The position numbers were made by a program, and so were the translations under genes. From a virus: a stretch of DNA of 28,645 nucleotides. Positions 1 to 28,645 of the stretch are shown here, in pieces (position 1 is the first letter of the stretch; every line of letters starts with the position of its first letter). The stretch is from positions 1-28,645 of IMG/VR virus record IMGVR_UViG_3300032331_001252. One strand, 5' to 3'. Below the pieces are notes generated by a model. The model had not been told where the DNA came from, made no database searches, and saw nothing but the letters and a program-made list of their open reading frames with translations.

Positions 1-63
1 TACTCTCGCACATTCCCGCACTTCAGACCTTTTCTGTTGGTAGGCTGTTGGTGAGGAGTGTGT

Positions 64-516
64 ATGCCAAATCCACCTAAGACGATTGAGCAGAAGCGTT
101 TGACGGGTAATCCTGGTAAGCGGGCGATGCCTAAAGAGGGCAATCTTGTGTTGATGCCACAGGTTGACAACCCTAAACCTTTGCGGCCTCTTGCTGATGT
201 GGGTTCTGCGTTTTGGGATGAGGCTTGGGGTAAGGGTCAGCTGTGGTTAGGGCGTACTGATAAGTGGTTGGTGCAAGTTACGGCTGAGATGTTGGATGAG
301 CGTGAGGAGTTGCGAGTGATTGTGGCTGACCGGACTGCTGCGGGTGATAAGGATGCGTGGCGTGACCGTAGGCAGTTGCGCGACATTGAGCGTTCAATCA
401 TCTCTAACTTGTCGCTTCTTGCTTGGACTCCTGTTGATCGGAGTCGTTATGGGTTGGCTGAGGTTAAGGCTAAGTCGAAGTTGGCAGAGTTTATGGAAAA
501 GCATGGCAATAGCTAA
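64..516 (+). CDS. terS: Terminase small subunit (P27-like)
   Basis: This 150-aa protein probably recognises phage DNA and hands it to the large terminase for packaging. Its N-terminus carries the basic 'KRLTGNPGKRAMP' signature typical of P27-family small terminases. The remainder is helical and charged, ending near 'LAEFMEKHG'. An upstream in-frame GTG at 58 is possible, but the ATG at 64 has GAGGAG (53-58) at a good distance, so I chose it. The 3' end overlaps the large terminase start by 14 nt, the normal pairing. Family assignment rests on the motif and position, not on an alignment. Confidence 0.85.
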   Translation: MPNPPKTIEQKRLTGNPGKRAMPKEGNLVLMPQVDNPKPLRPLADVGSAFWDEAWGKGQLWLGRTDKWLVQVTAEMLDEREELRVIVADRTAAGDKDAWRDRRQLRDIERSIISNLSLLAWTPVDRSRYGLAEVKAKSKLAEFMEKHGNS

Positions 517-2029
517 CGCTTGGCCACCTGCCTGGCTAACTCCTGTTCCTGATGACACGATGGCAGCTGGTAAGGGTGCTTCGGTTATAGAGTTTGCAGA
601 GATTTTTGGCATTATCACTAAGGACTCGATTGCGGGTGGTGCTGGTGAGCCGTTGGTGTTACGTGAGTGGCAGAAAGAGTTGTTACGTCATGTGTATGCG
701 CGTGGCGATGATGGCGGGTTGCGTCACCGTATCAACTTGATTGGGATGCCTCGCAAGCAGGGGAAGTCGGCTGTTGCGTCTACGCTTGGCGTGTACAGCC
801 TTTTTGCTTCAGGTATTAAGGGTGCAGAGGTTTATTCATGTGCAGCTGACCGTGACCAGGCTCGTATCGTATTTGCTGACGCTAAACGGATGGTTGAAGC
901 GTCACCTGACTTGATGGGTATGGCAAAACTGTATAGGGATGCTATTGAGATTCCAGAGTTTAACTCGGTTTATCGTGTGCTTTCTAGCGAAGCGTTCACT
1001 AAAGAGGGTTTGTCACCTACTGCCGTGATTTTCGATGAGTTGCATGCACAGCCTAATCGTGAACTATTTGATGTTATGTCACTTGCTCAGGGTGCGCGTG
1101 GATCTATGGCTACCCTTATCGCTATCACTACTGCCGGAGTCAAAACTGACAGCACAGGTCAGGACTCTATTTGCTACTCGCTGTATCAGTATGGGCAGAA
1201 AGTGGCTCGTGGCGAAGTTGATGATCCGTCTTTCTTCATGGCATGGTGGGAAGCCCCACAAGAAGCCGACCACAGGTTGCAAGAAACGTGGGAGATCGCT
1301 AACCCTGGCTTGGGTGACATTTGTGCGCTGTCAGACTTTGAATCGTCTGTACGCCGAACTCCAGAGGCAGAGTTTCGTACTAAGCGTTGTAATCAATGGG
1401 TTTCGTCACGCCTATCTTGGTTGCCTACTGGTGCGTGGGATGCTTGTGAAACTGTGCGTGAACTCGATGTTGATGCTGAGTATGTTCTTGGCTTTGACGG
1501 CTCATTCAATGGTGACACGACAGTTATTGTCGGTTGTCGCTTACCTCAGAACGAAGATGAAAAGCCACACATTTTTCTTGTCAAAGCTTGGGAGAAACCT
1601 GTAGATTCTGACGATTCTTGGCGGGTAGATGTTCTTGACGCAGAACAAGCAATTCTTGATTTTTGTAGATTGTATAAAGTTCGTGAAGTTGCTTGTGACC
1701 CTTTCCGTTGGCAACGCTCTATGGAAACTTTGATGGATGCTGGCGTTCCTATCGTTGAATGGCCTACAACTTCTGCTCGACGCATGGTAGCCGCTTGTGC
1801 ATCTTTCTATGATGCTGTACTTGAACAGCGACTCACCCACGACGGCAATCCAATGATTGCTAGACATTTTGATAATGCTGTAGTAAAAATAGATAATCTT
1901 GGCCCTCGTATCGTTAAAGAGAACAGAAACTCTCTTCGCAAGATTGACGCTGCTGTTGCTTCAGTAGTCGCGTATGATCGTGCGGGCGGTAGACTAGAAG
2001 AGGTAATTGTGCCAGGCTTTTACATTTAG
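503..2029 (+). CDS. terL: Terminase large subunit
   Basis: This is the packaging motor ATPase and nuclease, 508 aa. Walker A is 'GMPRKQGKS' (residues about 81-89) and Walker B is 'AVIFDELHA' with D178/E179. The C-terminal RNase H-like nuclease domain starts at 'YVLGFDGSFNGD' (first acidic residue about 332), with a second acidic site in 'EVACDPFRW'. The open frame extends upstream to 320 inside terS. The ATG at 503 starts the plausible N-terminus 'MAIANAWPPAW' and gives only a 14-nt overlap, so it is preferred. The layout matches the Terminase_1-like family. Confidence 0.95.
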   Translation: MAIANAWPPAWLTPVPDDTMAAGKGASVIEFAEIFGIITKDSIAGGAGEPLVLREWQKELLRHVYARGDDGGLRHRINLIGMPRKQGKSAVASTLGVYSLFASGIKGAEVYSCAADRDQARIVFADAKRMVEASPDLMGMAKLYRDAIEIPEFNSVYRVLSSEAFTKEGLSPTAVIFDELHAQPNRELFDVMSLAQGARGSMATLIAITTAGVKTDSTGQDSICYSLYQYGQKVARGEVDDPSFFMAWWEAPQEADHRLQETWEIANPGLGDICALSDFESSVRRTPEAEFRTKRCNQWVSSRLSWLPTGAWDACETVRELDVDAEYVLGFDGSFNGDTTVIVGCRLPQNEDEKPHIFLVKAWEKPVDSDDSWRVDVLDAEQAILDFCRLYKVREVACDPFRWQRSMETLMDAGVPIVEWPTTSARRMVAACASFYDAVLEQRLTHDGNPMIARHFDNAVVKIDNLGPRIVKENRNSLRKIDAAVASVVAYDRAGGRLEEVIVPGFYI

Positions 2030-2037
2030 GCGGTTTC

Positions 2038-2175
2038 GTGCTACCAACTATTATTCAGATCACAGGTATTGTCGTGGTTGCTGTTGGCTTGGGTCTTGTT
2101 TATGCACCTATTGGTGTTATTGCTTTGGGTGCTGGCATTTTACTTTTCGGTTTAGCTTTTGAGCGGAGTAAGTGA
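2038..2175 (+). CDS. Small two-helix membrane protein
   Basis: This 45-aa ORF fills the space between terL and portal. It starts with GTG and its stop overlaps the portal start by one base (TGATG). The protein is almost entirely hydrophobic: two stretches ('IIQITGIVVVAVGLGLVY' and 'IGVIALGAGILLFGLAF') around a short 'APIG' turn, ending in 'ERSK'. That predicts a helical hairpin with a positive C-terminus. I do not recognise a family. The coupled spacing and clean membrane pattern support a real gene, although no strong ribosome binding site is visible before the GTG. Confidence 0.6.
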   Translation: MLPTIIQITGIVVVAVGLGLVYAPIGVIALGAGILLFGLAFERSK

Positions 2176-3464
2176 TGCTAGGTAATCTTTTCGGGGAAAC
2201 TCGTGCATTGTCGTATCAGCAAGTTTTTGCTAACGGCGAAGATTTCACTACGCAAACTGAAGCTGGTGTGGTTATCAACAATGACACCGCTTACAAAATT
2301 GTTGCGTTCTTCTCAGCCGTGTCACTCTACTCGGACACTATTTCTACTCTTCCGATAGACGCTTTCATCCGCCTTGATGGTGACCGTAAACCTTACAGAC
2401 CTAAACCAACTTGGATTGACCAGCCAGATGTAGACATGACTCGTCAAGCACACTTTGGTCAAGTTGTTACATCACTACTCGTAAACGGTAACTCTTACAC
2501 TCGCGTCTTTCGTGACCGCAACGGTGATGTAGTAAACCTTGTAGTTCTTGACCCACTAAAAGTGAAAGTTGAACGCTCAGGTATTGGTCGTAAAGTTTTT
2601 CACATTGAAGGTGAAAGCAAACCACTAACAGGCAAAGATGTTCTACACATTGTTGATCTTGCTATTCCAGGTTCGCTTGTTGGTGCAAGCCGTATCGAAA
2701 AACTAAAAGACTCTCTAGGTGTTGCTACTGCTTTACAAAACTATGCAGCTCGCTTCTTCTCGCAGGGCGCAACAACTCAGGGCATTATTGAAGTGCCAGG
2801 TAACCTACTACCTGAGCAACTAAAAAACTTGGCTGATGGATTCGACTCTCGCCACCGAGGTTTCCGCAAAGCACATAAAACCGGAGTGCTTTTTGGCGGT
2901 GCAACCTATAAGCAGACGACAGTCCCCAACGACCAAGCCCAATTCCTTGACTCGCGCCGTTTTGCTGTTGAGGAAATCGCTCGAGCGTTCAACATTCCAC
3001 TACACCTTATGGGTATCCCTGGAACGAACACTTACTCGTCTGTTGAACAAAACAACCTTCAATGGATCAGCCACGGCCTCAGACCTATTCTGGAAAAGAT
3101 TGAGTGGGCGTACTCTCAACTTCTTCCATCTACTGCTTTCATCAAGTTCAACTTCAACGCTCTACTGCGTGGTGACTTGCAATCTCGTGCAACTGCTTAC
3201 AGCATCCTTCTACAGCAGGGTGCAAGCACTATTAACGAGGTTCGTAAACTTGAGGATATGCCACCTATTGATGGCGGTGACATCGCTCGTGTACCACTAG
3301 CCAACGTTGGTTTGCCAGCTGCAGATTTGCAAGCTACACAAATCCGTATTGGCATGGCTGACACGCTCATCAAGGATGGTTTTGATCCGGCAGCTGTATT
3401 GTCTGCTTTGAAACTGCCACCGATTGATCAGGCTACACAACCACCAGCGAATACAGGTGCATAA
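2175..3464 (+). CDS. Portal protein (HK97 family)
   Basis: This 429-aa protein forms the dodecameric ring at the capsid vertex through which DNA enters and leaves. The N-terminal 'VVINNDTAYKIVAFFSAVSLYSDTISTLPI' and the central 'FAVEEIARAFNIPLHLMGIPGTNTYSSVEQNN' are typical of HK97-type portals, as are the later 'NALLRGDLQSRATAYSILLQQGASTINEVR' and the Pro-rich end. An in-frame GTG lies three bases upstream. The ATG at 2175 has GAGCGGAG six bases before it and overlaps the preceding stop, so it is the likely start. Length and position after terL fit the family. Confidence 0.93.
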   Translation: MLGNLFGETRALSYQQVFANGEDFTTQTEAGVVINNDTAYKIVAFFSAVSLYSDTISTLPIDAFIRLDGDRKPYRPKPTWIDQPDVDMTRQAHFGQVVTSLLVNGNSYTRVFRDRNGDVVNLVVLDPLKVKVERSGIGRKVFHIEGESKPLTGKDVLHIVDLAIPGSLVGASRIEKLKDSLGVATALQNYAARFFSQGATTQGIIEVPGNLLPEQLKNLADGFDSRHRGFRKAHKTGVLFGGATYKQTTVPNDQAQFLDSRRFAVEEIARAFNIPLHLMGIPGTNTYSSVEQNNLQWISHGLRPILEKIEWAYSQLLPSTAFIKFNFNALLRGDLQSRATAYSILLQQGASTINEVRKLEDMPPIDGGDIARVPLANVGLPAADLQATQIRIGMADTLIKDGFDPAAVLSALKLPPIDQATQPPANTGA

Positions 3465-3724
3465 TGGCAATCACTTCAGGAAATGTAACAGTATCTACTA
3501 CTGCTGTAGCGATTGATACTTCTAGTCCTAATCCATTTCAACTTGTTTTACATAATGAATCTGGAACTAACACTATTACTTTAGGCAATAGTGCGGTTAC
3601 TGCTGCAAATGGTTTTGGATTACACGCAAATACAACAATTACTTTAAATCTGGCTGCTGGTGACCAACTTTATGCCATAGCCTCATCAGGTTCGCATGAT
3701 GTTAGTTGGATGAAAATTTCGTAA
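3464..3724 (+). CDS. Small beta-rich head-associated protein
   Basis: An 86-aa protein coupled to its neighbours by one-base TAATG overlaps on both sides. It is rich in Thr, Ser, Asn, Ala and Gly, with alternating hydrophobic residues ('NPFQLVLHNESGTNTITLGNSAV', 'TTITLNLAAGDQLYAIASSG'), which suggests a compact beta-sandwich. Its place between portal and prohead protease points to a virion role, for example a minor capsid or decoration protein. That role is inferred from context and composition only. No catalytic motif or membrane segment is seen. Confidence 0.6.
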   Translation: MAITSGNVTVSTTAVAIDTSSPNPFQLVLHNESGTNTITLGNSAVTAANGFGLHANTTITLNLAAGDQLYAIASSGSHDVSWMKIS

Positions 3725-5271
3725 TGCCATACTTTATTACCGACAAGGCAGACGGTTGTTCAGGTTGGGCAACTGTTAAAGCCGATGGCGAAGTTATTGG
3801 TTGCCACAAAACTAAGCAAGGTGCTGTAGACCAAATGGTTGCTGTGTCACTTGCTGAGAACATTGAACCTGGTGGTGAGCGTAGCGAGGTTCGTGTAGAA
3901 AACTATGCACCACCTAGTTACATGAGGGCTGCTGCTAGGCGTGGATTGAAGTATTACGAGGATGGCAAAGGTGGCGCAGGTCTAGTTCCTGCAACTATCC
4001 GCGAAGCCCGTGAAATGGCTGCTGGTCGTGTATCGGCAGATAAATGGGTTCGCATCTCAGCGTGGATTGCACGTCACCTACCTGACCTTGATGCCCCTAA
4101 AAACAAGAACGCTACTGACCCTGCCTATCCTGGTGCTGGTTTGGTTGCACATTTATTGTGGGGTTCAGGGCCAACTAAGCGTCAAGCATTGAGAGCAAAA
4201 CAATTTGCTGATTCAGTTGTTGATAGACTGAAAGCATCAGGTGAAAGAGAAGTAATGATTGAAGAACAACGTGCAAGCCTAGACAGCATCGCTGTTGGTG
4301 ATTGGGTGTCTTGGACTCCACTACTTGAGGATGAGGCCGAGTATGGTCAAGTCGTTGAGATTATGGGTGTGCAAGCACTTGTGAAATGTTTTGATGAAGA
4401 AGCCGACATTTGGTTTGAAACTGATGATACTTCACTTGTATTAATTGCAGATCTTGACAAGATTCAACCTCTTATGAATACGAACATGATTGAGGAAGAA
4501 ATGTCTATGAGCAATCGCTCTAAGTGGATTCGTGCAGCTTGGGCTATCAAAGCTCGCATTGAAGGTCTACCAGGTGAGGTTCGTTCTTCTAATGGTCACG
4601 AAGTTCGTACTAATGCTTCAGAGTTTGAGATTCGTGACAGCGCAAATGGTATGACTATCAGCGGTTACGCAGCTGTATTCAATAGCGATAGCGAACCACT
4701 ACCTTTCATTGAGCGTATTGCTCCTGGTGCTTTCACTCGTTCTCTAAAGGCTCGTAACGAAATCAAACTATTGTGGAATCACGATAGCGGTGAGCCTATG
4801 GCTTCGTTGCGTGGTGGCAGTCTGAAACTTTGGGAAGATGTCAAAGGTCTAGCATATGAAGCTACTCTTGCTAATACCACTCGTGGCCGTGATGTTGCAG
4901 AACTAATCCGATCCGGTGTCATTGATGCTATGTCATTTGGTTTTAATGTGATTAAAGATACTTGGGATGAGCGTGGCAACCGCACACTTGAGGCTGTCAG
5001 AATTCACGAAATTTCAGTAGTTAGTTACCCTGCGTACACAGCTACTGCTGGTACAGTATCGGTGCGTTCAACTGAAGGCACGATTGATGCTGAGGCTCTT
5101 GCTGATGCTCTTCTCAAGTTGGAATCGGGCGAGGAACTAGAAGAAGCCCACGCATCACTAATTAAAGATGTTGTATCAAAACTTCAGAAAACTCCAGAAG
5201 TTGAGGAAGTATCTGGCAACATCCTAGACTTGAAACAGAAACAACTCGAACTATTGCTGAAGAAGGTCTAA
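3724..5271 (+). CDS. Three-module prohead protease (S78-like)
   Basis: This 515-aa protein should cleave capsid precursors during head maturation. Residues about 1-50 form a small module ('CSGWATVKADGEVIGCHKTKQGAVDQM'). Residues about 60-175 form a second conserved-looking module ('MRAAARRGLKYYEDGKGGAGLVPATIREAREMAAG...LLWGSG'). A linker follows, with an SH3-like 'VGDWVSWTPL' stretch. The C-terminal half is an HK97-type S78 serine protease: 'ISGYAAVFN', the His in 'LLWNHDSG' (H353), the Ser in 'IDAMSFGFNV' (S404), then 'HEISVVSYPAY'. The ATG at 3706 is in frame, but 3724 overlaps the preceding stop. In-frame ATGs at 4501/4507 could yield a protease-only form. Confidence 0.88.
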   Translation: MPYFITDKADGCSGWATVKADGEVIGCHKTKQGAVDQMVAVSLAENIEPGGERSEVRVENYAPPSYMRAAARRGLKYYEDGKGGAGLVPATIREAREMAAGRVSADKWVRISAWIARHLPDLDAPKNKNATDPAYPGAGLVAHLLWGSGPTKRQALRAKQFADSVVDRLKASGEREVMIEEQRASLDSIAVGDWVSWTPLLEDEAEYGQVVEIMGVQALVKCFDEEADIWFETDDTSLVLIADLDKIQPLMNTNMIEEEMSMSNRSKWIRAAWAIKARIEGLPGEVRSSNGHEVRTNASEFEIRDSANGMTISGYAAVFNSDSEPLPFIERIAPGAFTRSLKARNEIKLLWNHDSGEPMASLRGGSLKLWEDVKGLAYEATLANTTRGRDVAELIRSGVIDAMSFGFNVIKDTWDERGNRTLEAVRIHEISVVSYPAYTATAGTVSVRSTEGTIDAEALADALLKLESGEELEEAHASLIKDVVSKLQKTPEVEEVSGNILDLKQKQLELLLKKV

Positions 5272-5445
5272 ATGGCTACCAAAGAACAAATCATTGACGC
5301 TATTCTCACTACCGCAGGTAACCCTACTGCCGGAGTGATCAAAGAATGGGCTGACGCTTTTGCTGATGCCATTGTTGCCCTCGACACACCACCAAGCAAA
5401 GTTGCTAAAGAGGTTCGTGTAGTCGAGTCTGAAGAAACTCGCTAA
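5272..5445 (+). CDS. Small hypothetical head-module protein
   Basis: A 57-aa ORF that begins directly after the protease stop (TAAATG). It reads MATKEQIIDAILTTAG, continues with 'GVIKEWADAFADAIVALD', and ends in a charged 'EVRVVESEETR' tail. The first two thirds look helical and the end disordered and acidic. Similar short helical proteins often sit next to prohead proteases, but I do not recognise a named family. Translational coupling and normal codon use support it as a gene. Its stop lies inside the first arm of the downstream hairpin. Confidence 0.65.
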   Translation: MATKEQIIDAILTTAGNPTAGVIKEWADAFADAIVALDTPPSKVAKEVRVVESEETR

Positions 5446-5463
5446 CCCCCTTCCTAGCGAGTT
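5436..5463 (+). terminator. First of two tandem hairpins before capsid gene
   Basis: AACTCGCTA (5436-5444) pairs perfectly with TAGCGAGTT (5455-5463) around a 10-nt loop. The left arm includes the end of the 57-aa gene. No long T-run follows, so it may act with the second hairpin or protect the 3' end of the transcript. Confidence 0.5.
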
Positions 5464-5464
5464 C

Positions 5465-5503
5465 ACCCCCACAGGTTTTCACCCTTTTCCTGTGGGGGTT
5501 CTT
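5465..5503 (+). terminator. Strong hairpin terminator upstream of capsid gene
   Basis: ACCCCCACAGG (5465-5475) pairs perfectly over 11 bp with CCTGTGGGGGT (5489-5499) around a 13-nt loop and is followed by TTCTTC. The stem and position fit a factor-independent (or partial) terminator that separates the packaging/protease transcript from the capsid transcript. Confidence 0.7.
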
Positions 5504-5548
5504 CATTTCCCTGACGCATACATTTTGTTATGTAAACTTTTATGTGTA

Positions 5549-5594
5549 GTTGAGTGTTAGCACCACTACCTTGTCTGTTGAGTGTCAGCACCGC
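5549..5594 (+). repeat. 18-bp direct repeat in capsid leader
   Basis: GTTGAGTGTTAGCACCAC (5549-5566) recurs as GTTGAGTGTCAGCACCGC (5577-5594), with a 28-bp period and two mismatches. It lies in the 181-bp gap between the terminator and the capsid ribosome binding site. The gap holds no gene. A regulatory or promoter role is inferred. I see no convincing -35/-10 pair. Confidence 0.6.
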
Positions 5595-5626
5595 AGAGTC
5601 ACTATTCATTTCTATTTAGGAGATTC

Positions 5627-6796
5627 ATGTCTGAATTTGCAAAATTTCAGTCGGAAGCTCGTGCAAAAGCTTGGGAAGCAGCAAAGTCAATCCTTGACCG
5701 TGCCGCTGAAGAGAAGCGCGATCTAACCGCTGAAGAGAACGTTCAATACGAGCGTATCTCGGCTGAACTTGACGAGCGAGCTGCGCTTATCGAATCAGCA
5801 AACAACCTAGCTGCTCGTGAAGAACGCGCCGCTGAGGCCGCTTCTTCGTTCACCCCTTCGGCTACCCGTTCGGTTGATGACAGCGACCTACTTCGTGCTA
5901 TTGCTATGGGCGAGTCACGCGGACACGAGTTCATCTCGGAAAAGCGTACCATCGTATCAAGCGACAACACCGTTCCAAAGTCGTTCTACAACCAGGTATT
6001 CCAGATTGCCCGCCTTGCTGGCCCAATGCTGGATGTTTCTGATGTAATCAACACCACTTCGGGCGAGAACCTAACTATCCCAACCCTTACTGCTCGTAGC
6101 ACCGCTACTATCAAGGGTCAGGGAACTGCAATCGCAGAGTCCGAGCCAACCTTCAGCTCGATCACTCTCGGTGCGTTTAAGTACTCGTTCCTTGTACCTG
6201 TAGCCAACGAACTGCTTACCGATGCAGGTTTCGACCTTTCATCGCTAATTGCAGAACAAGCTGGTAACGCAATCGGTTTCGCAGTCAACACCGGACTAAC
6301 CTCTGGTACTGGAACTGCAGAACCGAACGGTATCCTAACCGCAGCTTCGTCTGCTGTTACTGGTGGAACTGGTGTATCAGGTGTACCAACCTACGAGAAC
6401 CTCGTAGACCTTGTGTACGCTCTTGACGGTCAGGCTCGTCTACTTCCAGGCGTGGGCTTCCTCGCTGGCAAGTCGGCTATCGCTGCTATCCGCAAGATCA
6501 AGGATGGTGCAGGTAACTACATCTTCACCCCTGCCACCGCTGGTCAGCCAGACCAGATCCTCGGTTACCGCCTAATCGAGAACCCTGCTATGCCAGCAAC
6601 CGCAACTTCCGCTAAGTCGGTTCTATTCGGTCACCTACCTTCTTACAAGGTTCGTACCGCTGGTGGTATCAAGGTTGCTCAGTCTACCGATTACGCTTTC
6701 GACAAGGATCTAACCACGTTCCGTGTCACGATGCGCGTAGACGGTAACTTGACTCACACCTCACACGCTGTGTGGTTCAAGGGTGGCGCAAGCTAA
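5627..6796 (+). CDS. Major capsid protein (HK97 fold)
   Basis: This 389-aa protein builds the icosahedral shell. The first 75 residues are a charged coiled coil ('EKRDLTAEENVQYERISAELDERAALIESANNLAAREERAAE'), the delta/scaffold region normally removed by the prohead protease. The rest has the HK97 pattern: 'SDNTVPKSFYNQVFQIARLAGPMLDVSDVI', 'LTIPTLTARSTATIKGQGTAIAESEPTFSS', 'GLTSGTGTAEPNGIL' and a 'GYRLIENPAMP' segment. The open frame runs back to 5582, but ATG 5627 has AGGAGA (5618-5623) just upstream. It has its own leader and terminator, suiting the most abundant virion protein. Codon use seems richer in C-ending codons than in neighbours. Confidence 0.95.
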   Translation: MSEFAKFQSEARAKAWEAAKSILDRAAEEKRDLTAEENVQYERISAELDERAALIESANNLAAREERAAEAASSFTPSATRSVDDSDLLRAIAMGESRGHEFISEKRTIVSSDNTVPKSFYNQVFQIARLAGPMLDVSDVINTTSGENLTIPTLTARSTATIKGQGTAIAESEPTFSSITLGAFKYSFLVPVANELLTDAGFDLSSLIAEQAGNAIGFAVNTGLTSGTGTAEPNGILTAASSAVTGGTGVSGVPTYENLVDLVYALDGQARLLPGVGFLAGKSAIAAIRKIKDGAGNYIFTPATAGQPDQILGYRLIENPAMPATATSAKSVLFGHLPSYKVRTAGGIKVAQSTDYAFDKDLTTFRVTMRVDGNLTHTSHAVWFKGGAS

Positions 6797-6817
6797 ACCG
6801 AGCCTTCAGGCTGAAAG

Positions 6818-6855
6818 CCCCTCAGAGTTGCGTAGGACTCTGGGGGGTTTTCTTT
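6818..6855 (+). terminator. Terminator after capsid gene
   Basis: CCCCTCAGAGT (6818-6828) pairs with ACTCTGGGGGG (6837-6847), one pair being G:T, around an 8-nt loop, followed by TTTTCTTT. This is a standard factor-independent terminator right after the capsid stop. Confidence 0.85.
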
Positions 6856-6886
6856 GCTATTATGGAGTTACTACGAAAGGTAATAA

Positions 6887-8065
6887 ATGGGTAAAAAGGT
6901 TGTTTCTGTTTGGTCTAATAGTCCATACCAGCCAACAGGTTATGGTGTGCAAGCCGGACTGCTTGTTGATCGTCTAAAGCGTGATGGTTACGATGTTGCT
7001 GCATTATCAAACTATGGTCTTGAAGGTAATAATGCGACGCTACAAACTCCGCATGGTGAGATCCCTCATTATGCTCGTGGAATGGAAGCCTACTCTAACG
7101 ATGTAGCACCAATGCACCATCATCATTGGCTACAGCAACATCCTGGTGCTAAAGACCTGTTTATTAGTCTTTATGATGTGTGGGTTCTTAAGGGTGCAGC
7201 GTGGGACAAGATGAATAACATCGCTTCTTGGACTCCGCTAGACCATGTGACTATGCCACCAGCCGTTGAGGCGTGGTTGCGTAAACCTAATGTGACACCT
7301 ATTGCTATGTCACCTTTTGGTCAGAAACAAATGAACGATATGGGCATTGATTGTCTGTATGTTCCCCACGCCATTGACACTAAAATTATGAAACCAACTT
7401 ATGACATTAATGGTGTGCCTACTCGTAAGTATCTTGGTTTTAGTGATGATGATTTTATTGTTGGTATGGTTGCGGCCAATAAAGCTTCAGGTTTAATTCA
7501 TCGAAAAGCATTTTCGGAAAATCTTATGGCTTTCAGTATTTTTGTGAAGTCACATCCTGATGCAAAACTTTATTTGCATACTGATCCTTTAGGTTCTGCT
7601 GGTGGTTGGAATCTTTTAACTTTGTGTGAAGCTGTAGGCATCCCTGAGTCGGCTATCCGCTTTCCTAACCTGGTTGATTACAAGTATGGAATTGCACCAG
7701 AAATATTAGCTGCATTTATGACAACTATGGATGTTGTATTGGCTACTTCGTATGGTGAAGGATTCGGTGTGCCAACTGTAGAGGCTCAAGCCTGTGGCAC
7801 TCGTGTTATTGGTTCTAATTGGGCTGCAACTCCTGATCTTGTTGCTGATAATTGTTTCCTTGTTGATGGTCAGCCTACTTGGGATTCAGGTCAAAATGCT
7901 TGGTGGTCTATTCCTTTAGTTCCGTCTATTGTTGAGGCTTTGAATCTTGCTTATGATGCACCTCGTGGTGTATCTACTACTTGTATAGACTTTGCTTCAC
8001 AATTCGATGTTGAAACTGTTTGGGACAAGTATTGGACTCCGGCATTGGATAAGTTGTTTGCATGA
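6887..8065 (+). CDS. Glycosyltransferase, GT4/GT-B type
   Basis: This 392-aa enzyme probably transfers a sugar from a nucleotide-sugar donor. The N-terminal Rossmann half opens with 'VVSVWSNSPYQPTGYGVQAGLLVDRLKRDGYDV'. The C-terminal half holds 'FIVGMVAANKAS...HRKAFSENLMAFSIFVKSHPDAKLYLHTD' and the donor-site EX7E motif in 'EGFGVPTVEAQACG' (about residues 291-299), as in GT4 enzymes. It lies between capsid and connector genes and is the first of three coupled sugar genes. The acceptor could be a virion protein or a host surface glycan; the sequence does not say which. Confidence 0.85.
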   Translation: MGKKVVSVWSNSPYQPTGYGVQAGLLVDRLKRDGYDVAALSNYGLEGNNATLQTPHGEIPHYARGMEAYSNDVAPMHHHHWLQQHPGAKDLFISLYDVWVLKGAAWDKMNNIASWTPLDHVTMPPAVEAWLRKPNVTPIAMSPFGQKQMNDMGIDCLYVPHAIDTKIMKPTYDINGVPTRKYLGFSDDDFIVGMVAANKASGLIHRKAFSENLMAFSIFVKSHPDAKLYLHTDPLGSAGGWNLLTLCEAVGIPESAIRFPNLVDYKYGIAPEILAAFMTTMDVVLATSYGEGFGVPTVEAQACGTRVIGSNWAATPDLVADNCFLVDGQPTWDSGQNAWWSIPLVPSIVEALNLAYDAPRGVSTTCIDFASQFDVETVWDKYWTPALDKLFA

Positions 8066-8709
8066 TTCCTGTTATGGGGTTTGCTACAGTCAAACGCTTT
8101 GATCTTGCAGATCGTTTAGTTCATTCGATTGATCATCCCGTAGAACATTTAGTTATTATTGATAATTCTGGTACTGGCTCATACAATCCGCCTAAGAATA
8201 CTAAAGTAAAAAATACTTGGGTGATTCCCATGCCATTTGGTATTGGCCTAGTGGGTGCATGGAATCTGATTGTTAAGTCCACACCGTATGCACCCTATTG
8301 GGTGTGCGTGAATGATGATGCGTGGTTTGAGCCTGGCGCATTAAAAAAAATTTGTCATGAAGTTGATCCGACAACCATGAACTTTCCAAGCATTATCCCT
8401 CATTGGTCTTGTGCCATTTTTGGTGAAGAAGTTGTTGCTAAAGTTGGCTTGTATGATGAGCGTTTCTATCCACTCTATTTTGACGATAACGATATGGAAC
8501 GCCGTATTAAACATGCTGGATTCGAGTTCAACTGGATTGACGCTAAAGTTCATCACGATAACAGCTCAACAGTAAACTCTGGCTTTCAGGATGCAAATGG
8601 TCGCACTTTTGGTAAGAATCAAAAACTTTTGGATGAAAAGATTGCATCCGATGACTTCTCTGAAGGTAACTGGAGTTTGCAAGTGCGAAGGGATAACCGT
8701 TGGGACTAA
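8062..8709 (+). CDS. Glycosyltransferase, GT-A (GT2-like)
   Basis: A 215-aa protein starting within the stop of the GT4 gene (ATGA). 'VEHLVIIDNSGTGSY' resembles the nucleotide-binding start of GT-A folds. 'GLVGAWNLIVKSTPYAPYWVCVNDDAWFEPGAL' carries a DD-type metal motif (about D85-D86), and 'LYDERFYPLYFDDNDMERRIKHAGFEFNWIDAKVHHDNSST' matches the acidic ED/W region and late His of GT2 enzymes. No membrane segment is present, so it should act in the cytoplasm. It is likely the partner of the preceding transferase on one glycan. Confidence 0.8.
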   Translation: MIPVMGFATVKRFDLADRLVHSIDHPVEHLVIIDNSGTGSYNPPKNTKVKNTWVIPMPFGIGLVGAWNLIVKSTPYAPYWVCVNDDAWFEPGALKKICHEVDPTTMNFPSIIPHWSCAIFGEEVVAKVGLYDERFYPLYFDDNDMERRIKHAGFEFNWIDAKVHHDNSSTVNSGFQDANGRTFGKNQKLLDEKIASDDFSEGNWSLQVRRDNRWD

Positions 8710-9128
8710 AAGTTTACACGGGCGGGACTTTCGACTTGTTTCACTCAGGCCATGTAGCGTTTCTGAAGCGATGTGCAGAGATCGGCTCTGTGATTGTTTC
8801 TTTGAATACTGACGAGTTTATTGAGACCTATAAGGGTAAGCCACCTGTAATGTCTTTTGCCGAGCGTGAAGCTGTGTTGTTGTCTTGTCGATATGTTGAT
8901 TCAGTAGTGGCTAACTATGGTTGTGAAGATTCAACGATTGCTATTGACCTGGTAAAGCCGGACATGGTTATTATTGGATCTGATTGGGCTAGGCGTGACT
9001 ACTATAAGCAGATGCGTTTTGATCAAGATTGGTTAGATGAACGCGGTATTGGTCTTTGTTACATACCTTACACAAATGGCATTAGCACTACAGGACTTAA
9101 GAAGCGTATTGTAGAGCAAGTAAAATAG
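8700..9128 (+). CDS. TagD-like cytidylyltransferase
   Basis: A 142-aa nucleotidyltransferase that should activate a phosphorylated alcohol or sugar with a nucleotide, as TagD makes CDP-glycerol. It has 'YTGGTFDLFHSGH' with the HxGH active site (residues 15-18), 'MSFAEREAVLLSCRYVD', 'KPDMVIIGSDW' and a late 'ISTTGLKKRI' matching the family's ISTT motif. The start is TTG at 8700, overlapping the GT2-like gene by 10 nt, with GAAGGGA (8687-8693) as ribosome binding site. The exact substrate is unknown. A second, different enzyme of this fold lies at 26197-26631. Confidence 0.85.
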   Translation: MGLKVYTGGTFDLFHSGHVAFLKRCAEIGSVIVSLNTDEFIETYKGKPPVMSFAEREAVLLSCRYVDSVVANYGCEDSTIAIDLVKPDMVIIGSDWARRDYYKQMRFDQDWLDERGIGLCYIPYTNGISTTGLKKRIVEQVK

Positions 9129-9146
9129 GTAGAGATTGGAGTTTTT

Positions 9147-9776
9147 GTGGCTATTACTAACGGTTATTGCACTCTTAATGAACTGAAGTCGGCACTCCGC
9201 ATCCCTACCGCTGATACTGTTGATGATTCTTTGCTTGAGATGGCTGTCGAATCGGCTTCTCGCGCTGTTGATTCATACACGAACAGGTATTTCTATAACG
9301 CTGGCACAGCTATACGCTACTTTGTCGCTGATAGCAGCTTCTACACCGTCATTGATGATGCTGTAACTATCACGGAAGTTGCTACCGCTGATGATCTTGA
9401 TGCCAATTTTGGTACTGTATGGGATTCGGCTGACTATCAGAAAGAACCACTAAATAACATCTCTGGTGGTATCTCAGGATGGCCTACAACGGCTCTACGA
9501 GCCATTGACGACAAAGTGTTCCCAACTACCGGAACATACGGTTGGAAAGGTCAAGAAGCGTGTGTGAGGGTTACTGGAACTTGGGGTTGGTCAGCTATTC
9601 CTATCGCAATCAAGCAGGGAACAATTTTTACAGCTGCACGATTCTTTAAACGCAACGAATCACCCCTCGGTGTCCTATCTTCACCTGACCTCGGCTTCAT
9701 TCGTGTAGGCACACGCATTGACCCTGACGTGGCTATGATGATTGACCCTTACCGCAGTATGAGGCAGTATTACTAA
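9147..9776 (+). CDS. Head-tail connector (gp6-like)
   Basis: A 209-aa protein starting with GTG after a GGAG site. The N-terminus 'YCTLNELKSALRIPTADTVDDSLLEMAVESASRAVDSYTNRYFY' is the helical pattern of phage gp6-like head-tail adaptors. The middle is beta-rich and the end 'GTRIDPDVAMMIDPYRSM' is typical of connector proteins. The role is to dock on the portal and join the neck. It begins the connector/tail block right after the sugar cassette. Confidence 0.75.
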   Translation: MAITNGYCTLNELKSALRIPTADTVDDSLLEMAVESASRAVDSYTNRYFYNAGTAIRYFVADSSFYTVIDDAVTITEVATADDLDANFGTVWDSADYQKEPLNNISGGISGWPTTALRAIDDKVFPTTGTYGWKGQEACVRVTGTWGWSAIPIAIKQGTIFTAARFFKRNESPLGVLSSPDLGFIRVGTRIDPDVAMMIDPYRSMRQYY

Positions 9777-10183
9777 TGGCTTCCCTAAGCGACATTCGTG
9801 ACGGCATAGCCACTAACCTTGCCACAATCGTAGGTTTACGCACTACCGGATACATACCAGGTCAAGTCACTCCACCTTACGCAATAATCAGCCCAGATGG
9901 TATTGAGTATCACAAATCGTTCCATAACGGATTCAACACATACAATTTCACTATCAGTATTGTTGTTGGTCAGGCAGAGTCACGCACGGCTCAAACTATT
10001 CTTGATGGTTATTGCTCACCTACAGGTGCAACGAGTATCAAGAGTGCGATAGAATCAGATAAGACACTAGCTGGAAAGGCTTTCGATCTAGTAGTGTCTG
10101 ACATGAGAAACTATGGTTCAACAACCATTGGTGAAACAACTTACCTGGCAGCAGAGTTCAGCTGTGCTGTCCAAGCATCTTAG
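9776..10183 (+). CDS. Putative tail terminator / neck protein
   Basis: A 135-aa protein starting one base inside the preceding stop. 'LSDIRDGIATNLATIVGLRTTGYIPGQVTPPYAIISPDGIEYHKSF' followed by an alternating beta pattern and 'YLAAEFSCAVQAS' resembles small tail terminator or completion proteins, which cap the tail tube at the head side. Its place between connector and tail tube supports this. The match is by general pattern, so other neck roles remain possible. Confidence 0.55.
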   Translation: MASLSDIRDGIATNLATIVGLRTTGYIPGQVTPPYAIISPDGIEYHKSFHNGFNTYNFTISIVVGQAESRTAQTILDGYCSPTGATSIKSAIESDKTLAGKAFDLVVSDMRNYGSTTIGETTYLAAEFSCAVQAS

Positions 10184-10191
10184 GAGATAAA

Positions 10192-10605
10192 TTGGCAGTT
10201 TACGCAGCTACTGATCACAAAATCACTGTGAACGGTACTAACCTTTCAGCAGTTCTACAGAGCGTGAGCCTTGATCTTTCGGCTGACGAACTTGAAACCA
10301 CCGCATTTGGTGGCGGATGGCGTACCCGTGTTGCTGGTCTGAAGTCGGGTTCTGTAACCCTAAACTTCTTCCAGGACTTTGGTGCAGCTATGGTAGACGC
10401 AACTTTGCACCCACTATTCAACGCTGGCTCATACGCTACCGTTGTAGTGACCCCAACCAGCACCGCAACTTCGGCAACTAACCCTGCCTATACCGCAATC
10501 TGCTTGGTTTCGCAGTATCAGCCTTTCTCGGCATCCGTCGGGGACATCGCTACGCTCTCGGTAACCTGGATGACCAGCGGCACCGTGACTAGAGCTACGG
10601 CCTAA
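10192..10605 (+). CDS. Major tail tube protein
   Basis: A 137-aa protein with a TTG start preceded by AGGAGA (10182-10187). It has the compact tail-tube pattern: 'DHKITVNGTNLSAVLQSVSLDLSADELETTAFGGGWRTRVAGLKSGSVTLNFFQDF', then 'GDIATLSVTWMTSGTVTRATA' at the end. Hexamers of this protein should stack to form the tail tube. It sits directly before the chaperone frameshift pair, the usual siphovirus order. Confidence 0.85.
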   Translation: MAVYAATDHKITVNGTNLSAVLQSVSLDLSADELETTAFGGGWRTRVAGLKSGSVTLNFFQDFGAAMVDATLHPLFNAGSYATVVVTPTSTATSATNPAYTAICLVSQYQPFSASVGDIATLSVTWMTSGTVTRATA

Positions 10606-10619
10606 TCTAAGGACACAAA

Positions 10620-10871
10620 TTGAAAATCAACCTACGCATTGAGTTTCCATCCGGTGAGAAGAAAGAAGTAGTTTGTTCTGCTTCTGATCTTGTAAAGTTG
10701 GAATCTAAATTTGACATTTCGATTGCTTCACTAGAATCAAACCCTAAGTTCACGCATCTTTGTTTCTTGGCTTGGGCGAGCGAAACTCGCACTAAGGGTA
10801 CTGACAAGGACTTTGATACTTGGATGGATGGTATTGCATCTGTTGGGGCTAGTGACAAAGACCCAAAATAA
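10620..10871 (+). CDS. Tail assembly chaperone, short form
   Basis: An 83-aa protein with a TTG start, the in-frame product of the chaperone pair found between tail tube and tape measure genes. It is beta-rich at the start ('KINLRIEFPSGEKKEVV') and then helical. The reading frame ends at TAA right after the heptamer CCCAAAA. The chaperone binds the tape measure and tube subunits during tail assembly and is usually absent from the virion. Function is assigned from position, size and the frameshift signal. Confidence 0.8.
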   Translation: MKINLRIEFPSGEKKEVVCSASDLVKLESKFDISIASLESNPKFTHLCFLAWASETRTKGTDKDFDTWMDGIASVGASDKDPK

Positions 10872-11023
10872 AGGGTCTTGGTGATGAATCGGCTCATTGG
10901 TTTATTGCCACAGTTGCTTGTGAAACAGGTATCAGTCCTCGTGAACTGATGGAGTTAGACGAGCGAATGTTATGGACTTTGGGTAGGTATCTTGTTTACC
11001 GGAGTCAGAATCAAGCTAGATAA
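10620..11023 (+). CDS. Tail assembly chaperone, -1 frameshift product
   Basis: Slipping back one base on CCCAAAA bypasses the TAA at 10869 and continues 'IKGLGDESAHWFIATVACETG', then 'ISPRELMELDERMLWTLGRYL', to a TAA at 11021-11023. This adds about 51 codons to the short form, giving about 134 aa. The extension has no good start codon or ribosome binding site of its own, and 'ISPRELMELDERML' is the helical pattern common in the downstream half of phage chaperone pairs. This is the G/GT arrangement of lambda-like tails, with a canonical X XXY YYZ site. Confidence 0.8.
10862..10868 (+). promoter_or_regulatory. -1 programmed frameshift slippery site
   Basis: In the chaperone frame the bases read C CCA AAA followed by TAA. 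Both the Pro and Lys tRNAs can re-pair after a -1 slip (CCC AAA). The immediate stop codon downstream could add a pause. Confidence 0.8.
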
Positions 11024-11055
11024 AGAAGTCCCTTTCGGGGGGCTTCTTTTCTTTT
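11023..11055 (+). terminator. Hairpin terminator after chaperone
   Basis: AAGAAGTCCC (11023-11032) pairs with GGGGCTTCTT (11039-11048), with one G:T pair and a 6-nt loop, followed by TTCTTTTT. It overlaps the frameshift product's stop codon. It probably reduces transcription into the tape measure region relative to the tail tube. Confidence 0.8.
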
Positions 11056-11070
11056 TATAGGATTGTTTGT

Positions 11071-11763
11071 ATGGCTCAACTTATCACGCGCGGTGAACGA
11101 TCTGGTGTTACAGTCACCGATTGGCGAGATTTAATACGAACATTGAAATCTGTTGATCCTGCTTTGGTTAAGGAAATGCGTAAAGATTTTCGGCGTATTG
11201 GTAGACCTACTGCCCGAGCGATTTCTAAGGCCATTCCTGCTAATCCACCAACATCCGGTGTGCATAAGCTTGGTGCTAAAACTGTTTCTGGTTTTAAACC
11301 TATTATTGTTCCTGGTCGTTTGACTTGGAGTGCTAATTCTCAAAATGGTAATAAAAAGCCAAATCATACTCTTGTCAAATTGCCACGCGCAAAAACAAAA
11401 TTCAAAAACGGGGCTACTGTTTCTTCTATTGTTCGTATTGATATTGATAATGCTGCGGTTGTTATGGCCGACATGGCAGGTAAATCTGGCAAATGGATCA
11501 ATAAAAAATCAATGACTAGACCATATCATTATTCAAGGGGAAACATTTTCCAAGTGAATAAAAAAGGTGGCGTTGATCAAATGCGACAACACCGCATAAA
11601 TGGTCAAGGGCGTGGAATGATTAAAGCCCTAGATAAAAGGGGTAAACCATCTCGTTTTGTTTGGCCAGCAGCTGAATCACAAATATCAACTACTCGTTAT
11701 GAAGCTATTAAAGTTTTGAGTAATGCCTACAATCAAATCAATCAACAGTTGAGGACTAAATAA
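11071..11763 (+). CDS. Putative tail completion protein (gp10-like)
   Basis: A 230-aa basic protein. The start 'VTDWRDLIRTLKSVDPALVKEMRKDFRRIGRPTARAISKAIP' resembles the N-terminal helices of HK97 gp10-like neck/tail completion proteins. The rest has many Lys/Arg and beta stretches ('SSIVRIDIDNAAVVMADMAG') and a C-terminal helix. Genes of that type usually precede the tail tube gene. Here it lies between chaperone and tape measure, so the family call is tentative. It is translationally coupled to the tape measure gene (TAATG). Confidence 0.5.
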   Translation: MAQLITRGERSGVTVTDWRDLIRTLKSVDPALVKEMRKDFRRIGRPTARAISKAIPANPPTSGVHKLGAKTVSGFKPIIVPGRLTWSANSQNGNKKPNHTLVKLPRAKTKFKNGATVSSIVRIDIDNAAVVMADMAGKSGKWINKKSMTRPYHYSRGNIFQVNKKGGVDQMRQHRINGQGRGMIKALDKRGKPSRFVWPAAESQISTTRYEAIKVLSNAYNQINQQLRTK

Positions 11764-14366
11764 TGGCTGGAAGTATTCTTCTCCCCATCATCTCTATTTT
11801 TCAGGGAAAAGGTGTAAAAGATGCAACTGATCAACTAGGTAAACTTGGTGGTGCTGTTGGTGGCGTTAAAAAACTTTTAGGTGGTTTGGGTGCGGCCACT
11901 ATAGCTAAAGGCGCATTTGATTTTGTAAAAGATTCTGCAATTAAAGCTCGTAATTATGAGCGTGAACTAAGAGCTTTAAAAACCATTTTTGGTTCATCAG
12001 CACCAACAATGGAAAAGTTTGCTAAAGACTCAGCGAAAATTGGTTTGAGTACGGCTGAATCTGCTAAAGCATCTGTATTCTTGGGTTCGGTTTTGAAACA
12101 GTCCGGTTTTACTATGGGCAAAGTTACCGACGAAACTAAAAAACTTGTTAGTTTGGCTTCGGATCTTGCAACTGTTTATGGTTATGACGTTTCTGAAGCT
12201 TTGAGTGGTATGACGGCTTTGTTCCGTGGCGAGTATGACCCGATTGAAAAATTTGGTGTTGCTATGAAACAGGCCGAAGTTAATGCGTTGTTGCTTGAGC
12301 GTGGTCAAAAGAATTTGACTGGTAGTGCTTTACGCCAGGCACAGGCACAGGCTCGTCTAGATCTGTTGTATCAACGCTCTGCTGACTCTCAAGGTGCTTT
12401 TGCTAAAGGTCAAGGAACTTTGTTTGTTGAGCAACGCAATCTTTCTGTAGCATTTGAAAACTTCCAAGCCCAAATTGCTCAAGCATTGATTCCGGTTTTA
12501 GCTGACATGATGGCTTTGATTGGTGACTTTGTTACTAGGAATGGGCCACTTCTTACAAAAGTTTTTGAAAGTTTTGGGAAAATTATTCAAACAGTTTTTA
12601 ATGAATTAAGTGCGGATCAAGACATTCTTGATAAAGCGGTTCGTTTATTTGTTGATTTAACTAAAGTTCTTAGTTTTTTTGCCGAAATTATTGTTAAGCA
12701 TATTGCTTCGATTGTTCTTTTGGGCATTTCATACGGAGTTACTATTGGAGCTATGAAAATTTGGCAAGTTTTAATGCCAATTTTGACTGCTTCAACTTAC
12801 CTAACTAGTGGTGCTGTGACAGCGTTAAGTTACGCATTTGACATGTTAAAAGTCAAAGCAGCTATGGCTACTGCTGGAATTACTCTTGCTGTTGGTTTTA
12901 TTGCTGTTCAATCACAGTCACTTATTGATTTTGCTAGATCATTTGATGAAGTAAATGCTCAATTAGACAAATACGGTAGGGCAAGAAGTAACTTCAAAGA
13001 TAATGGCGCACTTGTTGATGAAAAAGATTTAACGGATATGCAAAAGGAACTAAAGTTCCTTACACAAATTAATAATGAATATCGAAATCGTGCCTATTTG
13101 CGTGGTGAACGAATTAAAGCACAATACGCATTGGCCGCTGCAGCTAGGGCTGAGGCAGCTGATGCTGCTGAACAATTTGCAAAAGAAATGGCCGCGTATA
13201 GGGCTGGCTTTAAAGATTTGATTTCTGCTGTTGATCCTATTGCGTATGTGTCGCGCACTATGGGTCAATTTGAACAAGCCGTGTCAAGTTCATTTCGTGC
13301 TATTTATGAGAAAATTCATAATGGTCTTAGTGAAGGTTTTTTAATCGGTACGGCTCACGATGCTTTAATCGCTTATGTTAAAGATGAAGCTAGTGCGCTT
13401 GCTACTATTGCTCGAAATCGTGATAAATGGGCTGCTCGTTATTCACTTGCTAAAACACTTATTGCTGATACAACTAAGACAGTTCAAGAGTTTGCTTCTT
13501 TAAATAATCTTTTGACTGATACCGGTAGAGAAATGACTAAAACCATTTCCTACATGGTTGGTGACATTCAGATCAGCACTACTGAAACAGTTAAGTCTGT
13601 TGGTAATGCTGCAACTATTTTGGAAAAGTATCAAAGCATTGTTGATGCTACTAAAAAGTTTTCTGAAAATGTTAGTAGTTTAGATAAATTAGGTCTTTCT
13701 ACTGGACTATTGCAACAAATTGTTGCTGGCGGTCTTGACCAGGGTGCAGCATTAGCTGAGGGTATTGTTGCTGGTGGCCCTGATGCTGTTAAGGCTATGA
13801 ATGATTCATTCCAAACTTTGACTGATTTGGGATCACAGCTTGGCACGACCGTGGCTACAACACTATATGGTGATGGTGTTGATATGTCTAATGGTTTGCT
13901 TGCAGGTTTGTTATCTGTTGAAGAAGAATTTGCTAATGCTGGTCAAACGCTGGCAGATAGTTTTCAGAAGTCTTTTGATACTGTTATGGGTCTTGCTTTG
14001 TCAGGAAAAGTATTTAAGATCCCTACCATTGATACTTCTGCTCTTGATGCTTTGATAGCTAAGTATGGAATTGTTGATGGGACTTCTGGATCTGGTGGAT
14101 CTGGTGGAACTGGTGGAACGGGTGGCCCTGTTTCTAAGTTGATTGGTTCTGGTGCTGGCGGAAATCAGGGCATGCTAGGTCTTGATACGTCGGGTATAAA
14201 TCCTTATGCGGGTCAGCAATACAGCTTCGGTGCTGGCGGTGTGCCTCAACAAGTAATTGTTAATGTTACGGTTACACCAGGTGTTGTTACTGATCCGGTA
14301 GCGATTGGTGGAAAGATTGTAGAATACATTAAAACTTATGGTCGAACAAATAAAGTAGCCTTCTAA
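11763..14366 (+). CDS. Tape measure protein
   Basis: The longest gene in the window, 867 aa. The N-terminus 'SILLPIISIFQGKGVKDATDQLGKLGGAVGGVKKLLGGLG' and the helical region with 'LSTAESAKASVFLGSVLKQSGF' and 'ALSGMTALFRGEYDPIEKFGVAMKQAEVNALL' are typical of actinophage tape measures. Hydrophobic, membrane-type segments occupy about residues 300-385. A Gly/Ser/Thr-rich linker lies near residues 773-790 and a beta-like end follows. It sets tail length. At about 0.15 nm per residue this suggests a tail near 130 nm, an estimate from the family rule only. Confidence 0.92.
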   Translation: MAGSILLPIISIFQGKGVKDATDQLGKLGGAVGGVKKLLGGLGAATIAKGAFDFVKDSAIKARNYERELRALKTIFGSSAPTMEKFAKDSAKIGLSTAESAKASVFLGSVLKQSGFTMGKVTDETKKLVSLASDLATVYGYDVSEALSGMTALFRGEYDPIEKFGVAMKQAEVNALLLERGQKNLTGSALRQAQAQARLDLLYQRSADSQGAFAKGQGTLFVEQRNLSVAFENFQAQIAQALIPVLADMMALIGDFVTRNGPLLTKVFESFGKIIQTVFNELSADQDILDKAVRLFVDLTKVLSFFAEIIVKHIASIVLLGISYGVTIGAMKIWQVLMPILTASTYLTSGAVTALSYAFDMLKVKAAMATAGITLAVGFIAVQSQSLIDFARSFDEVNAQLDKYGRARSNFKDNGALVDEKDLTDMQKELKFLTQINNEYRNRAYLRGERIKAQYALAAAARAEAADAAEQFAKEMAAYRAGFKDLISAVDPIAYVSRTMGQFEQAVSSSFRAIYEKIHNGLSEGFLIGTAHDALIAYVKDEASALATIARNRDKWAARYSLAKTLIADTTKTVQEFASLNNLLTDTGREMTKTISYMVGDIQISTTETVKSVGNAATILEKYQSIVDATKKFSENVSSLDKLGLSTGLLQQIVAGGLDQGAALAEGIVAGGPDAVKAMNDSFQTLTDLGSQLGTTVATTLYGDGVDMSNGLLAGLLSVEEEFANAGQTLADSFQKSFDTVMGLALSGKVFKIPTIDTSALDALIAKYGIVDGTSGSGGSGGTGGTGGPVSKLIGSGAGGNQGMLGLDTSGINPYAGQQYSFGAGGVPQQVIVNVTVTPGVVTDPVAIGGKIVEYIKTYGRTNKVAF

Positions 14367-14368
14367 CT

Positions 14369-15535
14369 ATGGCTGTTCCTACCTATTTAGTAACATTATC
14401 TGACGATACTGGTTCTACAAAGTATGACATTACAAGTTATGTTTTATCAGTAAACATCACTCGTGGGCGTAGTCGTGAATTAGATAAATTTGAAGCCGGA
14501 TCGTTTTCAATAACCTTACAAAATAACACCCGCTATTTTGATCCCAACAATACTTCTTCACCTATTTATACTCTCATTACGCCAAAACGATATATTGAGA
14601 TTTGGTCGGGTGGTTTAAAACAATTTGATGGTTATGTTTTGGACTGGAACTTTAGTTACGATGTTTCCGGTGAATCTATCGCTACAGTCATTGGCGCAGA
14701 TGCTTTTGGTTTTCTTGCTAATCAAGCACTAACAGGTAGTGTTACAACAGAAACATCTGAATTAACTGGTGCTAGATTAACCAAAGTTGCAGCTGATCCT
14801 AGAATAACTTGGCCCTTTGGTGGTATTTATACAGTTTTTGATGAAGGTAGACGCACATTACAGGCAGATACTATTGCAAAAAATACTAATGCCCTTGAAT
14901 ATATGCAACTTATTGAACGCACCGAGGGTGGTTATTTGTATGTTAGCCGTGATGGTGCTTTAACATTTGACCAATCTGCTAATCCATTAATTTCTCTAAT
15001 TTCATTTACTGACTCTGGTACAGCTGGCGCATACAACATTCCTTATCAGGGAATTGACATTATTTACGGGTCGGAACTTTTATATAATCAAGTAATTTTA
15101 ACCAGGCTAAATGGTGGGACTGTTACTGCGACTGCACAAACATCTATAAATACTTATGGAGCTGCCGCGTATCAAGGTGATACTTATTTGCATAATGCAA
15201 ATTCAGAAACTGAAAAACAAGCTTATTTATTAGTATCAAAGTATTCTGTGCCAGAGTATCGTTTTGATTCAGTAACAGTATCTCTTACTTCTTTAAGCGC
15301 AACTAAACAAACCAATTTATTGATTCTTGATCTAGCCAATATTGCTGATGTAACTTTTAAACCAAATCAAACCGGATCATCAATTACCAAAACTGTTCGT
15401 ATTATTGGTATTGAACATCAGATGAAACCAGATGATCACATCATCACTTACAGGTTTGCGTCTATTGTCAATGAACAGTTACTTTTAGATAATACAGTTT
15501 TCGCTAAACTAGGTTCATACGTCTTAGGATTTTAG
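14369..15535 (+). CDS. Minor tail / tail hub protein
   Basis: A 388-aa beta-rich protein directly after the tape measure. 'YDITSYVLSVNITRGRSRELDKFEAGSFSITLQNNTRYFDPNN' and 'RYIEIWSGGLKQFDGYVLDWNFSYD' are typical of tail-tip hub proteins of the gp27/Tal-like type in actinophages. The C-terminal 'VRIIGIEHQMKPDDHIITYRFAS' is also characteristic. It probably forms the baseplate hub at the end of the tail tube. There is no peptidase motif. Confidence 0.75.
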   Translation: MAVPTYLVTLSDDTGSTKYDITSYVLSVNITRGRSRELDKFEAGSFSITLQNNTRYFDPNNTSSPIYTLITPKRYIEIWSGGLKQFDGYVLDWNFSYDVSGESIATVIGADAFGFLANQALTGSVTTETSELTGARLTKVAADPRITWPFGGIYTVFDEGRRTLQADTIAKNTNALEYMQLIERTEGGYLYVSRDGALTFDQSANPLISLISFTDSGTAGAYNIPYQGIDIIYGSELLYNQVILTRLNGGTVTATAQTSINTYGAAAYQGDTYLHNANSETEKQAYLLVSKYSVPEYRFDSVTVSLTSLSATKQTNLLILDLANIADVTFKPNQTGSSITKTVRIIGIEHQMKPDDHIITYRFASIVNEQLLLDNTVFAKLGSYVLGF

Positions 15536-15543
15536 GAGCTTTA

Positions 15544-16137
15544 ATGCCATATAAAACATTTGTTACAGGTGACATTCTTGGAGCTGATGATGTCAATACT
15601 TATTTGATGAATCAGGCTGTAACGTATTTTGCTACAACAGCTGCTAGGACTGCCGCTATTGGAACTCCGACGACTGGCATGGTTTCTGCCATTGGAACTG
15701 GCGGGCAATTAACTTATTACAATGGTACTTCTTGGATTGATTTGGCTTGGGCATCAAATGTGGCCTGGACTCCAACCTATAGCACGACTGTTACGCAAGG
15801 AACTGGTGCAGTTTCAGCTGCTACTTATACCCGCATTGGTAATACTGTTATTGCTCAAGTGCAGTTCACTTTTGGAACTGCTGGTGCTGTTACTGGTGCT
15901 ATAGATTTTTCTTTGCCTGTTGCCTACACAAGTTCTACTCGTTTTACTGGGTCTGTGCGTATGGCTATTGGTGCATCAACTTATACGGGATCGGTTATTG
16001 CCAGCGGTGGTTCTGCCCGTGTTTATGCAACAAACGTGGCGGGAACTTATGCGACAGTAGCATTGACGGCTGCTGCCGTTCCTGGAACTTGGGCTTTGAA
16101 CAGTTCTTTTATTGCTCAAATGATTTACGAGGTGTAA
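15544..16137 (+). CDS. Minor tail fibre-like protein
   Basis: A 197-aa protein preceded by AGGAG. The N-terminal 'YKTFVTGDILGADDVNTYLMNQAVTYFATTAART' is a common attachment segment of actinophage tail proteins. It is followed by 'GMVSAIGTGGQLTYYNGTSWIDLAW', a short beta module, and a Thr/Ala/Gly-rich beta C-terminus that may be the receptor-facing part. It is the only obvious fibre-like gene in the window, so it is the leading candidate for host binding. The protein is short for a fibre and may trimerise. Confidence 0.7.
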   Translation: MPYKTFVTGDILGADDVNTYLMNQAVTYFATTAARTAAIGTPTTGMVSAIGTGGQLTYYNGTSWIDLAWASNVAWTPTYSTTVTQGTGAVSAATYTRIGNTVIAQVQFTFGTAGAVTGAIDFSLPVAYTSSTRFTGSVRMAIGASTYTGSVIASGGSARVYATNVAGTYATVALTAAAVPGTWALNSSFIAQMIYEV

Positions 16138-16138
16138 C

Positions 16139-16264
16139 ATGACTATTTTTATTTGTAATGCTGAGGGTTGTGCTAATCAAGGAGTTGTTTACAACTTTGG
16201 TGAGGATCATCCTACTGAAGCTATGTGTGGTGGCTGTAAAGCTATGTTGAAACCACAAGCATGA
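16139..16264 (+). CDS. 41-aa zinc-ribbon-like protein
   Basis: This short ORF has the sequence pattern 'MTIFICNAEGCANQG' then 'AMCGGCKAMLKPQA'. Four cysteines in two pairs (C6/C11 and a CGGC knuckle near residues 30-33) suggest a small zinc ribbon. Its stop overlaps the next start (ATGA), and it follows the fibre gene by one base. Function is unknown; it could be a structural or regulatory protein. Confidence 0.65.
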   Translation: MTIFICNAEGCANQGVVYNFGEDHPTEAMCGGCKAMLKPQA

Positions 16265-16479
16265 CTGAAGTAACGAAAACTCAGACAACTCCGGTTCTTC
16301 TGGCCGACATTAGTAATCGTTTAGCCGTTATCGAGGCTCGTTTAGAGATTATTAGTGATCACGAGTCGCGTATTCGTGAGTTGGAACGGGCAAGGTGGCA
16401 GTCTGCCTGGCTTACTTCAATTCTTTCATCAGCACTCGCTTCAGGCATTGTTGCCTTTATTATTAAAAGTTTTATTTAA
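16261..16479 (+). CDS. Coiled-coil membrane protein, holin candidate
   Basis: A 72-aa protein with a charged helical region ('ISNRLAVIEARLEIISDHESRIRELERARWQ') followed by one membrane segment ('AWLTSILSSALASGIVAFIIKSFI'). That layout matches XhlA-like/DUF-type lysis accessory proteins with a cytoplasmic coiled coil and a C-terminal anchor. It opens the lysis region. Whether it forms holes itself or assists the two-helix protein at 18805 cannot be read from the sequence. Confidence 0.65.
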   Translation: MTEVTKTQTTPVLLADISNRLAVIEARLEIISDHESRIRELERARWQSAWLTSILSSALASGIVAFIIKSFI

Positions 16480-16518
16480 CAAAAAATCAACACCTACGCA
16501 CTTACCGATTGGATACTA

Positions 16519-17964
16519 ATGCGTAGGATCACCCTTTTTATTGTTGCTTTATTAGCGTTTACTTTGCCTGTTTCTGGTGTGGCTTTTGCTGATTCAACTT
16601 CTGATTACAATAGTAAAGTTTCTGCAGCTCAAGCTAAGGTTGCTTCTGCTCAAGCAAAACTTGTTTCGGCTCAGGCTGTTTTGAATGATTTGAAAGTTTC
16701 ATCTAATGGTGAGGCCGAGTTGTTGGCTTCAGCACAATCGGCAGTAACTTTGGCTAAGGATGAATTGACTTTGGCCGCTTCATCGTATTCGACGGATCAG
16801 ACATCCTATAACAATGCTTTGAGTGTTGTGCAATCGTTTGAGGCGATTGTGGATGATGCTGTTGTTGTTGTGAACTCTGCAGCTGATGTGGTTGATTCTG
16901 CGTATGCTGCGTACTTGTCGGCACAGTCTGTTACTGATTCTGCGTTGTCTGCTGTGAATGTTGCACAGTTAGCGTATGACGGTTCTTCGGTTACTACTGG
17001 TGGGCAGTCGTCACCAGGTTTGACTATGCGCGTGTATAACGGGATTCAAAGCCGTGGTAATCCACCGTCACGATCTGATTCGCTTTACACCCTTTGTAAA
17101 ACAACTACAGTCAGTCAAATCAATGTTGATTGGGGTGGTGGTGGTGTTGCTGGCTGTAATACTGAGTATTTTATGATTCACTACACCGGATACATCACTT
17201 ACCCTACTGACAAGTCAGTTTATTTTTATGCACAAGCTGATGACGGTTTTCACATGTCTATCAATGGTCAGACACTTATCAACGACTGGTCGTTGAAGGG
17301 TTGTAGTGGTAATACTGCTGGTGTGTTCACTTTTGAGGCTGGCAAGTCGTATCCGATTGATGCTTGGATGTATGAGTGGACTGGTGGGGCATGTAACATT
17401 CTCAACTATCAGCCTGTGGGTTCTGGTCAATGGAGTGTCGCACCTGCATCATTTTTCTCTACAAGCCCTGTAGCGGTCACAACTAAAGATCCTGCACTAA
17501 AGGCTGTGTTGGATGCTAAAACTGCCGTGTATGTGTCTGCTGTGGCTTCTGAAGAGCAAGCCTTGACTGATTACGAGAACGCTACAGATGTTTATGATTC
17601 GGCGTATGCGGATTGGGAATCTAAAACTACAACACTTAATCAGAAACGAGTGTTATTGGATCAGGCTGAAACACTTTTGGCTGGTAGCGAAGATGTTTGG
17701 CAAACAAAATCTGACGCTTACACCGATGCTGATGCTATTTTGACAACCCGTAAAACCAGGTTTGCTGGCCTGTTTGAGTCAATCAAAAATCAAACAACTT
17801 ATGTAGATTCTCTAATCGTTGATTTGGCTACTGCTAAGTCTGAGCTTGCTGCTATCCCTAAACCTGTTTCACCACCTAAAGCAAGCCAAAAAGTTGTTAT
17901 CAAACCTGTAGTTGTCACGAAAGTTGTTGCCAGACCTGTGTTTGTTCCCCGCCCAAAATTGTGA
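16519..17964 (+). CDS. Secreted coiled-coil protein with PA14-like domain
   Basis: A 481-aa protein beginning with a Sec signal peptide ('MRRITLFIVALLAFTLPVSGVAFA', cleavage likely after residue 24). Residues about 27-150 form an Ala-rich coiled coil with 7-residue units such as KVSAAQA/KVASAQA/KLVSAQA. Residues about 163-310 resemble a PA14/GLEYA carbohydrate-binding beta domain: 'GLTMRVYNG', 'YTGYITYPTDKSVYFYAQADDGFHMSINGQTLIND', 'GKSYPIDAWMYEW'. Its four cysteines fit disulfides after export. A second coiled coil spans about 320-445, and the tail is Lys/Val/Pro-rich. Signal peptides are rare on virion proteins, so a host-surface or lysis-stage role is plausible. Function is unproven. Confidence 0.8.
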   Translation: MRRITLFIVALLAFTLPVSGVAFADSTSDYNSKVSAAQAKVASAQAKLVSAQAVLNDLKVSSNGEAELLASAQSAVTLAKDELTLAASSYSTDQTSYNNALSVVQSFEAIVDDAVVVVNSAADVVDSAYAAYLSAQSVTDSALSAVNVAQLAYDGSSVTTGGQSSPGLTMRVYNGIQSRGNPPSRSDSLYTLCKTTTVSQINVDWGGGGVAGCNTEYFMIHYTGYITYPTDKSVYFYAQADDGFHMSINGQTLINDWSLKGCSGNTAGVFTFEAGKSYPIDAWMYEWTGGACNILNYQPVGSGQWSVAPASFFSTSPVAVTTKDPALKAVLDAKTAVYVSAVASEEQALTDYENATDVYDSAYADWESKTTTLNQKRVLLDQAETLLAGSEDVWQTKSDAYTDADAILTTRKTRFAGLFESIKNQTTYVDSLIVDLATAKSELAAIPKPVSPPKASQKVVIKPVVVTKVVARPVFVPRPKL

Positions 17965-18185
17965 CCCAACCAGAGGAAACAAACCCTGTTTCTTCTATTC
18001 CGGTGTTGGGTGCAATCTTTGAGGGTCTAAGTCAAGCGTTTGATGCTCTGTTATCTATTGGTGCAGACATGACTCCAGAGGTTCGTGCAACAGCTAAAAA
18101 GGTTGTTATTAGTGCAATTATTGTTACGCAAATCGCAGCGCAAGCTGCTCAAATGGCTTCGGCATCTGTTAGGAGAAATAAGTGA
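17961..18185 (+). CDS. Small membrane protein in lysis region
   Basis: A 74-aa protein with a GTG start inside the previous stop (GTGA). An N-terminal 'IPVLGAIFEGLSQAFDALLSIGADM' helix is followed by a longer hydrophobic/Ala-rich helix ('KKVVISAIIVTQIAAQAAQMASASV') and a basic end 'RRNK'. One clear and one weaker membrane segment are possible. It is coupled to both neighbours, so it belongs to the lysis block. Holin or accessory roles are both possible. Confidence 0.6.
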   Translation: MTQPEETNPVSSIPVLGAIFEGLSQAFDALLSIGADMTPEVRATAKKVVISAIIVTQIAAQAAQMASASVRRNK

Positions 18186-18346
18186 AATTTTGGAAAGACT
18201 TACTAGAACAAATGTGGACTCTTCTAGGCATGTTCGTTGCCTGGATTTGCCTTGAAGGATCAGCTAAAACAGTTGTTGGTTGGTGTACTTTAGGGTCACT
18301 TGCTTTATGGATGCTGACTTTTCCCTTGCGTAATCGTGACGAATAA
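18182..18346 (+). CDS. 54-aa two-helix membrane protein
   Basis: A GTG-start ORF overlapping the preceding stop (GTGA), with AGGAGA seven bases upstream. It reads MKFWKDLLEQMWTLLGMFVAWICLEGSAKTVVGW, then 'CTLGSLALWMLTFPLRNRDE'. This gives two hydrophobic helices with a charged C-terminus, the general form of a small holin or lysis accessory protein. No family is recognised. Confidence 0.6.
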   Translation: MKFWKDLLEQMWTLLGMFVAWICLEGSAKTVVGWCTLGSLALWMLTFPLRNRDE

Positions 18347-18369
18347 ATTACGAAAGTTACACTAGATTT

Positions 18370-18801
18370 ATGACTGTTTATCAAGAACCTTTTAAAAAAT
18401 CTTTGCGTGGTGACGAGTTCGGTAACCTTGCCCCTTACCGTAATGGTCGCCCTCACCGTGGTCAGGACTGGAGTCCTGCCGAAAAGTCTACGATTCCGGC
18501 TATTTGTAATGGCGCAATCAAAGACAACTTTTGGTCTGATGTGCTTGGTTGGTGCATTATTCAATCAACTCCTGACGACACTTTTGTTCTTTATGCTCAC
18601 CTGGCTAAGAAGAGTGGCCGTTCAATCGGCACTTACATCCACGTTGGTGACGCTATCGGGTCTGTTGGTGGTGGCAAGAACACGCCATCAGGTTCAGCTT
18701 CGACAGGCGCACACCTACACATGAGCATTGGTAAGAAAAAGAATGTTCACACCTGCGCGTATGAAGATCTAATTGACCCACTAAGCGTATTTGAGGCGTA
18801 A
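18370..18801 (+). CDS. M23-family endolysin peptidase
   Basis: A 143-aa zinc peptidase that should cut peptidoglycan cross-links at lysis. All M23 metal and active-site motifs are visible: H29-x3-D33 in 'HRGQDW', H77 in 'LYAHLAK' and H115/H117 in 'GAHLHMSIG'. No separate cell-wall-binding domain and no signal peptide are present, so export would need a holin. It is much shorter than modular endolysins. An alternative, virion-associated role is less likely given its place among small membrane proteins. Confidence 0.88.
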   Translation: MTVYQEPFKKSLRGDEFGNLAPYRNGRPHRGQDWSPAEKSTIPAICNGAIKDNFWSDVLGWCIIQSTPDDTFVLYAHLAKKSGRSIGTYIHVGDAIGSVGGGKNTPSGSASTGAHLHMSIGKKKNVHTCAYEDLIDPLSVFEA

Positions 18802-18804
18802 CAA

Positions 18805-19080
18805 ATGAAAATGACCCTAAATGTGATTCTTCGCATCATCGCTACCTTTGTGGCATCTGCACTTGCTGTTATCGGTGCTGGTGCTATTGGTGGCGTTCCG
18901 GTGTGGGTTGCGGCCACTATGGGCGGTATTTTGGCTGTTGCTAAAGTTGTTGAGCGTCTAAGTATTGCGTTCCTTGAGGATGGCAAATTGACTGAGCGTG
19001 AAATCAATCTTGCGTTCCAACAGGCCGTCAAACTTAAAGATGACAACCCTGCTACGGAAGCAGATCCTAAGAAAAAGTAG
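18805..19080 (+). CDS. Holin
   Basis: A 91-aa protein with two membrane helices ('VILRIIATFVASALAVIGAGAIGG' and 'VPVWVAATMGGILAVAKVVERLS'), then a charged helix and the Lys-rich tail 'PATEADPKKK'. Position three bases after the M23 peptidase, size and topology fit the actinophage holins that follow the endolysin. It ends the late operon just before a strong terminator. Confidence 0.75.
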   Translation: MKMTLNVILRIIATFVASALAVIGAGAIGGVPVWVAATMGGILAVAKVVERLSIAFLEDGKLTEREINLAFQQAVKLKDDNPATEADPKKK

Positions 19081-19096
19081 TATTATCTACTTGTAT

Positions 19097-19130
19097 CCCC
19101 CGTGAGTCTACGCAACTTGCGGGGGTTCTT
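19097..19130. terminator. Bidirectional terminator between late genes and whiB
   Basis: CCCCCGTGAG (19097-19106) pairs with CTTGCGGGGG (19116-19125), two pairs being G:T, followed by TTCTTATTT on the plus strand. It sits between convergent genes, so it can end both the rightward late transcript and leftward whiB. The T-run is better for the rightward direction. Confidence 0.8.
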
Positions 19131-19452
19131 ATTTAAGTTGTTGTGACTGTTTAGCAAACCTGATTAGTTCTTGGCGTTCACGAGTTGTGAGTCCACCCCA
19201 AATGCCGTATTCTTCTTTCGCTTCAAGAGCGTATTCCAGGCATAAATCTCTCACGGGACATAAAGCACAAATTTGTTTGATCATGTGTCGTGTTTTGCGT
19301 GACTCAATGTTTTCGGCTTCTTCGTACATCATGTCTGGGAATGATTGACAGGCCACTCCCCCTTGTTCTTCGATAACTTTGGTAAGTTCGTAGAACTTCT
19401 TTTGGGCTTTGTTTGATAAATGTCCGTCTATGAGCATAGAATCACGATACAC
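19129..19452 (-). CDS. whiB: WhiB-family transcription regulator
   Basis: A 107-aa iron-sulfur regulator, the only clear leftward gene. Four cysteines (C35, C62, C65, C71; the last three in 'ICALCPVRDLC') match the [4Fe-4S] ligand set, and 'GIWGGLTTRERQ' (from residue 83) is the WhiB turn that contacts the sigma factor. The C-terminal 'RFAKQSQQLK' is basic. The family is confined to actinobacteria and their phages, so it identifies the host phylum. GTG 19452 or ATG at residue 6 could be the start; neither has a strong ribosome binding site. It probably controls phage or host promoters. Confidence 0.95.
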   Translation of the reverse strand: MYRDSMLIDGHLSNKAQKKFYELTKVIEEQGGVACQSFPDMMYEEAENIESRKTRHMIKQICALCPVRDLCLEYALEAKEEYGIWGGLTTRERQELIRFAKQSQQLK

Positions 19453-19469
19453 ACTTTTTTGGCGTGTAT
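19447..19469. promoter_or_regulatory. Inverted repeat between whiB and exonuclease operon
   Basis: ATACAC (19447-19452) is mirrored by GTGTAT (19464-19469) across a T-rich centre. The adjacent bases nearly extend the arms. It lies in the short divergent region and touches the whiB start. A regulator site is inferred. Confidence 0.4.
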
Positions 19470-19486
19470 TTACTAAAAGGAGAAAA

Positions 19487-20353
19487 ATGTTGAATTGGGA
19501 TGTAACCGATTTGCCGACTGCATCGTTGTTGGGTTCGTTTGAGAATGGTTCTGTTGCGTGGCATGAGCTTCGTTCGCAGGGCGTTGGTGGTTCTGAGGTT
19601 GGTGCGATTCTCGGATTGAATCCGTGGGAGTCTGCTTATTCGTTGTGGGCTAAGAAATGTAACTTGTTACCTGATCGTGAATCGTCTTTGGCTATGCGGG
19701 CTGGCTCGTTTTTTGAAAATCCGATTAAAGAGTTTTGGTTGGCCGAGAACCCTGGATGGTCGCTGTTTGATACAGGCACTTGGGCTTCTAAAGAGTTTGC
19801 GTGGTGTCACGCTAATCCTGATGGCATCCTGATTGACGCTAATGGCGAGTTGACTGTGTTGGAGATTAAAACGAGTCGGTATCCGTTGAGTGATGTTCCG
19901 GCTCATTATCGAGCGCAAGTGATGTGGTATTTACACATTCTTGGTATTGAACGGGGCAAACTTGTTGCCTGGGTTGGTGGTAATGAATTTCAAGAGTTTG
20001 ACATTGTGTATGACCGTTTTGAGGCTGAGGCAAACTTGCAGCGTGTAGCTGCGTGGTGGGATTGTGTGGAGTCGGCTGAAGCACCGGAGTGGGATGGTTC
20101 TACGGCCACTTATGAGGTTGTGCGGTATTTGCATCCTGACATTACTGATGATGTTGCAGAGTTGGGTGAGTTGGGTGTAGCGTTAGTGAACGCACAATCT
20201 GATGCGGATGCGGCTCAAGCTTTACTGACAGAGTTGAAGTCAAGAACTCTCGATTTTATGGGTACAGCTAAAACTGCTGTTGTTGATGATCGTGTTGTTG
20301 CTACTCGTTCTGCCCGTAATGGTGGGTTACCATTTTTGACAGTAAAAAAATAA
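19487..20353 (+). CDS. YqaJ/lambda-exo family exonuclease
   Basis: A 288-aa nuclease for DNA recombination. Core motifs are in order: 'SQGVGGSEVGAILGLNPWESAYSLWAKK', E77 in 'SFFENPIKEFW', D112 in 'HANPDGIL', E126/K128 in 'VLEIKTS', and 'YRAQVMWYLHILGI'. This is the PD-(D/E)XK arrangement of YqaJ viral recombinases. The C-terminal third adds a helical region. AAAGGAG lies upstream of ATG 19487; the longer frame to 19409 runs antisense into whiB. It starts the early operon and pairs with the next gene as an exonuclease/annealing-protein system. Confidence 0.92.
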   Translation: MLNWDVTDLPTASLLGSFENGSVAWHELRSQGVGGSEVGAILGLNPWESAYSLWAKKCNLLPDRESSLAMRAGSFFENPIKEFWLAENPGWSLFDTGTWASKEFAWCHANPDGILIDANGELTVLEIKTSRYPLSDVPAHYRAQVMWYLHILGIERGKLVAWVGGNEFQEFDIVYDRFEAEANLQRVAAWWDCVESAEAPEWDGSTATYEVVRYLHPDITDDVAELGELGVALVNAQSDADAAQALLTELKSRTLDFMGTAKTAVVDDRVVATRSARNGGLPFLTVKK

Positions 20354-20365
20354 AGGAGAAAAAGA

Positions 20366-20881
20366 ATGGCTCAGTTTAATTTGCAGGATTATGAAACTGT
20401 TGAGGAACGTCATGCTCGTGCGTTGGCGTTGTATCCTGATTTGCGTTTTGTGATGATAAATCACACTACTGCTCAGGATCGTGCTTCAGGTGTGTGGGTT
20501 GTTGAGGCTCGTGTGTATTTGAACGCTGAAGAGCAGGAAGCAAATCTACCGAAGGCTACTGATTGGGCTTTTGAGGTTGATGGTCAGGGTATGGCAAATA
20601 AGACATCCGCCCTTGAGAACGCAAGCACTTCGGCTTTGGGTCGTGCCCTTCGGTGGGCTTTGGGTGGCTCGAAAGGGCCGTCGCGTCAGGAGATGGAGAA
20701 AGTTGAGCGTGGTGTGACTCCTAAGCCTGGTCGTGATTGGAATAAAGAGGCTGAAGCGTTGGCGTTGGTTTACAACATTGATGGTTTGCGATCTTTGTAT
20801 GTTGAGGCTAAAGCTGCTCAAGTAAGTGAAGAGATTTTGACTGCAATTAAGGGTTGGGCTGATGTTGCCGGAAAGTCCTGA
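20366..20881 (+). CDS. ERF/Rad52-like annealing protein candidate
   Basis: A 171-aa protein following the exonuclease, with AAAGGAG overlapping the previous stop. The central 'ANKTSALENASTSALGRALRWALGGSKGPSRQEME' closely resembles the 'TSALGRAL' helix of ERF/Sak-type single-strand annealing proteins. The preceding 'GVWVVEARVYL...DWAFEVDGQGMAN' fits their beta sheet. It is shorter than usual (often about 200-250 aa), so the family call is moderate. Gene order with the exonuclease strongly supports a recombination role. Confidence 0.7.
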   Translation: MAQFNLQDYETVEERHARALALYPDLRFVMINHTTAQDRASGVWVVEARVYLNAEEQEANLPKATDWAFEVDGQGMANKTSALENASTSALGRALRWALGGSKGPSRQEMEKVERGVTPKPGRDWNKEAEALALVYNIDGLRSLYVEAKAAQVSEEILTAIKGWADVAGKS

Positions 20882-21200
20882 TTCGATTATTCAGTCGTTG
20901 CGTCACATTATTGCTGAATCGGCTAAGGGTGTGGATGCGTTGTATGCCGCTGAAATTAAACTTGCTGAGGCTGAATTGACTTACGATTCGGAGTATCAGA
21001 AAAAGTTTATTGAAGCGGGTGGGACTGTTGCTGATCGTACAGCGATGGCACGGTTACAAACTTCGCAGCTAAAGTTTGAGGTTGATTTGGCTAAAGCTGA
21101 GATGAATCGTGTGAAAATCAAAATTAAACAACTTTCTGATTCTGGAACTTTGACCGCTGTTATGGCTAAACAGATTGAACTTACCTGGAAGCATGCATGA
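20862..21200 (+). CDS. Coiled-coil hypothetical protein
   Basis: A 112-aa protein overlapping the annealing-protein gene by 20 nt and coupled to the next by ATGA. It is almost wholly helical, with long charged runs ('LYAAEIKLAEAELTYDSEYQKKFIEAGG' and 'TSQLKFEVDLAKAEMNRVKIKIKQL'). That suggests a two-helix coiled coil. No catalytic motif is seen. Position implies it helps the recombination proteins, but the function is not known. Confidence 0.65.
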   Translation: MLPESPDSIIQSLRHIIAESAKGVDALYAAEIKLAEAELTYDSEYQKKFIEAGGTVADRTAMARLQTSQLKFEVDLAKAEMNRVKIKIKQLSDSGTLTAVMAKQIELTWKHA

Positions 21201-21511
21201 CACCTAAACAGTTCAAAAAGTTTCTTGCTCGTGATGGTGGATGTTTGCATTGTGGGGACACTACGAGTGCGATACCGCATCACAGGGTAAACCGTGGGAT
21301 GGGTGGCTCTAAAGCCCGTGACGAGGCTTCTAACATCATTGTGATGTGTTCTGTAATGAATGGCCTGATGGAATCTGATCCTGTGATTGCACAATACGCT
21401 CGTGATTGGGGTTGGAAGTTGGAATCGTGGCAGAATCCGTTGGAAGTTCCGGTGTGGCATGCTTTGAATCAACGCTGGTACATGTTAGATAATAATTGGG
21501 CTTGCAGTTAG
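21197..21511 (+). CDS. HNH-like endonuclease
   Basis: A 104-aa protein with an HNH-type core: a 'CLHCG' knuckle, 'IPHHRVNRGMGGSK' supplying the His pair, then 'ASNIIVMCSVMNGLMES' with the central Asn. The second Cys pair typical of many HNH proteins is reduced to single residues, and the last His of the motif is not obvious. Activity is therefore likely but not certain. It starts at ATGA with its neighbour. It may process recombination or replication intermediates. Confidence 0.7.
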   Translation: MTPKQFKKFLARDGGCLHCGDTTSAIPHHRVNRGMGGSKARDEASNIIVMCSVMNGLMESDPVIAQYARDWGWKLESWQNPLEVPVWHALNQRWYMLDNNWACS

Positions 21512-21530
21512 CAAGTTGGAAGGGTAAAGA

Positions 21531-21899
21531 ATGGGTGCTTGTATTCGTTGTGGTTTAGAGTATTTATCTGAGATAGCAACTGAAAGGGCGTTAGAAGAGG
21601 GCCGCAAAATTGTTTGCGCGGATTGCCGACGATCTAAAGTGAAAGTTATCAAGTATTGGATTGATGGGGTTGCTACTTTTTGTCGCCCGTGGCATGGAGA
21701 TTTTGATGCTGACGATTATCCGATTGATGATAAGGGTGTCCGGTTTACTGGTGAGGTTGCGTTGTGTGGTCACAAGGATTGCATAGCTTTTGAGCATCGC
21801 CCAGGTATGCAAGTACCAAGAAAAAATAAGGTTAGGGTGCATGAAATGGTGTCTATGGAGTCTTTTATTGCTGTTGCTGAAGCTCGTGGTCAGTTATGA
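21531..21899 (+). CDS. Zinc protein, HNH-related (paralog 1)
   Basis: A 122-aa protein with an N-terminal zinc ribbon ('CIRCG...CADCRR'), the core 'YWIDGVATFCRPWHGDFDADDYPIDDKG' and a late 'ALCGHKDCIAFEHRPG', which resembles the Cys/His end of some HNH nucleases. The same order of motifs appears at 24236-24499, so these two genes are paralogs. A nuclease or DNA-binding role is inferred from the zinc ligands. The 3' end overlaps the methyltransferase start by ATGA. Confidence 0.7.
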   Translation: MGACIRCGLEYLSEIATERALEEGRKIVCADCRRSKVKVIKYWIDGVATFCRPWHGDFDADDYPIDDKGVRFTGEVALCGHKDCIAFEHRPGMQVPRKNKVRVHEMVSMESFIAVAEARGQL

Positions 21900-22453
21900 A
21901 AATTGGTTCGTTGTTTAGTGGTTATGGTGGTTTAGATCAGGCTGTTGAGAAGGTTACTGGTGGCAAGGTGGTGTGGCATTGTGAGTGGGATGATGCGCCG
22001 TCAAAGGTTTTGGCTGCTCGTTATCCTGGTGTACCAAATTATCGTGATGTTTCCGAGGTTGATTGGGAATCGGTTGAGCCTGTAGACATTTTGACAGGCG
22101 GTTTTCCATGTCAAGATTTAAGCCTTGCAGGTAAAAGGGCAGGGTTGAAAGAGGGTACTCGTTCCGGTTTGTGGAGTGAGTTTTTTAAAGCTATTACTAT
22201 TTTGAAACCTAGATTGGTGGTTATTGAAAATGTCAGAGGATTATTGTCAGCATCAGCCCATAGCGGAAGTGGACTCGGTGACGGGTTTGTGGTTGAAAGC
22301 GCAGGAGATCCCCCTCTTCGGGCCATTGGTGCTGTTCTCTCAGACCTTTCCAGCATCGGGTACGATGCAAGGTGGGAAGGTGTACGAGCTGCCGATGCAG
22401 GAGCACCTCACAACCGATTCAGGGTCTTTATCATCGCCTATCCCCGAAGATAG
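21896..22453 (+). CDS. C5 cytosine methyltransferase, catalytic part
   Basis: A 185-aa protein holding the N-terminal motifs of DNA C5 methyltransferases: motif I 'SLFSGYGGLD', motif IV 'GGFPCQDLSLAG' with catalytic C72, motif VI 'VIENVRGL', and motif VIII 'GAPHNRFRVFIIAYP'. Full enzymes continue with a target-recognition domain and motifs IX-X. Here the frame stops at TAG 22451-22453, and those parts lie in the +1 frame of the overlapping gene at 22230-23420. The end reads TAT CCC CGA AGA TAG, so a +1 slip on CCCC (22442-22445) would join both. Split gene, programmed slip and assembly error are all possible. Confidence 0.9.
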   Translation: MKIGSLFSGYGGLDQAVEKVTGGKVVWHCEWDDAPSKVLAARYPGVPNYRDVSEVDWESVEPVDILTGGFPCQDLSLAGKRAGLKEGTRSGLWSEFFKAITILKPRLVVIENVRGLLSASAHSGSGLGDGFVVESAGDPPLRAIGAVLSDLSSIGYDARWEGVRAADAGAPHNRFRVFIIAYPRR

Positions 22454-23420
22454 CATGTTCCGCACTCCACAAGCTAAAGAAGGTGAAGGTGGAGCAATCT
22501 TTGAAGATGTAAAACGTGATCGTGGAAATCATGTCATGGTTCGCGATCAGGTTGCACAGCTGGCTTTGCAAAATGGTTTTCCTGTTTCAGAAGGTCTAAC
22601 TGATGCGCTACTGCCTACACCTAACACTATGGAACATCGTGAGATTAAAACTCCTGAGCAAATTGCTGAATTGAAAGCCAAATCGCCTGGCGGGTATCGT
22701 AACTTGCGTGAATCAGTAGTAAACGAGCTGCTACCTACCCCGATTGTTCGTGACTATAAGGATGGTTCTGCAGCTCAAGAACGTGATGGGAAAGTTTCGA
22801 CTGATACGGTTGCCAGGGCAATCTTCAATAGCGGAGAAGTTCTTTTAGGCACTCCACGAACATCATCAGCTAACTCACCTAGTAGCAAACAAGTAGAAAA
22901 TGGTGCAGATAAAGCCAGACTTGAAGATCAGGTGAGATCAGCTAATGAAGGTTACATTAGTTGGGGTAAGTTTGAACCTGCTATCCGCCGTTGGGAACAA
23001 GTGCTTGGCAGACCAGCACCAGCACCAACAAAACCTGACGGTAAAGACGGTAACCATCGTCTTGCTGCCGAATTCACGGAATGGATGATGGGGCTCGATT
23101 TTGGTCATGTGACGAACCCTGAGCTTGGTTTAACTCGTGTAGAAATGTTGAAACTTTGCGGTAACGGGGTTGTGCCTCAACAGGCAGAGTTGGCTTTGAG
23201 AATGTTGCTTGATGGTCATGTTCCAGAATTTAATGCGAATCCGGTGATGCCTACTTTGACAACTAACGGTACTGGCCGTCACTCCGCTGGTTATGATTCG
23301 TTAGGCACTCTGCAAATGATTGAAGTTGCAAAAGGGATTTTACCTCGTGAATATGATTCATGGGATCAAATAAACGGAAAAATACCTGAAGAATGGCGTG
23401 ATGGAAAGGCTAAAAAATAA
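22230..23420 (+). CDS. C5 methyltransferase, target/motif IX-X part
   Basis: A 396-aa product in the +1 frame, overlapping the catalytic part by 224 nt. The overlap encodes 'FSQTFPASGTMQGGKVYELP', a conserved-looking segment of phage methylase-linked proteins. Repeated 'LPTP' units follow ('ALLPTPNTMEH', 'ELLPTPIVRDYKDGS'). The C-terminus has 'FEPAIRRWEQVLGRPAPAPTKPDG', 'EFTEWMMGLDFGHV' (motif IX-like) and 'LCGNGVVPQQAELALRMLL' (motif X). It probably supplies sequence recognition and completes the fold. ATG 22230 has GGTGG upstream; TTG 22224 is an alternative start. Confidence 0.8.
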   Translation: MSEDYCQHQPIAEVDSVTGLWLKAQEIPLFGPLVLFSQTFPASGTMQGGKVYELPMQEHLTTDSGSLSSPIPEDSMFRTPQAKEGEGGAIFEDVKRDRGNHVMVRDQVAQLALQNGFPVSEGLTDALLPTPNTMEHREIKTPEQIAELKAKSPGGYRNLRESVVNELLPTPIVRDYKDGSAAQERDGKVSTDTVARAIFNSGEVLLGTPRTSSANSPSSKQVENGADKARLEDQVRSANEGYISWGKFEPAIRRWEQVLGRPAPAPTKPDGKDGNHRLAAEFTEWMMGLDFGHVTNPELGLTRVEMLKLCGNGVVPQQAELALRMLLDGHVPEFNANPVMPTLTTNGTGRHSAGYDSLGTLQMIEVAKGILPREYDSWDQINGKIPEEWRDGKAKK

Positions 23421-24226
23421 TGTCCATTGAAATAATGACAACGGTTCTCAAGTACAGCCAGGCTCACGGAAGAGCAAAACTTGTGTTGCTTGGTATTGCC
23501 AATCATCAAGGTGATGAAGGTGCTTGGCCGTCTATTGCGACTTTGGCTGTTTATGCCAACGCTTCGGAACGGTCTGTGAAACGCGACATTCAAGAACTCA
23601 TACAAATGGGTGAACTTGTTGTCGAAGTGAACGCTGCACCTATCGGTGGTCAATACCGAACTAATCGTTATTGGGTCACTATAGATCATCTAGGGGTGAC
23701 AGATCAGGTAAGCAGGGGTGACAACTCAGGTAATCAGGGGTGTCAGCCTGGGTCATCAGGGGTGACACGTGTTGGCACACAAAACATAATTAACCATAAA
23801 AGAAACTTAATTAACTATATGGCTGATTTTGAAAACTTTTGGAACGCCTATCCGCGCAAAGAAAACAAGAAAGCAGCAGTCAAAGTTTGGGCATCGCTTG
23901 TGTCTGATGATTTGATTGACGAAGTGATTGCGGGAGCTATTCGGTTTGCTAATGATCCGAATTTGCCACCTAAACAATTTGTGCCTCACGCAGCTACTTG
24001 GTTGCGTTCTGAGCGTTGGAATGATCCGGCACTTCCTGAGCGTCAAAAAACTGTGGAAGAGTTACAGGCCATAAAGTCGGCTGAAGCTAAGTTACGTCGT
24101 GATCGTGATGTTGCTGAAACTTTAAAAATGATCGCTGATCAACCAAAGCATGAAGCAGCTCCAAGATGTGAGCATGGCAAGATTGTGGCAGCGTGTATGA
24201 AATGTATCAGGGCTGGTATCGTCTAA
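23420..24226 (+). CDS. Replication initiator-like HTH protein
   Basis: A 268-aa protein starting one base inside the previous stop. Residues about 1-80 form a winged HTH ('LVLLGIANHQGDEGAWPSIATLAVYANASERSVKRDIQELIQMGEL'). A low-complexity Gly/Ser/Gln linker (about 90-120) is encoded by the iterons. The next domain begins 'FENFWNAYPRKENKKAAVKVWASLV', the signature of phage replisome-organiser/initiator C-terminal regions, and continues 'FVPHAATWLRSERWND'. The end 'RCEHGKIVAACMKCIRAG' may bind zinc. It probably binds the iterons in its own gene, like lambda O, and recruits host replication proteins. Confidence 0.8.
   Translation: MSIEIMTTVLKYSQAHGRAKLVLLGIANHQGDEGAWPSIATLAVYANASERSVKRDIQELIQMGELVVEVNAAPIGGQYRTNRYWVTIDHLGVTDQVSRGDNSGNQGCQPGSSGVTRVGTQNIINHKRNLINYMADFENFWNAYPRKENKKAAVKVWASLVSDDLIDEVIAGAIRFANDPNLPPKQFVPHAATWLRSERWNDPALPERQKTVEELQAIKSAEAKLRRDRDVAETLKMIADQPKHEAAPRCEHGKIVAACMKCIRAGIV
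23692..23779 (+). repeat. Four 22-bp iterons (putative origin)
   Basis: The 10-mer AGGGGTGACA begins at 23692, 23714 and 23758, and its variant AGGGGTGTCA at 23736. Spacing is exactly 22 bp each time. The first two full units match at 19 of 22 positions; later units diverge after the core. Since 22 is not a multiple of 3, each unit is read in a different frame, so selection on DNA rather than protein is likely. This is typical of initiator-binding iterons, here two helical turns apart. Confidence 0.85.
23781..23820 (+). other. AT-rich putative DNA unwinding element
   Basis: These 40 bases, directly after the last iteron, contain only six G or C. They include near-repeats TAATTAACCAT (23787-23797) and TAATTAACTAT (23808-23818), 21 bp apart. 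Position beside the iterons fits the melting site of an origin. Confidence 0.7.
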
Positions 24227-24235
24227 ACTTTTGTT

Positions 24236-24499
24236 GTGGATGATAACAAAGTTATTTGTGAACGCTGTGGTGCTTCTTGGGCGGTTAATCAAGAAAAACG
24301 ACACCGAACTGACTTGTTATGTTTTTCGTGTCGTGTGAAACCTGCTGTTGTTATTCAGTATGGTGATTTGAGGTGTCAGCCGTGGAATGGTGATTTTGCG
24401 GATGATGGTGTTACCCCGTTACTTGATGGGGAGATCTTTATGCCAGGTTTCAGGGTTTGTAAACATTTAGATTGTTGCAACCCTAAGCATGTGGTGTAG
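24236..24499 (+). CDS. Zinc protein, HNH-related (paralog 2)
   Basis: An 87-aa protein, GTG start, with 'CERCGASW...LLCFSCR', 'VVIQYGDLRCQPWNGDFADDGVTP' and the ending 'VCKHLDCCNPKHVV'. The order and spacing match the protein at 21531-21899. 'C.H.DC....H' resembles the final zinc site of HNH nucleases ('CNPKH'). It is shorter, ending right after that site. No good ribosome binding site is visible, so the start is uncertain. DNA binding or cleavage is inferred. Confidence 0.65.
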   Translation: MDDNKVICERCGASWAVNQEKRHRTDLLCFSCRVKPAVVIQYGDLRCQPWNGDFADDGVTPLLDGEIFMPGFRVCKHLDCCNPKHVV

Positions 24500-24532
24500 A
24501 GTGGTTTTACCTACGAAATAAAGGAGAAAGTT

Positions 24533-24817
24533 ATGTCAGAATTTGGTGCAATCAAATTTGTTGGTGTGAAAGTTGTTCGCACTCACAAGGGCGGTTTTAC
24601 AATGTTGGCTGTTGGCAAAAAAGCCGATGGTGGCACTTACGATTCGTATGTGAAGGTATGGTCAAATGCTACCGTCACAGAGAATGAGATTGTTGATGTG
24701 CATGGTATTCCTTCTGCACGTCTATCTGAGTACACGACTAAAGCTGGGGAACAAAAAACTGTTGCAGAGTTACATGTAGCCGATGCTACGGTTAGCAGAT
24801 CGGCTCTACCTTTCTAA
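24533..24817 (+). CDS. SSB-like OB-fold protein
   Basis: A 94-aa protein with AAAGGAG upstream. The pattern 'AIKFVGVKVVRTHKGGFTMLAVGKKADGGTYDSYVKVWSN', then 'VDVHGIPSARLSEYTTKAGEQKTVAELHVADATV', fits a small OB fold. The final 'SALPF' recalls the 'PF' tip by which SSB proteins bind partners, although the acidic residues are missing. It probably protects single strands during replication and recombination. Much shorter than bacterial SSB; a phage-type ssDNA-binding protein is the best reading. Confidence 0.65.
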   Translation: MSEFGAIKFVGVKVVRTHKGGFTMLAVGKKADGGTYDSYVKVWSNATVTENEIVDVHGIPSARLSEYTTKAGEQKTVAELHVADATVSRSALPF

Positions 24818-24975
24818 TGGTTGCCTCTTTAGTCATTCTGTTAAACGCTATCGTTCTCATCTGGTGTGCATCGTATGTTGATCTTGATGCGTTGCGTATC
24901 GTTGCTTGGACTCTTGCAGTAATTTTTCTTGTTTCTTTTATTCAGTCATTGATAAATCGGTATGGAAAGAACTGA
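24817..24975 (+). CDS. 52-aa two-helix membrane protein
   Basis: A short ORF starting within the stop of the SSB-like gene (TAATG) and overlapping rusA by 14 nt. It has two hydrophobic helices ('VASLVILLNAIVLIWCASY' and 'LRIVAWTLAVIFLVSFIQSLI') joined by 'VDLDA', and a basic end 'NRYGKN'. A membrane protein in the early operon could anchor replication or alter the host envelope (for example exclusion), but nothing specific is recognised. The tight coupling supports it as real. Confidence 0.6.
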   Translation: MVASLVILLNAIVLIWCASYVDLDALRIVAWTLAVIFLVSFIQSLINRYGKN

Positions 24976-25360
24976 AGTTTCGTTCTTTGTTACAGGGAAA
25001 CCTGCACCTCAAGGATCAAAGAAAAGCATTGGCAATAACCGTTTTATTGAAGCGTCAAAGTATTTACCTAATTGGCGGGCCGCAGTAGTTTCAGCAGCTC
25101 AACAGTCATACGATGGTGAACCTCTTGATGTTCCGGTGCGTGTGCGTATCATCGTATTTATTAATGAACCTAAAAAACCTAAATACAAGCTTGCACCAGC
25201 CACACCCCCTGACGTGGATAAGGTCGCTCGCGGAATTTTAGATGCTCTCAAGATCGGCGGAATTTACCGCGACGACGCACTTGTTGTGTCGTTAGAGATT
25301 GACAAAATGTGGAGTGTTGAGGGCATGCAGGGGGCTTTCGTTTCGATTGTAACGATTTAG
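24962..25360 (+). CDS. RusA-like Holliday junction resolvase
   Basis: A 132-aa endonuclease. 'VTGKPAPQGSKKS' at the start and 'TPPDVDKVARGILDALKIGGIYRDDALVVSLEIDK' near the end are the hallmark regions of the RusA family. The acidic residues of 'PDVDK' and 'RDDA' provide metal binding. Length matches RusA (about 120-130 aa). It should cut branched recombination intermediates, consistent with the upstream exonuclease and annealing protein, and could trim DNA before packaging. Confidence 0.88.
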   Translation: MERTEVSFFVTGKPAPQGSKKSIGNNRFIEASKYLPNWRAAVVSAAQQSYDGEPLDVPVRVRIIVFINEPKKPKYKLAPATPPDVDKVARGILDALKIGGIYRDDALVVSLEIDKMWSVEGMQGAFVSIVTI

Positions 25361-25453
25361 TAAAGACTCTAGTTTTGGTTGTTGCGTTGCGTGTCGTGGG
25401 CTGTCATTATTGTGTTAGAGCAGATAGCTCAATAAAAAAGTAAAGGGAAATAA

Positions 25454-25753
25454 ATGAGAGCAAGAAAAACTGATCCGGTAACTTCGCACGAAGCTGCGTT
25501 AAGTGTCAAGGATGAACCAGGGTATTACCGCACTATTTTGCAAATCCTGAAAACACCTATGTCTGACGAGCAAATGATTGCTCATTTCAATCTTTTGGTG
25601 TTGCAAGGGAAATGTAGGCCGTCATCTGATTCGGCTTTGCGAACTCGTCGCGCACGGCTAGTGTCTGAAGGGTTTGTGGTAGCTGTTGATCACAGTAAGA
25701 CACGTTTTGGTCGTCGAACGATTGTGTGGGCAACTAAAAAGGTTGGTAAATAG
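25454..25753 (+). CDS. Winged-helix DNA-binding protein
   Basis: A 99-aa protein preceded by AAAGGGA. The N-terminal 'RKTDPVTSHEAALS' is common in small phage proteins. It is followed by a helical region and 'SALRTRRARLVSEGFVVAVDHSKTRFGRRTIVWATKKV', which fits the recognition helix and wing of a winged HTH. It may be a regulator or replication accessory protein. The preceding 93 bases (25361-25453) hold no gene that I can support. Confidence 0.6.
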   Translation: MRARKTDPVTSHEAALSVKDEPGYYRTILQILKTPMSDEQMIAHFNLLVLQGKCRPSSDSALRTRRARLVSEGFVVAVDHSKTRFGRRTIVWATKKVGK

Positions 25754-25755
25754 TC

Positions 25756-25950
25756 GTGAAACTACCAGAACCTATCCGAGCCTGGGATGTGTTGAAGCAC
25801 GATAAGGGCCGCCATGTTGCTGTAAAGAATCGTCGAGCTATTTGGCAGGTTTATTACGCCTGGAAACATCAACTGTTTTGGGTAGCGAAAGTTATCAAAA
25901 CTGAGTATCAATGGGTTAGGAGAAATTGGTTCACATGGATCGAGAAATAG
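25756..25950 (+). CDS. Small basic aromatic protein
   Basis: A 64-aa protein with a GTG start two bases after the previous stop. It is rich in Lys, Arg, Trp and Tyr ('HVAVKNRRAIWQVYYAWKHQLFWVAKVIKTEYQWVRRNWFTWIEK') with nine Trp/Tyr in the second half. No family is recognised. Basic and aromatic composition could suit nucleic acid binding. Coupled spacing supports the gene. Confidence 0.5.
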   Translation: MKLPEPIRAWDVLKHDKGRHVAVKNRRAIWQVYYAWKHQLFWVAKVIKTEYQWVRRNWFTWIEK

Positions 25951-26207
25951 AACTTGAGCGTTGGCGTGAAGCTGGCAAGGAAGTGGGTCGTAAGTTGGGT
26001 GTAGTACAGGAGCGTCGCCGGAATGTGCAGGTAGCTGCAGATTTGGAACGCAAATACGAGTATTGGATCAAGTTTGGCCGTGAAGTTGAGCAGGGTCGCA
26101 TTATTGAGATTTTGCTTGAGGAACAGACTAACTGGACTAAGCCTCAAAGTTTTAGTTACAAGAACGCTTTGCAAGCATTGATTGAAAGGATTAGTAATGA
26201 GTCCTAA
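25935..26207 (+). CDS. Charged helical hypothetical protein
   Basis: A 90-aa helical protein ('REIELERWREAGKEVGRKLGVVQERRRNVQVAADLERKYEYW') with many Arg/Glu. AGGAGA at 25918-25923 serves it. TTG 25926 is only two bases away, so ATG 25935 is preferred. It overlaps the genes on both sides. A DNA- or protein-binding helical bundle is likely; no motif gives a function. Confidence 0.55.
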   Translation: MDREIELERWREAGKEVGRKLGVVQERRRNVQVAADLERKYEYWIKFGREVEQGRIIEILLEEQTNWTKPQSFSYKNALQALIERISNES

Positions 26208-26631
26208 ATCAATTGTTATTGTGACTGGCGGTTTTGATCCGCTACATCGTGGTCATCTTGCTTATCTTGAGGCAGCGTATCGTATGGGTGATTATGTCAT
26301 TGTTGGTTTGAATAGTGATGCCTGGTTGCAGCGTAAGAAGGGTAAGCAGTTTCTTGACTTTGAGGATCGTGAGGCGGTTTTGAACGCTTTGTGGATGGTT
26401 GATGAGGTTTTAGAGTTTGATGATTCTGATGGGTCAGCTGTGAAACTGATTGAGTCAATGTTGGAAACTTTTGATGAGGCCAAGATCCTTTTTTGTAATG
26501 GTGGTGACCGGACTAAGGAGAACATTCCTGAGATGCGTATTCACGATGATCGTTTAGAGTTCGTGTTTGGTGTTGGTGGCGTGGATAAGTTGAATTCTTC
26601 GTCAGACATTTTGGCTCGGTGGGAAAAGTGA
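26197..26631 (+). CDS. Second cytidylyltransferase-like enzyme
   Basis: A 144-aa nucleotidyltransferase with 'VTGGFDPLHRGHLAYLEAA' (HxGH at residues 17-20), 'VIVGLNSDAWLQRKKG', 'DFEDREAVLNALWMVDEV' and 'ILFCNGGDRT'. 'GGFDPLHRGH' is closer to the RfaE/HldE or TagD-like nucleotidyltransferase domain than to enzymes such as NadD. It is only distantly similar to the protein at 8700-9128, so two different activated precursors may be made. ATG 26197 has AAAGGA upstream; an in-frame TTG at 26182 is less likely. The substrate is unknown. Confidence 0.82.
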   Translation: MSPKSIVIVTGGFDPLHRGHLAYLEAAYRMGDYVIVGLNSDAWLQRKKGKQFLDFEDREAVLNALWMVDEVLEFDDSDGSAVKLIESMLETFDEAKILFCNGGDRTKENIPEMRIHDDRLEFVFGVGGVDKLNSSSDILARWEK

Positions 26632-26864
26632 GTAAAAACTTTGAGGTCATTTTTAAAGAGTTTGCTGATTCGGAAACGTTTGTTATGAGTCGTGCCTTGC
26701 TTGAGGATTACAAACAAAAAGCAGCTGACGCTGAACGTGACCGAGTTATTCAACTGTTACAGGAAATGCAGGAAACCGCTTTGGCAACTGGCTCAGATAA
26801 AGGTAAGCAAACTGGCTGGGTGCTAGAGAACGCCATTGTAATTATTAAGAGAGAGAACAAGTGA
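26628..26864 (+). CDS. Hypothetical helical protein
   Basis: A 78-aa protein whose GTG start overlaps the previous stop (GTGA), with GGTGGG upstream. 'FEVIFKEFADSETFVMSRALLEDYKQKAADAERDRVIQLLQEMQETAL' is helical and charged, followed by 'KQTGWVLENAIVIIKRENK'. An in-frame GTG at 26619 is an alternative. No function recognised. Confidence 0.5.
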   Translation: MSKNFEVIFKEFADSETFVMSRALLEDYKQKAADAERDRVIQLLQEMQETALATGSDKGKQTGWVLENAIVIIKRENK

Positions 26865-27109
26865 GAGAGTTCACTAATCCAACCTATGATGGTGCATGCG
26901 TTTGCTGTAACAAGCAACCAAAACTTACTGAAGCTCTAACCGTTCTACGCAACGATAATCTGGTCTGGGATCAAGATTTCGAGAACATCCGGTCAGACCT
27001 TGCTCACCTGCTCGAATACATAAACAAGTATGTATCCAAATCGGGCAAAGCGGCCATTCAGCCAGCATTAGATGACCTACTAGACAAGATTGTGGGAGAA
27101 GAATGTTAG
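26861..27109 (+). CDS. Hypothetical protein with CxCC motif
   Basis: An 82-aa protein, GTG start within the previous stop. It begins 'MREFTNPTYDGACVCCNKQPKLTEALTVL' and continues as a helical region ('LVWDQDFENIRSDLAHLLEYINKYVSKSGKAAIQPALDDLLDKIVG'). Three close cysteines plus the C-terminal Cys may bind metal. Its end overlaps the next gene by 7 nt. No family recognised. Confidence 0.5.
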   Translation: MREFTNPTYDGACVCCNKQPKLTEALTVLRNDNLVWDQDFENIRSDLAHLLEYINKYVSKSGKAAIQPALDDLLDKIVGEEC

Positions 27110-27327
27110 AAAACCTTGTCATACCTGCAAAGAAATTGCCATGCCGTGCAGCTACAGTTGCATCATCGCTTGATGACAAAGACGGCAAAATCCTGATGGA
27201 TGCTGTAATGAACCCTGAATGGCCCATTTCAACGCTTGAAACTTCGTTGCGTAGACTAGGTGTATCTTTATCAGACAAATCTATAAAGCGTCACCGAACT
27301 AAGGCTTGTTCATGCTGGAAGCTCTAA
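27103..27327 (+). CDS. Small HTH-like DNA-binding protein
   Basis: A 74-aa protein. 'DKDGKILMDAVMNPEWPISTLETSLRRLGVSLSDKSIKRHRTKACSCW' has the form of phage HTH proteins ending in 'S...IxRHRxxxCxC'. The helix before 'KRHR' would be the recognition helix. It overlaps both neighbours. It could regulate early genes or assist the following phosphoesterase on DNA. Identification is by pattern only. Confidence 0.55.
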   Translation: MLENLVIPAKKLPCRAATVASSLDDKDGKILMDAVMNPEWPISTLETSLRRLGVSLSDKSIKRHRTKACSCWKL

Positions 27328-28454
27328 ATCCTGCCCCAATCAACACTCCATCACCTTTCGGTGCAGTATCAGTTGAGTTTGATGGTGCTGAAGGTGTAGC
27401 AACAACTCCTGGTTTGCCAGAGGGTGCAGATTTTAGACAATTTTTGGTTGATGCCGGATACTCACCTGACGAGTATGAAGTGGTTGGTAATCCGCGCACG
27501 AGCCGTTGGCAAAAGTATGACGGCGATTGGCTCACCTCGTATCGGTTCAACTTTCGACTCAAAAACAAAACTATTGATTTGCCAACTTTGTATGCACAAG
27601 CGAAGAAAACTAAGCCTGTAACTCCTAAACCTGTGCAGGGTAAAGCGTTCGTTATTTTGACTGCCGACTTTCAGGTAGGTAAGAACGCTTCTCGTGGTGG
27701 AACTCCAGAACTTATTGAACGCATCCAAGCGGCCTATGCCCGTATCGAAGCGCATCTAAAAAAGAACAAGTATGAACGCATCTTGATCCTTGACGGTGGT
27801 GACATCATTGAGGGTATTGAGAACGCAGCTAATCTTGCCCAGCTTCAATCGTCAGATTTATCTCCGTTACAGCAAGTTGATGTTGCTGCAGCTCTCATGT
27901 GGGATCTACTGAAACTGACTACGAAGTATGCTTCGGTGTCTTACGCATCGGTAGGTTCTAACCATTGTCAATGGCGTGTATCAAAACAAACTGTTGGTAA
28001 GCCAGGTGTTGATGATTGGGGTATCGTCATTTTGCAACAGCTTCGCAGATTGAGTGTTGAAGTTGGTCTTGATGTCACCTATTACATTCCTAAGCAGTAT
28101 GACGAGTCACTAACAGTTGATGTGTTTGGTGATGGCTTTCACATTGTTGGACTTGCTCACGGTCATCAAGTATCCCGCCCTGACGGTATGCAACGTTGGT
28201 TAGAGAAACAATCTTTTGGTCACCAACCACTCGCCGGATTCACAATCTTCTGCTCAGGTCACTTTCACCACACACGCATTGAAGAGTTAGGGCCTGCACA
28301 TAATGGTGGTTCACGCTTCTGGATACAGGGCAGCACGATGGATAACGGCTCAGACTGGTATCGCCTAACATCAGGTAATGACAGTCAGACAGGCATCACT
28401 ACTTTTGAGCTTGAGCGTGATGTTCCTTATTCTGGTTCTATAAAAAGATTTTAA
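27312..28454 (+). CDS. Metallophosphoesterase (MRE11/SbcD-like fold)
   Basis: A 380-aa protein with an N-terminal region of about 100 residues ahead of a calcineurin-like domain. Metal motifs appear in order: 'LTADFQVG' (D-x-Q in place of D-x-H), 'LILDGGDIIEG' (GD), 'ASVGSNHCQWR' (GNH-like, GSNH), 'IVGLAHGHQ' and 'FCSGHFHHT' (GHxH). Related actinophage proteins are often called exonucleases, but the substrate is not shown. ATG 27312 is preferred to the in-frame TTG at 27306. Its start overlaps the HTH gene. It is the last large gene of the arm. Confidence 0.8.
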   Translation: MLEALNPAPINTPSPFGAVSVEFDGAEGVATTPGLPEGADFRQFLVDAGYSPDEYEVVGNPRTSRWQKYDGDWLTSYRFNFRLKNKTIDLPTLYAQAKKTKPVTPKPVQGKAFVILTADFQVGKNASRGGTPELIERIQAAYARIEAHLKKNKYERILILDGGDIIEGIENAANLAQLQSSDLSPLQQVDVAAALMWDLLKLTTKYASVSYASVGSNHCQWRVSKQTVGKPGVDDWGIVILQQLRRLSVEVGLDVTYYIPKQYDESLTVDVFGDGFHIVGLAHGHQVSRPDGMQRWLEKQSFGHQPLAGFTIFCSGHFHHTRIEELGPAHNGGSRFWIQGSTMDNGSDWYRLTSGNDSQTGITTFELERDVPYSGSIKRF

Positions 28455-28468
28455 AAAAGTTTCCTATT

Positions 28469-28499
28469 TTGCAACATTCCCAAAAGGATTGTGTATAAG
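28469..28499 (+). promoter_or_regulatory. Possible promoter at right end
   Basis: TTGCAA (28469-28474) and TATAAG (28494-28499) are separated by 19 bp, which is longer than ideal. Five of six -10 bases match the consensus and four of six -35 bases do. A transcript would start near 28506 and cover the structured region that follows. Confidence 0.35.
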
Positions 28500-28509
28500 A
28501 TAGGAGATA

Positions 28510-28614
28510 CCAGATGGTTTTGTTCGTTTTCCACCTGGTTCGGGCTATAGGTTTCAGGGGTTTTCCTTCCCCCATTCGTTTTCCTCTGGTTAGGTTCGAT
28601 TCCTGACAGCCCAC
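28510..28614 (+). other. Structured non-coding region with T-arm-like element
   Basis: The 191 bases after the last large gene hold no clear large gene. CCAGATGG (28510-28517) can pair with CCACCTGG (28531-28538) with one mismatch, and GGGG (28557-28560) with CCCC (28569-28572). TTAGG/CCTGA around the loop TTCGATT (28590-28606) is a canonical tRNA T-arm, and GGGCT (28542-28546) can pair with AGCCC (28608-28612). D and anticodon arms do not form. It may be a tRNA-like RNA, a tRNA remnant or an attachment-site core. Repeat TTCGTTTTCC occurs at 28523 and 28575, each followed by CTGGTT. Confidence 0.4.
28514..28606 (+). CDS. Possible 30-aa ORF at right end
   Basis: ATG 28514 follows AGGAGA (28502-28507) at six bases, an ideal spacing. 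It opens a frame of 30 codons beginning MVLFVFHLVRAIGF and ending TGA 28606. The product is hydrophobic and Arg/Pro-rich with several rare-looking codons. It overlaps the RNA-like structure, so the two readings compete. If transcription starts at the promoter noted at 28469-28499, the ribosome site would be at the very 5' end. Confidence 0.25.
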   Translation: MVLFVFHLVRAIGFRGFPSPIRFPLVRFDS

Positions 28615-28645
28615 GGGACTGAATTGGTTTTGATTGTTGTCTAAA

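Follow-up and report, generated by a model that had tools for sequence, protein, structure and literature searches.

The window, which is the entire 28,645-base IMG/VR virus record, carries on its plus strand two overlapping open reading frames (ORFs) that between them hold the motifs of a C5 DNA methyltransferase. The frame 0 product, the N (alpha-like) chain, extends through motif VIII, and its stop codon follows directly after this motif by ORF reading. The +1 product, the C (beta-like) chain, lies in a frame that is open from 22206, has its first ATG at 22230 and terminates at 23418-23420. This ATG, embedded in the codons of motif VI, is the putative start of the C chain in the window. The locus consists of the following parts:

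21896..22453, plus strand: N (alpha-like) chain, frame 0, 185 aa, C5 methyltransferase motifs I-VIII (PF00145, PHROG_363 and M.HhaI matches)
22106..22114, plus strand: motif IV PCQ with the catalytic cysteine, N residues 71-73 (sequence reading; conserved in the A5 consensus)
22226..22234, plus strand: motif VI ENV, N residues 111-113, whose AAT-GTC codons hold the +1 ATG
22230..23420, plus strand: C (beta-like) chain, +1 frame, 396 aa from the putative start ATG 22230 (PHROG_1008 match; tblastn)
22230..22453, plus strand: dual-coding overlap, 224 bp (+1 stop depletion, +1 column identity)
22335..22394, plus strand: conserved +1 peptide FSQTFPASGTMQGGKVYELP, family form FSETWPTSGMMRNGxxYELP (two glycines invariant in alignment A4)
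22400..22444, plus strand: motif VIII GAPHNRFRVFIIAYP in frame 0 (sequence reading); the same bases read EHLTTDSGSLSSPIP in the +1 frame
22606..22866, plus strand: variable LLPTP/LLGTP-type repeat modules of the C chain, presumed target-recognition region (T170 and P171 nearly invariant in A4)
23070..23114, plus strand: motif IX-like EFTEWMMGLDFGHVT (E284, M287, G288 and G292 invariant in A4)
23154..23186, plus strand: motif X LCGNGVVPQQA (G311, N312, G313 and V314 invariant in A4)
23232..23420, plus strand: C-terminal extra module ending AKGILPREYDSWDQ... (low pLDDT)

Motif IX is assigned from short patterns and conservation and, for the window, also from the fused structural model described below. 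A module similar to the C-terminal extra one (..EIARGELPREFTSWDE) is located in the +1 frame of one relative, L246.

Small zinc-binding, HNH-like proteins of similar make-up (CGHKDCIAFEHRPG, CKHLDCCNPKHVV) lie on either side of the methyltransferase pair, at 21531-21899 and 24236-24499, neither of them with a Pfam match. Elsewhere in the window, a group 1 glycosyltransferase gene and a glycosyltransferase-like gene lacking a Pfam match (6887-8709) have capsid-type genes on one side and head-tail-type genes on the other; a cytidylyltransferase gene (8700-9128) comes next. A second cytidylyltransferase-like gene (PF01467, 26182-26631) is distant from the first. On the minus strand at 19129-19452, a WhiB transcription factor gene (PF02467) points to an actinobacterial host.

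Family membership of the two chains

The N chain matches the Pfam family DNA_methylase (PF00145) with an E-value of 3.7e-36 over profile positions 1-161 of 324, PHROG_363 with 8.6e-70 and M.HhaI with 3e-14 (phmmer). It carries motifs I, IV (PCQ), VI (ENV) and VIII on one catalytic domain, while motifs IX and X, which complete the fold, reside on the C chain. The C chain matches PHROG_1008, annotated 'DNA methyltransferase', with an E-value of 1.7e-54 over positions 68-322 of 329. Pfam returns no match for it, and its profile retrieves nothing credible from the PDB by sequence. The 75 residues of the C chain encoded within the overlap, searched alone, match PHROG_1008 at profile positions 67-130 (E 2.4e-5). 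These matches bear out the sequence-only reading of the locus, which had described 224 bases (22230-22453) with family-like sequence in both frames, motif VIII GAPHNRFRVFIIAYP in frame 0, FSQTFPASGTMQGGKVYELP as a segment linked to phage methylases, and a +1 frame continuing to motifs IX-X.

Both chains are widespread, with the frame 0 chain found by tblastn in 1,518 phage records and the +1 chain in 571. Scans of IMG/VR with either chain yield 143 loci; in nearly all of them no more than about 20 codons separate motif VIII from the frame 0 stop, and the overlap with the +1 ORF is 191 bases or longer. The split arrangement recurs in more than 100 phage contigs and in many isolate genomes. A genome scan with the C chain returns no relative, and one with the overlap alignment A2 returns three actinobacterial loci, the broad overlap alignment A1 being too variable for scanning. 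A search for a stand-alone, non-overlapping +1 chain found none: all loci with the overlap peptide (80/80) hold it in the +1 register of a methyltransferase. The distant candidates, from Methylorubrum, Microcystis, Microbacterium, Bacteroides, Porphyromonas, Sulfitobacter and Stenotrophomonas, likewise lie in the +1 register of a methyltransferase.

Selection on both frames and the start of the +1 chain

Selection was assessed on 68 non-redundant loci (<85% nucleotide identity), codon-aligned on frame 0, against 200 within-gene shuffles of synonymous codons that keep the frame 0 protein and codon usage. Between N residues 120 and 183 the +1 frame contains no stop codon at any of these loci, against 138.6 expected and a shuffle minimum of 114; in the upstream control, residues 2-110, it contains 413 against 380 expected. 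The -1 frame holds 223 stops in the overlap. Mean +1 column identity reaches 0.462 in the overlap against 0.271 expected (z 80), with a z of 21 upstream. Four-fold third-position diversity declines from 0.67 upstream to 0.49 in the overlap, and among 34 independent close pairs the third position of frame 0 changes less in the overlap (0.143 per site, down from 0.229) and the first position, the wobble base of the +1 frame, changes more (0.071, up from 0.052). The codon of Gly155 in frame 0 is GGG in 65 of the 68 loci, the codon that the conserved +1 SG of the FSQTFPASGTMQGGKVYELP peptide requires. Together, the stop depletion, the diversity and the substitution pattern are those expected under double coding, with selection acting on both frames across the shared bases. 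In the 68 relatives this double selection spans from approximately N residue 118 (22247) to the N stop.

Such a signal could be imitated by a shadow ORF, in which the +1 similarity is a by-product of frame 0 residues and codon bias and the real C start lies after motif VIII. The idea has some footing, given that frame 0 motif VIII in GC-rich genomes tends to yield a similar +1 peptide and that the +1 similarity is visible in single-ORF relatives. The shuffles, however, retain precisely the frame 0 protein and codon usage and still produce 138.6 stops where none is observed, and the depletion extends to genomes below 40% GC (0 stops against 9.8 expected from motif VI to VIII, and 0 against 20.8 from VIII to X). 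The control region from motif I to IV and the -1 frame are free of such depletion, and in two canonical methyltransferases that carry motif IX in frame 0 the +1 stops are about as frequent as expected. A shadow ORF is accordingly considered highly improbable.

The same data bear on the idea that the sequence contains an error or that a single-chain gene broke recently. Relatives with one ORF and motifs IX-X in frame 0 do exist (L004, L005, L011), as a broken gene would suggest, but many isolate genomes and over 100 contigs have the identical +1 register with zero +1 stops, and both frames are conserved, which refutes this explanation and leaves it a negligible probability. A single-base error is ruled out by the register shared among hundreds of genomes. 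Judged by these sequence comparisons, the overlap is neither an error nor a relic. The earlier argument against a simple frameshift error therefore stands, and the alignment and selection check proposed with it shows that relatives conserve and constrain both frames, not one alone.

A +1 start codon within the open +1 frame is present at every one of the 68 loci, at one of three sites, against a shuffle mean of 4.4 and a maximum of 11. The site at N residue 118 (GTG or ATG) serves 35/68 loci, the ATG at residue 112, inside the ENV of motif VI, serves 29/68 with the window among them, and a GTG at residue 90 serves the remaining 4/68. Starts at residue 118 often have a +1 stop immediately before them and an AGGGG-type Shine-Dalgarno sequence about 8 bases upstream, with a 4-base core in 71% against a background of roughly 15%; the residue-90 starts have a 5-base core in 4/4. 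An independent start is thus found at all 68 loci, with Shine-Dalgarno sequences at two of the three sites. No AAGGAGG core is present in the residue-112 class (0/29 members), so initiation there is less certain, including at the presumed start of the window.

Codon choice is skewed at these positions. Asn112 is encoded by AAT in 62/68 relatives, compared with 107/304 for other asparagines. The AGT codon of Ser118, which creates the +1 GTG, is used in 51/95 split loci against 13% of other serines, and in 48 of the 77 single-ORF loci having residue 118 against 6% of other serines.

A programmed +1 ribosomal frameshift near the end of the N ORF (TAT CCC CGA) would deliver the same motifs as one fused methyltransferase. 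The CCC-C at 22442-22445 could let ribosomes slip by +1, no stop interrupts the fused reading, and its model is good. The tails of the N ORFs are nevertheless diverse, and a conserved slippery site before the N stop is lacking among the relatives, with CCC-C or a slippery last codon in just 14/68. A late slip, moreover, would work without a +1 frame that is open as far back as residue 118 and without conserved starts or Shine-Dalgarno sequences, and many relatives have a +1 stop right before the GTG at residue 118. Programmed frameshifting is for these reasons judged very unlikely.

The preferred reading is that the locus is a true overlapping gene pair for one two-chain C5 DNA methyltransferase, to which we assign a probability of about 85%. 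It agrees with the earlier suggestion of overlapping genes in that both frames are constrained, over 100 phage contigs share the split and the +1 frame has its own start in 68/68 loci. It goes beyond that suggestion in the position of the start codon within motif VI and in the spread of the +1 chain through most of the related phage C5 methyltransferases tested.

Nested, split and fused forms in related phages

Many of the 80 overlap-peptide loci have a long frame 0 ORF. Such single-ORF relatives had been expected to have lost the +1 frame; this expectation was wrong, as a set of 114 genes contains 1 such stop against 94.5 expected. Along 131 non-redundant genes covering a range of GC contents, almost all of them found with the frame 0 chain and the others fetched one by one, the number of +1 stops is 405 before motif IV (about 408 expected), 53 from IV to VI (155 expected), 2 from VI to VIII (about 143 expected), 91 from VIII to X (250 expected) and 151 after X (113 expected). 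The -1 frame of these genes shows no stop depletion. The nested +1 ORF has a median length of 213 codons, and in 70/131 genes it contains the sole motif IX-like sequence (W-x-E-W-L-M-G-F-P-x-G-W type), with motif X in frame 0. This distribution was also read individually in phages of Bacteroides, Porphyromonas, Microcystis, Sulfitobacter, Stenotrophomonas and Paenibacillus, and the +1 protein nested in the Microcystis phage gene matches the C chain of the window with an E-value of 5e-9. Controls with motif IX in frame 0, from a Bacillus SPbeta-type phage and Klebsiella phage KP27, exhibit no +1 stop depletion.

Classified by motif content, 282 loci comprise 107 split forms, in which frame 0 ends after motif VIII, 73 nested forms with X in frame 0 and IX in the +1 frame, 75 fused forms with both IX and X in frame 0, and 27 unclear cases. 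Both motifs lie in the +1 frame, and neither in frame 0, at 73/282 loci. On a tree of 96 N chains the architecture labels need 7, 5 and 10 changes, and the forms have therefore switched repeatedly. The window falls within a well-supported clade of 23 split loci. The LLPTP modules occur in either frame among relatives, and in several fused relatives they start in the +1 frame and cross to frame 0 at a module boundary. Since frame 0 alone has IX and X in some relatives, a full set of motifs does not in every case depend on the +1 chain. Modules of apparent target specificity that are found in either frame provide a natural experiment on the origin and separation of overlapping genes.

A predicted +1 chain, nested and usually unannotated, is present in most of the related phage C5 methyltransferases tested, and for most such enzymes a second subunit, usually overlooked in annotation, is probable. 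A large class of phage C5 methyltransferases is likely to consist natively of two chains, the second of which (leader, LPTP modules and usually motif IX) would be nested in the +1 frame of the catalytic gene between about motif IV-VI and motif X. The pairing would be old, extending across phages of Actinobacteria, Bacteroidota, Cyanobacteria, Pseudomonadota and Bacillota, with motifs IX and X and the LPTP modules having moved between frames several times, giving rise to the split, nested and fused forms.

Several individual loci depart from the common forms. Two AT-rich loci from Lactococcus and Streptococcus phages (L426, 1501-2058; L430, 1501-2208) encode a short frame 0 methyltransferase without motif X and a +1 ORF of 169-227 codons with an NWGMMxNG-type peptide; motifs IX-X were not located in either. 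In phages Poenanya (L007, 1654-2209) and GigiOuiOui (L012, 2001-2550) the frame 0 chain changes frame near N residue 87-92 and the +1 chain persists, possibly reflecting a further split or decay. Three split loci (L163, L209, L232) stand isolated within mostly fused clades, which suggests that the C-terminal part has changed frame repeatedly and in recent times.

A probable two-chain enzyme and its known counterparts

For structure prediction, the window was read as one chain (P0001) by a +1 step after motif VIII, using an alignment that combined N and C chains with natural single chains; the model is an artificial single chain without the overlap-encoded leader. Its pLDDT is 84-97 over most of the N half and residues 350-440, with 91-97 at motif X. 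Residues 1-448 superimpose on M.HhaI residues 12-327 with Z 21.2 and an rmsd of 3.8 over 241 residues (VIA-align), the motif IX-like region of the C chain aligning as well, and the next-ranked families are other C5 methyltransferases. As the fused model covers full-length M.HhaI, the C chain would supply the part of the fold that is absent from the N chain, and the two very probably form one enzyme. Modelled alone, the C chain reaches a mean pLDDT of 56, with the overlap-encoded leader appearing as low-confidence strands.

In the proposed arrangement, frame 0 would yield the catalytic chain, containing the SAM-binding part, the catalytic PCQ, ENV and motif VIII. The +1 frame would be translated from its own start, located within the frame 0 gene at motif VI or shortly beyond it, into a second chain composed of the conserved leader peptide, the variable LPTP modules and motifs IX-X. 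The chains would then join as a complete methyltransferase, whose presumed role is to mark the DNA of the phage. Synthesis of the two chains, their binding and their joint activity are predicted from sequence, as are methylation as the function of the pair and the choice of DNA target by the LPTP modules. With two frames encoding two halves of one enzyme, their evolution is linked, and the pair offers a case that can be tested at the bench. If the two-chain reading is true, the frame 0 gene expressed alone would give an incomplete enzyme, and many phage enzymes may seem inactive or monomeric merely because the second chain is unannotated or unexpressed.

Few long same-strand overlaps with firm evidence that each frame is coding are known from dsDNA phages. 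Overlapping genes and C5 enzymes made of two chains are each a known kind. The small chain of M.EcoHK31I is encoded in an alternate frame of the gene for the large one. In that enzyme, motifs I-VIII and X belong to the large polypeptide and motif IX to the small one (Lee et al. 1995, cited in PMC3404938). The nested relatives, with X in frame 0 and IX in the +1 frame, have this same distribution, and it is found in 72-73 of the 282 relatives. The window differs from this description: its first chain stops after VIII and its second has IX together with X, in place of X on the large chain and IX alone on the small one. The predicted target recognition domain (TRD) is also placed differently, on the large subunit of M.EcoHK31I according to PMC3404938 and apparently on the +1 chain in the window.

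A closer counterpart to the split form is M.AquI, whose large subunit has motifs I-VIII and whose small subunit has the distal variable region and motifs IX-X (PMC3404938). Chain 1 of the window carries I-VIII and chain 2 the variable region with IX-X, a motif distribution split at the same place as described there. As far as that text goes, the large subunit of M.AquI, unlike the N chain, also has part of the variable region, and no dual-coding overlap under double selection is reported for it. Artificial C5 methyltransferases split between VIII and the TRD give the best complementation (PMC3404938).

A second protein out of frame in a phage methylase gene is likewise represented by the ShiLan domain, hidden in an actinophage methylase gene (PMC11855218). 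That insert is a homing HNH endonuclease of patchy distribution (PMC11855218), in contrast to the second frame of the window, which is the enzyme's own second half and is conserved family-wide. Phage ShiLan, with its HNH insertion in the gp65 methylase, also encodes a member of the present methyltransferase family, gp70 (L337, 1727-2896). In the literature searched, which mostly excluded subscription papers, no description of this dual-coding overlap was found; what appears to be new is that a large phage family has conserved such an overlap.

In existing annotation, the overlap is visible in pairs such as Vorrps genes 6 and 5, both annotated as overlapping 'DNA methylase' genes with an overlap of 209 bases, the +1 chain being of the same family (PHROG_1008). 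Many phage records omit one frame or trim the second gene to begin past the overlap, and the habit of annotating one frame leaves the second subunit absent or mislabelled in many of them. In Stenotrophomonas phage SOVA965 (L343, 1884-2384), the annotated DNA-cytosine methyltransferase is the +1 chain, and it is the frame 0 catalytic chain that is unannotated.

Follow-up and report, generated by a model that had tools for sequence, protein, structure and literature searches.

The initiator gene and its repeat array

The window, by which we mean the whole IMG/VR record analysed here as a single record of 28,645 bases, carries a gene for a predicted replication initiator with an array of four AGGGGTG[A/T]CA units in its middle, followed by an AT-rich tract. 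The features considered below are these:

23420..24226, + strand: replication initiator gene, 268 aa, with winged helix, linker and C-terminal helical domain (phrog_270, HTH_36, model)
23420..23689, + strand: predicted winged-helix DNA-binding domain, residues 1-90 (AlphaFold model; Pfam HTH_36)
23690..23797, + strand: predicted disordered linker, residues 91-126 (pLDDT below 50)
23692..23701, + strand: iteron 1 core AGGGGTGACA, frame 0 (GVT)
23714..23723, + strand: iteron 2 core AGGGGTGACA, frame 1 (RGD)
23736..23745, + strand: iteron 3 core AGGGGTGTCA, frame 2 (GCQ), where T in place of A prevents a TGA stop in frame
23758..23767, + strand: iteron 4 core AGGGGTGACA, frame 0 (GVT)
23781..23820, no strand: candidate melting site, an AT-rich tract with six G/C among its 40 bases (composition, imperfect tandem pair, AAC motifs)
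23807..24136, + strand: C-terminal domain, helical, with the pattern F..FW..YP...TWL..RW (residues 130-239); candidate for helicase recruitment (sequence, model)

The protein matched phrog_270 over residues 1-233 (E = 6.3e-34; PHROG name "replication initiation protein"), and Pfam HTH_36 scored above cut-off at residues 18-64, in agreement with the first-pass annotation, which had called it an HTH protein. The winged helix drew many fold matches, including the DnaD N-domain and a plasmid initiator, all middling and informative on fold class only. For the C-terminal domain, Pfam and fold searches gave no known fold, no Pfam family and no convincing match. The full-length profile matched SPP1 gp39 (1no1) at E = 0.069, the domain profile gave no such match, and 1no1 was absent among the fold-search matches listed for this domain; the earlier description of the domain as replisome-organiser-like thus comes down to PHROG names and one unreproduced match. 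The two ORFs next after the initiator gene, where we sought a P-type helicase loader, had no significant PHROG match. Near the C-terminal end of the initiator, a CxH...CxxC pattern at 24167-24205, which the listed relatives do not show, may be a zinc site.

The four units span 23692-23767 with spacings of exactly 22, 22 and 22 bp, as the first-pass annotation had reported, three of them identical (23692, 23714 and 23758) and the copy at 23736 deviant. When all 28,645 bases were scanned at lags of 12-34, the array was the top repeat of the record, scoring 29 against 17 for the runner-up; the maximum in 20 Markov-1 simulations was 12. With a period that is not a multiple of three, the copies fall in frames 0, 1, 2 and 0, and a single DNA unit is translated as GVT, RGD or GCQ, so that the repeat encodes no protein repeat, again as first proposed. 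The units encode residues 92-116, inside the sole low-confidence stretch of the AlphaFold model (residues 91-126), which agrees with the linker predicted earlier and places the units where peptide sequence should matter least.

The 40 bases at 23781-23820, picked out at first pass for their six G/C, are the joint most AT-rich 40-mer of the record, tied with a place at about 16446-16497, and contain an imperfect 21-bp tandem pair (23782-23819, score 12). The other equally AT-rich place lies between the end of an ORF (16261-16479) and a gene at 16519, and probably reflects intergenic regulation. The best dyads in the four units were no better than those in shuffles, the Rfam and tRNA scans were both empty, and GC skew, a check suggested in the first-pass annotation, showed no turning point and no origin signal at the array.

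Elsewhere in the record, a WhiB transcription factor gene (19129-19452, minus strand, PF02467, E = 3e-17) lies on the opposite strand to the surrounding genes and is the main clue to an actinobacterial host. Judged by this gene and by the closest named relatives of the record, which infect Arthrobacter, the record is most likely an actinophage. A C-5 cytosine methylase gene is apparently split: an ORF at 21896-22453 covers positions 1-161 of the 324-position profile, and a GNGVVPQ stretch typical of such enzymes occurs in a second ORF, at 22224-23420, which is in another frame; this may be a natural frameshift, a sequence error or a split gene. There are also two cytidylyltransferase-like genes, at 8700-9128 and 26182-26631, the former lying beside a glycosyltransferase gene (6887-8065) and a further gene in the structural region, where virion or surface glycosylation is possible.

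Linker repeats among relatives and the domain that accompanies them

A single-sequence search of viral contigs yielded no confirmed relative, and a DNA-level phage search with the ori region gave one weak Gordonia phage match only. Profile searches returned 227 loci, and a filter at <90% DNA identity left 111 initiator genes with a homologous winged helix. We tested these for repeats at each lag against codon-shuffled sequence, a shuffle that keeps both the amino acids and the codon usage. A significant repeat was found in the linker of 87% of the 111 genes, compared with 1% for the N-terminal region and 5% for the C-terminal region, and the significant linker lags cluster at 21-23 bp. As a control, the middles of other ORFs were positive in 14 of 236 cases (6%). 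The relatives are phylogenetically non-independent, but the result survives thinning, with 20 of 23 genes still positive at <50% N-domain identity. Lambda, TP901-1 and Tuc2009, with intragenic origins mapped by experiment, have initiator genes that were positive in the same test.

Closer to the window, at least two GGGGTGWC units are kept in 28 of the 33 non-redundant genes with at least 60% winged-helix identity. The remaining five belong to a separate small-phage branch, and at least three of them have other linker repeats. Close relatives have therefore largely retained the repeats, whose loss the first-pass annotation had named as evidence against its reading; copy number among relatives ranges from 3 to 5. 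The relatives belonging to phrog_270, phrog_1032 and phrog_8540 include Arthrobacter phages Eesa and Galaxy, Pseudomonas phage JBD68 and Shigella phage SfV. By this comparison, the intragenic repeat layout appears to be shared by nearly all members of a family of "helix-turn-helix" genes, mostly unannotated, that reaches from actinophages to enterobacterial and Pseudomonas phages.

Exchange of domains among the relatives bears on which part of the protein goes with the sites. Where the window-type winged helix is joined to the window-type C-terminal domain, the linker is periodic in 63 of 69 genes; where it is joined to another C-terminus, 35 of 42 genes are periodic, at similar lags. Genes that combine the window-type C-terminal domain with another N-terminus are periodic in 42 of 58 cases, mostly at 12 or 15 bp. 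At the level of sequence, these relatives show that the iterons accompany the winged helix and not the C-terminal domain. Different recognition helices also go with different cores: N[AS]SERSVKRDI pairs with GGGGTGAC, RCSPRSVQ with GGGGTGC or GGGGTGA, EISERSVQNHI with GGTGCA, and SISIRTVQRAV with CGGGGCG. From the domain swaps and this covariation, we infer that the winged helix is the reader of the units.

Frame usage and the AACC element

We compared 116 copies from 33 close genes having at least two GGGGTGNC units. The core CAGGGGTGACA is nearly invariant among them and the flanks are variable. In these genes GGGGTGAC is found 80 times in frame 0 (GVT) and 32 times in frame 1 (RGD); it is absent from frame 2, in which it would give a TGA stop. 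The only two frame-2 copies, the third unit of the window at 23736 and one in relative L102, both have GTGTC (GCQ). After a frame-1 copy, the following unit stands at +23 (22 times), at +20 (4 times) or at +22 with the T variant (twice); the combination of +22 with GTGAC was seen in 0 of 30 cases after a frame-1 copy versus 26 of about 50 after frame 0. Avoidance of a stop is itself forced in any open frame; the telling point is that the unit is retained rather than lost, by a one-base shift in spacing or by a single substitution (A to T), the deviant third copy of the record being of the substitution type. Stop-codon avoidance thus makes the constraint of DNA over protein visible base by base.

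Codon choice and location follow the same pattern. Linker GVT is spelt GGG GTG ACA in 78 of 81 instances, while GGG accounts for 15% of the glycine codons in the rest of these genes. GGGGTGWC is absent from the remaining 21.9 kb of the close genes outside the linker, and in the records of seven relatives 24 of 26 motif copies lie inside arrays. Judged by these patterns, the DNA sites are shown to be selected whatever the frame in which the protein is read. Since they also fall exactly in a predicted disordered linker and are tied to the winged helix, the linker peptide would be largely a by-product of the sites.

In most relatives, AACC repeats also follow closely behind the iterons on the coding strand. 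AACC pairs are most often 11 (55 pairs), 12 (21) or 13 (26) bp apart, with a further peak at 22-24 and few spacings in the gap. Of the 111 genes with the window-type winged helix, 69 have pairs at 10-13 bp, where codon shuffles predict 4.3; of the 58 genes with the window-type C-terminal domain but other N-termini, 3 have them, where 2.1 are expected. The latter figure led us to reject the possibility that the AACC array goes with the C-terminal domain. AACC is used in more than one reading frame in 61 of the 71 genes having pairs 9-14 bp apart, and outnumbers GGTT 331 to 70. In 65 of 95 genes, against an expectation of 10.3, the 40-mer richest in AT within the gene comes immediately after the array. 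The AACC motifs, which like the iterons accompany the winged helix, probably belong to the melting site. The AT tract of the record itself holds no exact AACC pairs; it has a degenerate AT-rich form, with AAC at 23783, 23792, 23804 and 23813. Lambda O was considered as a carrier of phased AACC and rejected, as none was found in it. The Tuc2009 rep gene (L249 1597-2379), annotated as origin-bearing, has four AACC at exact 11-bp spacing at gene positions 343-379; its protein belongs to other families than that of the window, so that the AACC may be a shared element or a convergence. In the part of the open-access literature that we searched, we found no description of the stop-avoidance pattern or of the AACC element.

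A predicted origin inside its own initiator gene

Iteron origins inside an initiator gene are already known from lambda, SPP1, Tuc2009 and TP901-1, and the window adds a member in layout. Lambda ori is located in gene O (PMC7466680), and there, as in the window, iterons 20-24 bp apart sit mid-gene in the region between domains and are followed by an AT-rich tract (PMC7466680). The term "lambda-like" used in the first-pass annotation therefore holds for the layout, but not for the protein family or the symmetry of the sites: lambda O belongs to Pfam Phage_rep_O and the window protein to HTH_36, PF04492 (Phage_rep_O) gave no match to the window protein at E up to 1 (5.7e-36 for lambda O), and lambda iterons are imperfect dyads, whereas those of the window have no dyad. 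Both proteins match phrog_678 (window protein, E = 1.9e-10; lambda O, E = 1.7e-35), so a distant winged-helix kinship is possible.

SPP1 oriL, in gene 38, likewise combines direct repeats with an AT-rich unwinding element, both of them within the gene for the initiator (PMC6316719), here compared by description only, and SPP1 has a separate helicase loader, gp39, and helicase, gp40. The replisome organisers of Tuc2009 (rep2009) and TP901-1 (ORF13) bind direct repeats in their own genes (PMC8965321); like the window gene, both score in the repeat test, but their C-terminal domains are Rep_Org_C and DnaB_2 and their core sites differ. The phages of phrog_270, phrog_1032 and phrog_8540 share the homologous winged helix and linker repeats of about 21-22 bp, theirs including downstream AACC-type repeats at 11-12 bp, and differ in the core, which varies according to the recognition helix (GGGGTGCC, GGTGCA, dyads in SfV). 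For phage P1, the origin is probably inside the initiator gene repL, which has been studied by means of synonymous changes (PMC9948254). In the iteron plasmids RK2 (TrfA) and F (RepE), iterons also adjoin an AT-rich region with short repeats (PMC4081077), but they lie outside the linker-coding segment of the initiator gene, and the Rep proteins have two winged-helix domains.

We propose, with a probability of about 0.87, that the array and the AT tract form the phage replication origin, placed inside the gene of its own initiator, read by the winged helix and opening at the AT tract. The first-pass annotation had proposed an origin here, and the comparison, with repeats in 87% of linkers against 1% and 5% in the flanking regions, argues for it. 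The winged helix of the initiator would very likely bind the four direct 22-bp iterons; as these are two helical turns apart, the bound copies would align on one face of the DNA. The initiator-iteron complex would then strain and open the adjacent AT-rich tract. In what is the least certain step, the C-terminal domain might help to bring the host replicative helicase to the opened strands; relatives have exchanged this domain, which agrees with its being adapted to differing partners.

Three other explanations were weighed against an origin. Units serving as operators, through which the initiator or another regulator controls transcription through or inside its own gene while the origin lies elsewhere, would agree with the common autoregulation of initiators and with the resemblance of iteron 4 plus the AT tract to a sigma-70 promoter (GTGACA-17-CATAAT, 10/12). 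Such promoter-like sites are not enriched, however (16 versus 14.6 in shuffles), and the second hexamer keeps at least 4 of 6 bases in only 16 of 29 close relatives, which makes an internal promoter a weak candidate. Operators would, moreover, be expected upstream of the gene and not in its middle, and the mapped origins of lambda, SPP1 and Tuc2009 have just this arrangement of a site in mid-gene and an AT tract; we regard operators as very unlikely.

We give slightly less credence still to sites for a different protein (partition, packaging or a host factor) that merely lie in the initiator gene. Phased repeats are used by other proteins too, and binding by the initiator is here deduced from sequence, but the sites follow the winged helix across C-terminal swaps, their core tracks the recognition helix, and nearly all genomic copies in the seven relatives' records are inside the initiator gene. 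The slimmest chance goes to a protein-level or neutral repeat, a low-complexity linker that changes length by slippage. The predicted disorder and the variable copy number would suit it; the period and the three readings of the same DNA, the invariant core between diverging flanks, the fixed codon choice, the covariation of core and recognition helix, and the codon-shuffle tests all contradict it, and the frame usage refutes it for the close family.

Beyond the origin proposed for the window, we put forward a broader and more tentative model, which we hold at a little below even odds. In a large clade of phage initiators, the protein-encoded origin would have two parts, duplex iterons and, in the next 60-90 bp, AACC motifs phased at 11-13 bp, which the same winged helix would recognise on opening; both parts would override the linker peptide, and both would move with the winged helix when C-terminal domains are exchanged. 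In RK2 and F, repeats of the unwinding element are bound by initiators as single strand (PMC4081077), and by analogy the AACC motifs may have a similar role. The phased element is a concrete candidate for the melting or loading step.

The class of origins inside initiator genes is old; its reach across a mostly unannotated HTH family comes from the present comparison. If confirmed, the origin and its recognition site would be predictable from the initiator gene for hundreds of phages and prophages, and the pairs of recognition helix and site would be usable for studying orthogonal replicons in laboratory strains. If the two-part origin is true, both origins and their specificity would be readable from the initiator gene alone.
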